Shown here one piece after another: positions 1-64,000 of a stretch of DNA of 64,000 nt. Position 1 is the first letter of the stretch; each line of letters starts with the position of its first letter. The notes under the pieces were generated by a model, which saw only the letters and a list, made by a program, of their open reading frames with translations, was not told the origin of the DNA and did no database searches. The translations under genes and the position numbers were made by a program. Origin of the DNA: Desulfovibrio sp. (lineage in GTDB: Bacteria; Desulfobacterota; Desulfovibrionia; Desulfovibrionales; Desulfovibrionaceae); contig JAFTDG010000128.1 of assembly GCA_017454325.1 (NCBI GenBank), positions 1 to 64,000 of the forward strand, read 5' to 3'.

Positions 1-902
1 GAAAACAAGACGGCAGCCCCCACGAAGTTGCTGAAGATCAGTGTTTCCATGGAGTCGGGATCCCAGAACTTTCCCGCATTCATGGCCGTGAGCAGCTGCA
101 TTGCCGACGAAAGAGGCTCGTGTTCTATTTTTTCAACTTCTGCCCGAAATTCTTCTTCCTGCATCGGTTTTGAGTATAGATAGCCTTGAATATAGTTGCA
201 GCCTATGCTTTTCATATAGTCTGCTTGTTCCGCTGTCTCTACTCCCTCAACAATCAAAGGAGTGCCAAGCCATTTTGCCATTTGCACAATGGTATTGATA
301 ATAATACCGCCACGGCCTCCGATTTCACCTCTCAGAAAGGCCATATCAAGCTTAATGATATCAATATCGAGATTCTTTAATATATTTAATGAAGAATAAC
401 CGCTACCAAAATCATCCATTTCAACTATATAACCAAGCTTATGAAGATGACTGATAACACTTGTCATCAATTCCATTCCAGCAATCGCAGATGATTCTGT
501 AATTTCTATACGCAGGTATTTTACAGGAATATTATATTTTATTCTAATATTTTCAATTTCATCAACATAATCATGTCTATAAATATCGTGCCGTGATACA
601 TTTACAGAAATTGGTATTACCAATATATTCCTATCAATACATTCTTTCTGAAAACGGCAAACAGATTCAAAGAGATATATATCAGCTTGATAAATTAAAT
701 CATGTTTTTCAAGTACAGGTATGAAATCCACAGGGTATTGCATACCATACTCTGGATCGCGCCATCGCATCAGGGCTTCAGCCCCCACCATTCTTCCTGT
801 ACTGTGATTTATCTGCGCCTGGTAACAGGCATAGATGTGCTTTTCGCGCAGGGCCGTTTCAAAAGAATCAATGAGCTCCTGCTCGCTCATACGCTTTTCC
901 AT
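1..902 (-). CDS. EAL-domain c-di-GMP phosphodiesterase, 3' end outside window
   Basis: Hydrolyses cyclic di-GMP to linear pGpG. The reading frame is open from ATG at 902 to the window edge (300 codons seen), with GGAGG six bases before the start. The EAL domain fills about residues 10-250: EAL at 42-44, Asn100 in ISVNVSR, Glu132 in IEITES, Asp162-Asp163 in MDDFGSGYSS, Lys183 in IIKLD, Glu218 in VEGVET and Gln238 in QGYLYSKP. All residues known to bind metal or substrate in active EAL enzymes appear present, so an active enzyme is likely. No membrane segment or GGDEF domain is visible in the part seen; the segment after residue 270 looks like the linker into a C-terminal sensor domain that lies outside. 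It is transcribed divergently from the HD-GYP gene at 1189. Confidence 0.9.
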   Translation of the reverse strand, partial: MEKRMSEQELIDSFETALREKHIYACYQAQINHSTGRMVGAEALMRWRDPEYGMQYPVDFIPVLEKHDLIYQADIYLFESVCRFQKECIDRNILVIPISVNVSRHDIYRHDYVDEIENIRIKYNIPVKYLRIEITESSAIAGMELMTSVISHLHKLGYIVEMDDFGSGYSSLNILKNLDIDIIKLDMAFLRGEIGGRGGIIINTIVQMAKWLGTPLIVEGVETAEQADYMKSIGCNYIQGYLYSKPMQEEEFRAEVEKIEHEPLSSAMQLLTAMNAGKFWDPDSMETLIFSNFVGAAVLF

Positions 903-1188
903 GAAACACCTCCATTAAGACGAAACAAGGCGCAACCACACGAATAAGAAGGTCTTCCTAAGGCAATGCGTAACAAAGAGATAGTTCTGACATATCTGCT
1001 ACCGAACAAAATTGCAATGGCAGTAGCGCAGTCATTTTAACCGATGTGTATTCTTTATACTGATACGATAATGTCTAGAAAAATACTTGCCTTACGTCGA
1101 GACAAGCCGTACTTTCAAGGGCAGCACCAAATGCTTACAAGCCAACTAGCTAATATAATATAGTTATTTCATCAAGAAAGGAGAGTAC
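903..1188. other. divergent intergenic region between EAL and HD-GYP genes
   Basis: This 286-base spacer carries the 5' regions of two c-di-GMP phosphodiesterase genes. A perfect TATAAT lies at 1154-1159 on the plus strand, thirty bases before the HD-GYP start, but I find no convincing -35 element at the right spacing, so a promoter there is only possible. The ribosome binding site AAGGAGAG precedes the ATG at 1189. I see no RNA gene and no strong hairpin. Confidence 0.4.
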
Positions 1189-2379
1189 ATGCCTGTTCAG
1201 CATATTTCAGTAAATGATTTGCGTCCCGGCATGTATATTGTGGATACAGGAGCATCCTGGATTGACCATCCCTACCTCTATGCCAAGGAGGGACTGATTC
1301 GCTCACAGACCGAGGTAACAGAAATTATCCATCAAGGATATGCCGAAGCCTATTATGACCCCGAGCAATCAAATATAGCACCAGTGGAGCCCATTTCTGT
1401 TGACAACGCAGATGCATCTCGAGGTGCACCGGCTGTCGTTTCATTGGCAGAGGAACTCGATCAGGCCGAAAGCACCTATACTTCCTGCGTACAGCATGCC
1501 AAAGACTTCATGCTGGAAGCACGTAATGGCACTGTGGATTTAGAGGCTTCGCGCCCGCTGGTACATGGCATTATTGACAGCGTCAACCGCAACGTGGATG
1601 CACTCACCTCTCTGGCAAAGATCAAGCACTACGATGAATATACCTTTGCCCATTGTGTCAATGTTGCCATTTTTTCAGTTGCTTTTGGCAAATACCTGGG
1701 CTTAGACCAACAAAAGCTCTATTTGCTCGGCCAGGCAGGGTTATTTCATGACCTTGGCAAAATGCGTGTACCCGTGGAGATACTCAATGCGCCACGCCGC
1801 CTGACGGACGAAGAATTTGCGGTTATGAAAACACACGCGCAGCTGGGTAAGGATACCCTTGCCACTGTTAAAGGCGTGGCTCCTGAAATTCTGCAGGGAG
1901 CGGGGCAGCATCACGAACGGCACGATGGTTCCGGGTATCCTGACCATCTTGTCGGCTCACATATCAGTCCCTACGGTCGCATCATTTCCGTAGCGGATTG
2001 CTATGATGCCCTTTCGGCCAAACGCGTGTACAAGGAAGCCATGCCCCCAACTAAAGCTCTGTCCATCATGTTTGAAATGCGCAAGGGAGCCTGGAGCCCC
2101 GGTCTTTTGGAGCAATTCATCAAGATGCTGGGCATCTACCCTGTAGGGACACCGGTTCGCCTGTCTTCAGGGTTTACTGGTGTTGTAGCCAAAACAAACC
2201 CCACGCTCCCTTTACAGCCCGTTGCCGCTGTTATACAGGCGCCCAACGGCCAGGGAATTGAGCCACCCAGGCCCATAGATCTCTCCAAACATCAGGACAT
2301 CAAGATTGCCCAGCCGCTGTCCGCCAGTGAAGCCACCGGCATAGACATTCTTTCCGTACTGAAGTCTTTACACACCTAG
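1189..2379 (+). CDS. HD-GYP domain c-di-GMP phosphodiesterase (DUF3391 N-terminus)
   Basis: Predicted cytoplasmic phosphodiesterase for cyclic di-GMP, 396 residues. The N-terminal 60 residues resemble the DUF3391 domain that precedes many HD-GYP modules (VNDLRPGMYI...). The HD-GYP domain covers about residues 125-330: His155 in AHCVNVA, the HD pair His187-Asp188 in GLFHDLGK, His241-His242 in HHERHDGSGYP with the GYP triad at 249-251, and the DCYDAL segment. All metal-binding positions of the family are visible, so catalysis is expected. The ATG at 1189 follows AAGGAGAG. The neighbouring divergent EAL gene suggests that both control the same signal. No receiver or sensor domain is present, so the input is unknown. 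Confidence 0.9.
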   Translation: MPVQHISVNDLRPGMYIVDTGASWIDHPYLYAKEGLIRSQTEVTEIIHQGYAEAYYDPEQSNIAPVEPISVDNADASRGAPAVVSLAEELDQAESTYTSCVQHAKDFMLEARNGTVDLEASRPLVHGIIDSVNRNVDALTSLAKIKHYDEYTFAHCVNVAIFSVAFGKYLGLDQQKLYLLGQAGLFHDLGKMRVPVEILNAPRRLTDEEFAVMKTHAQLGKDTLATVKGVAPEILQGAGQHHERHDGSGYPDHLVGSHISPYGRIISVADCYDALSAKRVYKEAMPPTKALSIMFEMRKGAWSPGLLEQFIKMLGIYPVGTPVRLSSGFTGVVAKTNPTLPLQPVAAVIQAPNGQGIEPPRPIDLSKHQDIKIAQPLSASEATGIDILSVLKSLHT

Positions 2380-2423
2380 CTGCTGGCCTTCAGGGTTGCA
2401 TGCCGCCACAGTACACACACCAG

Positions 2424-2463
2424 AAAGGAAAAAGCGCCATAGCACAATGGTACCATGACGCTT
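2424..2463 (-). terminator. intrinsic terminator after dapA
   Basis: Read on the minus strand, AAGCGTCAT (2463-2455) pairs with ATGGCGCTT (2440-2432) across a 14-base loop, with one G-U pair, and is followed by five T residues (2433-2429). It lies about 20 bases beyond the dapA stop codon and would end the long minus-strand unit that begins at 13118. The HD-GYP gene reads towards it from the other side. Confidence 0.6.
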
Positions 2464-2482
2464 CCTGAAAAAGTCCGAAAAA

Positions 2483-3361
2483 CTACAGCAGCTGCTGTGC
2501 ACGAAGCACATCTATAAGCTTCTGTTTTGCCACTTCACCCATGGGGCATAAGGGCAATCGCATTTCTGCGTTAATGAGCCCCATAAGGCCAAGAGCAGTC
2601 TTGACGGGAATAGGATTGCTCTCAAAGAAAAGGGCTTCGTGCAACGGGAAAAGGCTGTGATGTATTTGTTGTGCAGCAGGCAGGTCTCCCTTGGCAAAAG
2701 CATTGCACATGGCTGACACGCGTCCAGGCACAAGATTCGATGTGACGGAAATAACGCCCTTGCCTCCCAGGGCCATCAGAGAAAGTGCAGAGAGATCATC
2801 ACCGGAAAGCACACTGAAGCCTTCGGGGCATTGTTCCAGGATGCGGCTTCCCTGCGCCATGTCACCCGTAGCCTCCTTCACGCCGACGATATTAGGGCAG
2901 TCATGCGCCAGGCGGGCCAATGTTGCAGGCGCAAGGCTACAGCCTGTGCGCCCCGGCACATTATAGGGGACAAGAGGGAAATCAACTGCCTGCGCGATAG
3001 CTTTGAAATGGAGATATAACCCCTCTTGCGTGGGCTTGTTGTAGTAGGGCGTAATCAGCAGCGCTCCGTCGGCACCGGCTTTCTGCGCAAAACGCGCAAG
3101 GCGGATAGCCTCTGTGGTATTATTGGAACCTGCTCCCGCCAGCACGGGGACGCGCCCCTTGGCCTGATCAATACAAATTTCTATAACCCGCTCATGTTCC
3201 TCATGAGAGAGTGTGGCGGATTCTCCCGTGGTGCCGCAGGGTACAAGACCATGAATGCCTTCCGTTATCTGTCGCTCAATAAACGCACGATAGCCTTCTT
3301 CGTCCAAGGTATTATTCTTGAATGGAGTGACGAGAGCCGTCAAAGCACCTGAAAATTGCAT
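2483..3361 (-). CDS. dapA: 4-hydroxy-tetrahydrodipicolinate synthase
   Basis: Condenses pyruvate with aspartate semialdehyde in the first committed step to lysine and meso-diaminopimelate, in the cytoplasm. The 292-residue length is the usual one. The TIM-barrel motifs are clear: ALVTPF at 9-14, CGTTGES at 42-48 (the paired threonines of the proton relay), YYNKPTQEG at 106-114, the catalytic tyrosine Tyr133 in YNVPGRTG, the Schiff-base lysine Lys162 in VKEATGD, and the SGDD segment. The ATG at 3361 is preceded by GGAG six bases upstream. It is the last gene of the minus-strand unit, 27 bases after the FlhG-like ATPase gene, and is followed by a terminator. Confidence 0.97.
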   Translation of the reverse strand: MQFSGALTALVTPFKNNTLDEEGYRAFIERQITEGIHGLVPCGTTGESATLSHEEHERVIEICIDQAKGRVPVLAGAGSNNTTEAIRLARFAQKAGADGALLITPYYNKPTQEGLYLHFKAIAQAVDFPLVPYNVPGRTGCSLAPATLARLAHDCPNIVGVKEATGDMAQGSRILEQCPEGFSVLSGDDLSALSLMALGGKGVISVTSNLVPGRVSAMCNAFAKGDLPAAQQIHHSLFPLHEALFFESNPIPVKTALGLMGLINAEMRLPLCPMGEVAKQKLIDVLRAQQLL

Positions 3362-3388
3362 GGGAGACTCCTGCTGTTTTTGGTCAAA

Positions 3389-4201
3389 TTACTTTTCTGT
3401 GGGCAAAGGTTGCAACACAGTCCGCGCCCCCAGCCAGTCAAGCATGCTCAAGCGCAGCTGCTGCAGGCGCCCTGCCACCGTACGGATATCATGGGCCGCT
3501 GCGCTCGTTGGAGCATAACGCATAAGAGGCTGCTGGCGGCAAACAGCCTCGGTCAATTTTTTATCATTGCGCACATGACCAAGGAATAATGGCTCAATAT
3601 GCAGGAAATGACGGCAGGCTCCGTGCAATTTTTCAAAAGAAGCCTTGGCTTCTGCAGTAGATGATGCCTGATTAACCAGCACCATAAATTCACGCAACCC
3701 ATAACGGTTATTGAGTACCTTGATCAGGGCATAACTATCCGTCAGGGAAGTCGGCTCCGGCGTAATGATCACTATACGCACCGACGCTAAAGCAGCAAAT
3801 GTCTGTACCGTTCCTGAAATGCCGGCCCCGAGATCCATAAATACAAAGTCGTAATTATGTAACACCGGCTCCAGGCGTGAGAGCAGCAAATCACGCATAT
3901 CCGGCTGCAATTCCGTTAATTCTGGCACACCTGATGCAGCAGGAAGCACGTCAAATCCTTCAGACTTGACCCTGTACAGCACATCATCAATGCTGGCTTC
4001 ACCCAGCAGGGCTGTCTGGAGGTTGCCCTCAGGAGTTATGCCCAGCAATACGTCCAGATTAGCCAAGCCCAGATCACAGTCCATAAGTAAGGCCTTGAAC
4101 TCTGCATCGCGCAAAGCACACGCCAGATTGAGTGTCATGTTAGTCTTACCGACGCCGCCCTTGCCGCTCAACAGGGCGACACTCAAAGTTGTGTTCACCA
4201 T
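3389..4201 (-). CDS. FlhG/MinD-family ATPase, paralogue of the flagellar FlhG
   Basis: A 270-residue ATPase of the ParA/MinD class. The deviant Walker A motif SGKGGVGKTN is at residues 12-21, the Walker B segment is VFMDLGAGIS, and the ITPEPTSLTDSYALIK block is shared nearly word for word with the flagellar FlhG encoded at 45042-45851. It is therefore a FlhG paralogue rather than a cell-division MinD. It overlaps the preceding degenerate GGDEF gene by ATGA and has its own GGGAG ribosome binding site. What it positions or regulates is not evident from the sequence. Its location between prfB and dapA, together with a c-di-GMP-like protein, suggests coupling of motility or polarity to growth, but this is inference. 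Confidence 0.85.
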   Translation of the reverse strand: MVNTTLSVALLSGKGGVGKTNMTLNLACALRDAEFKALLMDCDLGLANLDVLLGITPEGNLQTALLGEASIDDVLYRVKSEGFDVLPAASGVPELTELQPDMRDLLLSRLEPVLHNYDFVFMDLGAGISGTVQTFAALASVRIVIITPEPTSLTDSYALIKVLNNRYGLREFMVLVNQASSTAEAKASFEKLHGACRHFLHIEPLFLGHVRNDKKLTEAVCRQQPLMRYAPTSAAAHDIRTVAGRLQQLRLSMLDWLGARTVLQPLPTEK

Positions 4202-5031
4202 CAGTTGCTCCCAAAAAAGAGGAATCGTTTTTCACTAGAATGCACAAGTGTGTTTCTCTTATCTAATGCATCGCCCCCTGCAATGGAAATATGCCCATTT
4301 CTTTGTTCAAGGGCTTCGTGAAGAGCATGCTCGCACTGCTGAAGAAGCATGGGCGGAGAAGATCGTTCATGCGAATCAAAACAGGCAATGCCTACGGCAC
4401 ATACTGGAGGAATGGCATCCCCTCCCTTTGCAGCACAGAGCTTTGCTGCAAGGGCAGAAAACTTTTTTTGCATATCCTCTGCCATGAGACGCGCATGCAG
4501 AAGGCCCACACCAGGCAACACCAGCACATAACGTCCCGGCCCCGTATTCCCGAGACTGTCGCACTCTTCCCGACATTGGGCAAGGCAGTTTACCAAACCT
4601 GAATCAAGCGCATCTAGGGTTTTGGGGGGAAGCTCGCGGGAAAGAGCATCCCTGCCTTGCAATGTTACCTCCATGATGGCAAGTTCGCCACCGGTTCGTG
4701 AGAGACGCAGCAGCTCTCGCTGGATCTGTTCAGAAACCAGTTCATTGAGGAGTATCTGAGCCAAATGTGGTGAGACCCCGGCAGTTTTTCCTGTACTGTC
4801 TGCTTCAGAAAACAACGCCGGTCCAACGGGCAATGCACACCAACGGCCTGAGAGATTGTTGCGGTAAAATTCACGCCAATGCCCCAAGTCTACGCCTGGC
4901 AACAGGCGCGCCACAAGCACTGCTGCGTCATTTTGGCTCTTTTTTCTCCGTCCTTTTGCTGTGCCACCGTGTATCTGCTGGAAGGCCAGCAGTTCCTCAG
5001 CAAGCTCAGTAAACTCAGTGTTGTTGCTCAT
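4201..5031 (-). CDS. degenerate GGDEF-like protein
   Basis: A 276-residue protein that I place, with caution, in the diguanylate cyclase fold. The C-terminal half (about residues 115-260) has the typical alternation (LAIMEVTLQGRD, RYVLVLPGVGLLHARLMAEDMQKKF, AVGIACFDSHE), but the signature position reads GPGRY instead of GGDEF. Without the catalytic acid, cyclase activity is unlikely; it may be a receptor or scaffold. The N-terminal 60 residues carry a basic stretch (KGRRKK). I chose the ATG at 5031 because it overlaps the prfB stop by only a few codons and the upstream extension is not protein-like. No clear Shine-Dalgarno is seen, so translation is probably coupled to prfB. It overlaps the next gene by ATGA. 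Confidence 0.65.
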   Translation of the reverse strand: MSNNTEFTELAEELLAFQQIHGGTAKGRRKKSQNDAAVLVARLLPGVDLGHWREFYRNNLSGRWCALPVGPALFSEADSTGKTAGVSPHLAQILLNELVSEQIQRELLRLSRTGGELAIMEVTLQGRDALSRELPPKTLDALDSGLVNCLAQCREECDSLGNTGPGRYVLVLPGVGLLHARLMAEDMQKKFSALAAKLCAAKGGDAIPPVCAVGIACFDSHERSSPPMLLQQCEHALHEALEQRNGHISIAGGDALDKRNTLVHSSEKRFLFFGSN

Positions 5032-6128
5032 GACGGTACAAAAGATAATCGTGTTGAAAAACATCAATCTGGCCGTCCAAAACGCCATCGACATCGCTCG
5101 ATTCCGTTCCTGTTCGATGGTCTTTGACCAGTCGATACGGCTGTAGCGTATAGGTACGAATCTGGCTGCCGAATGCTATAGCATCTTTACCGGCGTATTC
5201 AGCCTGCAATTCGGCCTCACGTTTTTGAACTTCCAGATTATACAATCGGGCGCGCAGGACACGCATAGCCGAATCTTTATTGCGGTGCTGGGACCGTTCA
5301 TTCTGACATTGTACAGAAATACCCGTAGGTAAATGAGTAACACGCACGGCCGAACTCGTCGTATTGACGCCCTGCCCTCCAGGCCCACTTGAGCGGAAGA
5401 TATCCACACGGATGTCTGATTCCTTAATGTCCAGCTTGATGTCATTACCAGCATCGGGAATAACATCAACGGAAGCAAAGGATGTGTGACGACGCCCAGA
5501 AGCATCAAAGGGGGAAATGCGGATGAGGCGGTGGATACCCTTTTCACTTTTCAGAAAACCATACGCATGTGGCCCCGCAATGCGCAGCGTAACGCTTTTG
5601 AGACCGGCTTCATCTCCAGGCAGATAATCCAGTTCTTCCGTCACATAGCCACGTCGCAGAGCCCACCGTGTATACATGCGTAACAACATTTCAGCCCAGT
5701 CCTGTGACTCTGTGCCACCCGCGCCTGGATGGATTTCAAGAATGGCATCCTGATTATCCTCTTCAGCGGAAAGCAGCATCACAAGTTCCGTCTCATCCAA
5801 AAGAGCTTCGAGTTCCCTCATCTGCGCTTCAAGAGACTCTACTGCTTCAGGGTCTTCATTCTCAGCAGCCAGCTCCTGCCACTCTAACATGTCGTCGTGG
5901 CAGCCTTTTAGGCGTATGAGCCGCGCCACTTCATCCTCAAGATGCCGTTTTTCTTGAAGAACAGGTGTGAGTGCATCGGGTTTATCCCAGGCACCAGGGC
6001 GTGAAAGTTCTTCCTCTATTTCCTGCAGCCGCTGTTTACTGGAAGCGACGTCAAAGACGCCCCCAAAGGGCAGTAAAACGTTGCGTAAGGCTTTGGCAGG
6101 CGGGGCGCAGATCAGTAAGTTGGAGCAT
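5015..6128 (-). CDS. prfB: peptide chain release factor 2, with programmed +1 frameshift
   Basis: Release factor 2 reads UGA and UAA and triggers peptidyl-tRNA hydrolysis. The gene starts at ATG 6128 with a 25-codon first frame that ends in CTT TGA at 6056-6051; the second frame resumes with GAC and runs to the stop at 5015, giving 370 residues, the normal RF2 size. The second frame shows the anticodon-like SPF tripeptide (SPFDASGRRH) and the catalytic GGQ in SGPGGQGVNTTSSAVR. The short N-terminal frame matches the start of RF2 in other bacteria. It begins 16 bases after lnt and overlaps the following gene slightly. Annotators often miss the first 25 codons and start the gene internally near 5929. 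Confidence 0.95.
6050..6064 (-). promoter_or_regulatory. RF2 autoregulatory frameshift site
   Basis: On the minus strand the order is GGGGG (6064-6060), CGT, CTT, TGA (6053-6051), C (6050). This matches the known RF2 recoding site: an internal Shine-Dalgarno-like G run three bases before the CUU slip codon, an in-frame UGA and a following C. When RF2 is scarce, ribosomes pause on UGA and slip +1. The spacing is the same as I remember for Escherichia coli. Confidence 0.95.
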
Positions 6129-6144
6129 AAAAAATATGTTTTGG

Positions 6145-7734
6145 TTAAGGGTGAAGGGCTTGTGTACTACGACGCGAAACCATGAAACAAAGCAGCAAGA
6201 CAACCAAAAAAGCTGTTGCAAGTAAGGGAAGCCAGGGGGCATACCTGTGGTACAAACTGGATTCGTGTTCCAGCAAGGCGCGCCCCCAGAGGGTTTGCGT
6301 GGTAAATTGCGCCCCCTGCAAGACCAAACGCCCCCGTGTATCCACTATGGCAGAGATGCCGGTATTGGTTCCTCGCAGAATCCATCGGTTCTGCTCAATT
6401 GCACGCAAGGTTGTTAAATACAGATGCTGGCGTGCCGCTGGTGTATTGCCAAACCACCCGTCATTGCTGATATCCACAAGGATATTGGCCCCGTCCTCCA
6501 CGCGCTGCTGTGCAAGCCACGGGAATATGCCTTCATAACAAATGAGCACGCCCAGAGCAAGGTTGCCATCTCGCAAAGGAGCGCTGGATTGCCCCTCGCT
6601 GTATACCCCTACACCTTGTAGCAGTGCCTCTAGGAACTGCCAGTCAAGCCACTCAGGCAGATATTCTCCAAAAGGGACAAGATGTTCCTTGTCATAGTAG
6701 CCTATTGTCGTGCCATCTTTTCCAAGCAAAAAGGCGCGATTGTATATCTTTGACTCCGTATGCGTGGAATTATTTTCCCTCCCGGGAGCACCAAGCAATA
6801 ACAGGGCATCACTGCGAGCGACCAATGCCCTGATGCGTGGCGTGAGCAAGCGATTATCCTCGAAAAAAAAAGGCATTGCCGTTTCCGGCCAAAGGATAAG
6901 TGGATTTTTGTGAGGATGAGTGGCTAACGCCTGCTCGGTGAGTGTCAGGTAAAGATCAACAGTTTGGCGCTGAAATGATGGCACCCACTTTTGATTTTGA
7001 TCAATATTGCCCTCAACAAACAGTACTTCCAGTGCGTCCGGATTATCAGAATTGCTGGAAACTGGCAGGGCAGAAAGCTGTCGCCATCCATAGCTGAAAA
7101 GTCCAATCACCAGGAGGCCTCCGGCTGCCAGCATCATAACACCACGCTGTCTGCCAAGAAAACCGAAGGCACAAAGAAGTATTGCAGTCGTCCAAAGCCC
7201 GGCGAGGGCATAACCACCCAGCACATTAGCAAACTGCACCATCACAGGCCATGCGGCAAGTGCCCCTGAGACAGAAAGCCATGGGAAACCAAGAACACAC
7301 GCTCCGCATTCCTCAAGAAGAAACCAGGCAATTCCCAATAGAATAGCCTGCCCCCAGGCGGGCAGATGACGCCATTGATATGCTGCAGCAGCAAAGATAC
7401 CACCGGCAAAGGTAACACAGGCAGTAATGAATATGGCGCAGCCCATGGCTGGCAACCAAGGCAGACCGCCCACATTGTGTACAGGCAAGGCCAGCCAGTA
7501 CAGTGTTGCCAGACCACCGCCCATTGAGCAAAGCCAACCTATGCGCAATGCGGACAGACAGGATAGCGATGTACGCCCTAAAAAGACCAGTCCAAGAGGC
7601 CAAAGGAGTATCAACGGTGGCAGATGTATCACATCATTGGCAAAGCCCAGCCACATGCCTGTAAAGACACCAAGGCCCATAAGAATACGATGGAGCATGG
7701 CAGGCCCCCAAGTTACACTCGGGAGTATTTTCAT
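6145..7734 (-). CDS. lnt: apolipoprotein N-acyltransferase
   Basis: Transfers an acyl chain from phospholipid to the amino group of the N-terminal cysteine of diacylated lipoproteins, the last step of lipoprotein maturation, in the inner membrane facing the periplasm. The 529-residue protein has several hydrophobic helices in residues 10-215, then a nitrilase-type domain from about 235 to 490. The catalytic triad is visible as Glu284 (ILWPETAMPF), Lys349 (YDKEHLVPFGEYLP) and Cys399 (GVLICYEGIFP). A final membrane segment follows near residue 500. The start overlaps the corC stop as ATGA. The corC-lnt order is the same as in many proteobacteria. The window itself encodes several lipoproteins that would be its substrates. 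Confidence 0.97.
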   Translation of the reverse strand: MKILPSVTWGPAMLHRILMGLGVFTGMWLGFANDVIHLPPLILLWPLGLVFLGRTSLSCLSALRIGWLCSMGGGLATLYWLALPVHNVGGLPWLPAMGCAIFITACVTFAGGIFAAAAYQWRHLPAWGQAILLGIAWFLLEECGACVLGFPWLSVSGALAAWPVMVQFANVLGGYALAGLWTTAILLCAFGFLGRQRGVMMLAAGGLLVIGLFSYGWRQLSALPVSSNSDNPDALEVLFVEGNIDQNQKWVPSFQRQTVDLYLTLTEQALATHPHKNPLILWPETAMPFFFEDNRLLTPRIRALVARSDALLLLGAPGRENNSTHTESKIYNRAFLLGKDGTTIGYYDKEHLVPFGEYLPEWLDWQFLEALLQGVGVYSEGQSSAPLRDGNLALGVLICYEGIFPWLAQQRVEDGANILVDISNDGWFGNTPAARQHLYLTTLRAIEQNRWILRGTNTGISAIVDTRGRLVLQGAQFTTQTLWGRALLEHESSLYHRYAPWLPLLATAFLVVLLLCFMVSRRSTQALHP

Positions 7735-8603
7735 GCTCCCGCTGCAGCCTCTTCAGGCAGCAACGTCTCGTGATCTGCTGGTTCCATGCGTAATTTCTGA
7801 ATGAGCTTGCGATCGGCTTCCAGTACAGTAAATATCCAGCCTTGCAAGGCAAATTGTTCATCCTTTTCAGGCACATGCCCTGCCTCCATACTGAGGTATC
7901 CACCAATGGTATCCACTTCATCAGAATTCAGGTTGACACCCAATTCCTTCAGATCTTCCAGCATGGCGCGTCCTGTAAGTTCATAGACACCTTCACCCAC
8001 AGGACGGATATCCTCTTCACGAGGGGCATCGTGCTCGTCTTCAATATCCCCCACAATTTCCTCAAGCACATCTTCAATAGTGATAAGGCCCGAAGTCCCA
8101 CCGTATTCGTCCAGTGCTATGGCAATATGCTGCTTGCTGGCACGAAATTCCTGCAAAAGGGTGCGTATAGACTTGGTTTCAGGAACAAAGAAAGGCTCAC
8201 GCATAACTGAAGCAACAGAAGGAGCATCTCCTTCATGATCCAGCAAGCTACTGAGCACATCTTTAGCGTGAAGGATGCCTACTATGTTATCGCGTGTCTC
8301 CTTAAAGACGGGGATACGCGAATGCCCTGAACGTACTATGACGCGAGCGACTTCTTTCAAGGGGATGTCATCGGAAACACAGTCAATGTCAGTGCGAGGG
8401 GTCATGGTATCCTGCACCTGCAGTTCGTCAAAACGAAGGATACCAAGCAGCATAGATTCCTCATCAGGCTCCACTTCCCCATCTGCTCTCGCTTCTACAA
8501 TGGCTTTTTCAAGCGATTCCTGATTGTCGTGCCCAAACAATCTGCATAGGCGCGACCAGATGGTACTGTGCCCTTCTGTGCCGTCGTCCAAAACAACCTC
8601 CAT
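7731..8603 (-). CDS. corC: CorC/HlyC-type CBS-domain protein
   Basis: A 290-residue cytoplasmic protein with two CBS domains (about residues 65-185; MTPRTDIDCV, GHSRIPVFKETRDNIVGILHAKDVL, DEYGGTSGLITIEDVLEEIVGDIEDEHD) followed by a CorC_HlyC transporter-associated domain (GVYELTGRAMLEDLKELGV...DTIGGYL). The membrane DUF21 domain found in larger relatives is absent, as in the YbeX/CorC group. Family members are linked to magnesium/cobalt efflux and, in enterobacteria, to ribosome-associated functions; the exact role here is open. It overlaps lnt by ATGA and lies 27 bases after the PilZ gene. Symbol by family and by the corC-lnt gene order. Confidence 0.85.
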   Translation of the reverse strand: MEVVLDDGTEGHSTIWSRLCRLFGHDNQESLEKAIVEARADGEVEPDEESMLLGILRFDELQVQDTMTPRTDIDCVSDDIPLKEVARVIVRSGHSRIPVFKETRDNIVGILHAKDVLSSLLDHEGDAPSVASVMREPFFVPETKSIRTLLQEFRASKQHIAIALDEYGGTSGLITIEDVLEEIVGDIEDEHDAPREEDIRPVGEGVYELTGRAMLEDLKELGVNLNSDEVDTIGGYLSMEAGHVPEKDEQFALQGWIFTVLEADRKLIQKLRMEPADHETLLPEEAAAGA

Positions 8604-8630
8604 TGTTGACAGGGAAAACTATCAGTGTGT

Positions 8631-9557
8631 TCAGAGGAGCTTACGCTGTTCTCTGTCCACCTGCATAACCCATTGTGTAATAGGTGAAACACCACTATCT
8701 TGTTTACTGTGAAACCAGTTAATCTCAGATTTGCCGTGTTCCAGCACAGCCCAGTTTGTAAATTTCATCCCCAGGACCAGGGCCGGAGGATCCTGCTGCT
8801 CACGTATGTTCAAGACAGTACATGTGCACCAGAACGTGACCATACGGCCATCCTTGCCCATGTGGTAAACAATTAAGCAAAGCACCTGAGTGCCTTCCTC
8901 AAGGTCAACGGGCTTGCAACTTGGATCAGGCATGGGGAATCGCAGTGCCACTCCAGTGCCAGAAATGTCGGAAACCTGAACCGTTTCATTACCCGTGCCA
9001 TACTTATAGTGCAGCAAAGGTCTGCCAATTTCTGAAGTATCACGTGGAGCTGGTTTGCCCACAGGCAAATCCCACAGGCCAATAACACGCACTGTTTCTT
9101 TCGGGGGATTGACGCGAAAGAATTGACGTTTCTGGCCGGCAGTTATGTCTGCAGGAAACTGCAAAGAAATTCGAGATTTTTCGATGTTTCCCTGCACATG
9201 CTGAACCGTGGAGGTAAACTTGTAAAAAGCCAGACCGTCGGTTGAACGGATACGGAAATATACTTCCACTTCTTCGCCTGACAACTCGGGAGACACATAA
9301 GACAATATCTCCATTTCAAGCGTATCCCCAACAGAAGAAAGCATGCCTGACAGGGCATTATGCTTGGCATCCTTACGTTTGACACTGATATCAAAAAGTT
9401 CATTCTGCCCTTGAGCTGTTTCAAGCAGCTCGTGCATGACGGCCAAACGCTGCTGCGCAGCACGTCTGTATTGAAGGCGGTTGCGAAGCAGTAAGGCAAT
9501 GGCACTTATTGCCGCCAGTAAAATAATGATGGTGATAAGCAGTTGTATATTTGTCAT
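8631..9557 (-). CDS. membrane-anchored PilZ-domain protein
   Basis: Predicted cyclic di-GMP receptor of 308 residues. An N-terminal membrane helix (about residues 5-25, LLITIIILLAAISAIALLL) is followed by a basic stretch and by a flagellar-brake-like domain. The PilZ signature is present in two parts: RQFFR (RxxxR type) near residue 150 and VSDISGTGVAL (D/NxSxxG type) near residue 195, the residues that hold c-di-GMP in known PilZ domains. I prefer ATG at 9557, which starts the membrane helix at once, over a TTG at 9587. It follows mnmG closely and precedes corC. The output partner is unknown. Confidence 0.75.
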   Translation of the reverse strand: MTNIQLLITIIILLAAISAIALLLRNRLQYRRAAQQRLAVMHELLETAQGQNELFDISVKRKDAKHNALSGMLSSVGDTLEMEILSYVSPELSGEEVEVYFRIRSTDGLAFYKFTSTVQHVQGNIEKSRISLQFPADITAGQKRQFFRVNPPKETVRVIGLWDLPVGKPAPRDTSEIGRPLLHYKYGTGNETVQVSDISGTGVALRFPMPDPSCKPVDLEEGTQVLCLIVYHMGKDGRMVTFWCTCTVLNIREQQDPPALVLGMKFTNWAVLEHGKSEINWFHSKQDSGVSPITQWVMQVDREQRKLL

Positions 9558-9590
9558 GAGGCTATTATGTGCGTATAATGTTAGCAAGGC

Positions 9591-11516
9591 TCACAGTAAA
9601 GAGACAGTTCCTTTTGCGACATGCTTCTGCGTCTGTAGCAGACCAAGTTTGTGGAGATATATCTCCAGACATGCCAAGGCTGCTGGCGTCACCCCAGAAA
9701 TACGCCCGGCCTGACCCACAGTAGCCGGACGAACCCGACACAGCTTCTCCACAACTTCATGTGACAGGCCAGCTATATTTGCATAATCAAGGTCCGGGGG
9801 CAAGAGCATAGCTTCCAGCTTGGCTGCACGAGCAACCAATTGCCTTTGACGTTCAAGATAGCCAGCGTACTTGATTTCCGTCTGTACGCTTTCAGCCACA
9901 TGCCCGGCCAGGCTGCGTGCTTCATCGTACATAGCCCCTACAACACCATCAGCACTTTGCAAGAGCTGCCCCAGCTTATCCATACTTATATCAGTTCTAC
10001 GCAGAGCCTGTGCCAGCGTAAGACCAGTGGGCATGTGCACGCCCTCGGTACTTCCCATTGAGCGAGGGATATGGTGCTTGTTCAAAAAAGCCATAAATTG
10101 TGTGGCGGCATCCTGGCGTTTACAAAAAGCATTCCATTGCATATCACCAACAAGGCCTAGTTCACGCCCCAGAGGGGTAAGCCGGGCATCGGCATTATCC
10201 TCACGCAACAAAAGACGGTGTTCCGCCCGAGACGTAAACATGCGATATGGTTCCTCGGTGCCCAATGTCACCAAGTCATCCACCAGTACAGCCATATATG
10301 CCTGATCGCGCCTTGGGGTAAATGGAGCATTCCCTCGCAACGCACAAGAAATGTTTAGCGCAGCCCATAGGCCTTGCGCTGCCGCCTCCTCATAGCCGGA
10401 TGTTCCGTTAATCTGCCCGGCCAACCACAGGCCAGGGACAATTTTACTCTCCAGCGTGCTTTGGAGCTGAATGGGATCACTGTAATCGTATTCGATGGCA
10501 TAGCCAGGGCGTACCATGACTGCATGTTCCAAACCTGGTATGGCGTGCAGCATGGCAAACTGAACGTCAAGCGGAAGGCTGGTCGGTATGCCATTACAAT
10601 ACACCTCGGGGCTGTTCAGCCCTTCGGGTTCCAAAAAGATTTGATGCCGTTCCCTCTGGGGGAAACGGGCAACCTTATCTTCAATGGAAGGACAATAGCG
10701 CGCCCCAGTTCCCTGAATGACACCTGTAAACAAAGGTGAGCGGTCAAAGCCACTTCTGATAATGTCATGGACATGTGCGTTGGTCCAGGTGATATGACAG
10801 GAAACTTGCGGCAGCTTTGGCCCAGGGCCATGAAAGCTAAACCCCTGTGGAGGTGTATCTCCAGGTTGTTCTTCCAACCGGGAAAAATCAATGGATGACC
10901 TGAGCACGCGAGGTGTTGTGCCTGTTTTCAATCGTCCCAGCTGCAGTCCAAGAGAACGAAGACTATCTGAAAGGCCTAAACTTGGACCATCTCCCAAACG
11001 TCCACCGGGCATATTTGTCAGCCCCATGTGCATGAGCCCGTTGAGAAATGTCCCAGTGGTAAGCAATATATGACGAGCTGCAAAACGTAAGCCCTGTGCT
11101 GTATGCACACCCGCAACACGTCCCTTGCCTGTAATTATTTCCGTGGCAGAATCCTGCCACAGACGCAAGCCAGGCGTCGTGTACAAAGTGGCCTTGAGTG
11201 CACGTTGATATGCTTCACGGTCCATCTGGGCACGGGTGGCACGCACAGCCGGCCCCTTACTCATATTCAGAACACGGAACTGTATGCCGGCTGCATCCGC
11301 CCACAAGCCCATCATGCCGCCCAGGGCGTCAATTTCACGCACCATGTGCCCTTTGGCAAGACCGCCTATGGCTGGATTACAGGAAAGATACCCAAGCCGG
11401 TCCAGGTTGCTGCTGATAAGAAGCACACTGTGCCCCAGTTTTGCAAGAGCCACAGCAGCCTCGCTACCGGCATGGCCCCCACCCACAATAATGCAATCAA
11501 AACTGGCGTCAGACAT
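9591..11516 (-). CDS. mnmG: tRNA uridine-5-carboxymethylaminomethyl synthesis enzyme
   Basis: FAD-dependent subunit of the MnmE-MnmG complex that modifies U34 in the anticodon of several tRNAs. The protein has 641 residues, close to the usual 630. The dinucleotide fold starts with [13 protein letters not shown] at residues 9-21, followed by the family block around [21 protein letters not shown] with Cys46 just before it, and by the family-specific [11 protein letters not shown] and [12 protein letters not shown] motifs. The C-terminal helical domain with YAGYLERQ, used for MnmE contact and tRNA binding, is intact. The start at 11516 lies inside the last codons of the upstream M20 gene, so the two are translated together. 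mnmE is not in the window. Confidence 0.97.
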
Positions 11517-12744
11517 GAGCTTGCATCAAAATATGTGCGAAAACCTGGGCATCCTTGATTGTCGACGTAATGGACGCATGTTCGTTCGGTGCGTGACAGG
11601 AATTATCAATACAGCTCCACACGGCTGCCGGAAGCTCTCGTTCGCGCAAAAAGGCGGCGACAGTTGCTCCGCCTATTCCAATGGGGCGTGCTTGAACAGC
11701 ATAGACATGTGCCACGGCCTCTTGCAACGCCATAACAACAGGATGTGACATGGGTGAGGATGTGGCATTTTGGCGCTGAACAATACTGGTCTCGATATGC
11801 ACTCCATACTGTTGCTCAATATCTGCTGCCACGACACGCAGCTGCGCCAATACAGCATCAACCGTAACCTGTGGCAACAAGCGACAATCCATATAAAAAA
11901 TGTCTTCCCCCGGAACAGTATTGATATTTGGGACATTGGCTTCATGCTTACTGGGTACAAAGGTGCTGTATGGTGGATCATACAGGGTATCCCTGGCGTG
12001 AAACACAGCATGCAGTTGCTCCTGACACGCCAAAACCATTGCAGATGCCGCCACAAATGCATTACGTCCCTTCTGTGGCGTGGAGGCATGGCACTGTGCG
12101 CCTTTCACCACAACTTTTACCCAAAGCTGCCCTTTTTCAGCCAGCTCTATGCTATCGCCGTGCGGCGAACCACCATCGGGCACAATATAGTAGTCATCCG
12201 CATGAAATAGCTCAGGAGAAGCAGCAAGAATGTGACGCAGGCCATAAGCACTGCCTGTTTCCTCATCGGCCATAAAAACAAGCCCCAATGACAATGCAGG
12301 GGTTATGCCACTTGCGGATAATTCTTCTGCCAGCAGAAGCATGCTAACAATGGCCTGCTGATTGTCTTCCACACCCCTGCCATAGAGGACATCCCCAGTT
12401 CGATATACAGTCCATGGGTCGGAAGACCATGCACTGATATCACCTGGGGGAACCACATCAGTGTGAGCAAAAAGCCAAAGAGTACGGCTAGTTGTTCCAG
12501 AGAAGCGTGCTATGAGATTGGGACGCACGCCACTTTCCACCCGGGGGTCCGGTGCATCCAGACGCACAAGATCGCTGACACCACACGCCCTCAGACATGC
12601 CTCAATAAAGCATGCCTTTTCCATTTCCCCCTGGCCGCCGTTGTCAGGCCCAAGCGCACGGCAGGCAGTCAAGGCTGTCTGTAAAGCGACAACGCGATCT
12701 TCGCGCTGGGCCAGACCGCGAAGGAGCATTTCCAATCTAGTCAT
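11509..12744 (-). CDS. M20-family metallohydrolase
   Basis: Zinc-dependent amidohydrolase or peptidase of the M20 (ArgE/DapE/CPG2) family, 411 residues. Motifs for the dinuclear metal site are present: [10 protein letters not shown] with the first His and Asp, GRGVEDNQQ with the bridging Asp, DEETGS with the catalytic Glu-Glu pair, and a late HAPNEHAS. The dimerisation insert ([16 protein letters not shown]) is in the expected place. Substrate cannot be read from sequence; DapE or ArgE activity would be guesses. I use ATG at 12744 to match the family N-terminus, but GTG at 12828 has a better ribosome binding site (GGGAGG), which would add 28 hydrophobic residues of unclear value. It overlaps mnmG. 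Confidence 0.8.
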
Positions 12745-12851
12745 GGCTAGAAGCAATACAATGCAAAGGCAGAACTTTGGGCTCGTCAGCTTTTCATAGG
12801 GGCAACAACCCCCAAAAGGGGAAAGCACAACGGCCCTCCCCTTCCCGTTAA

Positions 12852-13118
12852 CTAACGCCCACCCTTGGCTGCACGCTTGGATGCCTTCAAGGGGTTAACC
12901 TTGGCAGCGGTTGTAGCCTGTTCTTTGACATGGGTGGCAAAATTACAGCGACCACTTGTCCATTTTTTTACGGGTGCCGGATAGCTGGAGCAAAACTGCT
13001 CTCCCTCAAATTCGCGCACACGATCACAACCAGAACACTGTTCCACCACAGGTGAAAGCAGGAAACCATTGACCATTACGCCATCACTCGTTTTGGTGGC
13101 GTTTTCCAAAAGGGCCAT
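12852..13118 (-). CDS. PxxKW-family cysteine-rich small protein
   Basis: An 88-residue protein with four cysteines (QCSGC, FCSS, RCNF) around the sequence PVKKW, which matches the small PxxKW cysteine-rich family seen in Desulfovibrio relatives; its function is unknown to me. The Cys pattern could bind a metal. The tail is basic (KASKRAAKGGR). The ATG at 13118 has GGAGG seven bases upstream; longer versions of the reading frame have no ribosome binding site. It is the first gene of the long minus-strand unit, behind the promoter at 13211-13238. Confidence 0.75.
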   Translation of the reverse strand: MALLENATKTSDGVMVNGFLLSPVVEQCSGCDRVREFEGEQFCSSYPAPVKKWTSGRCNFATHVKEQATTAAKVNPLKASKRAAKGGR

Positions 13119-13210
13119 TGCAAAACCTCCATGCGCCGAAACGCGTTGGTACTTTAGAAGAAAGCGCATGAATTTATGCGCTGTTACAGTACAAAATCAG
13201 AAAGAGTATA

Positions 13211-13238
13211 AATATTGAGGAACACAGAGAACTGTCAA
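13211..13238 (-). promoter_or_regulatory. sigma-70 promoter of the long minus-strand unit
   Basis: On the minus strand a perfect TTGACA (13238-13233) is followed after 16 bases by AATATT (13216-13211, four of six matches to TATAAT). The start of transcription would be near 13204, about 86 bases before the PxxKW gene. It is the only good promoter I see for the ten genes down to dapA. Confidence 0.45.
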
Positions 13239-13256
13239 GTATTTTCTCTCTGACAT

Positions 13257-13310
13257 CTGAATGGCTGCCTTTCCGAGCTGCACTGGCACGTCGGAATGGC
13301 AGCCATTCAG
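13257..13310. repeat. 54-base near-perfect hairpin
   Basis: CTGAATGGCTGCC (13257-13269) is repeated in inverted form at 13298-13310, 13 perfect pairs, and the stem continues after a single T-T mismatch through TT/AA and CCGA/TCGG to a 14-base loop (13277-13290). It stands 28 bases beyond the stop of the glycogen fusion gene and just upstream of the promoter for the next unit. There is no T run on either side, so it is either a rho-dependent or processing hairpin or an mRNA stabilising 3' structure. Confidence 0.7.
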
Positions 13311-13337
13311 TTCTCATACAAACCTACAAACCTATAT

Positions 13338-16300
13338 CTATGCCCAGATAACTAAATCTGTCTCCAGAGGCGTCGACTGCGCAGGATGCACAGGCATCAC
13401 GCGAACACCATAACGATAATGCCCACTTCTCGAGGGGATATAACTCGCTGAATAGAGAAGTTTCCCAGACTTTGAAACGGTGGAACGTGGTTCCAAACGC
13501 AACACATCGGGCTTTCCATCAAAATCACCGTTCAAATGGGCCAGCCCCATCACCAACTGAACCAGCACTTCTTCAGGTTTCATTTCGCCAAGGGAAAGGC
13601 GAAGCTGCACGTTGACAGGTTCACCGCACACCATGGTGTTCTCTTCCATGCCACCAACGGAAAGCTCCTCAATCTTGAGGCTCGCAAAACGTGCCGGTAA
13701 ATCCTTCTGCCAAGACGCCAATGACCGGCACGCTGCCCAGTTGTCTTCCCGCAGCATCGCGCGGCGCTTTCCAGCCGGCAAATAAAAGCCCTGAATGTAG
13801 TCAGTGAGCATGCGGTTGCTGCTGTACATAGCAGTCAGGCTTTTTAAGGAGCGTTTAGACATGGCAATCCACGATGCGGGTAAACCGGCATCATTCTGCT
13901 CAAAGTACAGCGGAACCACAGCATGTTCCATGAGAGAGTACAAAGATTCCGCATCAGCAAAATCATTTTGCTCTCCGCTCGGCATTTGTGTGGTAACCAC
14001 TGGACCTATTGTCCAGCCATTTTGACGGTTATAGCCCTCGCACCACCAACCGTCAGAAATACTTAAGTTTACGCCACCATTGACAGGAAGTTTCATGCCA
14101 CTTGTTCCCGACGCCTCATGTGGACGGCGAGGAGTATTGAGCCATACATCGCATCCTTGCGCCATGATGCGCGAAACGGAAAGGCTGTAGTTTTTAATAA
14201 AGAAGATTCGCCCCATAAAACGTGGATCGCGTGCCATACGCAACACGTCCTGAATGAGATCAATTCCCGCCACATCAGCCGGATGCGCCTTGCCAGAAAA
14301 GACCAAAATGACCGGACGAGAAGGATTATTGAGAATGCGAGCCAAACGGTCTGGATCTGCAAAAATAAGTGTCGCTCGTTTGTACGGAGCAAAACGTCGG
14401 GCAAATCCTATAATCAAAGTATCCGGCCGCAACAGGGCTTCCATGGTCTTACGATTATCGCTCGGCAGGTTGAACGTATGCAGAAATTCTGGAATTTGCC
14501 GACGCAGCTCGTCCAGCAATGCCTCTTTTTGATGCATACGCGTCGCCCAGTAAAGATCGTCTGGAATTTGGTCCACTTTTTCCCAGACATCAGAGTCGGG
14601 CGAAGCCTGGAGCCAATCTGCCCCAAGATACTGGTCGAGGAGTTCGTGCATCCAACTTCCCACATAGGAAGGAGTATGCACGCCATTAGTCACATGACCA
14701 ATAGGCGTTTCCAAGGTAGGAAGGCTCTTCCAGAGGTTATTCCACATATGCTGTGAAACGATACCGTGCAAACGGCTTACACCGTTCGCCCAGCATGCGT
14801 GGCGCAATGCCAGTACTGTGAGTTCAAAGGCATTGCGATTGCCACCCTCGATTTGCCCCAGCTGAACAAACTGCTGCCACGAAAGGCCTAGCCCAGATGC
14901 CACGCCACCAAAATAGCGCTCCACAAGGTCCAGCGAAAAAGCTTCATTGCCCGCAGGCACCGGCGTATGGGTGGTAAACACTGTATTGGCACGTATACGT
15001 ACTGTTGCCTCGTCATAACTCATACCGGCACGGGTGTACTCCTGAAGCCGCTCCAACACCATAAATGCAGAGTGTCCTTCATTCATATGGTACACACTGG
15101 GGGTAATGCCCAGATTGCGGAGCAGCCGTATGCCCCCCATGCCCAACAGGATCTCCTGAAGCAGACGCGTTTCACGTTTGGCTTCATAAAGCTTGTCGGT
15201 AATATGCCGGTCTTCTTCAGTATTGCGGCGTGTATCCGTATCCATCAGATAAAGAACAATACGCCCTACCGCCATTTTCCACACACGAGCAAAAAGCGTA
15301 CGTCCCGGCAGTTCCAGCTGTACATAAACGGGCTGGCCATCTGCATCATAGACCATTGAAACTGGGAGAAGCCCAAAGTTGTTCTCCGGGTAGAGAGAAA
15401 CCTGACGGCCATCGGTATCAATCTCTTGCTTGAAGTAGCCGTTTTTATAGAGCAGCCCTATGCCCACCAGTGGCAGGCACATATCCGATGAAGACTTGAG
15501 ATGGTCCCCGGAGAGAACGCCCAACCCGCCGGAATAAATTGGAATAGATTCGTTTAGTCCGTATTCAGTGGAAAAATAAGCAATGGGCGCATCCGGCCCT
15601 ACACATTCGCTCAAAGAGCGTATGGGCGCGGCCATATATCTGTCAAAATTATCCACCACTTCATGATACAGATTCATGTAAGCTTCATCACGCAGCAGGC
15701 TCTTAAAACGACCGGGGTCAGCTTCATCCAGCATCTGCAATGGATTGCGGCATGCCTCCCAGCGCGCTGGATTTAGCCGCATGAAGAGTGCTTTCGCCTT
15801 GTCATGCCAACACCACCAGACATTACGTGCAAGATCGCGTAAGCGCGAAAGTTCCTGGGGAACTTCAGCGATCGACATAATGGAACGCAGGAAAGGCGTG
15901 GCTGAACGGCTGGCCGAAAGCACACGCATTACTGCATTGTGCGTGGCGTCCGGCTGCACACGCAATCCAGCTTTATTGAGAGCCAGTCGGAATGCCTGAC
16001 GGTAATTTTCATAAAAAAACCTCCAAGAGGTGCGCTCCGCCAGATAACGCGCCTGGGTCCGCCATTCGGTCAATTCCTCTTGCGGACAGGTTGCCACCTT
16101 AAGCAAGTGTTCGTGCAACAGGGTAGCCGTTTGTTCAAAACTTGTGCCACGTCTCGGAATAACTGTAATGCCCGGCTTCGGCTCACCATCACGCAATTCT
16201 TCACGTGCCCACATGCCAAAACCCGAAAGGTCTGTCGTCATAGTTGGCACAGACCATGCCGCACTTTCCTGCGGTGTATAGCCCCACGGCTCATACCACG

Positions 16301-17591
16301 ATGGGAAGCAGCCATTATCGCAGGACATAATAATATCTTCATAAGGCATATTGAAGAAGCCATCATTGCCGTCCAGCATAGCCGGAACAAAAATAACTTT
16401 CACCCTATTCTCAGGGTAATTGTTAAGACCTAGCCTGCGGCATGTATTGATAATGGGATCTTCCGGCGCATTCCAGGCGTAATGGGTGCAGATAAAAGGT
16501 CGTCCATTGTCACTGACATTGGGATCACCGGAAACAGCGGCAGGGTTAACGCCAGTATGGCCACCCATGACAAGGCAGAGAGCCAGCACCGTAGCATCAC
16601 TTCCTGCCAGGCTTTTTTCCATGCGAGCCAGGGCTTCAAGAAAGAGATCCACGCCTTTATTATGCATTTCATAACGGCCAGAAATAAGAAGGATACGCGT
16701 ATTATCCGGCAGCTGACAACGCAGGAAACGATTGGCAGCCTCCATGACCTTCTTGCGATGCGTCTCCGGAACAGTACGATCCTGCGAGTAATCGGGAATG
16801 GAGCGCATGTCCAAACCATTCGTGGTAATAATGTCTGGTTTGCGCCCCAAAAAGACCGTGGCCTCCTCGCCTGTAATCGTACTCACTGTTGTGAAGACAT
16901 CAGCCTCTCGTGCAGAAGTGCTCTCCATGGACCACTTGGCCGTAATATTGTGTGCGGCCGCCTCATTGGCGGGGTTAATGCTGTGCATATTTGAATAGAT
17001 ATCACGCCCAGTGCCAGCCATGGCTCGGCCTAGCATGGTAGCATGTGTGGTAAACATGGTGGCCACGTCAGGGGCAACCTTCTTCAAATGCAGCAAACCG
17101 GCACCACACATCCATTCATGAAACAATGCGACACTGTGCCCATTCACGGGTTCAACACGAGCCTCGTGGATTGCCGCAATAACCTCTCCACATGCCGTAG
17201 AAAACATTACCGGCTCAATATAGTCCCATCCGCCGGAGAGAGAATCCACGCCATAATTTTTCCATAGTTCGTATAGCAGCTGATTACTGTCATAGCGTTT
17301 GGCGAAATCCACCAAAATAGCTTTGGGGCGCCCCGGAATATTCCAACGTCCCAGTCGGCATTTGAGATCTTTGGCAGCAAATGCCTGACGCAAGGAATCC
17401 CACGCGTGCTCGTCAGTTTCCTCAAAGCCTGCATTCTGTGGCAGGGAGGGACCAAGAACAAAATAATCCTCACCAAATTCGTCCTTGGTTTGCAAGGCTT
17501 TGCTGCTGACGACAGTATAGATGCCGCCAACCTTGTTGCAGACCTCCCAGCTAACCTCAAACAGGGTGACAGGGGAATTGTTGAGCTCCAT
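13338..17591 (-). CDS. GT3 glycogen synthase fused to GT35 alpha-glucan phosphorylase
   Basis: One 1417-residue polypeptide carries two opposing enzymes of storage-glucan metabolism. Residues 1-545 match the eukaryote-like glycogen synthase family GT3: EVCNKVGGIYTV, FHEWMCGAG, FTTHATMLGR, DVFTTVS, the KPDIITTNGL block and EPWGYTPQES. Residues about 573-690 resemble the DUF3417 domain that begins archaeal/Thermus-type phosphorylases (LARNVWWCWHDKAKALF). Residues 690-1290 are the GT35 phosphorylase with the pyridoxal phosphate lysine Lys1167 in EASGTSGMK. A beta-rich domain closes the protein. The reading frame is unbroken, so the fusion is real in this sequence. AAGGAGG precedes the start at 17591. 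It is the distal gene of the glycogen operon. Confidence 0.9.
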   Translation of the reverse strand: MELNNSPVTLFEVSWEVCNKVGGIYTVVSSKALQTKDEFGEDYFVLGPSLPQNAGFEETDEHAWDSLRQAFAAKDLKCRLGRWNIPGRPKAILVDFAKRYDSNQLLYELWKNYGVDSLSGGWDYIEPVMFSTACGEVIAAIHEARVEPVNGHSVALFHEWMCGAGLLHLKKVAPDVATMFTTHATMLGRAMAGTGRDIYSNMHSINPANEAAAHNITAKWSMESTSAREADVFTTVSTITGEEATVFLGRKPDIITTNGLDMRSIPDYSQDRTVPETHRKKVMEAANRFLRCQLPDNTRILLISGRYEMHNKGVDLFLEALARMEKSLAGSDATVLALCLVMGGHTGVNPAAVSGDPNVSDNGRPFICTHYAWNAPEDPIINTCRRLGLNNYPENRVKVIFVPAMLDGNDGFFNMPYEDIIMSCDNGCFPSWYEPWGYTPQESAAWSVPTMTTDLSGFGMWAREELRDGEPKPGITVIPRRGTSFEQTATLLHEHLLKVATCPQEELTEWRTQARYLAERTSWRFFYENYRQAFRLALNKAGLRVQPDATHNAVMRVLSASRSATPFLRSIMSIAEVPQELSRLRDLARNVWWCWHDKAKALFMRLNPARWEACRNPLQMLDEADPGRFKSLLRDEAYMNLYHEVVDNFDRYMAAPIRSLSECVGPDAPIAYFSTEYGLNESIPIYSGGLGVLSGDHLKSSSDMCLPLVGIGLLYKNGYFKQEIDTDGRQVSLYPENNFGLLPVSMVYDADGQPVYVQLELPGRTLFARVWKMAVGRIVLYLMDTDTRRNTEEDRHITDKLYEAKRETRLLQEILLGMGGIRLLRNLGITPSVYHMNEGHSAFMVLERLQEYTRAGMSYDEATVRIRANTVFTTHTPVPAGNEAFSLDLVERYFGGVASGLGLSWQQFVQLGQIEGGNRNAFELTVLALRHACWANGVSRLHGIVSQHMWNNLWKSLPTLETPIGHVTNGVHTPSYVGSWMHELLDQYLGADWLQASPDSDVWEKVDQIPDDLYWATRMHQKEALLDELRRQIPEFLHTFNLPSDNRKTMEALLRPDTLIIGFARRFAPYKRATLIFADPDRLARILNNPSRPVILVFSGKAHPADVAGIDLIQDVLRMARDPRFMGRIFFIKNYSLSVSRIMAQGCDVWLNTPRRPHEASGTSGMKLPVNGGVNLSISDGWWCEGYNRQNGWTIGPVVTTQMPSGEQNDFADAESLYSLMEHAVVPLYFEQNDAGLPASWIAMSKRSLKSLTAMYSSNRMLTDYIQGFYLPAGKRRAMLREDNWAACRSLASWQKDLPARFASLKIEELSVGGMEENTMVCGEPVNVQLRLSLGEMKPEEVLVQLVMGLAHLNGDFDGKPDVLRLEPRSTVSKSGKLLYSASYIPSRSGHYRYGVRVMPVHPAQSTPLETDLVIWA

Positions 17592-17816
17592 GCTTCCTCC
17601 TTGGTGGAAGCGCCTTCGGGGATGCGGTCATTGCCCTAGTGGAAATCCGTTGGCGCGTACGTCGGTGTGGAACCACAACCCACCGGTGGGCAAAACCGGT
17701 GAGAAAACAAATCGCATGTGCTACCGGTAAACCCGGCGTAAAACGAAACTCTATTGCTTTCTATAGGGCGGCGTTACAGCGCCGCCCCACGTTACGTCCT
17801 AAAAACAGATTTTCCG
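17592..17816 (-). other. intercistronic spacer with hairpins in the glycogen operon
   Basis: This 225-base spacer separates the GH57 gene from the fusion gene. It holds an 8-bp perfect G+C hairpin, GGGCGGCG at 17766-17773 with CGCCGCCC at 17780-17787, and a second one, CACCGGT at 17681-17687 with ACCGGTG at 17695-17701; a third ACCGGT copy lies at 17722-17727. No T run follows, so these are more likely processing or attenuation elements than terminators. I see no known riboswitch pattern. Confidence 0.5.
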
Positions 17817-19082
17817 TCATGCCTGAACGCTAACCTTTGGTGTTGCTTTTGCCTTTTTGGTTGAGGATTTTCTGGATACACTTTTCTTAGGAGCAGCTTC
17901 CTCTACAGCCTGAAGACGCAATTCAAAATCGGCCAGCACATTCATAAAGGTAATATAGGCGTCATATGGATTGCCAAAGGGATTGGGCCTGTCCTCCGGA
18001 CCGTCAGATGAAAACCATTTCGTTGACATATTATGAAAATGGTCAGCAGTCTGCAAACGTTCATAATCGCGCAGAAGTCCTTTATCATCGCAAACACGCA
18101 CGCGCTGTGCCAACGCATAGAGAGCGTGAATTGCATCTTTCTGCATATCGCTACCAAGCCACGCCGTCAAATCGCTGCCCTGTTCATCCCAGCTCATGAA
18201 CTGGGGCACATCCACCTTTCCAACTGGCTTATATTTTTTTGTTGCTGTGGACGGTGTGACAAAATGGAAACGCTTATCAGCGAGGATAGCGCCGGGCAAT
18301 GCCGCAAGAAAGTCAAGTATGCCAGTTTCAGCACGGTGACGCAGCCCAAAGATATGATAGTCATGAAGTATGCTGATAACATCCGCATTGTCTGCCTGTG
18401 CATGGCACCATGAAGCAAACTTGTCTGCAGTGAGAGGCCATTGATCCCATGAACGGTCACCAAAACGAACGCCCACATCACGTGACAAATCTATATTGCG
18501 TAACAGCAGTGCCATGTTCGGTGCGGTTGCAGGTGTATACACATAATTTGCGCTGCGCCAGCCTAGCACATGCTCTGCGCCTTCAGCCAATACGGTTTTG
18601 AACCCAAGCTGCTGCAGGGCCACAGCCAAATCGTTATTATAAATGCAATCCGTGTTTTTGAAAGAAACGGGTTTTTTCCCAAACAACGCCTTTACGCGGG
18701 CGCACTGTTCCTTGACCTGGCGATCAAATTCCTCTCGTGAATAAAGGAAAGCTAGTGAATGGGTGTATGTTTCAGCCGTAAACTCCACACGCCCAGTCTC
18801 GGCAAGAGCTTGAAAACTCTCAATCACCTCAGGGGCGTATTGCTCAAACATATCCAGTGCCACACCGGAAATGGAGAATGATACGGCAAAATCCTTATAC
18901 TGCCGCAGACAACGCAATAAGATATCGTTAGCAGGCAAATAGCACTGTCGAGCAGCGCGTATCATCGCATCACCATTGCGATCATCGTCTTCATAAATGG
19001 AGTTTTGCCCCATGTCAAAGACTGTGTAACGACGAAAAAGATAAGGTTCATGTATCTTAAAATTCAGGCAAAGTGCGGGCAT
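17817..19082 (-). CDS. GH57-family glucan hydrolase-like protein, altered active site
   Basis: A 421-residue protein of glycoside hydrolase family 57, resembling the archaeal alpha-amylase subgroup. Recognisable blocks are KIHEPY (HQP-type region 1), GRVEFTAETYTHSL at 98-110, SFKNTDCIYNNDLA at 140-152 and LHDYHIFGLRH at 239-249. In active relatives, as I recall them, the third block reads FRNTE with the Glu as nucleophile, and the fourth DYETFGEH; here they carry Asp145 and HIFGLRH, so activity may be changed or lost. The C-terminal 25 residues are rich in Lys and Ser. Its ATG overlaps the stop codon of the GT4 gene (TAATG). The context points to storage-glucan turnover. Confidence 0.75.
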   Translation of the reverse strand: MPALCLNFKIHEPYLFRRYTVFDMGQNSIYEDDDRNGDAMIRAARQCYLPANDILLRCLRQYKDFAVSFSISGVALDMFEQYAPEVIESFQALAETGRVEFTAETYTHSLAFLYSREEFDRQVKEQCARVKALFGKKPVSFKNTDCIYNNDLAVALQQLGFKTVLAEGAEHVLGWRSANYVYTPATAPNMALLLRNIDLSRDVGVRFGDRSWDQWPLTADKFASWCHAQADNADVISILHDYHIFGLRHRAETGILDFLAALPGAILADKRFHFVTPSTATKKYKPVGKVDVPQFMSWDEQGSDLTAWLGSDMQKDAIHALYALAQRVRVCDDKGLLRDYERLQTADHFHNMSTKWFSSDGPEDRPNPFGNPYDAYITFMNVLADFELRLQAVEEAAPKKSVSRKSSTKKAKATPKVSVQA

Positions 19083-20410
19083 TAGCGAACTCCTGCAACG
19101 TCGCGGTAAATGGTCAGCAGATGCTCTGCGGCATTTCCCCAGCGGATGGATTTCATTTCTTCACGGCAGTTCTTCACCAGCTCAGCAGACAAACAAGGGT
19201 AGCGCAACACAGCGCAGATCTTGTCAGCCATATCTCTTGTATCCCAAAAATCGGCCTTGAGTGCATGCTTCAAAACCTCGGATACACCCGATTGGCGTGA
19301 AAGAAGAACCGGGACATCATACAGCATGGCTTCCAGTGGCGTGATGCCAAAAGGTTCTGACACAGACGGCATAACGTACAAATCGCTCAAGGCGAACATA
19401 TGGTCTACTTGTTCGCCCCGCAGGAAGCCGGCAAAATGGAAATGCCGTCCCATACGCAGCTGTCCCACGCGACGGATAAGACCAGGCAACATATCACCAC
19501 TACCTGCCATAAAGAAGCGCACATTGGACATCTTCTCCAGAACAAGACGGGCAGCCTCCAGAAAATATTCCGGTCCTTTTTGATATGTGACCCGACCCAG
19601 GAAAAGCACACGCTTTTCATGACGAATACGCTCAGGAATGTGGTAACTGCGTTCAGCCTCATGTCGGGCTACAGCGTTATATACCACTTTTACCTTTTCC
19701 GGAGGCACTCCATAGCGTTCCACTACGGTATTGCGAGTCAAACGGCTGACAGCCACCACCATATCGGCAGCATGCAGGCCAGCTCTTTCAATGCCCGCAA
19801 CCTGATCATTGATGTTTACACCGCTACGGTCAAATTCTGTCGCATGAATATGGACAACAAGAGGTTTTCCCGTAAGGGCCTTGGCCATAATTGCTGCGGG
19901 ATACGTCATCCAGTCGTGCGCATGGATGACGTCAAAATTTTCCCGAGTAGCCGTGACAGCAGCCAAGCGACTGTAACGCCACACTTCTGTCATGAGATCT
20001 GGACCGTAACCACCATGCAGAGTAAACGTGAAGGATTTATTCCTTGCAAAAAACTGCGACTGCGTCGGACCTGAGACATCACGCAAAAACTGGATGGTCT
20101 GGCCATAGCTTTCAGCCGTCATATATGGTGAAAGAGGGCTGTCTACAGGAAGATAGCGAACGCCCTCTTCTTGCCAGAAATCATGACCGGCCTGTACCAA
20201 ACGATCGGCATCTGCTGAAGTAATCATCGTGCCTGAAGCCGAGCGCATCTGTAGAAAAGTATTCTGATCTCCACCATCTCCAACGCGGGGAAGAACAAAA
20301 ATGACCTCTACCCCTTTTCTGGACAAAGCGCTTGTCATGCCGAAGCACGCTGTACCTAAACCGCCACTGATATGGGGAGGAAACTCCCAACCGAACATAA
20401 GTATACGCAT
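19082..20410 (-). CDS. GT4/GT5-type glycosyltransferase, glycogen synthase-like
   Basis: A 442-residue GT-B glycosyltransferase. The N-terminus MRILMFGWEFPPHISGGLG is the acceptor/donor loop typical of glycogen synthase-like family members, followed by HAHDWMTYPA, HIHATEFDRSG and in the C-terminal domain VLFLGRVTYQKGPEYFLEAA and PSVSEPFGITPLEAM, the E-x7-E region that holds the nucleotide sugar. Probable role: transfer of glucose from a nucleotide sugar to an alpha-glucan, or synthesis of a maltose primer. GAGGAA lies four bases before the start. It sits nine bases after the debranching enzyme gene and overlaps the GH57 gene. The exact donor and acceptor cannot be read from the sequence. Confidence 0.85.
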   Translation of the reverse strand: MRILMFGWEFPPHISGGLGTACFGMTSALSRKGVEVIFVLPRVGDGGDQNTFLQMRSASGTMITSADADRLVQAGHDFWQEEGVRYLPVDSPLSPYMTAESYGQTIQFLRDVSGPTQSQFFARNKSFTFTLHGGYGPDLMTEVWRYSRLAAVTATRENFDVIHAHDWMTYPAAIMAKALTGKPLVVHIHATEFDRSGVNINDQVAGIERAGLHAADMVVAVSRLTRNTVVERYGVPPEKVKVVYNAVARHEAERSYHIPERIRHEKRVLFLGRVTYQKGPEYFLEAARLVLEKMSNVRFFMAGSGDMLPGLIRRVGQLRMGRHFHFAGFLRGEQVDHMFALSDLYVMPSVSEPFGITPLEAMLYDVPVLLSRQSGVSEVLKHALKADFWDTRDMADKICAVLRYPCLSAELVKNCREEMKSIRWGNAAEHLLTIYRDVAGVR

Positions 20411-20419
20411 GGGATTCCT

Positions 20420-22534
20420 CTATTTCTTAGCAGCGGGTTTAGCTGTTGTCATGGCAATGCGGCAAACACCTGCAGTATCGCCTGAGGCAGGATGTGCCAT
20501 CTCATAGGCCACCTGTGTTTCCCATGCTGAGTATATTTCAGGGGCAACCGCGCTCACCCGTTTAAGCAAACGCAGGCACTCACCAACACTCCATGCCTGG
20601 GTAATGCATCCATCAGGTTCGTAGGACGGAGAACCGTCAAAAACTTCAGAGATACCGGCCAATCCAGCTTCAGCCAGGTGTACGCTAAACAGTGGAGTCA
20701 AAATTTCCAGCAGATTTTGCACCGCTCCGTCCACATCCCATGCTACACGCAATAAGGCATCCGTGTAATGACCCAACAACCAGGGCCACACTGTACCCTG
20801 GTGATATGCTGCGTCACGAGCGGCTGGTGTGCCATGATAACGGCCCCTGTAGGCTGGGTCGTCAGGAGAAAGCGTTCGCAAGCCAAAGGGTGTCAGCAAA
20901 CGATTCCGTACACATTCAACCACCTGCGCCTGATAATCCTCGGGCAGGATGGCATTGGGCAGAGAAACAGCAAAAATCTGGTTGGGACGGATACTGCGGT
21001 CAAGCAGTCCATCCCGCCATACATCACCCAGATAGCCACCCTTTTCTCGCACCCAGAAACGACGCACAAATGTCTTGCGCATATTGGCGAGCAAACGATC
21101 TCCGGCTGGTTTCTGTTCCTTAAAAAGCACGGCCAGGCGGTCTGCTAACGCCAATGTATTATACCATAAGGCATTGACTTCCACGGGACAACCATGTCGT
21201 GGCGTCACAGGGCGGCCATCAGACTGGGCGTCCATCCAGGTCAGTTGCGTGCGCTCGTCACCCGCATGCAAAAGCCCTTCCTCATCCACGTAGATGCCCA
21301 TACCAGGCCCCTTGCGATACCCTTCGACAATCGCCTTGAGTGCGGGCCAGGCGTGCTCACGCACCCAGGCAGCCCCCTTGGGCACAGTATCAAGGACTGT
21401 CTGCACACAGTATGCATACCACAAGGCAGCGTCTACAGAATTATAGGCATGGTCGCCAGAATCAGAAAACATATTGGGTACAAGCCCATTATGAACATGT
21501 TTTCCTACATCGGCCAGCACCTTTAAGCCAAATTCTTCCCGTCCCCCTAAAAAGGCCAGCCCGGGCAAACTGATCAAGGTATCACGCCCCCAGGCATCAA
21601 ACCAGTGATAGCCAGCAAGTACCGAAGATCGGCCAGAAGTTGTCGAGATGCAGAATTGCCGTCCAGTCTGCTCAAGGTGACCTACTATGCCACCGCCGTT
21701 TTTATGTGCCTTGATTCGAGCGCGGCTTTCAGCCTGCCACAGTTTGTCCAAATTTTCATCGCACGGCTCCGTACCGGCAACCACATAAACGCACCCACCC
21801 TTAGGTAACGGGGGCAAAGGAATCTCCAGCACGCCCGGCATAAACAGGTCTTCGCTGTAAGGGAAACCGCGCTCCTGCTCCTTAAAATACTCCACATTTC
21901 GGCACCACGCGGGGGCTGGCGTAAAAGCGACACCAGGGTGTCCCTTAGGCACACGTCCCACTGTCTGCGCTTGGATATACAGTGGGGGCAAGGCTGCGTA
22001 CGGGGTAATACCAAAGCCTCCTTCCACAGCTGCTGTTTCTTCACGCAAAGCTGCATTGGCGCACGTCAACGCATGGAAATTGCGAAAAGCAAGCAACGGC
22101 CGGATGCGAAGCGTCAGGGGAGGGATAGCAGCAGACCCTTCAACTGCATAGCGCAGCACCAAACGGCTTTTTCCCTGTATAAGAAGTATCTCTCGGCTCA
22201 AGCGCACTTCACCCACGCAATAGACGCTCTTGGGCCATTGATCCAAAAGAAATGATTCCAAGTATTCGTGCCCGTGAGGATAGAGCGTGCCAGGATGCTT
22301 ACGTGCCGATAGAAAAAACTCCCTTCCACCGCCTACTACTGATTCCTCCAAATTGGAAAGAAGCACATGGCGACCGAACGGTGTATTCACAACAAGCAAT
22401 CCGTGATACTTGCGCGTATTGCAGCACAAAATACTGCTACTTGCGTAATCACCCAACCCATTGGTAAGCAACCATTCCTTACGAAGGGCCCTCCGGGTAT
22501 TCTGACAAGCCGCCTTGTCGAAACTAAACCTCAT
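20420..22534 (-). CDS. glycogen debranching enzyme (amylo-alpha-1,6-glucosidase, GH133 type)
   Basis: Removes alpha-1,6 branches from glycogen. The 704-residue protein has an N-terminal glucan-binding half (KEWLLTNGLGDYASSSI...NTRKYHGLLV) and a C-terminal alpha/alpha barrel (GYHWFDAWGRDTLISLPGL, VDAALWYAYCV, TWMDAQSDGRPVTPRHGCPVEVNALWYN, TPFGLRTLSPDDPAYRGRYHG, HQGTVWPWLLG), all typical of archaeal/bacterial debranching enzymes. The acidic residues in GRDTL and TWMDA are the usual catalytic candidates. I start at ATG 22534, five bases after AAGGAG, rather than 23 codons upstream. First gene of the glycogen operon, behind the promoter at 22753-22781. Confidence 0.93.
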   Translation of the reverse strand: MRFSFDKAACQNTRRALRKEWLLTNGLGDYASSSILCCNTRKYHGLLVVNTPFGRHVLLSNLEESVVGGGREFFLSARKHPGTLYPHGHEYLESFLLDQWPKSVYCVGEVRLSREILLIQGKSRLVLRYAVEGSAAIPPLTLRIRPLLAFRNFHALTCANAALREETAAVEGGFGITPYAALPPLYIQAQTVGRVPKGHPGVAFTPAPAWCRNVEYFKEQERGFPYSEDLFMPGVLEIPLPPLPKGGCVYVVAGTEPCDENLDKLWQAESRARIKAHKNGGGIVGHLEQTGRQFCISTTSGRSSVLAGYHWFDAWGRDTLISLPGLAFLGGREEFGLKVLADVGKHVHNGLVPNMFSDSGDHAYNSVDAALWYAYCVQTVLDTVPKGAAWVREHAWPALKAIVEGYRKGPGMGIYVDEEGLLHAGDERTQLTWMDAQSDGRPVTPRHGCPVEVNALWYNTLALADRLAVLFKEQKPAGDRLLANMRKTFVRRFWVREKGGYLGDVWRDGLLDRSIRPNQIFAVSLPNAILPEDYQAQVVECVRNRLLTPFGLRTLSPDDPAYRGRYHGTPAARDAAYHQGTVWPWLLGHYTDALLRVAWDVDGAVQNLLEILTPLFSVHLAEAGLAGISEVFDGSPSYEPDGCITQAWSVGECLRLLKRVSAVAPEIYSAWETQVAYEMAHPASGDTAGVCRIAMTTAKPAAKK

Positions 22535-22744
22535 ACGTTCTCCTTGTCGTACGGGTTGCACGACGGCAGATGCAAAAACAATCAAAAAGAGAAAAGCATT
22601 CACCGCCGCGCCGCCACCCGGTCACGGCGGCGGTCGATATTGCGGCAAGGCGAAGAGGAATGCAGCGGCGCAGAGAACGGAAAAAAAACGGCCACCACAA
22701 GGAAAGATCAGTTGAAAAATCTGTCTTGCCGTACATAACTACAA

Positions 22745-22764
22745 TTTGTGCAATTATACACAAA
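22745..22764. promoter_or_regulatory. palindromic operator candidate
   Basis: TTTGTG, eight bases, CACAAA: a perfect 6+6 inverted repeat that covers the -10 box and expected start site of the minus-strand glycogen promoter. The placement fits a repressor site. The half-site resembles but does not match CRP/FNR family boxes (TGTGA-N6-TCACA), so the protein that binds it is unknown. Confidence 0.45.
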
Positions 22765-22781
22765 CACTATTCAAGTGTCGA
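22753..22781 (-). promoter_or_regulatory. sigma-70 promoter of the glycogen operon
   Basis: On the minus strand TCGACA (22781-22776, five of six) is separated by exactly 17 bases from a perfect TATAAT (22758-22753). Transcription would begin near 22746, giving a 212-base untranslated leader before the debranching enzyme. Confidence 0.65.
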
Positions 22782-23020
22782 GAACAAGTGTTTTTGTCCT
22801 ACGCTCTGCTGTATGTCAAGATTTTAGGCTTCCATTTCCTAAAAAGTATGCTATGTTTTTACCCAATACACATCTGCCTGCTGCTTCTTGCGAACCTCAT
22901 GCCCCCTTCAGAAAAGTGTTATGCGCTGAAAAAAGAAAGGGCTTTTTCTTTACTGTGTTTTGAGGTACACTTACCAACTCATGCGTCATCTCTGTTTAAC
23001 TCCAACACCTGGAGGGGAAA

Positions 23021-24139
23021 ATGCATATGCTGGGCCGCTGGTTTGGAATTTTAGCTCTTGCTCTTTTACCTCTCACAGCTTCGGCAGCTGACATAAAAAT
23101 CGGCCTCATGTGCCCGCTTACCGGGAAATGGGCTTCCGAAGGCCAAGATATGAAAAACATCGTGGCATTGCTCGTTGATGCGACGAATGCCAAAGGTGGC
23201 GTTGCGGGTAAAACAGTAACCCTTGTGGTAGAGGATGACGCGGGCGATCCACGCACAGCGGCCCTTGCCGCACAGAAATTAGCTTCTGCCGGTGTCACGG
23301 CCGTGATCGGCACCTATGGTTCTGCGGTCACAGAGGCCAGCCAGAATATTCTGGATGAAGCAGAATTAGTACAAATTGGTACTGGTTCCACAAGTGTACG
23401 GCTGACTGAAAAGGGATTACAGCGTTTTTTCCGCACATGCCCGCGTGATGATGCCCAAGGAAGGTATGCGGGAAAAACCATTGTTCAAGGCGGATACAAG
23501 GCTGTAGCCCTCTTGCATGATAATTCCTCCTACGCCAAAGGATTGGCAGATGAAACCCGTGCTGCACTCGAAAAAGCCGGCACAGCCGTAGTTTTTTTTG
23601 ACGCATTGACTCCGGGAGAGCGTGATTATACTGCTATTCTAACAAAACTTAAGGCAGCTGCACCAGATTTGATTTTCTTCACTGGCTATTATCCTGAAAC
23701 GGGAATGCTGCTCAGGCAAAAGAAAGAAATGGGCTGGAATGTTGCCATGATGGGTGGGGATGCTTCCAACCATCAAGATCTGGTCAAAATTGCCGGTCCC
23801 GAAGCGGCTGCAGGATATTTCTTCATCAGCCCACCACTTCCCCAAGACATGGATACGCCTGAGGCCAAGGTTTTTCTCAAGGCTTTTAAGGATAAATACC
23901 ATGCCGTTCCAGTTTCCGTATGGGCAATTCTTGCTGGTGATGCCTTCAAAGCAATTGAAGGGGCGCTGGCTGCAGGGGCCGAAACCCCTGAGGCCATGGC
24001 TGCGTGGCTCAAGAATCTCAAAGATATGCCGGGTCTCTCCGGCACACTCGGATTTAATGCAAAAGGGGATCGTGTAGGCGATTTTTACCGTGTTTACTCA
24101 GTGAACAATAAAGGTGACTTCGTATTGCAACCACACTAA
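23021..24139 (+). CDS. livK: branched-chain amino acid ABC transporter, periplasmic binding protein
   Basis: Periplasmic receptor of a LIV-type ABC importer, 372 residues. A signal peptide occupies residues 1-23 (hydrophobic core GILALALLPLTASAA) and the mature protein begins with DIKIGLMCPLTGKWASEGQ, the classic start of LIV-binding proteins, followed by the two-lobed fold (VVEDDAGDPRTAALAAQKL, VIGTYGSAVTEA, FFRTCPRDDAQGRYAG). GGAGG lies just before the ATG at 23021. It heads a five-gene cluster with two permeases and two ATPases in the usual K-H-M-G-F order. The ligand may be Leu/Ile/Val, another amino acid, an amide or urea; sequence alone does not decide. Confidence 0.93.
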   Translation: MHMLGRWFGILALALLPLTASAADIKIGLMCPLTGKWASEGQDMKNIVALLVDATNAKGGVAGKTVTLVVEDDAGDPRTAALAAQKLASAGVTAVIGTYGSAVTEASQNILDEAELVQIGTGSTSVRLTEKGLQRFFRTCPRDDAQGRYAGKTIVQGGYKAVALLHDNSSYAKGLADETRAALEKAGTAVVFFDALTPGERDYTAILTKLKAAAPDLIFFTGYYPETGMLLRQKKEMGWNVAMMGGDASNHQDLVKIAGPEAAAGYFFISPPLPQDMDTPEAKVFLKAFKDKYHAVPVSVWAILAGDAFKAIEGALAAGAETPEAMAAWLKNLKDMPGLSGTLGFNAKGDRVGDFYRVYSVNNKGDFVLQPH

Positions 24140-24170
24140 CTCTTGCAGATAACATCGACAGCCAGTTGCT

Positions 24171-25076
24171 ATGGAACAGTTTTTCCAACAACTTCTAAAC
24201 GGATTAGCCGTGGGCGGCATCTATGCTCTGGTGGCTTTGGGATATACCATGGTCTACGGAGTGATGAAACTTATTAATTTTGCCCACGGAGACATTTTCA
24301 CCATAGGCGCATATCTTGGATTGTCTCTCCTTGTAAGCTGCAATATTGCCGGGCTGCTTGGTCCTATGGCGGCCGTGCTTTCTGTTTTTGTGATGGTTGC
24401 TCTCCTTACGGCATTGGTTGGCTATCTGCTGGAAAGGGTAGCCTATCGCCCCCTACGTAATGCAGGAAGACTTTCAGCAGTGGTATCAGCACTGGGAGCG
24501 TCCATTTTTTTCCAAAATGCCGTCATGCTTATTTACGGTGCAAGGTTTTATGTCTATCCTGATTTCTTACGCCCCAACTTTACCGTACACCTATGGGGAC
24601 TGGACATACCGGGAATACGGCTACTCGTAATAGGTGCCACTGTGGCGCTCATGTTGGCACTCTCAGCATTCATTCAACGCACACGAACTGGTGCTGCTAT
24701 CCGCGCCGTAGCCATTGATCCGGGAGCTGCCCAACTCATGGGTATTAATGTTGACCGCATTATTTCTCTGGTTTTCCTTATCGGGCCAGGTCTGGGCGGC
24801 GCAGCAGGACTCATGGTTGGGATCTATTATGGGCAGATAGATTTCACCATGGGATGGTCTTACGGACTTAAGGCATTCACTGCTGCTATTCTTGGGGGCA
24901 TTGGCAATATCCCAGGGGCCATGCTCGGGGGATTATTACTAGGTGTTATTGAAGCATTGGCAGCCGGCTATGTGGCAATGGCGTGGAAGGACGCCATTGC
25001 CTTCTTTGTGCTCATACTCATTCTTATTATCCGCCCCACAGGCATTCTGGGTGAACGTACGGCGGACAAGCTATGA
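24171..25076 (+). CDS. livH: LIV-type ABC transporter permease LivH
   Basis: Inner-membrane permease of 301 residues with about eight hydrophobic helices. The family opening LLNGLAVGGIYALVALGYTMVYGVMKLINFAHGD is present, as is the ATPase-contact loop (RAVAIDPGAAQLMGINVDRIISLVFLIG) near residue 180. It begins 31 bases after livK and overlaps livM by ATGA, so both permeases are translated in equal amounts and probably form a heterodimer. Confidence 0.94.
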   Translation: MEQFFQQLLNGLAVGGIYALVALGYTMVYGVMKLINFAHGDIFTIGAYLGLSLLVSCNIAGLLGPMAAVLSVFVMVALLTALVGYLLERVAYRPLRNAGRLSAVVSALGASIFFQNAVMLIYGARFYVYPDFLRPNFTVHLWGLDIPGIRLLVIGATVALMLALSAFIQRTRTGAAIRAVAIDPGAAQLMGINVDRIISLVFLIGPGLGGAAGLMVGIYYGQIDFTMGWSYGLKAFTAAILGGIGNIPGAMLGGLLLGVIEALAAGYVAMAWKDAIAFFVLILILIIRPTGILGERTADKL

Positions 25077-26074
25077 AACCATTTGATATCAGACAGCTCC
25101 TATCTGCCGGCCTAGCCCTGCTGCTTCTAATCTTACCTTTTATTTGCAACGCCTACTGGCTGGATGTATGTGTAAGTATTGGGCTCTATGCATTGCTTGC
25201 CCTCTCGCTCAACGTCATTCTGGGACAAGCGGGCATTTTTCATATGGGCCATGCGGCATTTTTTGCCGTAGGCGCATACACCACGGCCATCCTGAATACC
25301 AGCTTCCAATGGCCAATACTTTGGACTATGCCTTTGGCAGGCGCTGCTGCAGCCTTTTTTGCCATGATAGTGGCCCGCCCCATTATACATCTTCGGGGCG
25401 ACTATCTGCTTATCGTTACCATAGGTATTGTTGAAATCGTACGGATCGCCCTTCTTAACGATGTGGGAGGTCTTACTGGAGGATCAAACGGTATCTTTGG
25501 CATATCCAGACCAACGATTTTCGGTTTTCGCATTGCCAAGGGCACTCAGTTCTACTATTTGGTCTGGGGAATGGTTGGGGTGAGTCTTCTTCTTTTTCAC
25601 TCTCTTTGGCACTCTCGTTTCGGCCGTGCCCTTAATTATATCAAGGAAGACGATATTGCTGCAGAAGGTTGTGGCATACATGTGTCGCACTACAAACTGA
25701 TTGCCTTTGTTCTGGGCGCGTTCTGGGCTGGTATGGCCGGAACTGTTTATGCAGCCAAAATGACCACCATTGCACCAGAATCATTCAATTTCCTAGAATC
25801 AGTCATTATTTTTGCCGTTGTCATCCTTTCGGGAGGTAGCCACCTGGGTGTACTCATCAGTGCTTTTCTTTTTATTGGCTTGCCTGAATTACTGCGAGAA
25901 TTTTCCAACGCACGTATGCTCATTTTCGGTTTTGCCATGATGGCTATGATGATTTGGCGACCTCAGGGCATCCTACCGCCACGGCACAGGCGGTATAATA
26001 CAGCTGTATCTCTGGCAAAAGGCACTCCTCCGACTGTAGATTTTGCCTCTACATCAAAGGAGGAAACCACATGA
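25073..26074 (+). CDS. livM: LIV-type ABC transporter permease LivM
   Basis: Second permease of the importer, 333 residues, with around nine hydrophobic helices and the LivM markers LSLNVILGQAGIFHMGHAAFFAVGAYT, RGDYLLIVTIGIVEIVRI and the coupling helix YIKEDDIAAEGCGIHVSHYKLIAFVLGAFWAGMAG. The 3' end carries a short hydrophilic tail. It overlaps livH (ATGA) and livG (ATGA). Its ribosome binding context lies inside livH. Confidence 0.94.
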   Translation: MKPFDIRQLLSAGLALLLLILPFICNAYWLDVCVSIGLYALLALSLNVILGQAGIFHMGHAAFFAVGAYTTAILNTSFQWPILWTMPLAGAAAAFFAMIVARPIIHLRGDYLLIVTIGIVEIVRIALLNDVGGLTGGSNGIFGISRPTIFGFRIAKGTQFYYLVWGMVGVSLLLFHSLWHSRFGRALNYIKEDDIAAEGCGIHVSHYKLIAFVLGAFWAGMAGTVYAAKMTTIAPESFNFLESVIIFAVVILSGGSHLGVLISAFLFIGLPELLREFSNARMLIFGFAMMAMMIWRPQGILPPRHRRYNTAVSLAKGTPPTVDFASTSKEETT

Positions 26075-26841
26075 GTCTTCTACGTCTGGAAGATGTCAGC
26101 AAAATTTTCGGGGGACTTATTGCCGTTAACGATTTATCTTTTACTGTAGAACAAGGCAGCATCGTGGGCCTTATTGGTCCCAATGGTGCCGGCAAAACCA
26201 CTGTTTTCAACTGCATTACCGGCAACTACACGCCCGAAACCGGAGATATTTTTTTCGACGACCAATCCATTGCCGGTCTGCGGCCACACCGCATTGTTTC
26301 ACTGGGCATTGCCCGCACATTTCAGAGTATTCGTCTTTTTGGACGCCTCCCGGTACTGGAAAACGCACTTGCAGGGAGACACTGCCGTATGAAGGCAGGC
26401 CTTATTGCCTGTATGTTGCACACTGCAGCTCAACGGCGTGAAGAAAAAGAAGCTGTGGCCCGATGTATGGAAGAACTGCGTTTCGTAGGTCTTGCCAAGC
26501 ATTATGCAGAACCGGCAGGTGGTCTCTCATACGGGAATCAACGTCTTCTCGAAATCGCACGTGCCCTAGCATCTGATCCTCGTCTGCTTATTCTGGACGA
26601 ACCGGCAGGTGGGATGAATGAGCAGGAAACTGTCGCACTTGTGGAAACCATACAGTCTATCCGGAACAGAGGCATTACTGTCCTTCTGATTGAACATGAT
26701 ATGCGATTAGTCATGAAAATCTGTGAAAAGTTGGTGGTACTGGAACACGGGTCCATGATTGTTCAGGGAAAGCCAGAAGATGTGCAACGTAATCCAGACG
26801 TCATTGAGGCCTATCTGGGTGCAGATGACATGAAGTGGTAA
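26071..26841 (+). CDS. livG: LIV-type ABC transporter ATPase LivG
   Basis: ATP-binding subunit, 256 residues. Walker A GPNGAGKTT at about 36-44, Q-loop region in RTFQSIRLFGRL, a signature that reads LSYGNQRLLEIARAL (the LivG variant of LSGGQ), Walker B LLILDEPAGGMNEQE and the H-loop in LIEHDM. A strong AAAGGAGG lies seven bases before the start inside the end of livM. Works with LivF as ATPase pair. Confidence 0.96.
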   Translation: MSLLRLEDVSKIFGGLIAVNDLSFTVEQGSIVGLIGPNGAGKTTVFNCITGNYTPETGDIFFDDQSIAGLRPHRIVSLGIARTFQSIRLFGRLPVLENALAGRHCRMKAGLIACMLHTAAQRREEKEAVARCMEELRFVGLAKHYAEPAGGLSYGNQRLLEIARALASDPRLLILDEPAGGMNEQETVALVETIQSIRNRGITVLLIEHDMRLVMKICEKLVVLEHGSMIVQGKPEDVQRNPDVIEAYLGADDMKW

Positions 26842-26844
26842 AAC

Positions 26845-27555
26845 ATGTCCCTTTTGCAACTGTCTCATGTACATGTATGCTATGGCAGCGTTGAAGTACT
26901 GCACGGTATCGACCTCAACGTGGAAGAAGGTGAAATTGTCACCATTCTTGGAGCCAATGGCGCAGGCAAGAGCACGACACTCCTTTCCATTAGTGGATTA
27001 GTGCGTCCATGTGAAGGTGAGATACTCTTTGACGGACATAATTTGCTACGGATGCCAAGCCACAAAGTGGTAGGGCTTGGCATCGCACAATCGCCAGAAG
27101 GACGCCGCGTATTCGGCGTTATGAGTGTGCTGGAAAACCTTCGGTTGGGTGCATTCTGCATTCATGACAGGCCTCGAAGCGAGCGCACTTTGGAATGGAT
27201 TTTCGATCTCTTTCCTCGACTGCGAGAACGCAAAGAACAACTGGCAGGCACACTTTCCGGAGGGGAACAACAAATGCTGTCCATTGGGAGGGCGCTTATG
27301 GCAGAACCACGCCTCCTGCTCCTCGATGAACCATCATTGGGACTGGCCCCACTGCTGGTGCGCTCCATTTTTGACACCATCCGCGCCATCAATGCACGTG
27401 GCGTTACTGTACTGCTCGTGGAACAAAATGCTCGTGCGGCATTGCGATTGGCAAGTCGTGGTTATGTATTGGAAGTAGGCCATGTTGTCAGAGAAGATGT
27501 TGCCACCACGCTGCTCGCCGACCCAGGTGTACGAAAAGCATATCTAGGAGGTTGA
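26845..27555 (+). CDS. livF: LIV-type ABC transporter ATPase LivF
   Basis: Second ATP-binding subunit, 236 residues. Walker A GANGAGKST at about 35-43, signature LSGGEQQMLSIGRAL, Walker B LLLLDEPSLGLAP and H-loop-equivalent region LLVEQNARAA, all typical for LivF. It starts three bases after the livG stop and ends the transporter operon. No clear terminator follows; the next 239 bases before the cytochrome gene show only weak secondary structure. Confidence 0.96.
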   Translation: MSLLQLSHVHVCYGSVEVLHGIDLNVEEGEIVTILGANGAGKSTTLLSISGLVRPCEGEILFDGHNLLRMPSHKVVGLGIAQSPEGRRVFGVMSVLENLRLGAFCIHDRPRSERTLEWIFDLFPRLRERKEQLAGTLSGGEQQMLSIGRALMAEPRLLLLDEPSLGLAPLLVRSIFDTIRAINARGVTVLLVEQNARAALRLASRGYVLEVGHVVREDVATTLLADPGVRKAYLGG

Positions 27556-27794
27556 ACGCCTACAAACGAGCCCCACTGATAAAATACGACATAACAAACA
27601 GCTTGCATGACGATGAACACTTGCAGGAATATATTTTCATACCTAAAATAACATCATTCCTTTGCCAATAGTAACGGCGTATTGGCATATCTAACCTTGC
27701 TGTAAGGAACATTCAAACGGTAACGTCGAAGCATTCGGATCGTGAACGTCCCTATTACGCGACGTACGCGGGTGGGCATTACCTAGGAGGAAAT
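27556..27794 (+). other. spacer between livF and cytochrome c3 gene
   Basis: A 239-base A+T-rich stretch. I see a weak promoter-like pair, TTGCCA and CATATC spaced by 18 bases near 27661-27692, and AGGAGG just before the cytochrome start. No terminator, repeat or RNA gene is supported. Confidence 0.25.
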
Positions 27795-28235
27795 ATGAAG
27801 TATGTGTCGCTACTTTTCTTTTCGCTTGCATTTGTAATGTGGAGTGTAGGAACGCAGGCGAGAGATATTAAGGAAATGTCACAATTCATAAAACAGCCAT
27901 TGGAAATTAAAGCCGGCTTGTCCGCACGCATGAATGTTGTCTTTCCGCACACAGCACACAGAGGTATCAACTGTATACAGTGTCACCATGAGATAGGGCC
28001 TGATGGAAGATATGTATCCTGTACGGAATGCCACAGTAAACCAGGTCCGCGCGAGCGTGACCCCATGAGTATGTTTATGGCCTTCCATGCCAAGGAAAGT
28101 GACCGTTCTTGCGTTGGCTGTCACAAACAGATGTTGAACAAAATCCCAGCCAGATACGAAGCCAAGTTTAAGGGCTGCCGTCCGTGCCATATGTCTAACG
28201 GGTCGCGCGAAGCCCTTAACGCAGTGACAAAATAA
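27795..28235 (+). CDS. periplasmic tetrahaem cytochrome c3
   Basis: Low-potential electron carrier of sulfate reducers that links periplasmic hydrogenases or formate dehydrogenases to membrane complexes. The 146-residue precursor has a signal peptide ending near QA at residue 21-22. Four CxxCH haem motifs lie at residues 60-64, 76-80, 106-110 and 128-132, and extra histidines for bis-His ligation are seen at 52, 55, 65 and 98. Size and motif order fit class III cytochromes. AGGAGG lies four bases before the ATG. It stands alone; no hydrogenase or transmembrane complex gene is adjacent. Whether it is the type I or a type II paralogue I cannot decide. Confidence 0.93.
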   Translation: MKYVSLLFFSLAFVMWSVGTQARDIKEMSQFIKQPLEIKAGLSARMNVVFPHTAHRGINCIQCHHEIGPDGRYVSCTECHSKPGPRERDPMSMFMAFHAKESDRSCVGCHKQMLNKIPARYEAKFKGCRPCHMSNGSREALNAVTK

Positions 28236-28361
28236 TAGTTTCAAAGAGCATGTCATACTCTAAAATAAAATTCAGACATTTTCTAGACTTTGGCATATTC
28301 CTTGCTTCTATCATAGTGTGGTGACAAACAAATGACATAAGCTGACTCCCTCCTGAATGCA

Positions 28362-28390
28362 GACGGCCGCCGGTTGTACCGACGGCCGTC
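28362..28390. terminator. strong hairpin between convergent genes
   Basis: GACGGCCG (28362-28369) pairs with CGGCCGTC (28383-28390); after one C-A mismatch the stem continues with CGGT/ACCG around a TGT loop. This is a 12-pair stem placed between the convergent cytochrome c3 and YgiW-type genes. There is no T run on either side, so it is a probable but not classical bidirectional terminator. Confidence 0.5.
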
Positions 28391-28423
28391 CCGCATATAG
28401 AAACCAAGACCATTAGAATAACG

Positions 28424-28813
28424 TCACTGAATTTCCATGCTCTTAACATCAATTTTTGTCCGCCCCACCAGTTCCTTGTCAACCTCTCCATACAGACGAA
28501 CAGTCGTCTGTGGCGTAACAGTACGCCCCATGAAAAGTTCATCATCAATTTCTACCACGATTTCACCTGTGGAATCACGAAAAAGATAATGGTCGTGATC
28601 TCCCCCTGCACGACTTACAATATGGCCAGTAAGAATAACATGAGTATCATCCCAGGCAGATTTTGCCTGTGCCACTGTTGTCACGCCGGCCTGACCGCCT
28701 GGCCCCTGAAAACCACCCGCACCAGGCGGAGCCCCTCCCTGAAAACCGCCTGTGGCAGCCCAACCGGTGGAAACCAGTATCACCACTAATGGCAAAGCCA
28801 TCAGAATACGCAT
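28424..28813 (-). CDS. YgiW/YdeI-family periplasmic OB-fold protein
   Basis: A 129-residue secreted protein of the bacterial OB-fold (BOF, YgiW/YdeI) family, whose members are linked to stress tolerance. The signal peptide is residues 1-20 (MRILMALPLVVILVSTGWAA), followed by a Gly/Pro-rich linker (GGFQGGAPPGAGGFQGPGG) and the OB domain from residue 45: VAQAKSAWDDTHVILTGHIVSRAGGDHDHYLFRDSTGEIVVEIDDELFMG. I start at ATG 28813 with GGAGG five bases upstream. Convergent with the cytochrome gene. Confidence 0.8.
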   Translation of the reverse strand: MRILMALPLVVILVSTGWAATGGFQGGAPPGAGGFQGPGGQAGVTTVAQAKSAWDDTHVILTGHIVSRAGGDHDHYLFRDSTGEIVVEIDDELFMGRTVTPQTTVRLYGEVDKELVGRTKIDVKSMEIQ

Positions 28814-29165
28814 AAGATCCTCCATTACATGAGAAAACATATCTGTGAGCAGTGTTTATAGGGCTATCGTACTCTATTTTAATAGTCAAATAATCGTTTG
28901 TGGAAGAACCTATTTCAAGATAGGACCAGGGTCTCGTTTATTAGCCAGAAAAACCCCAAAAACATTCTTGGCAATGTCCAACCCCACGCAGTATATATCT
29001 TCCTTGGACACGGCTCCATTTTTTCTGGTGTAGCACACGTATCACCTGTGGGACTACGATGCCGATAATGAGCTTACAATTCCTAAGGGCCGGGGTCTAT
29101 GTCATCTATAGACAACACATTTCAGCACCCGCGACATACGGGAAAACCTATTCAGGACACTAGCA
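28814..29165. other. 352-base divergent region before the M16C protease
   Basis: A sigma-70-like promoter for the protease lies on the plus strand: TTGGCA at 28968-28973, 18 bases, TATATA at 28992-28997. It is overlapped by a 7-bp perfect inverted repeat, TGTCCAA at 28975-28981 and TTGGACA at 29004-29010. The leader from there to 29165 is about 155 bases and contains nothing else that I recognise. No convincing promoter was found for the minus-strand gene. Confidence 0.35.
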
Positions 29166-32078
29166 ATGCAAAAACACGGATTCTCTCTCGTCACTGAACG
29201 CCATCTGCATGAAGTCGGAGGTACTGCACGACTCTGGCAGCACGACGTCACGGGGGCACAATTACTCTCCATTTGCAATACAGATGAAAACAAGTGTTTT
29301 GGCGTGAGCTTTCGCACTCCCCCCACTGACTCCACGGGCGTAGCCCATATTCTGGAGCATTCCGTACTCTGCGGCTCGACAAAATACCCCGTCAAAGAAC
29401 CTTTTGTGGAGCTGCTCAAAGGCTCGCTGCAAACTTTTCTCAACGCCTTCACTTTTCCGGACAAAACATGCTATCCTGTGGCCAGCTGTAACCTGCAAGA
29501 TTTCTATAATCTTATTGATGTCTACACAGATGCGGTATTCCATCCACGCATCTCCGAAGACATTTTTAAGCAGGAAGGCTGGCATGTGGAAGCAGAAACG
29601 ACCGATGGCCCGTGGTCCTATAAAGGGGTTGTCTACAATGAAATGAAAGGGGTCTACTCTTCACCAGACTCCGTTCTTGCAGAACAAAGCCAGCAGGCAC
29701 TCTTTCCCGACACGCTGTACAGCCTAGATTCTGGAGGCAACCCGGAATGCATCCCCGACCTCACATATACGGCTTTCCACGAATTTCACAGTCGCTACTA
29801 CCACCCCAGCAATGCACGATTCTTCTTCTGGGGAGATGATGCAGAGGAGGAACGCCTACGACGGATCACCGAAACGCTTAAAGGATATAGTGCTAAGCCC
29901 GTGGATTCCGCAATCCCTCTGCAAAGGCGCCTTGACATGCCTCGGCAGATTGAAATTCCGTACGCTGCAGCAAAAGACGAAAAACGCGCCATGTTCACGG
30001 TCAACTGGCTCCTTGGTGAACGGGGAGACGTATATCAGGCTCTGCTCATGGAAATGCTCGAACACATTCTTGAAGGGCTTCCGGGGTCGCCCCTGCATAA
30101 GGCACTCATTGAATCTGGCCTTGGTGAAGACACCACGGGGTGTGGTCTGGAGACAGACTTGCGTCAAATGTACTACTCCACCGGACTCAAGGGGGTTGCG
30201 CCCGAGAATGTGCAAAAAGCCGCATTGTGCATTTTTGACACCCTGGAGCAGCTCGCGGAAGAAGGCATCCCCTCTGAGGCAGTTGAGGCAGCTTTAAACT
30301 CAGTGGAATTTGCCTATCGTGAAAATAACTCTGGCCGCTTCCCTCGTGGACTGGCAGCCATGGTGCAAGCTCTTTCCACCTGGCTATATGACGGCGATCC
30401 CCTGGCACCGCTTGCCTGGGAAGCTCCACTCAATGAAATCAAAACACGCGTGGCCGCCGGAGAACTTCTATTCGAACAGGCCATACGCAAGTGGTTTTTG
30501 AATAACAACCACCGAGCCACCGTCATTCTGCTCCCGGATACCGCATTAGGTGCAGCACGCGATGCAGCCGAACAAAACAGAGTTAACACTATACAGAACA
30601 ACTGCGATGCCATAGCACGCACGGCCATGGTTGAGGACACCATCCGTCTGCAAGCCATCCAGACAGAACCAGACAGTCCTGAGGCTCTTGCAACCATACC
30701 GCAGCTTGGCCTTAACGATCTGCCCCGCGAGAACACCCCTATTCCCTGCAGTGTAACTGAAACCGTACCAGTCACACTCACGCACGAACTGCCAACACGG
30801 GGCATTGCCTATACCACTCTTTTGCTGCCACTGGATAATGTACCAGACAATCTTGTGCCCCTGCTGCCACTTTTTGCCCGTTCCCTCACTGAAACGGGAA
30901 CTGCGAAGCGAGACTTTACGGCACTGGGCGCCAAGCTTGCTGCAAAAACCGGCGGTCTTTCTGCTGATACTTTGCTGGGCACGATTTACGGAAGTCGTGC
31001 TCCACTGACGTGGCTTAGCATCACCGGCAAAGCCGTGTACGACAAGCTGTCCGACCTCATGGCACTCACCCATGAAATTTTGCTGGCCCCCATGACAGAT
31101 GCATCTATACTGACAGAACGCCTCAGCCAGATGCTTCTGGAAGACAAAGCAAGACTGGAGCACGGCCTACAGGCCGCGGGGCACGCCACGGTAAGTACCC
31201 GCTTGCGCGCACATTTCAACGGCGCGGACGCCTTAATCGAACGTACAACTGGCTTGAGCTATCTCGCTAGTGTACGCAACCTGCTGATGCGACTGGAACA
31301 GGACGCATCATCCGTCCTGACAGATCTGAAAACTCTGCGAGACTACATCGTTGCAAGCCCTGGCGCTGTCTTTGACTGCGTTGCCGAAGCAGAAGGCCTC
31401 GCCATAGCCACGAACCAGGCCAAATATCTGCTGGCCGATTTGCCCAGTGCGCGACAAGGCAGCATCACAGGCCTGGGCACAAGCCCCTTCACTCTGCCTG
31501 CTGGAGAGGCATTCATAGCGCCCACACAGATCAATTTTGTGGGCAAAGCTGCAAATCTTTACGACCTAGGATATAGCTATCACGGTTCGGCCAGCGTCAT
31601 CCTACGTTACCTGCGTATGGGTTATCTGTGGGAGCAAGTACGGGTGCGCGGCGGTGCCTACGGTGCCTTTTGCGCACTGGACAGGCTGGGTGGCACACTG
31701 ACCTGTGCATCATACCGCGACCCCAACGTTGATAAGACTCTTGACTCCTATGACAGGATGGCCACATTCTTGCATACATTTCACCCAGATACAGCCCAAC
31801 TCACACAGGCCATTGTGGGCGCTGTGGGTGACCTAGACGCCTATCTCCTGCCCGATGCCAAAGGAGCGCGTTCACTTTCACGCTGGCTCACACATGATAC
31901 AGACGACAACCGCGCCCGCATGCGGGAAGAAATTCTTGGCACTACACGCGCTCATTTCCAAGAATTTGCCGATGTACTGGCTACGGCCTCCAAGAACGGG
32001 GTCGTATGCGTGTTGGGCGGTCCCAAGGCCGAAACTGCCGCCGCAGCGCACGGCTGGACACAGCAATCACTGATATAG
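29166..32078 (+). CDS. M16C-family metalloprotease (presequence protease-like)
   Basis: A 970-residue zinc metallopeptidase of the pitrilysin superfamily, subfamily M16C, which includes mitochondrial and plastid PreP and clostridial insulinase-like enzymes. The inverted zinc motif HILEH is at residues 61-65, and the third ligand glutamate lies in VYNEMKGVYSS near residue 161. The protein has the four-domain length that forms a closed chamber for short peptides. No signal peptide is seen, so it is probably cytoplasmic and degrades small peptides. It heads a plus-strand group; the sulfotransferase start follows its stop by one base. Confidence 0.92.
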   Translation: MQKHGFSLVTERHLHEVGGTARLWQHDVTGAQLLSICNTDENKCFGVSFRTPPTDSTGVAHILEHSVLCGSTKYPVKEPFVELLKGSLQTFLNAFTFPDKTCYPVASCNLQDFYNLIDVYTDAVFHPRISEDIFKQEGWHVEAETTDGPWSYKGVVYNEMKGVYSSPDSVLAEQSQQALFPDTLYSLDSGGNPECIPDLTYTAFHEFHSRYYHPSNARFFFWGDDAEEERLRRITETLKGYSAKPVDSAIPLQRRLDMPRQIEIPYAAAKDEKRAMFTVNWLLGERGDVYQALLMEMLEHILEGLPGSPLHKALIESGLGEDTTGCGLETDLRQMYYSTGLKGVAPENVQKAALCIFDTLEQLAEEGIPSEAVEAALNSVEFAYRENNSGRFPRGLAAMVQALSTWLYDGDPLAPLAWEAPLNEIKTRVAAGELLFEQAIRKWFLNNNHRATVILLPDTALGAARDAAEQNRVNTIQNNCDAIARTAMVEDTIRLQAIQTEPDSPEALATIPQLGLNDLPRENTPIPCSVTETVPVTLTHELPTRGIAYTTLLLPLDNVPDNLVPLLPLFARSLTETGTAKRDFTALGAKLAAKTGGLSADTLLGTIYGSRAPLTWLSITGKAVYDKLSDLMALTHEILLAPMTDASILTERLSQMLLEDKARLEHGLQAAGHATVSTRLRAHFNGADALIERTTGLSYLASVRNLLMRLEQDASSVLTDLKTLRDYIVASPGAVFDCVAEAEGLAIATNQAKYLLADLPSARQGSITGLGTSPFTLPAGEAFIAPTQINFVGKAANLYDLGYSYHGSASVILRYLRMGYLWEQVRVRGGAYGAFCALDRLGGTLTCASYRDPNVDKTLDSYDRMATFLHTFHPDTAQLTQAIVGAVGDLDAYLLPDAKGARSLSRWLTHDTDDNRARMREEILGTTRAHFQEFADVLATASKNGVVCVLGGPKAETAAAAHGWTQQSLI

Positions 32079-32079
32079 C

Positions 32080-32949
32080 ATGGACAAAAGACCGCGGCTT
32101 ATCCTGGTGCTGGGCATGCACCGCAGTGGCACGAGCGCCTTTGCCCGTGCCCTGCGGGTATTTAGTGTAGCACTAGGGAATAATTTGCTACCAGCACACC
32201 CCTGCAATCCAAAGGGCTTTTTTGAAGATGCGCACATTTATGCTTTTAACAAAGCCCTGCTCGCCCACATGGGCCGCAAATGGTACGACCTCCCCCCCCC
32301 TCACCGAATGCAACGTATTCTTGCTGCAGGAGAATGGGGCGCCGATGCCTTGACTCTGCTGCGCGAAAAAACAGCACAGCACACACTCTTTGGCCTCAAA
32401 GATCCACGCATGAGCGTACTCCTGCCATTTTGGCGACCAGTATTGGCGCACTCCAGGCTATCTGTCCACTGCTGCATCTGTTTGCGTACACCGGAAGGGG
32501 TAGCTCGCTCACTGTCTCAACGTGACAATCTGCCACCCGAGACAGCCTATGCACTCTGGAGTGCACATACTCTGGGAGCACTTACAGGCAGTGTCGGGCT
32601 GCCATGTCTCTGCATGACCTACGAGGCTCTTCTTCAGCAACCGATTCCACAGCTGGAGAGGCTGGGCTCATTCCTGAAACTCACAGCTATAGCTGCGGAA
32701 CGACGCTCATTCCTTGAGGAATTTCTGGACTCAGCCCTCTGCCATCATCACCCGACAGACGGTGGCGACCCCACAGACGACGGTCCCTATGCCATTCTGG
32801 CCAAAGACATCTATGCCGGTCTATGCGCCAACAATGCAGCCCCACTCACACCAGATGCACCTAATACCATTAGGCTCACTGGACAATGGCTGAACCGCTT
32901 TCGACATCTTCCTCCTCCAAAGGAACTGTGCACAAATATAACGAAATAA
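32080..32949 (+). CDS. sulfotransferase-family protein
   Basis: A 289-residue protein with the PAPS-binding loop of sulfotransferases near the N-terminus, LVLGMHRSGTSAFARAL at residues 9-25, and a second phosphosulfate contact region FGLKDPRMSVLLPFW around 105-120, followed by LRTPEGVARSLSQRD, the 3'-phosphate-binding arginine/serine segment. The acceptor is unknown; related bacterial proteins often act on polysaccharides or lipids. It starts one base after the protease stop and ends five bases before the next gene, so the genes form one unit. Confidence 0.75.
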   Translation: MDKRPRLILVLGMHRSGTSAFARALRVFSVALGNNLLPAHPCNPKGFFEDAHIYAFNKALLAHMGRKWYDLPPPHRMQRILAAGEWGADALTLLREKTAQHTLFGLKDPRMSVLLPFWRPVLAHSRLSVHCCICLRTPEGVARSLSQRDNLPPETAYALWSAHTLGALTGSVGLPCLCMTYEALLQQPIPQLERLGSFLKLTAIAAERRSFLEEFLDSALCHHHPTDGGDPTDDGPYAILAKDIYAGLCANNAAPLTPDAPNTIRLTGQWLNRFRHLPPPKELCTNITK

Positions 32950-32954
32950 CAGCA

Positions 32955-33719
32955 ATGCTGCCGAAATCCGTACTTGCCGGCCAACTGGCCGCACCGTCAT
33001 TTGTACTTCCGGCACCAATAGCGGCAAATGCCCAGTTTTTGTCAGAAAAAGTAGACGAAGTAGGGCTCTGTCTTTTTGAAACACAGGCCTGCCTCGCTTA
33101 TGGACAGGCTGATCTGCCCCTGGCGCTTTCTGACCTGCCCCTGCGTTGGCATGCCCATCTGCCTTTGGATCTTCCCTGGCCTGAACACGTCAGACACACC
33201 CCACACCCCGCCCGTACCGCTGCACATACAGCCCTTGCCATTCTGAAAAAAGTAACATTTCTGCGACCACGTTGCGCCGTTCTGCATCCCCCAAATGGCC
33301 CCATCGACTGGCAACGCCATCTACTGGCAGATTTCCTCTATTATTGGTATGATGCTATACAACTCCCCCTACTTCTGGAAAACACTGCCCACTGTGACAT
33401 ACTATCTCTGGGCAACTCATTTTTACATGATACAGGAGTTGGCTTATGTCTGGACGTGGGGCATCTCATAGGCTATGCTCAACAACGTTTGTTCACTTCA
33501 GATCTGCCCGAGCAAGCCACTCTGCTTCATTGGAGTGCTCCTGGCAATCATGACCGACATCTGCCTCTCACGGCCATGACCGCGTCCCAGCAGCGTACAG
33601 CGGTCACACTGGCTGCACGTATACCCCGTACAGCCACGCACATGATTGAAGTGTTCAACTGGAATGGATATCTGGCTTCTCTGCCCTTACTGGAACAACT
33701 TGTCGCTGCATGTTCATAA
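32955..33719 (+). CDS. cbiR: AP-endonuclease-like TIM barrel, probable CbiR cobamide phosphodiesterase
   Basis: A 254-residue protein of the xylose isomerase/AP endonuclease 2 barrel superfamily. Its N-terminal AAPSFVLPAPIAANAQFLSE with VDEVGLCLFE, the LLLENT strand, GLCLDVGHLIGYAQ and the late HWSAPGNHDRHLPL agree with what I recall of CbiR, which cleaves the nucleotide loop of corrinoids so that the lower ligand can be exchanged. Confidence in that function is moderate; a sugar isomerase-like role is the alternative. I start at ATG 32955, five bases after the sulfotransferase stop; a start at 32886 would overlap that gene by 64 bases. No other cobamide genes are in the window. Confidence 0.55.
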   Translation: MLPKSVLAGQLAAPSFVLPAPIAANAQFLSEKVDEVGLCLFETQACLAYGQADLPLALSDLPLRWHAHLPLDLPWPEHVRHTPHPARTAAHTALAILKKVTFLRPRCAVLHPPNGPIDWQRHLLADFLYYWYDAIQLPLLLENTAHCDILSLGNSFLHDTGVGLCLDVGHLIGYAQQRLFTSDLPEQATLLHWSAPGNHDRHLPLTAMTASQQRTAVTLAARIPRTATHMIEVFNWNGYLASLPLLEQLVAACS

Positions 33720-33793
33720 CCATTACGCAACAAATGCCGTAGGCAAAAAGACAGACATCATAGCAGGAAAAGTGTCGGATAAAGGGGGAGGCC

Positions 33794-34834
33794 ATGGCTG
33801 CCATACCGGAATACCTCGCACGTATGAAACAATGGCGTGCAAGCCTATGCAAGGACGAACGCTGGTGCATACTTATTACTGCAGATCCCGATGCGCTGGC
33901 TTCTGCGATGGCCCTCAAACGCATCATGCAGCAAAAAACGCGTTGTGTGGATATTGCGCGCGTCAACGAAGTGACAAGACCTGACAATCTGGCAATGATC
34001 CGCTATCTGAATATTCCAGTCAAGCCATGGCAACCAGAGAAAGTCTCTGCCTACACACGCTTTGCCCTGGTTGATTCCCAGCCACAGCACAACAAAGCCT
34101 TTCAAGGGTTGCACTTTGACTGCGTTATCGATCACCATCCCATTCTTCAAACCATGGAGGAAGGGATGAACGCGGAAAAAGATGTTGCCTTTTATGATGT
34201 CCGTCCAGGGGTAGGAGCCACCAGCACCATGATGACCCGCTACCTTCAGGCTCTGCGCCTGCGACCGGGGCCACGTCTCGCCACAGCTCTGCTCTACGGC
34301 ATAAGAACCGATACGGGCACTTTTGAGCGTTCCGGCAGCGAGGATGACTTTCGCGCCTACCAATGGCTTTCACGCCATGCCGATACCAGCCTCATGCGAC
34401 GCATTACCCGTAGTGAATATCTGCGCGGTTGGCTGCCTCTCTTTGCCCGTGCCTTTCGCTCACTGGCTGACTGCCGAGGGGGAGGAGCACACGTTTCTCT
34501 CAACGAGGTGGACAGTGCCGACCTACTTGTAGCTGTAGCAGACTTTTTCACCAAGGTTCACGGGCTCAAATGGATTGCCGTCAGTGGCATTGTGGGGAAG
34601 ACCGTAGTTGTTATCTTTCGTTGTGACGGCAGCCGTGACATCGGCCGCCTTGCCGACGCGTGCTTCTACGATGTGGGTGAAGCCGGGGGACACCGCAATC
34701 TGGCCAGAGCAGAATTCCCCCTCAGTGCTGTACCAGGAGGCGTCAAGCCAGGAGAATTCATCAGAAAACGCCTAGAAACTCGCAAGCTACGCCCTCGTAC
34801 TCCTGCAAAAGCTCCCGTCCTTGCAAAGTCATAA
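33794..34834 (+). CDS. DHH-family phosphoesterase
   Basis: A 346-residue protein of the DHH/DHHA1 phosphoesterase superfamily, whose members hydrolyse oligoribonucleotides (NrnA) or cyclic dinucleotides. Metal-binding motifs are TADPDALASAMAL near residues 29-41, LVDSQPQ, CVIDHHP with the DHH triad and GIRTDTGTF. The C-terminal DHHA1 domain ends with GGHRNLARAEFP, the substrate-binding GGH motif. GGGAGG lies two to three bases before the start. It is the last gene before the aromatic operon promoter. NanoRNase or pAp phosphatase activity is likely but not proven. Confidence 0.85.
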   Translation: MAAIPEYLARMKQWRASLCKDERWCILITADPDALASAMALKRIMQQKTRCVDIARVNEVTRPDNLAMIRYLNIPVKPWQPEKVSAYTRFALVDSQPQHNKAFQGLHFDCVIDHHPILQTMEEGMNAEKDVAFYDVRPGVGATSTMMTRYLQALRLRPGPRLATALLYGIRTDTGTFERSGSEDDFRAYQWLSRHADTSLMRRITRSEYLRGWLPLFARAFRSLADCRGGGAHVSLNEVDSADLLVAVADFFTKVHGLKWIAVSGIVGKTVVVIFRCDGSRDIGRLADACFYDVGEAGGHRNLARAEFPLSAVPGGVKPGEFIRKRLETRKLRPRTPAKAPVLAKS

Positions 34835-34884
34835 CCATGGACTGAGTTTTTTTGCACAATCTTCTCAAAAATGCATTTTATCTG

Positions 34885-34913
34885 TTGACAACTTTCTACC
34901 CGCTGCGTAAAAG
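34885..34913 (+). promoter_or_regulatory. sigma-70 promoter of the aromatic operon
   Basis: A perfect TTGACA at 34885-34890 and TAAAAG at 34908-34913 (four of six) with the ideal 17-base spacer. Transcription would start near 34920, about 23 bases before the leader peptide ATG. Confidence 0.65.
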
Positions 34914-34942
34914 AACAAAAAAAATTGGGATAGCATTTGTAT

Positions 34943-35053
34943 ATGTCACGTTGTTTTTCAAACTGCAGCATTTCTTTGTACGCCACCAGCTTTACCAGCT
35001 GGCAGTATTGTTTTGCGTATTTTAGTGGTGCCTGTGGTCGAGAACTGTGCTGA
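34943..35053 (+). CDS. aromatic-rich leader peptide (attenuator)
   Basis: A 36-codon reading frame with eight aromatic residues: Phe5, Tyr13, Phe17, Trp20, Tyr22, Phe24, Tyr26 and Phe27. Six of them fall within the 11 residues 17-27 (FTSWQYCFAYF), far above chance. The stop TGA at 35051-35053 lies 22 bases before the terminator hairpin, and the genes downstream make the precursors of Phe, Tyr and Trp. The ribosome binding site is modest (GGGA at 34927-34930) and suits a TTG start at 34937 (in frame, two codons earlier) better than the ATG at 34943. The peptide itself is unlikely to have a function; its translation speed is the signal. Confidence 0.7.
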   Translation: MSRCFSNCSISLYATSFTSWQYCFAYFSGACGRELC

Positions 35054-35085
35054 CAGCAAATGGATGTAGTTCAAGGGCCGCAGGC
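35030..35085 (+). promoter_or_regulatory. antiterminator pairing of the aromatic attenuator
   Basis: GCCTGTGGTC at 35030-35039 can pair with GGCCGCAGGC at 35076-35085 along ten positions without a gap (eight Watson-Crick pairs, two G-U). The second arm is the same stretch that forms the 5' half of the terminator, so the two structures exclude each other. The first arm begins seven bases after the last aromatic codon, so a ribosome stalled on the aromatic codons would leave most of it free, while one at the stop codon would hide much of it. Confidence 0.65.
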
Positions 35086-35109
35086 AAATCCGCCGGCGGC
35101 CCTTTTTTT
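35075..35109 (+). terminator. intrinsic terminator (attenuator) before the aromatic operon
   Basis: GGGCCGC (35075-35081) pairs with GCGGCCC (35096-35102); after one A-G mismatch the stem goes on with GGC/GCC around the loop AAATCC, and seven T residues follow (35103-35109). This is a textbook intrinsic terminator, but it lies between the promoter and the first structural gene on the same strand. Confidence 0.9.
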
Positions 35110-35172
35110 ATGGCTCACCGGCAGGTCTTCGACCCCGTATAGGCAAGTAACCGCAATTTAGAGGAGTGCCCC

Positions 35173-35970
35173 ATGTACCTTGGTAAAAAAATCCGTATGG
35201 AACGCATTATAAACCGTGAAGACGGCCGCACCATCATTGTCCCCATGGATCACGGAGTCACTATGGGCCTGGTTGACGGTCTTATGGATATGCGCGAAAC
35301 CGTTAATGACATGGCCCAAGGTGGAGCGGATGCCGTGCTCATGCACAAGGGGCTTGTACGCTGCGGCCACCGAAACGCCGGCAACGATGTCGGCCTGATC
35401 ATACACCTTTCGGCTTCAACTGCCCTCACCCCTAACGGCAACACCAAGACACTGGTGGGAACAGTGGAAGAAGCCCTCCGTCACGGTGCAGACTGCGTTT
35501 CCGTACACGTTAACCTAGGCGACCCTGACGAACGACTCATGCTGGCTGATCTTGGACGCATAGCAGCCTCCTGTGACGACTGGGGAGTACCACTACTGGC
35601 TATGATGTACGCACGTGGCCCACAGGTAAAAGACGGCTATTCGCGAGACGCTGTAGCCCACTGCGCACGCGTCGGGATGGAACTTGGGGCAGACATAGTC
35701 AAGGTTTCATATACTGGCGACCCGGAGAGTTTCGCAGATGTAACGGCCTGCTGTTGTGTACCGGTGGTCATTGCGGGCGGACCGCGTATGGATTCTACCC
35801 GTGATATTTTGCAAATGGTCTACGATTCCTTACAGGCTGGCGGTGCAGGCATCTCCATTGGGCGTAATGTATTCCAGCATCCCCACCGAGTGACTCTGGT
35901 CAAGGCCTTGCGTGCCATCGTGCATGGCAATGCCACTGTGGATGAAGCTTTGAGCATTGTGGGAGAATAG
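35173..35970 (+). CDS. 2-amino-3,7-dideoxy-D-threo-hept-6-ulosonate (ADH) synthase
   Basis: Class I aldolase-type enzyme of the archaeal-style entry into aromatic biosynthesis: it joins aspartate semialdehyde with a C6 sugar-derived donor to give ADH, replacing the usual DAHP synthase. The 265-residue barrel shows IIVPMDHGVTMG at 21-32, the catalytic tyrosine Tyr146 in MMYARGP and the Schiff-base lysine Lys177 in DIVKVSYTGDP, then VVIAGGPR and GISIGRNVFQH for phosphate binding. GAGGAG precedes the start by six bases. Related to class I fructose-bisphosphate aldolase, with which it is often confused; the next gene for dehydroquinate synthase II decides in favour of ADH synthase. Confidence 0.9.
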   Translation: MYLGKKIRMERIINREDGRTIIVPMDHGVTMGLVDGLMDMRETVNDMAQGGADAVLMHKGLVRCGHRNAGNDVGLIIHLSASTALTPNGNTKTLVGTVEEALRHGADCVSVHVNLGDPDERLMLADLGRIAASCDDWGVPLLAMMYARGPQVKDGYSRDAVAHCARVGMELGADIVKVSYTGDPESFADVTACCCVPVVIAGGPRMDSTRDILQMVYDSLQAGGAGISIGRNVFQHPHRVTLVKALRAIVHGNATVDEALSIVGE

Positions 35971-35974
35971 CCTC

Positions 35975-36958
35975 ATGCCGCGCATTTATTTCAACTGTGT
36001 ACCTTTTGACAAAAACGCTGTGACCTTGGCCCTAGAGTCAGGGGTAGATGGCGTTATTGTGCCGCGTGAGCACCTTAAGCAGGTATCCGGGCTCTCACGC
36101 TGCAAAGTACTGGCCGCGGAAGACATTGTCTACATGGAGCTACATGCCAAGAACGACGAAACCGCCGTGCTGGATCGTTTACATAATGGTGAAAACATAG
36201 TGTTGGCGCGTGGCTGGGAAGTCATTCCTGTAGAAAATTTGCTGGCGCAGAGCGACAAGGTGATGGCTGAAGCCGGCTCTCTTGATGAAGCCCGACTTGC
36301 CGCCGGCATTCTGGAACGCGGCGTGGCAGGTATTGTTGTGGATAGCGCTGCTGTGACTGATCTCAAGCAAATTATAGCACAGTGCAAAGTGGCACAGGCA
36401 CATGAGACGCTTGTGCCTGCAGTAATTACCCGTGTGGAATCTGTAGGACTGGGACATCGTGTCTGCGCCGACACTCTCTCCATACTGCACAGGGGGCAAG
36501 GTATGCTGGTGGGCAATTCTAGCGCCTTCACCTTTCTGGTACATGCAGAAACTGAGCACAATGAATATGTTGCTGCACGCCCTTTCCGTATCAATGCCGG
36601 ATCCGTGCATGCCTATGTGCGTTTGCCCGGTGACAGAACAACCTACCTCGGCGAATTTATGGCCGGTCAGGAAGTGCTTATTGTTGATGCCGATGGCAAT
36701 AGCAGCATCGCCACGCTGGGGCGCGTCAAAATTGAGGTGCGCCCCATGCTCCACATTGAGGCACAAGTGGAAACAGAGGCAGGTCTTAAAACGGGTGCCG
36801 TCTTTCTGCAAAATGCCGAAACCATCCGCCTGACCGCCCCTGGTGGCGAACCGGTGAGTGTTGTGTCCTTGAAGCCCGGTGATACAGTGCTCTGTCGCCT
36901 AGATGAGGCCGGACGGCATTTCGGCATGCGTATCAAGGAAGACATTCGGGAGCAGTAA
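35975..36958 (+). CDS. 3-dehydroquinate synthase II
   Basis: NAD-dependent enzyme that oxidatively deaminates and cyclises ADH to 3-dehydroquinate (archaeal AroB' type, unrelated to classical AroB). The 327-residue length and motifs such as DGVIVPREHL, ARGWEVIPVENLLA, RVESVGLGHRVCADT, GMLVGNSSAFTFLVHAETE, YVAARPFRINAGSVHAYV and TLGRVKIEVRPMLHIEAQ fit this family. I use ATG 35975, four bases after the stop of the preceding gene; the longer frame overlaps it. The pair with ADH synthase provides the whole route to dehydroquinate; aroB, aroQ and aroE are not in the window. Confidence 0.92.
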   Translation: MPRIYFNCVPFDKNAVTLALESGVDGVIVPREHLKQVSGLSRCKVLAAEDIVYMELHAKNDETAVLDRLHNGENIVLARGWEVIPVENLLAQSDKVMAEAGSLDEARLAAGILERGVAGIVVDSAAVTDLKQIIAQCKVAQAHETLVPAVITRVESVGLGHRVCADTLSILHRGQGMLVGNSSAFTFLVHAETEHNEYVAARPFRINAGSVHAYVRLPGDRTTYLGEFMAGQEVLIVDADGNSSIATLGRVKIEVRPMLHIEAQVETEAGLKTGAVFLQNAETIRLTAPGGEPVSVVSLKPGDTVLCRLDEAGRHFGMRIKEDIREQ

Positions 36959-36959
36959 C

Positions 36960-38165
36960 ATGAAAGACGCAACAAGGGCACCAACAGCGGCTACTGTACA
37001 ACATTCCAGTAATGCACGCCTAACCGCCATTCGTGCTGAAATCGACGCCGCTGATACAGAATTGCTCGCCATACTCAACCGCCGAGCAAGCCTGAGCCTG
37101 GAAGTGGGACGCATTAAAGCTGGAGCACCGGGCATAATCTTCAAACCCCTGCGCGAAAAGGAGGTACTGGATAATCTTGTGACAAGAAACTCTGGACCTC
37201 TGCCCGAAGAGCATCTGCGTGCCATCTGGCGTGAAATACTCTCATCTTCCCGTGCTCTTCAACGACCGCAAAATGTTGCTTATCTCGGCCCAGAGGGAAC
37301 GTTCTCTTATTTTGCTGGCGTTGAATATCTTGGCCATGCCGCCCACTTTCGCCCTTGCAATGACATCGCCCAGATATTTGAGGAAGTGGCCGGAAGGCAA
37401 TGTGAGCTAGGCGTCGTGCCACTGGAAAATTCCCTCCAGGGCACAGTTGGTGTAAGCTTTGATCTTTTTCTCAAACACGATGTCTATATTCAGGCTGAAC
37501 TTTTTTCGCGCATATCACATTGCCTGTTAAGCAACGCACCATCGCTTGCCCAAGTACACACGGTATACTCTCATCCACAACCACTTGCCCAGTGCGGCGG
37601 GTGGTTGCGGACACATTTACCCGGTGCGGTGCTCGTTCCCGTGGAATCCACTGCGGCCGCAGCCCAACGCGCATCCAGTCAGGAGAATGCTGCTGCCATT
37701 GGACACAGCAAACTTTCCAATATCGCCGGCATTGCCATACTTGCCCGTCGCATAGAAGACGAGCCAGGCAACTGGACTCGCTTTGTAGTTATCGGCCCGG
37801 GAGATTCTCGCAGTGCCAGAGCCGCTGGTCCCCAGTCCGCGCCCAATCCGGGTCATACAGGTGCAGACAAAACGTCTTTGTTATTCACTACTGCTGACAA
37901 GGCAGGCGCTCTCTCCCGTGTGCTCGACCTGCTGGCCGAAAACAACATAAATATGCGCAAACTTGAATCGCGCCCCATGCGCGGTCAATGCTGGAAATAT
38001 GTCTTTTTTGCGGATGTAGAAAGCGATTTAGAAGACAGTCGTTATGATCTCCTGATGGAAGAACTGCGTGAAGTTTGTACGAGCTTTCGCATTCTGGGCA
38101 GCTATCCCACAGGGCCACAACTTGACAGACTGGATCAGCAAGACTCAGAGGGCAATGACGCATGA
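36960..38165 (+). CDS. pheA: bifunctional chorismate mutase / prephenate dehydratase
   Basis: Converts chorismate to prephenate and then to phenylpyruvate, the phenylalanine branch. The 401-residue protein has an AroQ-type chorismate mutase at about residues 20-105 (LTAIRAEIDAADTELLAILNRRASLSLEVGRIK), a prephenate dehydratase domain at 110-285 (VAYLGPEGTFSYFA, GVVPLENSLQGTVG, NWTRFVVIG with the catalytic threonine) and a C-terminal ACT domain (TSLLFTTADKAGALSRVLDLLAENNINMRKLESRPMR), which in relatives binds phenylalanine for feedback inhibition. GGGAG lies seven bases before ATG 36960. It overlaps aroA by ATGA. Confidence 0.96.
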   Translation: MKDATRAPTAATVQHSSNARLTAIRAEIDAADTELLAILNRRASLSLEVGRIKAGAPGIIFKPLREKEVLDNLVTRNSGPLPEEHLRAIWREILSSSRALQRPQNVAYLGPEGTFSYFAGVEYLGHAAHFRPCNDIAQIFEEVAGRQCELGVVPLENSLQGTVGVSFDLFLKHDVYIQAELFSRISHCLLSNAPSLAQVHTVYSHPQPLAQCGGWLRTHLPGAVLVPVESTAAAAQRASSQENAAAIGHSKLSNIAGIAILARRIEDEPGNWTRFVVIGPGDSRSARAAGPQSAPNPGHTGADKTSLLFTTADKAGALSRVLDLLAENNINMRKLESRPMRGQCWKYVFFADVESDLEDSRYDLLMEELREVCTSFRILGSYPTGPQLDRLDQQDSEGNDA

Positions 38166-39589
38166 AGCATACTATGATTTCCGATGCTGTGCGCGAAAAG
38201 GCTATTGTAATGGCCCCAGCCTCCAAGTCCATTTCGCACCGATATCTTCTTGGCGCCGCCCTGGCAAAGGGGATTTCCACGGTCCACCATACACTGGAAA
38301 GCCTTGATCTGGAATGTACGCGTACTGTGCTCAGTTCTGCCGGGGCTTGCATGGAACCACTGGCGGAAAGCTCACCTGAATCCGGTGCGTGGCGTATCAC
38401 CGGTATGGATGGCAAACTGCGAGGGGGCACCGAACTGACCCCTCTGTCTTGTGACGTGGGAGAATCAGGTACCACCTGCCGTCTGCTCACCGCTGTACTT
38501 GCTGCTGGGGAAGGAGTGTTTCGCATACATGGGAAAGGGCGTATGCACGACCGCCCCATAGGAGATCTGCTTGATGCTCTGTCGGACCTTGGCACAACGA
38601 CCACATGCGAAGGAAAACCCGGCTGTCCTCCATTACTTCTGCATGCTAGGGGACTGAACCCCTCACGCTGTAACGGTGAAGTAACCATTGGCATGGACAT
38701 ATCCAGCCAGTATTTCTCCGGCCTGCTACTGGCAGCACCATTGGCCTGCTCGCCCCTCACACTCGTATTGGGCGGCACAAGAGCTGTTTCCTGGCCCTAT
38801 GTGGGGCTTACCCTACAATGCCTCACCGATTTTGGTATTGGCTTTGATATTGACATACGACCACACCAAGAAGCCCTTTGGAAAACTCTAACGCCTGGCG
38901 CCTGGAGACAACTCAAAGATGCCAGCCCCGGCTGTCTACGTGTACGACTACGCCCCAGTACATACCAAGCTGGCAATTATACAGTAGAAGGAGACTGGTC
39001 CGGTGCCTCATATCTGCTGGCCGCAGGAGCCCTTGGGCAGAGGCCTGTCAGCGTGCGTGGATTGCAGCCCGATTCTCTGCAAGGAGACCGTGCTATTCTG
39101 GATATTTTACAAAAAATGGGGGCAAATGTTGACGTTCAGGCCGACACCATCACTGTTTATCCATCAACACTACATGGAGTAGCCTTAGATATGGGAGCAT
39201 GCCCGGATCTCGTACCCACAGTGGCTGTGCTGGCTGCGTATGCACACGGCTCAACCCATATCAACAATGTGGCTCATTTGCGCTACAAAGAATCGGATCG
39301 CATCGAAGCTCCTGCAACTGAACTGGCCAAGGCCGGAGTGACAGTAAGCCGCCTTGATGATGGCTTACTAATCAATGGACTGGCAGGACACGGCAATGGC
39401 AAATCAGACCATCCCATACTGCCAGACGATGTAGATTTGTGCACACACAACGATCACCGAATCGCCATGTCACTGGCGCTGCTTGACCTGCGGCAGCCCG
39501 GTCTTTCTGTTCGGGAACGGCTGGACAATGCCGCCGTTGTCGGCAAATCCTTTCCGCATTTCTGGAAAGTCTGGGAGCAACTGACATGA
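38162..39589 (+). CDS. aroA: 3-phosphoshikimate 1-carboxyvinyltransferase (EPSP synthase)
   Basis: Transfers enolpyruvate from PEP to shikimate 3-phosphate, the sixth step of the shikimate pathway. At 475 residues it is somewhat longer than the typical 430. Key blocks are APASKSISHRYLLGAAL at 19-35 (phosphate- and PEP-binding Lys-Ser), CDVGESGTTCRLLTAVLAA (in place of the common NAGTAMR, a divergent class), RPIGDLLDALSDLG, GMDISSQYFSGLLLAAPLA, GDWSGASYLLAAGAL, RYKESDRIEAPATEL and NDHRIAMSLAL. It overlaps both neighbours by ATGA, so pheA, aroA and tyrA are translationally coupled. Confidence 0.95.
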   Translation: MKHTMISDAVREKAIVMAPASKSISHRYLLGAALAKGISTVHHTLESLDLECTRTVLSSAGACMEPLAESSPESGAWRITGMDGKLRGGTELTPLSCDVGESGTTCRLLTAVLAAGEGVFRIHGKGRMHDRPIGDLLDALSDLGTTTTCEGKPGCPPLLLHARGLNPSRCNGEVTIGMDISSQYFSGLLLAAPLACSPLTLVLGGTRAVSWPYVGLTLQCLTDFGIGFDIDIRPHQEALWKTLTPGAWRQLKDASPGCLRVRLRPSTYQAGNYTVEGDWSGASYLLAAGALGQRPVSVRGLQPDSLQGDRAILDILQKMGANVDVQADTITVYPSTLHGVALDMGACPDLVPTVAVLAAYAHGSTHINNVAHLRYKESDRIEAPATELAKAGVTVSRLDDGLLINGLAGHGNGKSDHPILPDDVDLCTHNDHRIAMSLALLDLRQPGLSVRERLDNAAVVGKSFPHFWKVWEQLT

Positions 39590-40368
39590 GCATACAAGAG
39601 TCTTTACCAAGAAAAACCGTCATTGTTGGAGGAAATGGACGCATGGGCAGCATGTTGTATACCCATGCTCGAAGTAAGGGACTTGCTGTCGTAAGTATTG
39701 ATCAGCCCCTCACGCCCCAAACACTGACACCGGCATGTGACGAAGCTCATCTTGCCCTCATGTGTGTACCTGCTGCGGTGCTTCAGGAAGCAACAGCCAA
39801 AATCTGCAGTTTTTTACCTCCCACAGCAGTTCTGGCAGACATCACATCGGTAAAAGAGATTCCACTGCGGCAAATGGAAGCGCTTTGGCCCGGCCCTGTT
39901 GTGGGCACACACCCCCTGTTTGGCCCCAAACAAGAGCCGCTGGCAAATCAGCCAGTGACCATAGTTCCCGGGAAAAAAGCAAAGGCAGCTCATATAGCTC
40001 TAGTATCATCATTTTTTACCACACTAGGATGTCGTGTCTTCACCTCCAGTGCTGAAGCTCATGACAAAGCTATGGCCGCCATACAGAACATGAACTTTAT
40101 CACCAGTCTGGCTTATTTTGCCTTGTTGGCCGGTCATAGGGAACTTCTCCCCTTTCTTACCCCATCATTCCGCCGCCGTCTTGACGCAGCCCAAAAAATG
40201 TTAACGGAAGATGCACACATGTTCGCCGGACTATTTGAGGCCAATCCATACAGCGCAAAAGCCGTACGCCAGTACCGCCACATGCTTGGTCTGGCCGCAG
40301 CAGGAGACATAGACTTACTCTGTCAGCGAGCCCGTTGGTGGTGGGACGAAGCCAATATCAAGATGTAG
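39586..40368 (+). CDS. tyrA: prephenate dehydrogenase
   Basis: Oxidative decarboxylation of prephenate to 4-hydroxyphenylpyruvate, the tyrosine branch. The 260-residue protein begins with a dinucleotide fold TVIVGGNGRMGSMLYTHARSKG at 11-32, followed by LADITSVKEIPLRQM, GTHPLFGPKQEP with the conserved histidine, and a helical dimerisation domain with HDKAMAAIQNMNFITSLAYFALL. No ACT domain or fused chorismate mutase is present. It is the last of the five aromatic genes visible; in Desulfovibrio vulgaris the tryptophan genes follow, as far as I recall, but here flagellar genes follow instead. Confidence 0.93.
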   Translation: MSIQESLPRKTVIVGGNGRMGSMLYTHARSKGLAVVSIDQPLTPQTLTPACDEAHLALMCVPAAVLQEATAKICSFLPPTAVLADITSVKEIPLRQMEALWPGPVVGTHPLFGPKQEPLANQPVTIVPGKKAKAAHIALVSSFFTTLGCRVFTSSAEAHDKAMAAIQNMNFITSLAYFALLAGHRELLPFLTPSFRRRLDAAQKMLTEDAHMFAGLFEANPYSAKAVRQYRHMLGLAAAGDIDLLCQRARWWWDEANIKM

Positions 40369-40439
40369 AATAACGCTTGGCATTATAAGCATATCTATAT
40401 ACGCTTCAACTATAAGCCTGTGTATCACAACCAGTTAGA

Positions 40440-40455
40440 GGGCATGATTATTGCA
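40440..40455 (+). promoter_or_regulatory. sigma-54 promoter before flhB
   Basis: GGCATG at 40441-40446, four bases, TTGCA at 40451-40455. Compared with the RpoN consensus TGGCAC-N5-TTGC, the GG (40441-40442) and GC (40453-40454) doublets have the required spacing; only the leading T and one C deviate. Start of transcription expected near 40466, forty bases before the flhB ATG. Confidence 0.65.
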
Positions 40456-40505
40456 AAACATTCCGCAGGCGCACTGCCGCGTCAAAAAAACAACAGCGGA
40501 AGCAC

Positions 40506-41591
40506 ATGTTCGGAAAGCAGCAAGATCCTAGCAAGACGGAAAAAGCCACTCCAAAGCGAATTAACAAACAACGCCAGGAAGGCAACGTCCCCAAGTCTGC
40601 AGAGTTGGGCAAGGCTGTCAGTTTACTGACCGGCACTGCTGTTCTTTATGCTTGGATTGGTCCCATGAGCGAGGATATCAAGCTGATTTTCCGCCACTTT
40701 CTTAACCATTCCTGGGAATTTGATCCCAACCCGCAGAATGTCTACACGTTAAGCATCAATCTAACATGGGAACTCTGCCGCATTATCATGCCCATATTGC
40801 TGACATTGGCGTTCATGGGTTGGTTAGCGCAACGTTTACAGGTGGGCAAGCTGTGGACGACCAAAGTCTTCAAACCAAAGTTACAGCGTTTTAACCTCAT
40901 TAATGGCATCAAGCGAATGATGTTCTCGCCGCAAACAGTGCTGCGCATTCTCAAAAGTCTGCTCTTTTCTATCATTCTTGCTGCCATCCCTGGCTGGTTC
41001 ATATATCAGCAGCATCAAAACTTTCTTCCTATGTACTACGCTACCACCGAAGGCGTAGCCATATATATGCTACAGATGGCTTTTAGACTGGTCAGCTATG
41101 CCCTCATGCCTCTCTTGGCCATTGCCGTCTTTGACGTATGGCAATCACGCTATGCCTATAACGAAGGCATGAAGATGACCAAGCAGGAAGTCAAAGATGA
41201 GCAAAAGAATGCCGAAGGTGATCCCGTTATAAAGGGCCAACAAAAGCAGAAGATGATGCAAATCATGTCAAAGCGCATGCTTGCCGATGTGCCCAAGGCG
41301 GACGTGGTGATCACCAACCCGACGCATATTGCCGTAGCCCTGCGCTACAATGCTTCTGAGGCTCCGGCTCCTGTCGTTCTGGCAAAGGGGGCAGATCACC
41401 TTGCTGAAAAGATCAAGGAAGTTGCTCGCGAAAATCGCGTACCAATCCGTGAAAATGTACCTCTGGCACGGGCCCTGTATAAGTCTACAGAAGTGGGTGA
41501 CATGATCCCCGAAGAACTGTACAAAGCAGTTGCCGCCGTACTAGCCAGTATTTGGAAGCTCAAGCCCAAGGTCAACGTATCGCACGGATAA
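40506..41591 (+). CDS. flhB: flagellar export apparatus protein FlhB
   Basis: Inner-membrane component of the flagellar type III export gate that switches substrate class from rod/hook to filament. The 361-residue protein starts with the basic family N-terminus (EKATPKRINKQRQEGNVPKS), has four hydrophobic helices between about 38 and 215, and a C-terminal cytoplasmic domain with the self-cleavage motif Asn271-Pro-Thr-His274 (DVVITNPTHIAVALRY). The start is preceded by GGAAG. It is followed after 74 bases by flhA. Confidence 0.97.
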   Translation: MFGKQQDPSKTEKATPKRINKQRQEGNVPKSAELGKAVSLLTGTAVLYAWIGPMSEDIKLIFRHFLNHSWEFDPNPQNVYTLSINLTWELCRIIMPILLTLAFMGWLAQRLQVGKLWTTKVFKPKLQRFNLINGIKRMMFSPQTVLRILKSLLFSIILAAIPGWFIYQQHQNFLPMYYATTEGVAIYMLQMAFRLVSYALMPLLAIAVFDVWQSRYAYNEGMKMTKQEVKDEQKNAEGDPVIKGQQKQKMMQIMSKRMLADVPKADVVITNPTHIAVALRYNASEAPAPVVLAKGADHLAEKIKEVARENRVPIRENVPLARALYKSTEVGDMIPEELYKAVAAVLASIWKLKPKVNVSHG

Positions 41592-41665
41592 ACGATAGAG
41601 AACGCGAAGTTTACCCTCCGCCGCCTTTCCACGGCACGAAGAAGAACAAGTGAGGTGTCACTATA

Positions 41666-43780
41666 ATGGCAGGCGCAGTACTACCCAAATTGGACTATGC
41701 CCGTTTTGCCAAACACGGCGATGCCTTTCTGGCTGCAGGCGTAGTCACCATTCTGTTTGTCATGCTGGTGCCTCTGCCAACTTTCTTTATGGACACCATG
41801 CTCTGTGTGAGCATCTCCATTTCTCTCATGGTGCTTATCACCACCATGTTCATGACTTCTCCGCTTGAGTTCACCATTTTCCCATCGTTGCTACTGGTAA
41901 CGACTCTACTACGCCTCGCCCTCAATGTGGCTTCTACACGACTTATCCTGCTCAATGGCAGCGCCGGACCCAGTGCAGCTGGCGATGTTATCATGGCCTT
42001 CGGTCAATTTGTTGTTGGCGGAAGCTATGTTGTGGGCGGCGTTATATTTATGATTCTGTTCATTCTCAACAAGGTTGTTATCACGGCTGGCACAACGCGT
42101 ATTGCAGAAGTGGCAGCCCGATTTACCCTGGACGCCATGCCTGGCAAACAAATGGCTATTGAGGCGGACCTCAATGCAGGTCTTATTGATGAAGATGAAG
42201 CCAATGCCCGCCGTGCTGGTCTTCGCAAGGAAGCTGACTTTTATGGAGCCATGGATGGTGCCTGTAAGTTCGTTTCAGGCGACGTTAACGCCGGTATGTT
42301 TATCACACTTGTCAATCTTGTTGGTGGTATTATCATCGGCGTCGTGCAGAAGGATATGGACTGGAACTCAGCCCTGACCACGTATTCGCTGCTAACCATT
42401 GGCGATGGCTTGGTCTCCACAATTCCCTCCATCATCGTCTCTACTGGTACCGGTCTGCTGGTTTCCCGTGCTGCCGCCGAAGCCAAGATGGGTGAAGAAT
42501 TTCTGGCACAGCTCACCTTCAACACCCGTGCCTTACGCATGGTATCAGCTGTGCTGCTGCTCTTTGCCATGGTGCCAGGCCTGCCCACCATTCCATTTCT
42601 GTTGCTTGCCACAGCCATTTTCATTGCTTCTCGTCTGACGGCCAAAAATGACGAAGAAGGTGCTGGCGACGGCAAGGGGGGAACATCTGCCAAAAAGGGC
42701 GGCGGCAAGACTTCCTCGGGCACAGCAGACAGCCCGGAGGAAGTTCAGGCTCTGTTACCCCTGGATACATTAGAGTTGGAGGTCGGTTATGGTCTCATTC
42801 CTCTGGTGGATGAAGAACAGAGCGGCAACCTGTTAGCCCGCATCCGTTCAATACGCCGGCAGTTTGCCCTTGATATGGGTGTTGTCATCCCATCCCTGCA
42901 TCTACGCGATAATTTGCAGCTTAAGCCAGGGCAATATTCTTTGCTCATCAAGGGCAATCAAGTAGCCTCTGCAGAAATTTTGGTGGATCATTTTCTGGCG
43001 ATGGATCCCGGTAATGTAACCACCAGAATCAACGGTATTGAAACTCGGGAACCGGCCTTCAACCTGCCGGCGCTGTGGATACCGGACAGCCAGCGCGAGG
43101 AAGCCATGCTGGCAGGCTATACAGTAGTTGATCCGGCGACGGTTATCGCCACACATTTGACAGAAGTGTTTAAGCGCCATTTGGCAGATTTTCTGGACAG
43201 ACAGGCCGTTCAGGGCCTGCTGGACACTCTTGGCAAGCACTCTCCCAAGGCCGTGGAAGATCTGGTACCCGGTGTGCTGCCGCTTGGAACCGTACAAAAG
43301 GTCCTACAAATACTGGTACGTGAAAATGTTGGCATTCGCGACATGCTGACCATCGTGGAAACCTTGGGAGACTATGGTCCACAGGTCAAGAACCCGGAAA
43401 CGCTTGCCGAGTATGTACGCGAAAAACTGGCACGTTCCATAGTACGCCCCTATCTGGATAGCCAGGGGACGCTTCCAGTGCTAACACTTGCCCCCGACGC
43501 GGAACGTATGGTGCAGGAGGGTATACGTCAGGCTGATAACGGCGTGACGTTCCTGTCACTTAACCCTGCTGCTGCCCAGCGTCTGGTGAACAATCTCAGC
43601 AAGGCAGTGGATAACGCAGTTAATACCGACGGGCAGCCCGTGCTGCTGGTCATGCCGCTTATCCGGCCACACCTCGCTCAAATCATCACAAGATTCTTAC
43701 CCACGGTACCCGTCATCTCCCAAGCAGAAATCCCCCCTGATATTCGTTTACAATCCGTTGGTGTTGTTTCCTCCGCCTAG
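41666..43780 (+). CDS. flhA: flagellar export apparatus protein FlhA
   Basis: Large export-gate protein, 704 residues. The N-terminal half has about eight membrane helices including the FHIPEP-type signature region ([32 protein letters not shown], the conserved loop with [27 protein letters not shown]). The C-terminal half (from about residue 360) is the cytoplasmic domain that docks export chaperones. A low-complexity Gly/Lys/Ser linker (residues 330-355) joins the two. GAGGTG lies eight bases before the start. A strong terminator follows at once. Confidence 0.97.
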   Translation: [704 protein letters not shown]

Positions 43781-43816
43781 CAAAAATCCCCGTCAGGTAT
43801 CTGACGGGGATTTTTG
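43781..43816. terminator. bidirectional intrinsic terminator after flhA
   Basis: A 16-bp perfect palindromic stem, 43781-43796 with 43801-43816, loop GTAT. The core is ATCCCCGTCAG/CTGACGGGGAT flanked by A5 and T5 so that it can work on both strands. It begins directly after the flhA stop and separates flhBA from the flhF promoter. Confidence 0.93.
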
Positions 43817-43873
43817 TATAATGAATTGTCTCAATGGCATTATGTGGACACAACGATTCATGAATAACCAAAG

Positions 43874-43890
43874 TTGGCCCTTATTTTGCA
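43874..43890 (+). promoter_or_regulatory. sigma-54 promoter before flhF
   Basis: TTGGCCC at 43874-43880, then TTATTT and TGCA to 43890. The GG (43876-43877) and GC (43888-43889) doublets have the -24/-12 spacing and the flanks match YTGGC-N8-TTGCA very well. It lies between the flhA terminator and flhF, about 76 bases before the ATG. Confidence 0.75.
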
Positions 43891-43965
43891 TAAACCACAA
43901 TACGTCGTCATATTAACGACAACGTCGTAACACGCAGTATATGCAACTTGCCAAAGGATTAGACT

Positions 43966-45012
43966 ATGCAGGTCAAGACGTTCGCCGGAGCATCTTCCCA
44001 GGAGATACTGGCCAGAATTAAGGCCGAAATGGGGCCTGATGCCGTAATTCTGGGCAATCGCACCTACCGCAGAAACGGCGAAGTTTGCCATGAGATTACC
44101 GCCGGTCTCGAGCGTTCAGGAGGGGAGGTTACTGCCCCCACAGGGACATCACCAGCCGGCTGGGGAGAATGGCATAAGGAATGGATGCAAATCAAGGATC
44201 AGCTTTTTGCCCTGATGAAGCCTGCCATTCAGTTGGAACGCCTTACACCTCGTCAACGTGTAGCTCTGGAATATCTGCAACGCGAAGGTGTTTCTGATGC
44301 TGTGGCCGTAGGGCTATATCAACGGCTATTAAGTGAACCGGGTTCTTCTGTACTGGAATGTCTCAGTGGCATGGTGCCTGTTAAGGCCTGGGGTTTGGAA
44401 AACTGGTCCCAGCGCATTCATTTGATGGTAGGCCCCTTTGGCTTCGGCAAAACCACCACAGCACTACGCTTCGCGCTTCAAATGCGTCGTAACAATCCAG
44501 AATCACGCATTGCCTTTATAAATTCGGACTGTCTGCGTGGTAATGGCAGGCTGGTATTACGGCACTGGGCAGAACTTTCCAACTTTATCTATATGGAAGC
44601 ACCAGACAAGACCGCCATGAAGCAAGCTCTTGAAGCCACCAACGAGGCTGATGCGGTATTCGTGGATGTGCCTGGTTTAAGCCGTGAAGACACCATTGAT
44701 CAGTGGCGCACATCCATGGGTTTGGAAACAGTGGATTTTGCCACACACCTGATGCTTTCACCATTTTTTGATACGCTACAGATGCAAGCCTTTTTGCAAA
44801 GGTATAAAACAGAAGGTTCAGGGTCCATCGTCTGGACCAAGCTGGACGAAGCCCTCAGCTTCGGCAGCATTGTCAATGTGGCCTGCGCCTCCGGGCTGCC
44901 TGTTTCTGCACTTTCATATGGCGCAGAACTTAAGGAAAGTCTTGCTCCGGCCACTGAGCCGCTGGTATGGCGCCTTATTTTCAAAAGGCAACTTCCTGGT
45001 CAAACGGCTTAA
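43966..45012 (+). CDS. flhF: flagellar SRP-type GTPase FlhF
   Basis: Membrane-associated GTPase that sets the site and number of polar flagella together with FlhG. The 348-residue protein begins with the FlhF marker MQVKTFAGASSQEILARIKAEMG, and carries an NG domain from about residue 95. The P-loop is GPFGFGKTTT at 156-165 and the guanine-specificity motif is TKLD at 291-294. The SRP-family DTAGR motif is replaced by DVPGL at 234-238, so the GTPase centre is diverged. AAGGA precedes the ATG by seven bases. FlhG is encoded 29 bases downstream. Confidence 0.93.
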   Translation: MQVKTFAGASSQEILARIKAEMGPDAVILGNRTYRRNGEVCHEITAGLERSGGEVTAPTGTSPAGWGEWHKEWMQIKDQLFALMKPAIQLERLTPRQRVALEYLQREGVSDAVAVGLYQRLLSEPGSSVLECLSGMVPVKAWGLENWSQRIHLMVGPFGFGKTTTALRFALQMRRNNPESRIAFINSDCLRGNGRLVLRHWAELSNFIYMEAPDKTAMKQALEATNEADAVFVDVPGLSREDTIDQWRTSMGLETVDFATHLMLSPFFDTLQMQAFLQRYKTEGSGSIVWTKLDEALSFGSIVNVACASGLPVSALSYGAELKESLAPATEPLVWRLIFKRQLPGQTA

Positions 45013-45041
45013 GGCTTCTGACAAAAACATTGGAGAGATAG

Positions 45042-45851
45042 ATGAGCGGCGCATTCCCCCTGGTATTTTCCGTCACTTCTGGCAAGGGCGGCGTAGGCAA
45101 GACGAATATTTCTGTCAACCTTGCTATCAGCCTAGCAAAGCTCGGCAAGCATGTTGTGCTGCTGGACGCCGACCTCGGTCTTGCCAACGTAGATGTGATA
45201 CTTGGCCTCACACCACAGAAAAACATTTTCCACCTTTTTCACGAAGGGGCCACATTAAACGATATTCTCTTCCCCACGCCATACGGCTTCTCTATTCTTC
45301 CGGCATCATCGGGAATGAGTGAAATGCTCACCCTATCCACCGGACAGAAACTCGAGTTACTTGAAGCCGTAGACGAAATGGAAGATGACTTAGACTACCT
45401 TATTGTTGATACCGGTGCAGGCATCAGTGACAATGTACTTTATTTCAACATGGCTGCACAGGAACGTCTGGTAATACTTACTCCTGAACCGACATCACTG
45501 ACGGATGCTTATGCCCTCATCAAGGTACTCAAGACAAATCACGGGGTGGAACGCTTCAAAGTTTGCATCAACATGGCGCCGGACCTGAAAACCGCTAAAG
45601 AAATGTTCCTCCGTCTTCACCAGGCCTGCGATCATTTTTTGAGTGGAATCTCTCTAGAACTGGTTGGTGTTGTCCCCCGGGATACGAATGTTCGCAAAGC
45701 CGTTGTTCAACAGCAACCCTTCTGCATCAGCACTCAAGGGCCGGCATCACGGGCTGTACAGACTCTTGCGAAAACCATCACGGGTTGGGAAGTACCAGAA
45801 AACCTGGACGGCAATATTAAGTTTTTCTGGAAAAAGCTTCTCTTTCGATAA
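45042..45851 (+). CDS. flhG: flagellar number regulator FlhG (MinD-like ATPase)
   Basis: ParA/MinD-family ATPase that antagonises FlhF and limits flagellar number (FleN/YlxH). The 269-residue protein has SGKGGVGKTNISVNLA at residues 10-25, Walker B LIVDTGAGIS with the family DTGAGI, and the block LTPEPTSLTDAYALIKVLK. GGAGAG precedes the ATG. A paralogue of about the same length is encoded at 3389-4201. The flhF-flhG-fliA order is the standard one. Confidence 0.93.
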   Translation: MSGAFPLVFSVTSGKGGVGKTNISVNLAISLAKLGKHVVLLDADLGLANVDVILGLTPQKNIFHLFHEGATLNDILFPTPYGFSILPASSGMSEMLTLSTGQKLELLEAVDEMEDDLDYLIVDTGAGISDNVLYFNMAAQERLVILTPEPTSLTDAYALIKVLKTNHGVERFKVCINMAPDLKTAKEMFLRLHQACDHFLSGISLELVGVVPRDTNVRKAVVQQQPFCISTQGPASRAVQTLAKTITGWEVPENLDGNIKFFWKKLLFR

Positions 45852-46049
45852 TTTTTAGATAGGCGTGTTTGGAATGGCAATACAAAACCCATTCTAGTAA
45901 AGCTAATCTGTTGGGATAGTTGAAACCATAACTGATAACCTTAACGTGGATAAACGCGTCGTTTCTTGGGCCGGCGGGCATAAGGACGTTACGCATAACC
46001 GGCACCATAGTGCCATGGGGTGGAAGAGGCAGATCCGAAGGAAGACATT
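45852..46049 (+). other. spacer between flhG and fliA
   Basis: A 198-base spacer. I looked for sigma-54 and sigma-70 elements and found none of good quality. TGGCAATAC at 45878-45886 lacks the -12 GC. The ribosome binding site AAGGA for fliA lies at the end. Confidence 0.3.
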
Positions 46050-46832
46050 ATGAAGACCGGCACAGCGCAAGCACACGCTCCATGCCCCTGGGAAGCCCTT
46101 GAAACTGGGGCAACCTCCTGGGAAAATTTCTCCCCAGCGGAACAGGAAGCAGTGGTGAGACATTATGCTCCTAAGATCCGCTTTCTGGCTCTACGACTGA
46201 AGGCAAAGCTGCCCCGCAGTGTAGAAATTGGCGAACTTATCAGCTCCGGCACTTTGGGACTCATGGAAGCCCTCGGCAAATTTCGACCACAACTGGGTAT
46301 ACGTTTTGAGACGTATGCTGAAAGCCGTATCAAGGGCGCCATGCTGGATGATTTGCGCAGGCTTGACTGGTTTCCACGTTCCTTGCGCCAACGAGTGAGA
46401 ATACTAGACGATGCCATCCGTAAAGTAGAACACGAGCACGGACGCCAGGCCACCGAAGAAGAACTGCAACGAATTACAGGCTTGGAACTACGTGAAATTC
46501 GTCAAGGTCTTGAAGCTCTGCAAAACCAGCTTTGGGTTTCCTTGGATGCCATTCAAGACACGCTTTCCAGTGATGTTCCAGATGGCGGCGGTGAGCCATA
46601 TCGTGATACAGCCATGCAAGAGCTTGTCGAGCGTATTGCCCCGCTTATTGACAGCTTGACGCCAAGAGAAAAATTGGTACTGTCCCTTTATTATACTGAT
46701 GAATTGAACATGCGAGAAACAGCCGAAGTAATGGGTATCACCGAAGGGCGCGTTTCACAGTTGCACTCGCAAGCCTTGAGCCGCCTCCGTAAGGAATTTA
46801 TGAATCAATACGGTGAAGGTTCTGAACTATAA
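46050..46832 (+). CDS. fliA: flagellar sigma factor sigma-28 (FliA/WhiG family)
   Basis: Sigma factor for late flagellar and chemotaxis genes, 260 residues. Region 2 is clear (HYAPKIRFLALRLKAKLPRSVEIGELISSGTLGLMEALGKF, then RFETYAESRIKGAMLDDLRRLDWFPRSLRQ), region 3 follows (EEELQRITGLELREIRQ) and region 4 ends with SLTPREKLVLSLYYTDELNMRETAEVMGITEGRVSQLHSQALSRLRK, a helix-turn-helix for the -35 element. I use ATG 46050, six bases after GAAGGAAG, rather than the GTG at 46020. No anti-sigma factor FlgM is seen in the window. Confidence 0.94.
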   Translation: MKTGTAQAHAPCPWEALETGATSWENFSPAEQEAVVRHYAPKIRFLALRLKAKLPRSVEIGELISSGTLGLMEALGKFRPQLGIRFETYAESRIKGAMLDDLRRLDWFPRSLRQRVRILDDAIRKVEHEHGRQATEEELQRITGLELREIRQGLEALQNQLWVSLDAIQDTLSSDVPDGGGEPYRDTAMQELVERIAPLIDSLTPREKLVLSLYYTDELNMRETAEVMGITEGRVSQLHSQALSRLRKEFMNQYGEGSEL

Positions 46833-46896
46833 CACTGGAACTTGCGTTGTATAACAACCGCTTGTGACAACCTTTCATTGCCAGAAGGAGTCTTCC

Positions 46897-47277
46897 ATGC
46901 CATACAATCCCAATATGCGAGTTCTTATTGTTGACGATTTCTCTACCATGCGCCGCATCGTACGCAATATTTTACGACAACTGGGCTTTCAAAATGTTGT
47001 TGAAGCCGATGATGGCACCACTGCATGGGAAACACTGAACAGAGAAAAAATTGACTTTATCGTTTCCGACTGGAACATGCCACAGATGACTGGTATTGAG
47101 CTATTACGCAAAGTACGAGCCAGCGAACAGTTTGCGAACATTCCTTTTTTGATGGTTACGGCCGAGGCACAGCAGGAGAATATCATCGAGGCGGTGCAGG
47201 CCAAGGTCTCCAACTATATTGTTAAACCCTTCACAGCCGACACGCTCAAACAGAAAATTGATAAAATTTTTCCTTAG
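46897..47277 (+). CDS. cheY: chemotaxis response regulator CheY
   Basis: Single receiver-domain protein of 126 residues that, when phosphorylated, binds the flagellar switch. The acidic pair Asp13-Asp14, phosphoacceptor Asp58 (SDWNMPQ), Thr88 (VTAEA) and Lys110 (VKPF) are in place, and the segment AWETLNREKIDFIVSDWNMP is typical of true CheY. The ATG at 46897 is preceded by AAGGAG. It follows fliA by 64 bases and may share its transcript. Confidence 0.9.
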   Translation: MPYNPNMRVLIVDDFSTMRRIVRNILRQLGFQNVVEADDGTTAWETLNREKIDFIVSDWNMPQMTGIELLRKVRASEQFANIPFLMVTAEAQQENIIEAVQAKVSNYIVKPFTADTLKQKIDKIFP

Positions 47278-47431
47278 CAACAATCTCTAAGGCTGTGGCA
47301 GGGATCTTGTAACACGTATAGCCCCATAACCAGCTGGCACAGCCTCATACCGACGCACTTAATGTCGGAACGTTGTGTTTCCCTTTGGATGTGTGGATTG
47401 TCCATACATCTCGGAAGGAGGGGATTAGGCT
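47278..47431 (+). other. spacer with weak sigma-54-like element
   Basis: A 154-base spacer before the FliL-like gene. TGGCAGGGATCTTGT at 47296-47310 has the -24 part and the right spacing of an RpoN promoter, but the -12 GC reads GT, so it is only a candidate. AAGGAGG lies ten bases before the GTG start. Confidence 0.3.
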
Positions 47432-48124
47432 GTGGCTGAAAAGCAGACAAATATAGAAGATATTCCAAAGGAGGAAGTATCTGTTGCTGTTGGCGGACAG
47501 GACGCTGTTCGCAAGGTTGAACTGGATCTAGATGACGCTCCCTTTCTTAAAGAAGATGCCCCCCCAGTTCCCGCTGAAAAAACCAGTGAGAATCTGCCCG
47601 ACGAAGGAGCTCCAAGCTCTGGTGACGCTTCTGATACAAAGGGGAAAAAAAAGAAGATACTACTTTTTGCCGCCATTGGTTTGGTTGTGCTTCTTGTGGC
47701 TGCAACGGCAGTGTGGTGGTTTGTGTTGCGCACGCCTCCTCCGCCACCGCCACCTCCAGACGAACCCATACAACCTGATGTCATTGTCGTGCCAAGTGCT
47801 CCTTCAACTCCCACGGCTCCCACAGAATCCGTAAAGGAACTGGCTGCTTTTGTGATACCACGCAATACCCCTCAAGGAACACGTTTTCTTGTCTGCAAAT
47901 TTTCTTCATTGAGCACCAATCCGGCTATTGATGCAGAAATTGACCATAAACTCATTCCCATTCGGGATGCACTGTATTATTATTTAAGCAGCAAAACCGA
48001 CGATTTTTTACTCGATGCTGCCAACGCCGCCAAAGTCAAGCATGACCTAACAGGTGTATTGAACGACTATATCACGCAGGGAAAGGTTGAGGATGTTCTG
48101 TTTGAGAGCTATTTAAACGAATAG
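47432..48124 (+). CDS. fliL: FliL-family flagellar basal body-associated protein
   Basis: A 230-residue single-pass membrane protein. The N-terminal 70 residues are acidic and cytoplasmic, followed by a KGKKKK anchor, a membrane helix (about 74-97), a run of eight prolines and a periplasmic C-terminal domain. That domain (LAAFVIPRNTPQGTRFLVCKFSSLSTNPAIDAEIDHKLIPIRDALYYYLSSKTDDFL) fits the FliL fold, which surrounds the stator and modulates torque. The start is a GTG with AAGGAGG ten bases upstream. Longer than a typical FliL (about 160), because of the N-terminal extension. Assignment rests on the C-terminal pattern and the flagellar neighbours. Confidence 0.75.
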   Translation: MAEKQTNIEDIPKEEVSVAVGGQDAVRKVELDLDDAPFLKEDAPPVPAEKTSENLPDEGAPSSGDASDTKGKKKKILLFAAIGLVVLLVAATAVWWFVLRTPPPPPPPPDEPIQPDVIVVPSAPSTPTAPTESVKELAAFVIPRNTPQGTRFLVCKFSSLSTNPAIDAEIDHKLIPIRDALYYYLSSKTDDFLLDAANAAKVKHDLTGVLNDYITQGKVEDVLFESYLNE

Positions 48125-48163
48125 ATAGCCATTAGGCAAACGCGAGGGTAAAGGGAGGCCACC

Positions 48164-48481
48164 ATGAGCATTGACGCCACCATGGCCGTACTGTATGCCC
48201 AAACCGGCATGGCTACATCCATGGCTAATGCCGCCGTCGTAGCCCCACAAGCTTCAGCTGCGATGTCACGTATGCTGGCTGCTGAAATGGCAAGGCAAGA
48301 ACAGCATCACATAACCAAGTCTGAAGACAGTAACAAAATGTCGCTCACTCCTGATGCTGAGCAGCATAATGCTCCTCAATTTGGTAGCCGTCGACGCCGT
48401 CGAACTCCACCGACGACCGAAGAAGATGATACACCAATAGCTTCCCCCCTGCTGGGGAATTTATTGAACATGAAGGTATGA
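48164..48481 (+). CDS. small hypothetical protein in the flagellar cluster
   Basis: A 105-residue protein with no family I recognise. The N-terminal 45 residues are Ala/Met-rich and helical (MSIDATMAVLYAQTGMATSMANAAVVAPQ is the type), the middle is polar, and an arginine cluster RRRRR lies near residue 76 before a Thr/Glu/Asp-rich stretch. GGGAGG lies five bases before the ATG. It overlaps the next gene by ATGA, so the pair is coupled. Real on the evidence of ribosome binding site, spacing and codon use. Confidence 0.65.
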   Translation: MSIDATMAVLYAQTGMATSMANAAVVAPQASAAMSRMLAAEMARQEQHHITKSEDSNKMSLTPDAEQHNAPQFGSRRRRRTPPTTEEDDTPIASPLLGNLLNMKV

Positions 48482-48903
48482 ACGACTCCCTGCTCTTTTT
48501 ATCAGTCGGAATCTTTTCGCTTTTTGAGCTCGCAATTCTCTGCGGTGTATTGCTTTTTTATGTACGATTACGCCGCTCCGAAACTCTTCTCAATACATTA
48601 CAGGACAATCAAAGTAGCCTGCTCAAGCGTATTGAAATGAATGCTCAACTGGAACGCGAAATCGTGGCAACCTTTGCGCAAAGGCAAGCTGAATTGCGTA
48701 ATCTTGATGAAAAACTGGAAGAAAAAGCACAGGAATTACGTCGTTTGCTGGAACAGGCTGAAGGAATCACCAGGTCCCCACAATTTTTGCGAGAGCTGAT
48801 ACTCAATGGCCGCCGCAAGGGGCTCAGTAGCCGTCAGATTGCTAAAAATGCTGGACTTAGTGTTGACGAAGTCGACCTGATATTGGCACAGTCCACGGAA
48901 TGA
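48478..48903 (+). CDS. membrane-anchored coiled-coil protein with C-terminal HTH-like segment
   Basis: A 141-residue protein: membrane helix at about 7-28, a charged coiled coil at about 32-98 (QLEREIVATFAQRQAELRNLDEKLEEKAQELRRLLEQ) and a C-terminal helix-turn-helix-like stretch (GRRKGLSSRQIAKNAGLSVDEVDLIL). This layout resembles the DUF2802/DUF6115-type proteins found in flagellar gene clusters of other bacteria. Function unknown. It overlaps the preceding gene by ATGA and ends the plus-strand flagellar block. Confidence 0.7.
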   Translation: MNDSLLFLSVGIFSLFELAILCGVLLFYVRLRRSETLLNTLQDNQSSLLKRIEMNAQLEREIVATFAQRQAELRNLDEKLEEKAQELRRLLEQAEGITRSPQFLRELILNGRRKGLSSRQIAKNAGLSVDEVDLILAQSTE

Positions 48904-48942
48904 CATATATTACAACGATTCTCGCAGTACCAGTACTGTAAG

Positions 48943-49638
48943 CTAGAAGTCCAGTTTGAACTGCATACCTACCCCCAAAGAAGATTTGGGCTGTCTATCA
49001 TCAGCATACGGGATTTCACGTTCTTCATTTTTGAGAATCAACTCTGGTCCGACCTTAATACTCAAATCGTCATCTGTCTGTACATCCGCGTAAGCTCCCA
49101 CAACATGGCGTCTTTCCATGGATAAATTTTCGTCTGGTGGAACATCGGGTTGCGGTCCCACATCCTTATGCCAGGAAGAAGTTTCCTGCCGGACGCTTAT
49201 AATGTCTCCCACAGCTTTATTGCGTTTATCAGCAACATCAAGAGCTGAATTGATACCTGATGCAGTATTCACACTCTTATTGTTTGCCTCACTGTATGAG
49301 TTTTCCACTGCGCGATGCTGTAACGTTTCCATAGGCATTCCATTGCGCCATGCTGCTCTACTATCGTCACCACGGCTAAATGCCCAACTGTTCGCATGTA
49401 CGCCCCTGATTTGTGAGGATTGAGCCCGATGGCTTGGTATTTGGTGATGCTCTGCTGTAGAAAAAGACGCAGGCTCTTGCAATGCAGCCATGTGTTGCTC
49501 ACTGGAAGACGTCGACATCGGGTTTGCCTTCCTATCCTGCTTTGCCCAAAATGGCTGTTCTATAGGCATACAAGCACACATCGACAAAGAAATCAGCAAA
49601 ATGAGAAAGAAAAGCAATAAGGTTGAAACCGAACGCAT
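48943..49638 (-). CDS. hypothetical envelope protein with lipoprotein-like N-terminus
   Basis: A 231-residue protein of no known family. Residues 1-23 form a hydrophobic signal (LLLFFLILLISLSMCAC) with two cysteines, though neither fits the lipobox well. The middle is polar and low in structure. The C-terminal 60 residues look like short beta strands (GAYADVQTDDDLSIKVGPELIL, SSLGVGMQFKLDF) and end in phenylalanine, as outer membrane proteins do. No Shine-Dalgarno is visible. It stands convergent to the flagellar block and downstream of the efflux operon terminator, so it probably has its own promoter. Confidence 0.5.
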   Translation of the reverse strand: MRSVSTLLLFFLILLISLSMCACMPIEQPFWAKQDRKANPMSTSSSEQHMAALQEPASFSTAEHHQIPSHRAQSSQIRGVHANSWAFSRGDDSRAAWRNGMPMETLQHRAVENSYSEANNKSVNTASGINSALDVADKRNKAVGDIISVRQETSSWHKDVGPQPDVPPDENLSMERRHVVGAYADVQTDDDLSIKVGPELILKNEEREIPYADDRQPKSSLGVGMQFKLDF

Positions 49639-49719
49639 AAATGTTTCTTACGTACAAAAAAAGCCCCTGTAAAGTATGCAGACATGCGCTCATGCGAATG
49701 CAATAACCATATAAACAAA

Positions 49720-49738
49720 GGGGGGCTTTCAGCCCCCC
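49720..49738 (-). terminator. intrinsic terminator after the efflux operon
   Basis: On the minus strand GGGGGGCT (49738-49731) and AGCCCCCC (49727-49720) pair over a three-base loop and are followed by TTTGTTTA. It lies 28 bases beyond the stop codon of the outer membrane factor gene. Confidence 0.85.
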
Positions 49739-49766
49739 CACATAGCGATCATTTCCAAATGGCACA

Positions 49767-51293
49767 TCAATTAAACGTGCCCGTTTTATCCGTGGTGACA
49801 TCGTGTAACAGTTTTTCCTTGTCAATCAAGGGGATAGTCGGACTTGCCCCTGTATCACGCCAGCCACCACCTAAAGCCATACATACACTGACCACACTGT
49901 TCAAGCGGTTCTGCAGAGCGGTTGCCAACTGCAACTCTGCAGCAAAGAGCTGCCTTTCAGAATCAAGTACTGTGAGATAATCCGTATACCCATTATCATA
50001 CTGCAGCCGGGCGATGTCGCTTGAACGTCGCAGACTCTCCACCTGCACCTGCATACTGCGTACAACACTATCCGCCTCACGTTGGGCCGTAAGTGAGTTG
50101 CGTATATCCTCAAAAGCACTCTGAACTGTCTTGCGATAAACAGCAATAGCAGCCTTTTTCTGAGCCTCGGCATCCTTAAGATTATACCAGTTACGTCCAA
50201 AATCAAGAATAGGCACAGTACCACTGGCACCATAATTCCACGTTCCAGAAGCACTGGTAAACAGGCTACCCACCGAAGTAGCCAATGTACCAAGCGAGCC
50301 TGTCAGAGAAATGGATGGGAAAAACTGAGCCCGCGCCACTCCGATATTGGCATTGTAGGCCATAATACTGAACTCAGCAGCGCGGATGTCAGGCCTACGA
50401 AACAATAGCTCTGAAGGCAAACCTTCAGGCAACACAGGAGGCGCTGGCAAAGATGCTATACCCTTTCCCCTCGCCATGCCACGCTCGATGATGTCACGCG
50501 GGGACCGCCCTAGCAATACGGCAAGAGACGCCTCTGCCCTATCCACATTGATGGTACTGGTATGCACTTGGGCACGGGCTGTTTCTACTTCGGCCCTTGC
50601 TCGTTGCCAGTCCAGTTCGGTAATATCTCCCTGCTTATAGCGAGCCGTATAAATACGGAAAGACTCCTCACGGGATTTTAAAGTACGCCGGGCTGTATCC
50701 AACTGCATATCCAACGCAAGCAAGGCAAAGTACGCCTGGGCCGTCTGTCCGGCAACAGAAAGGCGCAGGGCCTCATGGCCTATCACAGTCCCCATGAGGA
50801 TGTCACTGAGCATGGTGTACTGATTACGCAGTTTACCCCAAAAATCCAATTCCCAAGAGGCACTTAAGGCCCCCTGGTAGATAGAAGGAGCCCGTGCCAG
50901 ACCGCTCACATCATACGGCGCAGTAAGATTAGGTGCACGTTCAGAAGAACTTTCGGATCTTGCGGATGCACTACCGTTTATCAAAGGGGCTAACGCAGCT
51001 GTACCCACTCCAGCCTTGGCTGCTGCCGACTCGATTTTGGCCATGGATTCTGCAAGGTCTTGATTGTTCTTCAGGGCTTCTTCAACCAATGCAGTAAGCA
51101 CGGGGTCATTGAAACGATTCCACCAATCCGTATCAAGTGGGGCAGGCCCCATGTCAACGCTACGCCACTGTTTAGGCAAATCTATCTCAGGACGTTCATA
51201 ACGCGGCGCCAGCGAACAAGCAGACAGGAGCCCTATCAGCAGCGTCACAACCCCAAGAACAACAATAGAACCGGACGGCTTGCAGCAACTCAT
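49767..51293 (-). CDS. outer membrane efflux lipoprotein (OprM/NodT type)
   Basis: TolC-like outer membrane channel of the RND pump, 508 residues. A lipoprotein signal ends with LLSAC (Cys26), followed by SLAPRYERPEIDLPKQW, which is typical for OprM/CusC/NodT members. The repeated barrel/helix units show the family patterns DWWNRFNDPVLTALVEEALKNNQDL and ADAEAQKKAAIAVYRKTVQSAFEDIRNSLTAQREAD. AGGAGGAG precedes the ATG, which overlaps the stop of the RND gene as ATGA. Last gene of the efflux operon. Confidence 0.94.
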   Translation of the reverse strand: MSCCKPSGSIVVLGVVTLLIGLLSACSLAPRYERPEIDLPKQWRSVDMGPAPLDTDWWNRFNDPVLTALVEEALKNNQDLAESMAKIESAAAKAGVGTAALAPLINGSASARSESSSERAPNLTAPYDVSGLARAPSIYQGALSASWELDFWGKLRNQYTMLSDILMGTVIGHEALRLSVAGQTAQAYFALLALDMQLDTARRTLKSREESFRIYTARYKQGDITELDWQRARAEVETARAQVHTSTINVDRAEASLAVLLGRSPRDIIERGMARGKGIASLPAPPVLPEGLPSELLFRRPDIRAAEFSIMAYNANIGVARAQFFPSISLTGSLGTLATSVGSLFTSASGTWNYGASGTVPILDFGRNWYNLKDAEAQKKAAIAVYRKTVQSAFEDIRNSLTAQREADSVVRSMQVQVESLRRSSDIARLQYDNGYTDYLTVLDSERQLFAAELQLATALQNRLNSVVSVCMALGGGWRDTGASPTIPLIDKEKLLHDVTTDKTGTFN

Positions 51294-54200
51294 ATCTCCT
51301 CCTGTTCATCCGCAAGAAAATCTTTACCAGCATTGGGGTCACTCTTGCCTTGAAGCTTGAGCGAAATGGTCATAATCATCTTGAAGAAAAAAGGTACAAA
51401 TAGCGTGGCAATACAGGTGGCAGCCAACATACCACCGATAACCGCCGTGCCAATAGCATGCCGGCTGTTGGCACCTGCTCCCGAGCTGATGGCAAGAGGC
51501 AGCACACCAAGAATAAAGGCAAGACTTGTCATAACAATAGGCCTAAAGCGCAAACGAGATGCTCGCATGGCAGCAGCGTCCAGGCTACGACCACCCCGCC
51601 AGGATTCTACGGCGAATTCCACAATGAGAATCGCATTCTTTGACGCTAAACCAATAAGAGTAACAAGTGCCACTTGAAAATAGACGTCATTGGACAGGTC
51701 GCGCAGCCATGTGGCAGCAAAGGCTCCAAACACACCGAAAGGCACAGCCGTGAGCACGGCCAGGGGCAGTGACCAGGACTCATACTGCGCTGCCAAAATG
51801 AGAAAGACCATAACTATAGCCAGCACAAAGATCATCAGAGTATCTGCACTAGCCAGCTTTTCCTGCAATGATGAGCCCACCCAGCCAAGGGCATAGTCTG
51901 TTGGCAGAACAGCGCTGGCAGCTGCCTCCATTTGTTTGAGGGTATCACCGGAGGCAAAGCCTGGCGTGGGGGTACCCATGATGTGCGCCGCAGGAAAGGC
52001 ATTGTAACGCTCCACAACTTGTGGGGCAGTACGCCGCTCCAAGGTCATAACTGCCGTAAGAGGCACCATATCGCCATGGCCATTCTTAACATAAATATCT
52101 CTTAGAGATTCCGGCAAAATGCGATAGTCTGCCTCAGCCTGCATGCGCACCTGGAAAGTTCTGCCTAAGTAGTTGAAATCGTTCACATATGTTTGGCCGA
52201 AGGCCGCACCCATAGCAGTATAAACATCAGCTATATTAATGCCCATGTCCTTACAGCGCTCACGGTCCAGGTTGGCATAAAGCTGAGGTGCGCCCGTAGT
52301 AAAAAGATTGCGCACCATGCCAATGGCTGGATACTTCGGAGTGCCATCCTGGTTACGTGAAGTTGCCTCTGCCACCACGGCATTGGCATATTTTTCCAGA
52401 TCATAGAGAGTACCATCACCACGCATCTGGATAAAGCCCTCAAAGCCGCCCGTTGTACTCATTCCCTGAATGGGGGGTGGAGAAAAAGAGAGAACAAAGG
52501 CTTCAGGCTGCATGGCACTGATGGCCATAGTCTTTGCAGTCACATCCACATCCGACTGACCGGGTTCGGTACGTTCTCCCCATGGCTTCAACGAAGTAAA
52601 GAACGTAGCGTAGTTACTCTTTATGGAAATGGAAGTGATGTCTAGGCCATCAATGACGGCCACATCCTTGACCCCGGGCAAGGTTAAAGAATAGTCAGTA
52701 ATAACCTTACCTACAGCCTTGGTACGTGGAATAGAAGCCCCGTCTCCCAATATTGCCATACCAATGGTATAGCCCTGATCTTCATTGGGCACTAGGCCTG
52801 TTGGAACACGTTCCATTATAAAAACTATGCCACCTACCATACAGGCAAAAAACACCATAGCCCTCAAAGCTGAATTCTTGATGAATCGCACAGCTCGCAG
52901 ATAGGCGTGGGTTATACGCCCGAACATATAATTGAAGTAAATAAAAAATTTAGGCGGTACGTAGTCATGGTGATGGGGCTTAAGCAACAAAGCACAGAGA
53001 GCCGGGGTAAGCGTCAGTGCAACGATACCCGAGAGCACCACAGAAACGGATATCGTAATAGCAAACTGCTTATACATCTGGCCTGCAAGGCCTCCCATGA
53101 ACGACACAGGAATGAACACCGCGCAAAGCACCAGCACAATGGCAATAACCGGCGCCGTCACCTCGTTCATGGCCTTGGCTGTGGCCTCCTTGGGCGGTAA
53201 ATGTTCGGAGCTCATGATACGTTCTACGTTCTCCAGCACCACGATAGCGTCGTCCACCACGATGCCAATGGCCAAAACCAGACCAAAGAGTGTCAGCGTA
53301 TTGATGGAATACCCCAAGGCGTACATACCCGCAAAAGTTCCAATGATCGATACCGGCACAGCAATACAGGGGATCAGGGTGGCACGCCAGTTCTGTAAAA
53401 AAACAAAGACCACAATGAACACAAGCATCATGGCCTCAATGAGAGTGTGAATGACCTCGTTGATGGACTCCATTACAAAATCGTTGGTATCTACCACCAG
53501 CTGGAACGTCATGCCATCAGGCATTGTTTTGGCGATTTCGTTGAGTCGTTGGGACACACGGTTACCCGTTTCAATTGCATTGGCACCAGGCAAAAGATAC
53601 ACGGCACCCATGCGGGCAATATTTCCGTTAAACGTTGATTCCACAGAGTAGTCTTTGCCACCCATTTCAATACGGGCCACATCCTTGAGACGCAGTATGG
53701 CGCTATCTTCTCCCATGCGCACGATGATATTGCCAAACTCCTCCGGCGTAAGCAGACGCCCCTGTGTATCTATCTGCCAGGAGAGCTGCGCTTCATCACC
53801 CACCGGATTATCACCAAGACGCCCCGGGGCGAACTGGGAATTCTGCTCGCGTATGGCCTGAGCAATCTCCGAAGGAGTAAGCCCAAACTTGGCGAGTTTG
53901 TCTGGTTTAAGCCAGATACGCATGGAATAGTCCATCTGGCCGAAAACACTGCAATCGCCAACACCGGGGACGCGCTTAAGTTCATCCACCACGTTCACAT
54001 TCATCCAGTTGTGGATGTACACGGCATCATAACGGCCCTCAGGGGACATAAAAGCAAATGCCTGCAGCATAGCCGGGGACCGTTTAACAACGGTAATACC
54101 CTGTCTGCGTACATCCTCCGGCAAAAGTGTCTGAGCCAAATTCACTTTGTTGTTGACATTAACCAAGGCCATGTCTGGGTTAGTGCCCAGGGAAAAGTAG

Positions 54201-54493
54201 ACGTTAATGCTGCCTGAACCAGACCCCGAAGACGCCGTGGAGTTCATGTAGAGCATATTCTCCACGCCGTTAATGTTTACCTCCAACGGTGCCAGCACGG
54301 TAGAAGCAATAGTTTCTGCCGAGGCACCGGGATAATATGCACTAACATTGACCGTAGGCGGTACGAGATCAGGGTATTGGGCGATGGGCAGAGCCACCAG
54401 AGCCAGGACACCCACCAGGGTGATGACAATGGAAATGACGGCCGAAAAAATGGGTCGCCGCAGGAAAAAATTGGGTTTAGTTGAAGCGGCCAT
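51290..54493 (-). CDS. RND multidrug efflux permease (AcrB/MexB, HAE1 family)
   Basis: Inner-membrane proton-driven drug exporter, 1067 residues. The typical start NFFLRRPIFSAVISIVITLVGVLALVALPIAQYPDLVPP is present, with twelve membrane helices and two large periplasmic loops. The proton relay is visible in helix 4 as GIVVDDAIVVLENVER (paired aspartates) with a lysine in helix 10 expected at the matching place (GLASKNAILIVEF). It lies between the membrane fusion protein and outer membrane factor genes. Substrate range cannot be predicted. No regulator gene is adjacent. Confidence 0.96.
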   Translation of the reverse strand: MAASTKPNFFLRRPIFSAVISIVITLVGVLALVALPIAQYPDLVPPTVNVSAYYPGASAETIASTVLAPLEVNINGVENMLYMNSTASSGSGSGSINVYFSLGTNPDMALVNVNNKVNLAQTLLPEDVRRQGITVVKRSPAMLQAFAFMSPEGRYDAVYIHNWMNVNVVDELKRVPGVGDCSVFGQMDYSMRIWLKPDKLAKFGLTPSEIAQAIREQNSQFAPGRLGDNPVGDEAQLSWQIDTQGRLLTPEEFGNIIVRMGEDSAILRLKDVARIEMGGKDYSVESTFNGNIARMGAVYLLPGANAIETGNRVSQRLNEIAKTMPDGMTFQLVVDTNDFVMESINEVIHTLIEAMMLVFIVVFVFLQNWRATLIPCIAVPVSIIGTFAGMYALGYSINTLTLFGLVLAIGIVVDDAIVVLENVERIMSSEHLPPKEATAKAMNEVTAPVIAIVLVLCAVFIPVSFMGGLAGQMYKQFAITISVSVVLSGIVALTLTPALCALLLKPHHHDYVPPKFFIYFNYMFGRITHAYLRAVRFIKNSALRAMVFFACMVGGIVFIMERVPTGLVPNEDQGYTIGMAILGDGASIPRTKAVGKVITDYSLTLPGVKDVAVIDGLDITSISIKSNYATFFTSLKPWGERTEPGQSDVDVTAKTMAISAMQPEAFVLSFSPPPIQGMSTTGGFEGFIQMRGDGTLYDLEKYANAVVAEATSRNQDGTPKYPAIGMVRNLFTTGAPQLYANLDRERCKDMGINIADVYTAMGAAFGQTYVNDFNYLGRTFQVRMQAEADYRILPESLRDIYVKNGHGDMVPLTAVMTLERRTAPQVVERYNAFPAAHIMGTPTPGFASGDTLKQMEAAASAVLPTDYALGWVGSSLQEKLASADTLMIFVLAIVMVFLILAAQYESWSLPLAVLTAVPFGVFGAFAATWLRDLSNDVYFQVALVTLIGLASKNAILIVEFAVESWRGGRSLDAAAMRASRLRFRPIVMTSLAFILGVLPLAISSGAGANSRHAIGTAVIGGMLAATCIATLFVPFFFKMIMTISLKLQGKSDPNAGKDFLADEQEEI

Positions 54494-54502
54494 GTGATAT
54501 CC

Positions 54503-55657
54503 CTATTCCTTAGTCGCTTCAGAAGTTTTTTTATCTGCATTCTGTGCAGACTTGGCTGCCTGTTTCTTGGCAAGCTCATCCATACTAGGTTGTATGCTCA
54601 CCGGCATTCCAGGTCGAGCCTTGACCAGTCCTTCCAGGACAATACGCTCACCACCCTTGAGACCGGAATCAACCAAATATTTGTCTCCCACCGTCTCACT
54701 CACTACAATGGGTATGATGTAGACTTTGTTGTCCTTGTCCACCCCCATGACCATGGGACCCTGCTGGGTTATCATGACACACTTTTGAGGAATGAGAATG
54801 GCATTGACAAGGACATCGCCATCCATAAATAGTCGTACATACTGGCCTGGCATTATCTGACCAGTGCTGTTGTCAAATACAGCGCGTGCCTTGATAACCC
54901 CTGTAGTGGGTTGCACCTGGCTGTCAATAAAAGTCACTTTGCCTTCTCCCTGGTACATACTACCGTCCAGCAGGCGCAATCGGGCCTTGTAGGTTCCCCC
55001 TTCAGGGAACCGAAGGCGCCCTGCCGCTTCAAGCTGCTGTCGCCGCATACGCTCGGGCGCGGCAATGGAAAAATCAATATGCATGGGATCAGTCTGGTTA
55101 ACATACGTCAACAACGAATTGTTGCTCACCAGATTGCCAACAGTGAAATTTTCCTTACTGCTGTAGCCGGAAACTGGAGAAACTACCTGGCAGTAATCCA
55201 AATTAATCTTCGCTGTACGCAAGGCAGCTCGTGAGCTGTCATATGCTGCGCGAGCACTGTCGCGTTCTTTCTGCGAAACTGCGTTTTTCTCATACAGAGG
55301 ACGGACGCGATGCCACTCGCGTTCTGCATTGTTAAACTGGGCCTGTGCCTGCTGTACCTGAGCCTCATAGGTATCGCGCTCGATTTCAAAAAGAACCTGG
55401 CCTTCCTTTACAAAATCACCTTCAGTATACAAACGTCTTTCAATAATGCCTTGAACACGTGCACGCACTTCCACGGACCGGGAGCCAGAGGCCTGAGCCT
55501 GAAAAGCAGCTGGCCAGGGAGTATCAGCGGCCTTTACTTCTATAACTGATACGGGTAACGCCATGTTGGGCGTTGGTTTTTTTTCGCTCTTGCAAGCTAC
55601 GATGCTGAAACACAGTCCCAGCGCCCCCAAATAGATCACTAGATGTCTCATTGTCAT
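54503..55657 (-). CDS. RND efflux periplasmic adaptor lipoprotein (AcrA/MexA type)
   Basis: Membrane fusion protein linking the RND pump to the outer membrane channel, 384 residues. The N-terminal signal ends with the lipobox-like SIVAC and the family segments follow: lipoyl half-motifs (RSVEVRARVQGIIERRLYTEGDFVKEGQVLFEIERDTYEAQV), a helical hairpin, and beta-barrel parts (DPMHIDFSIAAPERMRRQQLE, GVIKARAVFDNSTGQIMPGQYVRLFM). I use ATG 55657 with GGAG six bases upstream. It heads the operon; its C-terminal 30 residues are Lys/Ala-rich. Confidence 0.94.
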   Translation of the reverse strand: MTMRHLVIYLGALGLCFSIVACKSEKKPTPNMALPVSVIEVKAADTPWPAAFQAQASGSRSVEVRARVQGIIERRLYTEGDFVKEGQVLFEIERDTYEAQVQQAQAQFNNAEREWHRVRPLYEKNAVSQKERDSARAAYDSSRAALRTAKINLDYCQVVSPVSGYSSKENFTVGNLVSNNSLLTYVNQTDPMHIDFSIAAPERMRRQQLEAAGRLRFPEGGTYKARLRLLDGSMYQGEGKVTFIDSQVQPTTGVIKARAVFDNSTGQIMPGQYVRLFMDGDVLVNAILIPQKCVMITQQGPMVMGVDKDNKVYIIPIVVSETVGDKYLVDSGLKGGERIVLEGLVKARPGMPVSIQPSMDELAKKQAAKSAQNADKKTSEATKE

Positions 55658-55870
55658 GCTGTACTCCGAAGAGGCGAATTCGCTGAGCCAAACTGCAAGT
55701 GAAACGTGCACCGCTCACGCTCCGCCTAAAAAACACAGATTGCTATAAAAGGCAATGGCACCAGAACTGCAAAAGCGCTCTTGTTTACGCAAGAAATTAT
55801 CAGTGATTACAAATAGTTGACTTATCGTATTAAAATACATATAACATATTGTATTCATTAAAACAAATTA

Positions 55871-56491
55871 TTATTCATCTTTTTCATGTAAATGTTGCAG
55901 CACTTCCTTTGCCTTGGCGCAAGCACTGTTCAAAAAAACCGTCCACCAGACGGCATCCTTTAACAACTCTACACGACGGAAACGGTGCTGGTCATTATCT
56001 GCCCGCATAACCGTGGTGTCCAGAACCTTTGTCTGACCACCTTCATCCAGAAATGTTATGCGCAGTCCGATACGCCGCAACGCTCTCAATTCAGCGGGAG
56101 AATATTGCGCCGCCACACGCGAGGCCACATCCGTCGCCACCTGTGCGCTAGGCTTTTGCCGGGAGTACGCCCCAAGATTTTTGACGCTAAAATCAACGAT
56201 AAGATCTGTTTTTACAACATTGGCAAGATTGATCCGGCTACGATTAATGGCTTTACCCTTACGCAAAACTTTGTAGTAAAATGCTCCACGTTCTTCAGAT
56301 GCTGCCAAAATCACTGCCATATCACTTGCAGAATGAAAGACACCGATGTTAGCCGTGGCACCTGATTCAGAAACAATATCAGCTTTTTCTTCGGCAATGC
56401 GACGCGTTAGCCGTCTCGAACGTCGGCGTGCGTCCAGAAAAATGCCAATAAACGCAGCTACCAAGGCCACGATAATGGTTGTATTTATCAT
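55871..56491 (-). CDS. membrane-anchored hypothetical protein
   Basis: A 206-residue protein with one N-terminal membrane helix (MINTTIIVALVAAFIGIFL), then a strongly basic patch (RRRSRRLTRR) and a soluble domain of mixed strands and helices (FYYKVLRKGKAINRSRINLANVVKTDLIVDF, GLRITFLDEGGQTKVLDTTVMRADNDQHRF). I recognise no family. The domain could be a PH-like fold (bPH/YcxB-like pattern of strands ending in a long helix), but this is a guess. ATG 56491 is chosen because it starts the helix directly. It follows the XdhC-like gene by 20 bases. Confidence 0.55.
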   Translation of the reverse strand: MINTTIIVALVAAFIGIFLDARRRSRRLTRRIAEEKADIVSESGATANIGVFHSASDMAVILAASEERGAFYYKVLRKGKAINRSRINLANVVKTDLIVDFSVKNLGAYSRQKPSAQVATDVASRVAAQYSPAELRALRRIGLRITFLDEGGQTKVLDTTVMRADNDQHRFRRVELLKDAVWWTVFLNSACAKAKEVLQHLHEKDE

Positions 56492-56511
56492 GATTCCATC
56501 CCCGGTGTATA

Positions 56512-57099
56512 TCAAATATCAAACCGCAAACGCATCAATGTTCCAGCACGTGCCGCTAGAAGTTCTGCAACCACGGCAACAGCAATTTGTTGTGGTCCCT
56601 GTGCCCCGATGCGTAAGCCCATAGGGCAACACACTGCAGCTAGTTCCGCATCAGGAACGCCAGCAGTGCGCAGTTCAGCGTAAACCTGTTCGCGTTTATT
56701 TCTATCTCCCAGCAAGCCAATGTACTGGGCATGGCTTGTCAAGGACTGTGCCAGGGTATTACGGTCAGAGCTGAGATCTTCTGTAAAAATGGCTACATAA
56801 TGTCTACAACCGATACCACAGGCCTTCACAAGATTTTCGAAACCAGGCAGAACCACGCACTGGCGTGCCATGGGGAAACGCTCGGTATTGGCATAATCTT
56901 CAGTCTCATCAACCACATCCACTACAAATCCGCAGGCATGAGCCAAGCGGGCCACCTCCACTGATATCTGACCGCCACCGCAAAGCAAAAGCACTGGTGA
57001 CGCTTCTGGCAATTCCGATGCAGAATCAACAGAGACAGTTTTTAAAGAAATATCATCAGACGGTTGAAGATCTGCTCCTGTTTCAAACAAATCAGGCAT
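56512..57099 (-). CDS. XdhC-type Rossmann domain protein
   Basis: A 195-residue protein equal to the C-terminal Rossmann domain of XdhC/CoxI, the factors that help insert or sulfurate molybdenum cofactor in xanthine dehydrogenase-type enzymes. Seen are LLLCGGGQISVEVARLAHACGFVVDVVDE (dinucleotide-binding pattern), HYVAIFTEDLSSDRNTL, YIGLLGDRNKREQVYAEL and PMGLRIGAQGPQQIAVAVVAELLA, all characteristic. The N-terminal XdhC domain is missing and replaced by about 35 unstructured residues. No molybdoenzyme gene is in the window. AAGGAG precedes the ATG at 57099, which lies in the end of topA. Confidence 0.8.
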   Translation of the reverse strand: MPDLFETGADLQPSDDISLKTVSVDSASELPEASPVLLLCGGGQISVEVARLAHACGFVVDVVDETEDYANTERFPMARQCVVLPGFENLVKACGIGCRHYVAIFTEDLSSDRNTLAQSLTSHAQYIGLLGDRNKREQVYAELRTAGVPDAELAAVCCPMGLRIGAQGPQQIAVAVVAELLAARAGTLMRLRFDI

Positions 57100-59332
57100 T
57101 ATCGCTCTCCTTAACATAGCCGCACCCTTTGACAGGGCACACTATCCGTATACCTTCACGCCCTTTCTTTTCCACAAGATAAGGGGAAGCGCAGCGAGGG
57201 CATGATTCGGGCACTGGTTTATCCCAAAGAGCGAAATCACATTGGGGGTATTGGTCACAGGAATAAAAAATCTTGCCACGCTTGGTACTCTTTTCAACCA
57301 ATGTTCCCTTCTCACAACGCGGACAAGGTACCCCTGTAGAAAATGGAGCAGCATACTTACATTCAGGATATCCCGTGCAGGCAATGAAGCTGCTGCCTGT
57401 ACGGGATTTCTTAATGACCAAATCTTTACCGCACTGTGGACACTGTCCAACCTTTTCGTATTGGGGTTTTTCTGGCATGGACAAAACCACATTACCGTCT
57501 TCCGCACGTTCAAAATCACTGGTAAAACGGCATTCCGGATAGCCAGAGCACGCCAAAAAAGAGCCTGCCTTGCCAAACTTTATAAGTAACGGCTTTCCAC
57601 AGTCAGGACAAAGAATATTTGCGGGTAATCCACCCTTGAGGCTCTTCATGTTTTTGGTTGCAGCAAGCAGGGTTGGGTTGAAGTCCTCGGCAAAATGTCG
57701 CAGCAGATCAACCCATTTCTCATGCCCCTCGGCCACCTGATCGAGATTCTCCTCCATCTGGGCAGTAAATCCCACATCCATCAGTCGAGGGAAATGTTCT
57801 AACAGTTGTCGACAAACCACACGTCCCAAATCTGTAGGAACAAAATGTCGCTCCTGCAAACGCACATACTCACGATCCTGCAGCGTTGATATGATAGCCG
57901 CATAAGTAGAGGGACGGCCAATCCCCAATTCCTCCAGTTCGCGTACAAGCCCTGCCTCGCTGTAACGTGCCGGAGGTTGGGTAAACTTCTGCTCTTTCTC
58001 CACTTTCTCTGGCTGAAGGATCTGCCCTTCCACCAGCGGTGGCAACTGGGCATCATCTTCATCGCGGCCACGTGGCATGACAGTCAGGAAGCCAGGAAAG
58101 AGCAAGCGTTCGCCTTTGCCTTTCCAAAGCGTTGAGCCGCATGCCACGGAAACTGTGGTATCGTGAAAACGTGCACTCGCCATCTGTGAAGCCACAAACC
58201 GTGACCAGATAAGCCTATAGATATTATACTGCTCTGGCGACAGGTGGGGCTTGACATCGTCTGGCGTGATAGTCACATCAACAGGGCGAACAGCTTCGTG
58301 GGCGTCCTGCGCGCCACCTCGCGCTTTGTATATGCGCTCCTTCTGAGGTAAAAACTCTTTGCCATACGTCGTTTCAATATAATCCCTGGCTGCGGCACGG
58401 GCTTCATCAGCAATGCGGGTGGAATCTGTACGCATATATGTGATGAGTGCTGTTAATCCCCTGTCTCCCAACTCAACGCCCTCATATAGACGCTGGGCAA
58501 TACTCATTGTCCGCTTGGCCGTGTAGGAAAGCCTTTGATTGGCTGTTTGTTGTAACGTAGATGTAATGAATGGCGGTAGGGGGGCACGTTCGCGTTCTTT
58601 TTCCTCCACATGTTCCACCACAAAGGATTTACCCTTGATGGATTTTTCCACAGCGCTTGCCTGTTCTGCATTGCCGATAATGGCCTTTTTGCCGTCCACC
58701 CGCACCAATTCGACCTTAACGGCTGGTGGCATCTCTGCCCGCAACAGGGCATGGAACAGCCAGTATTCCTCCGGCGTAAAAGCTTCGCGTGCATTCTCAC
58801 GTTCCACAATAAGACGCAGAGCAACAGATTGTACCCGTCCTGCGGAAATACCACGTTTGATAGTTTTCCAAAGCAGAGGAGAGATTTTATACCCCACAAG
58901 GCGATCCAACACACGACGGGCTTGCTGGGCGTCAAACAGGTGGGCATTGAGTTCACGTGGATGGGCAAGAGCTTCCTTTACTGCTCTGGACGTAATCTCA
59001 TTAAACTGAATGCGCTTGATATCCTTAGCTTTGTCACGGATAAGCTCTGCCACATGCCAGGCAATAGCCTCGCCCTCACGATCCGGATCCGGTGCCAAAA
59101 AAACGGTATCGGCTTTGGCCGCTGCTGCACGCAGGTCGTTGACCACATTCTTTTTGTTCTCGATTATTTCATAATGTGGCGTAAAGTTATTCTCTTCATC
59201 CACCCCCAGAGAACTGGCCGGCAAATCACGCACATGTCCAACGCTAGCCTGAACCATGTACTGCGGTCCCAAAAATTTCTTAATGGTCTTAACCTTGGCC
59301 GGTGACTCAACAATAATAAGCTGCTTGCCCAT
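57092..59332 (-). CDS. topA: DNA topoisomerase I
   Basis: Type IA topoisomerase that relaxes negative supercoils, 746 residues. The TOPRIM domain starts with QLIIVESPAKVKTIKKFLG and contains FLAPDPDREGEAIAWH (DxD metal site). The active-site tyrosine is in ALITYMRTDSTRIADEA. Four C-terminal zinc ribbons follow in the last 170 residues, the first three each with CPxC and CxxYPxC halves and the fourth ending in VCPVKGC. I start at ATG 59332 (MGKQLIIVESPAK), which has AGGA upstream; the longer frame has 30 extra unlikely residues. Confidence 0.97.
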   Translation of the reverse strand: MGKQLIIVESPAKVKTIKKFLGPQYMVQASVGHVRDLPASSLGVDEENNFTPHYEIIENKKNVVNDLRAAAAKADTVFLAPDPDREGEAIAWHVAELIRDKAKDIKRIQFNEITSRAVKEALAHPRELNAHLFDAQQARRVLDRLVGYKISPLLWKTIKRGISAGRVQSVALRLIVERENAREAFTPEEYWLFHALLRAEMPPAVKVELVRVDGKKAIIGNAEQASAVEKSIKGKSFVVEHVEEKERERAPLPPFITSTLQQTANQRLSYTAKRTMSIAQRLYEGVELGDRGLTALITYMRTDSTRIADEARAAARDYIETTYGKEFLPQKERIYKARGGAQDAHEAVRPVDVTITPDDVKPHLSPEQYNIYRLIWSRFVASQMASARFHDTTVSVACGSTLWKGKGERLLFPGFLTVMPRGRDEDDAQLPPLVEGQILQPEKVEKEQKFTQPPARYSEAGLVRELEELGIGRPSTYAAIISTLQDREYVRLQERHFVPTDLGRVVCRQLLEHFPRLMDVGFTAQMEENLDQVAEGHEKWVDLLRHFAEDFNPTLLAATKNMKSLKGGLPANILCPDCGKPLLIKFGKAGSFLACSGYPECRFTSDFERAEDGNVVLSMPEKPQYEKVGQCPQCGKDLVIKKSRTGSSFIACTGYPECKYAAPFSTGVPCPRCEKGTLVEKSTKRGKIFYSCDQYPQCDFALWDKPVPESCPRCASPYLVEKKGREGIRIVCPVKGCGYVKESDNA

Positions 59333-59570
59333 TCCTTCCTCAATGATTGCAGATAATTTCCCATACCGAAAAGCTTTGGACACAAAGATTTCACCCTCTA
59401 AATTGGATAACAGAGGTCTCATGCGACTTAGCTACAACGGCATAGATAATCAATAGCGTCAAGAACAAAGTATTTGTCAAGCCCTGCCCGGCTGGACAGA
59501 GGCATAAATCTGCGATAATACCTACTAAAGATAGTAAAATATACTTATCTCCAACTTTTGTGAGGACTCT
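59333..59570. other. divergent region topA / TraT-like gene
   Basis: A 238-base divergent spacer. On the plus strand TGGACA at 59494-59499 and GATAAT 15 bases later form a possible short-spaced promoter for the lipoprotein gene. Nothing clear is seen for topA. No repeats or RNA genes. Confidence 0.25.
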
Positions 59571-60212
59571 ATGACGACGTTCCGTTGTCTGGTGTTTTTG
59601 CTATGTATTTGCATCTCTCTGCTGCCCGCTTGCGTACGTCAAAAATCTTCTGCGGTTGATACGGAAATACTGCGTCAAGGGCAACTGAACGCCCCGCAGC
59701 GAGATGTGAACATTGCTCCTTTAGTTTATGTCAATGTACGTGACAATACCAATCGTCGCGCTACATCTCTGCGCTCCCAGACTGAAGCCGGTCTTGATCG
59801 CATGGGGTATACTATAGTGCATACTCCCAGCGAGGCAGGTTATATTCTCCAGATTGTAGTGTTAGCTGCCGGAATCACTTCTCAAGAAAAGGCCCGAGCC
59901 GTTATCAACAGTGGATATGGCTCGCCTTCGGTACTTTCCGGTGAAGGGGGTACTGCTCTCGTGGCAGATGTACTCCTGGTGCAGCGGCAGGTACCAAGCT
60001 CTAAAAGGCCCAGCAGGGTTAAGCTAAAAAATATTTCCAGACGAAATGCCGTTGCTAATAGCCAGATGCGTATAGGGTTGCTTATTCACAAAGAAGTCAA
60101 TCTTGAAGAAGGACTTACCTCTTTTATGATGGAAACCCTAGCCAAGGAGCTGGCAGACGCTCTTCGCAAGGCCGATGGAGAAACAACTTCAAAAGATGCA
60201 CAACGTCCATAG
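59571..60212 (+). CDS. TraT-like outer membrane lipoprotein
   Basis: A 213-residue lipoprotein with a signal peptide ending in the lipobox LLPAC (Cys21). The mature part follows the pattern of TraT complement resistance proteins: VYVNVRDNTNRRATSLRSQTEAGLDRMGYTIVHTPSEAGYILQIVVL, a glycine-containing middle (SGYGSPSVLSGEGGTALVADVLLVQ) and a C-terminal MRIGLLIHKEVNLEEG...LAKELADAL. In F plasmids TraT blocks mating of like cells and protects against complement; a chromosomal copy in a sulfate reducer has an unknown role. GAGGA lies four bases before the ATG. The assignment rests on pattern similarity. Confidence 0.6.
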   Translation: MTTFRCLVFLLCICISLLPACVRQKSSAVDTEILRQGQLNAPQRDVNIAPLVYVNVRDNTNRRATSLRSQTEAGLDRMGYTIVHTPSEAGYILQIVVLAAGITSQEKARAVINSGYGSPSVLSGEGGTALVADVLLVQRQVPSSKRPSRVKLKNISRRNAVANSQMRIGLLIHKEVNLEEGLTSFMMETLAKELADALRKADGETTSKDAQRP

Positions 60213-60344
60213 ACGTATTGCCTCATGTATGGGTTCTATACAGGAACAGTACTCCCCCACTATGCTGCAAACAAATCGTCATTTTTTCGACACAACCTTC
60301 AATCTACAATCATAATCTACTGAATTTATACAATTATTTACTTC

Positions 60345-60360
60345 TGGCATCCGAGTTGCT
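60345..60360 (+). promoter_or_regulatory. sigma-54 promoter before the lysozyme-fold gene
   Basis: TGGCAT at 60345-60350, five bases, TTGCT at 60356-60360. GG (60346-60347) and GC (60358-60359) have the correct spacing and the flanks match the RpoN consensus closely. The ATG lies 43 bases downstream. Confidence 0.7.
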
Positions 60361-60401
60361 TTATCCTGACTGCGGAAGTACTTGCTCCGCAGGAGGAAAC
60401 T

Positions 60402-61544
60402 ATGGCACTTTCCAACTTTCTTATTCATCCGCCGTCTGAATCGTCGAAGGCACATAACAGCGCTATTCGCCGTTCAAATGCTGCGCAAAATGCTTCTCCA
60501 TTGGCCTTTGCCAATCTTATGAACGGCTCCAAGGGATCCCTGGAAAATGCTGATTCCACCGGACAACGCAATACGGCTACCCCCATGGCTCTCAATAGCC
60601 AAAGAAATTTTGTACTGGCCGGTCGCTCTCCCAGCGACCTCATGCGGGCACAAGTCTTCACCAAGGCTGAGGCCGACATGCGTCAAAATAAGGCTATTGA
60701 AGGTCTCATGCAAAGCATGACCGGCAACGGCTCAACACTGGATCTAGCCCGCAGCATGGGAGCAGCGAGACATCTTGGCTCCATTACGGGAGCCTTTGAC
60801 AATCGCCTTCGTGGACTGAACATGGGAGATTTCGTCCACTCCCGCAACAATAGCGTCAGAAATAGTGTATCCAGCTCCCGCACCAAGCCTTCCCATCAGG
60901 TTGAAGACATAGGCCTTGGACAGCTTTCCGCACGTTTTGAATCTGGCAGCGATGGCGTTGCTGCAGTAGGCTATGACCGCAATGGCGGCACGTCGTATGG
61001 CAAGTACCAAGTTTCATCTCGGGCAGGCAGCCTGACGGATTTTCTGAAATTTTTGGATACAGAAGCTCCCGATATTTCCAAGCGACTGCGTGCTTCCGGC
61101 CCAGGCAATACAGGGAGTCGGAAGGGTGCTATGCCAGACATGTGGCGTGCCATTGCAAGTGAACAGCCCGAACGATTTGAAAAGCTACAGGAAGCATTTG
61201 TACACCAAAGCCACTACAAGCCTGCTCTGGAATCCATCGTCCAGCGCACGGGTTTGACAGAGGCAACACTTTCACCTGCAATGCGTGAGGTTATCTGGAG
61301 TACAGCTGTACAGCACGGTCCCGCCGGCGCAGCACGTATTTTTGCTCGTGCTGATGCCATGAGCGGCAAGCCAACTGACCCTGCCTACGAACGCAAGCTC
61401 ATTTCCAATGTCTACAAAATCCGTGTAGGACAATTTGGATCCTCAACCAGCAGTGTTCAAGCTGCTGTTGCAAACCGCTTCAAGCAGGAAAAAGCCATCG
61501 CCCTGAATATGCTGGATGGCAACAGAGCCTCTACTTTGGCATAG
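60402..61544 (+). CDS. protein with C-terminal lysozyme-like domain, probably flagella-linked
   Basis: A 380-residue protein. The N-terminal 165 residues are polar, rich in Ser, Asn and Ala, without signal peptide. The C-terminal half has a lysozyme-type pattern: GLGQLSARFESGSDGVAAVGYDRNGGTSYGKYQVSS at about 171-206, with Glu180 in the place of a catalytic acid and GGTSYGKYQ forming the second part of the active-site cleft. A muramidase or transglycosylase activity for opening peptidoglycan is likely. Export without signal peptide and a sigma-54 promoter suggest secretion via the flagellar apparatus, similar in role to FlgJ; this is inference. AGGAGG precedes the ATG. Confidence 0.65.
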   Translation: MALSNFLIHPPSESSKAHNSAIRRSNAAQNASPLAFANLMNGSKGSLENADSTGQRNTATPMALNSQRNFVLAGRSPSDLMRAQVFTKAEADMRQNKAIEGLMQSMTGNGSTLDLARSMGAARHLGSITGAFDNRLRGLNMGDFVHSRNNSVRNSVSSSRTKPSHQVEDIGLGQLSARFESGSDGVAAVGYDRNGGTSYGKYQVSSRAGSLTDFLKFLDTEAPDISKRLRASGPGNTGSRKGAMPDMWRAIASEQPERFEKLQEAFVHQSHYKPALESIVQRTGLTEATLSPAMREVIWSTAVQHGPAGAARIFARADAMSGKPTDPAYERKLISNVYKIRVGQFGSSTSSVQAAVANRFKQEKAIALNMLDGNRASTLA

Positions 61545-61557
61545 CCGAGCCCAAACA

Positions 61558-63189
61558 ATGTCTACAGCAGACACAGGCACAACACTGCTCATCAATTTGA
61601 CGCGCTTCGGCGATTTGCTGCAAAGCCAACCTCTTATTGATGATATTCACAATAAGGGTAATCGGGTTCATTTGCTCTGCCTGGAAAATTTTTCATCAGC
61701 GCTTCCCCTGCTACGCCATGTGGAACACGCATGGCCACTGCCGGGTGCGCGGTTTATGGCTGATATGGACAAAAACTGGCGCACAGCGGTTTCTGGTCTC
61801 CTTGACATTACGCGCACCATACGAAAGCAGGTGCGCCCTCATTGCGTAATCAACCTCACAACAACCCTGTCAGCCCGGTTGTTGGCGGGACTGCTCTGCG
61901 AAGATATTGCCAGAATACGCGGTTTTTGCCTGGATCGTGAAGGATTTGGACGCAATAACGGCATCTGGGCATCCTTTCTCAACGGCACCACAGCCAGCCG
62001 ACTAAGTGCTCCCTTCAATATTGTGGATATGTTTCGTATGTTGGGCAACCAAGACAGCAATAGTGACGCCACACATCTGCCCCGTTTCAGACTGGCCCCC
62101 CCATTACCCAAGGCTATGGCCAAGGCTGACACTCTCTTGACCAACGCACCCGCTGACACTCGCGGATATGTTTGTATGCAACTAGGAGCCAGTGATACAC
62201 GACGGCAATGGCCAGCACACAACTTTGCAGCCGTAGGTGATAGGTTGTGGCAGGAACTGCGCTTATGCCCTGTACTGCTTGGTTCCTCTGCCGAGGCACC
62301 ACTCGCCCAAACCTATATGGCAAGTGCTCATGCCCCCTGCATCAACACCATTGGAAAAACTGATCTCGAAAGCCTGGCAGCATTACTTATCCGCTCACGT
62401 CTGCTTATTACAAACGATACTGGCACTATGCACCTGGCTGCAGGACTCGGAGTGACCTGTCTAGCCATATTTCTCGCCACCGCACAACCCTGCGACACCG
62501 GCCCCTACCTGCCCGACTGCTGCTGTCTGGAACCGGCTCTGTCTTGCCATCCCTGTCAGTTCAATACCCCCTGCACGAACAATCTTAAATGCATTTCATA
62601 TATACGTCCTCAGGCTGTGAGCGAGCTTGTCCTTACCCGGCTGACACAGGGTACATGGAATACTGCCCGACTGGCCTGTATTGAAAAAGAAGCCAGAATC
62701 TGGCTGACGGATCAAGATGCTCAGGGATTTGCTTTCGTGCGTCGATTAACTGCACTGCCTCCTGATGACAGAAGCCTATGGCTTCAACACCAACGCATCT
62801 TCTGGCGTCAATTACTCGACGCTATGAACGGACATAGTTATCCCAGCCACACGCCCTATGAACAGGTAGAACCAATGTTATCGGCCTATTCCAACGCCTT
62901 TGTGGAACGCATGGGTACAGCATTGACTCAAGCGAGTCATTTGTTCGCCCTCCTGACGGAGCAGGGGCACCTGATTGGCAAAAGCGCTAAGGTCGGACAA
63001 CTTTTTCTGCGCAATTGTGACCGTGTGCAGAACGTCCTGGATGACTGTCCAGAACTGCGCTCCCTCGGCGGCTTCTGGCGTGAGCTCCGTCATGAACGTG
63101 GCGATCGCATAGACGATCTTTTGGCACTCACAGCTCTACTAGAACAGCATATCGGCAGCTGGCGTGACCTTTTTAAAAATGGCACATAG
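61558..63189 (+). CDS. family 9 glycosyltransferase (heptosyltransferase-like) with extra C-terminal domain
   Basis: A 543-residue protein. Residues about 8-355 match GT9 (ADP-heptose:LPS heptosyltransferases): LLINLTRFGDLLQSQPLIDDI, YVCMQLGASDTRRQWPAHNFAAVGDRL, PVLLGSSAEAPLA, LITNDTGTMHLAAGLGVTCLAIF and a cysteine-rich segment (CHPCQFNTPC). A further 185 residues, mostly helical and without known family, follow. Standing between flagella-linked genes, it may glycosylate flagellin or LPS core. ATG 61558 is chosen as it gives the family N-terminus; it lies 13 bases after the preceding stop. Confidence 0.8.
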   Translation: MSTADTGTTLLINLTRFGDLLQSQPLIDDIHNKGNRVHLLCLENFSSALPLLRHVEHAWPLPGARFMADMDKNWRTAVSGLLDITRTIRKQVRPHCVINLTTTLSARLLAGLLCEDIARIRGFCLDREGFGRNNGIWASFLNGTTASRLSAPFNIVDMFRMLGNQDSNSDATHLPRFRLAPPLPKAMAKADTLLTNAPADTRGYVCMQLGASDTRRQWPAHNFAAVGDRLWQELRLCPVLLGSSAEAPLAQTYMASAHAPCINTIGKTDLESLAALLIRSRLLITNDTGTMHLAAGLGVTCLAIFLATAQPCDTGPYLPDCCCLEPALSCHPCQFNTPCTNNLKCISYIRPQAVSELVLTRLTQGTWNTARLACIEKEARIWLTDQDAQGFAFVRRLTALPPDDRSLWLQHQRIFWRQLLDAMNGHSYPSHTPYEQVEPMLSAYSNAFVERMGTALTQASHLFALLTEQGHLIGKSAKVGQLFLRNCDRVQNVLDDCPELRSLGGFWRELRHERGDRIDDLLALTALLEQHIGSWRDLFKNGT

Positions 63190-63255
63190 TTTGCTTATAA
63201 AAATGTATCATGACAACGGAAAAACTTTCCCTGTGGGGATGAGGAGGGAATACAC

Positions 63256-63861
63256 ATGATTATCGTAGACGGCACACAAAGCGAAAAGAACATTTCTACA
63301 TTTGCTAATCTGGAAGAAATTCTAAAGGACGTAATGCAGGACGAAAAGATGGAAAATCGCGTCGTGACAGACGTATTCGTCAACAACGAGGCCTTTTCTG
63401 AAATCTATCCGCATCAAGCGGAAGACATTGAAAGTTCAGAAATCACTTCTGTTGAAGTACGCTCAATGCCTCTTTCAGAGATGGCTGTGGAAATGTCTGC
63501 TGAAATGGGTAAAGTTGCACAAATGATGGAGCATGGTGCCCGTCAGGTTTCTCGTCTATTTCGTCAGGCAGAAGATACTGACGCTCTGGAACTCTTCCAG
63601 GACTTGCTGGACGTTACCCGTGACTTCATGGGTATGATTAGTGAGCTGCGAAGCAAGTACGCCACAGGCAATCTCGAAGATTTTGCAGAAAAGACTGAAT
63701 CTTTTTCCGACCTGCTTTCCGAAATGGGCGATGTGCTCGAGAATGAAGACTGGATACTACTTGCCGATCTTCTGGAATACGAATTTATTCCCCAATGCGA
63801 AGACTGGCGGATAATCAGTGAAAATCTGCATGTACAAGTCAGTGGCCTTTTAGCTCAATAA
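63256..63861 (+). CDS. acidic helical hypothetical protein before flgN
   Basis: A 201-residue acidic, mostly helical protein without recognisable family. The first 70 residues look like an alpha/beta unit (MIIVDGTQSEKNISTFANLEEIL, VVTDVFVNNEAFSEIYP) and the rest is a helical bundle with many Glu and Met. No signal or membrane segment, so cytoplasmic. GAGGAGGG precedes the ATG. It stands 14 bases before a FlgN-like gene, which suggests a flagellar assembly or regulatory role. Confidence 0.7.
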   Translation: MIIVDGTQSEKNISTFANLEEILKDVMQDEKMENRVVTDVFVNNEAFSEIYPHQAEDIESSEITSVEVRSMPLSEMAVEMSAEMGKVAQMMEHGARQVSRLFRQAEDTDALELFQDLLDVTRDFMGMISELRSKYATGNLEDFAEKTESFSDLLSEMGDVLENEDWILLADLLEYEFIPQCEDWRIISENLHVQVSGLLAQ

Positions 63862-63875
63862 GTGGCGGGGAAACT

Positions 63876-64000
63876 ATGAGTGAAGGAATGTGCCTTCTGA
63901 ATGAAGCTTTGGATCTTGCCCGACAGGAAGCAACTGCACTGGAAGACGGGGCCTATGCTAGAGCCGTCGAACTTGCCGAACGTCGTAATGCCGTCACCGG
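63876..64000 (+). CDS. FlgN-like flagellar chaperone, 5' part only
   Basis: An open frame from ATG 63876 to the window edge (41 codons). The encoded start is helical and charged (LNEALDLARQEATALEDG, then AYARAVELAERRNAVT), the pattern of FlgN/FliT-type chaperones for hook-associated proteins. The GGGG stretch eight bases upstream could serve as ribosome binding site. Assignment is tentative because most of the gene lies outside. Confidence 0.5.
   Translation, partial: MSEGMCLLNEALDLARQEATALEDGAYARAVELAERRNAVT

Follow-up and report, generated by a model that had tools for sequence, protein, structure and literature searches.

A probable ribosome-mediated transcription attenuator with a mixed aromatic leader peptide ahead of the archaeal-type aromatic operon of Desulfovibrio

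How does a Desulfovibrio cell adjust its common aromatic trunk pathway to the supply of the amino acids made from it, and which of them does it sense? The window analyzed here (64,000 nucleotides of contig JAFTDG010000128.1, from a Desulfovibrio-like assembly of 2.55 Mb in 170 contigs) raises this question, as a sequence-only reading had placed a complete attenuator with an aromatic leader peptide in front of an archaeal-type aromatic operon. Sequence and comparative evidence establish the parts of this element and the order in which they lie, its alternative pairing and selection on aromatic codons, and we consider it very likely that the element is a classical ribosome-mediated transcription attenuator.

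Domain matches confirmed the identity of the operon, which consists of the following genes and is followed by flhB:
35173-35970, + strand: ADH synthase (aroA'), the first gene (TIGR01949, 389 bits against a cut-off of 299)
35975-36958, + strand: 3-dehydroquinate synthase II (aroB') (NF002628, 552 bits against a cut-off of 508; PF01959)
36903-38165, + strand: pheA, chorismate mutase/prephenate dehydratase with an ACT domain (profile matches); its true start is probably near 36960
38162-39589, + strand: aroA, EPSP synthase (TIGR01356, 335 bits)
39586-40368, + strand: tyrA, prephenate dehydrogenase, encoding WWW near its C-terminus at 40336-40344

The trpE gene of this genome lies on a different contig, and a third contig carries another ADH synthase that stands alone and is 89% identical to the first (L142/L144; contig 7 of G000, 17607-18395). 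This second copy has an F/Y leader of its own, without W in the control region.

Upstream of the first gene, the leader region contains the following elements:
34885-34913, + strand: promoter read from the sequence, with −35 element TTGACA (34885-34890), a 17-nt spacer and TAAAAG (34908-34913)
34927-34930, + strand: possible Shine-Dalgarno sequence GGGA, read from the sequence; its spacing suits TTG 34937 better than ATG 34943
34943-35053, + strand: leader peptide ORF MSRCFSNCSISLYATSFTSWQYCFAYFSGACGRELC, from ATG through 36 codons to TGA, supported by the sequence and by relatives
34978-35020, + strand: 5' hairpin with outer arms GTACGC (34978-34983) and GCGTAT (35015-35020)
34986-35002, + strand: inner hairpin with arms CCAGCT (34986-34991) and AGCTGG (34997-35002)
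34991-35023, + strand: control codons F17, W20, Y22, F24, Y26 and F27, aromatic columns with synonymous changes and F/Y/W swaps
35030-35039, + strand: antiterminator strand 2, GCCTGTGGTC, within the 3' end of the leader ORF, pairing with strand 3
35075-35085, + strand: strand 3, GGGCCGCAGGC, common to antiterminator and terminator (folding, covariation)
35092-35102, + strand: strand 4, the 3' arm of the terminator, GCCGGCGGCCC (two-sided changes at 7 of 11 pairs)
35103-35109, + strand: terminator T run of seven T

The promoter, the 36-codon frame and its eight aromatic codons (F5, Y13, F17, W20, Y22, F24, Y26 and F27, six of them within the 11 residues 17-27) were all found where the sequence-only reading had put them, as were the ten-position antiterminator and the competing terminator with its seven T, the latter two upheld by folding as well. 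An in-frame TTG at 34937, which would give a peptide beginning M-Y-M-S, is a possible alternative start, so that it and ATG 34943 are both candidates. Strand 2 (GCCTGTGGTC, 35030-35039) pairs with GGCCGCAGGC (35076-35085) at 10 of 10 positions, two of them G-U, and the terminator stem GGGCCGCAGGC/GCCGGCGGCCC contains a single A.G mismatch. RNA folding gave −25.2 kcal/mol for the terminator and −28.0 kcal/mol for the antiterminator after removal of the 3' arm, each with a z-score of −3.3 against shuffles. A generic consensus promoter and terminator scanner reported neither the promoter nor the terminator of the window, and returned a smaller hairpin at 34986-35002; it missed the promoter because TAAAAG lacks the T required at position 6, and we infer that it missed the terminator owing to the A.G mismatch that breaks the stem. 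Both elements are conserved among relatives and are therefore judged not to be chance occurrences: an exact TTGACA in the right zone precedes 56 of 66 leaders of the genus, compared with 3% of shuffles.

ADH synthase is present in 74 of 79 genomes of the genus and 267 of 288 of the family, and upstream regions were sampled from the genus and about 25 additional family genomes. Automatic detection, which required five or more aromatic residues within a stretch of 11 and a terminator after them, recovered leader and terminator in 104 of 112 upstream regions, a count that includes some duplicate contigs and ten stand-alone isozymes. Across genus and family there are about 75 distinct operon-type leaders, each with an aromatic ORF, an antiterminator strand just after the codons and a terminator before ADH synthase. 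Several seeming exceptions proved to be intact leaders whose open frame exceeded the first length filter; real exceptions include L115 (a second copy), L026 and L177, which lack a leader, and certain isozymes present as second or third copies. Comparison of orthologous upstream regions, the check proposed for this locus, thus found conserved aromatic codons together with compensatory stem changes.

Enrichment of aromatic codons is confined to the frame of the leader. Counted per 16 codons ahead of strand 2, the in-frame means are F 3.80, Y 2.72 and W 1.00, whereas the other two frames give F 1.41/1.71, Y 0.01/0.65 and W 0.12/0.40; the sum of the three is 7.5 in frame, 1.5 and 2.8 off frame, and 2.40 in shuffled sequence. 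The aromatic columns vary by TAT/TAC changes, by TTT/TTC changes at some positions and by swaps among F, Y and W. The F and Y codons are clearly under selection.

At the RNA level, the antiterminator positions are paired in 97% (96.9%) of cells across 67 divergent sequences, a proportion that falls to 34-42% when one strand is slid and is equaled in 0 of 500 shuffles; in the same 67-sequence alignment, 7 of 11 terminator pairs show two-sided changes. One strand-3 position is unpaired in most terminators (mostly A.G), yet covaries with strand 2 (T-A in 54 cases, C-G in 7 and A-T in 1); covariation at a position mismatched in the terminator appears best explained by the antiterminator helix. The RNA sequence of strand 2 is kept in up to 14 leaders that read it in another frame, and the RNA and the peptide codons are therefore selected separately. 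In the segment TTTGCGTAYTTT, conservation extends to synonymous positions (Ala is GCG in 44 of 44), and RNA structure thus accounts for part of the conservation. Upstream pairing with a strand 1 shows a weak excess (0.66 vs. 0.59 in shuffled sequence) and is present in the window's own fold, and RNAalifold on leaders up to strand 2 found no conserved strand 1. With no clear conservation of this strand, transcription may continue past the terminator when the leader is untranslated, in contrast to E. coli trp.

The leader region thus has three hallmarks of a classical attenuator: a short predicted leader ORF whose codons favor the amino acids that the pathway makes; a terminator before the first gene; and a covarying, mutually exclusive antiterminator that uses the terminator 5' arm. 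We infer the following sequence of events. With charged Phe and Tyr (and probably Trp) tRNAs plentiful, the ribosome would cross the leader ORF and cover strand 2 (35030-35039), leaving strand 3 to pair with strand 4, and RNA polymerase would stop at 35103-35109; if one of the charged tRNAs ran short, the ribosome would stall at codons 17-27, strand 2 would be free to pair with strand 3, and the terminator would not form, so that the trunk, Phe and Tyr genes would be transcribed. RNA polymerase probably pauses at the hairpin 34978-35020, which would let the ribosome catch up. Given a ribosome footprint of typical size, a ribosome stalled at F17 to F24 would leave strand 2 open, whereas one at Y26 or F27 would overlap it in part. 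A point against the attenuator reading is that a ribosome at the stop codon would mask only the final four or so bases of strand 2. The stop codon lies 19-45 nt ahead of the terminator in all leaders, and a ribosome halted there should therefore not cover strand 3.

Two accounts dispense with slow decoding altogether. The terminator could be constitutive or protein-controlled, and the U-rich stretch before it could merely resemble aromatic codons, since F and Y codons are U-rich and third positions are conserved at some sites; we regard this as very unlikely, as the enrichment is frame-specific and includes TGG, and the codon content tracks the downstream gene, being Phe-rich, mixed or Trp accordingly. 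Alternatively, the nascent peptide could bind an aromatic amino acid and thereby arrest translation, as TnaC does, a reading for which its shortness and its conserved Trp and downstream residues might speak. We reject this reading, to which we assign even less chance: F, Y and W swap freely among positions; the peptide differs among relatives in length and at its N-terminus; its conserved tail ACGREL is a consequence of the antiterminator strand, which some relatives read in other frames; and a biosynthetic operon switched on by its own product would make no sense.

A less distant alternative keeps the attenuator and restricts its sensing to Phe and Tyr, with TGG retained as part of the RNA hairpin at 34986-35002. 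In the genus the larger conserved hairpin over the control codons has outer arms TACGC/GCGTA (which change among relatives, by our reading of the alignment, from CGCAAA/TTTGCG to CACAAA/TTTGTG) and inner arms GCCGGC/GCTGGT with the TGG codon in the 3' arm; the inner hairpin overlapping the W codon is kept in most leaders of the genus, most of which have a single W, in that arm. Phe and Tyr are the end products that the operon itself supplies, trpE lies elsewhere with a WWW leader, and 12 of 75 distinct leaders have no W; moreover, the AroR leader of C. glutamicum contains Phe-Tyr-Phe, yet Tyr availability is without effect in the account given in PMC11802643. Against this stand leaders of other genera with one to three W and no such hairpin, the need of the Trp branch for the same trunk enzymes, and the fact that the 5' arm of the inner hairpin varies while TGG is constant, which suggests a double constraint on this codon. 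We consider sensing of Phe and Tyr only to be possible but the less probable reading.

We therefore return to sensing of all three amino acids, which had been proposed for this leader. Of 75 distinct operon leaders, every one contains F, 74 contain Y, 63 contain W and 62 contain all three, and other genera show clusters of the FYFWYWY type; for the family, three-way sensing is well supported by these comparisons. For the leader in the window it is no more than probable, because the TGG of its single control-region W (35000-35002) also belongs to the 3' arm of the conserved hairpin, and conservation of W within the genus cannot be credited to Trp sensing alone.

Leaders of related genes differ in codon make-up. 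Stand-alone ADH-synthase isozymes of other genera have leaders such as RFFFFFSFYY, SFFGFFFF and NFFFVFFFF, with W in the control window in 0 of 9 scored; trpE of the genus has a separate GWWWR leader and terminator; and operons extending into trp genes have at least two W in 7 of 10 cases vs. 4 of 66 in the genus (Fisher p = 1.5e-5), groups that also differ in clade. These three classes serve as natural controls that support codon-specific sensing. Phe-only or Phe-dominated isozyme leaders were seen at L174, L175, L176, L185, L188, L189, L190 and L206. Trp auxotrophy was considered as a reason for the loss of W. In five genomes of the genus that encode ADH synthase no trpE match was found; the leader lacks W in three of them (G032, G033 and G041) and keeps it in G034 and G052. 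Since trpB is present and several of these genomes are incomplete, auxotrophy is at most a possible cause. Such a natural series of leaders, differing in codons on one scaffold, makes the three-amino-acid reading testable by codon swaps.

A further site of control may lie at the distal end of the operon. In genera with trpE after tyrA, the tyrA reading frame finishes with WWW (or WW), strand 2 is found at the tyrA stop codon or a little upstream of it, and there is a terminator ahead of trpE. Junctions with tyrA contain a terminator in 20 of 24 cases, and all 19 tyrA-trpE junctions tested form an antiterminator duplex (−13 to −28 kcal/mol), whose sequences differ between loci yet match in both strands (junction loci L182, L172, L173, L181, L211-L217, L221-L223, L225-L227 and L230). 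The WWW-bearing 3' end of tyrA thus appears to be an internal Trp leader for trpE, with the TyrA C-terminus as leader peptide; if so, it would show the tail of a structural gene turned leader peptide. In the genus itself, 26 of 30 genomes in which trpE does not follow tyrA keep WWW in TyrA, as does the window genome. The motif therefore probably also has a role in the protein and was later co-opted, or the split was recent. The trpE leader of the genus, GWWWRxxxRGGDVRA (L143, L145-L162), resembles the TyrA tail of other genera (WWWRENNDTGGVRH). On balance, we find it fairly likely that one family divides control among a mixed Phe/Tyr/Trp leader on the trunk operon, Phe-rich leaders on the isozymes, Trp leaders on the trp genes and, where trp genes follow, the tyrA 3' end (WWW) as sensor.

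The element shares with the enterobacterial trpL, pheL and hisL leaders a leader ORF with control codons, competing 2:3 and 3:4 helices, an intrinsic terminator and a biosynthetic operon downstream; it differs in its mixed F/Y/W codons, in an ORF that runs through strand 2, in a separate 5' hairpin over the control codons and in a strand 1 that is not clearly conserved. No Rfam model, the amino acid leaders (Trp, Phe, His, Leu and Thr) included, matched the region up to E = 1, and Rfam searches of the trp and tyrA-trpE junction loci gave only sub-threshold matches. Single leaders with codons for several end products are known from ilvGMEDA and thr, which use branched-chain or Thr/Ile codons, whereas the Desulfovibrio leader combines three aromatic amino acids.

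The claim that such a leader was undescribed for this operon stands in part. In D. vulgaris, aroA'>aroB'>pheA>aroF>tyrA>[trp operon], an operon of the same type from the same broad group, is already listed with a putative attenuator from the Merino database (Song et al. 2005, PMC1173090, Table 7); the passages of that paper concerned with the listing give no leader peptide, codons, specificity or comparative test. In C. glutamicum, AroR controls the trunk DAHP synthase gene aroF (Neshat 2014, cited in PMC11802643) and is likewise a leader attenuator with Phe and Tyr codons ahead of a trunk synthase; that synthase is unrelated, and its leader is described with Phe-Tyr-Phe, Trp going unmentioned, and with no effect of Tyr availability. 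The mixed leader, the range of genomes that carry it and the isozyme pattern were all absent from the open-access literature searched. Our reading would extend classical attenuation, well studied in γ-proteobacteria and actinobacteria, to a family of sulfate reducers and to a non-DAHP aromatic pathway. Outside this family, two MAGs (L029, labelled Aquificota, and L030) carry leaders with FWWFWFYY and FSWFWFYY before ADH synthase and 3-dehydroquinate (DHQ) synthase II, and in both we read terminators and a GCCTGCCC/GGGCAGGC antiterminator arrangement.
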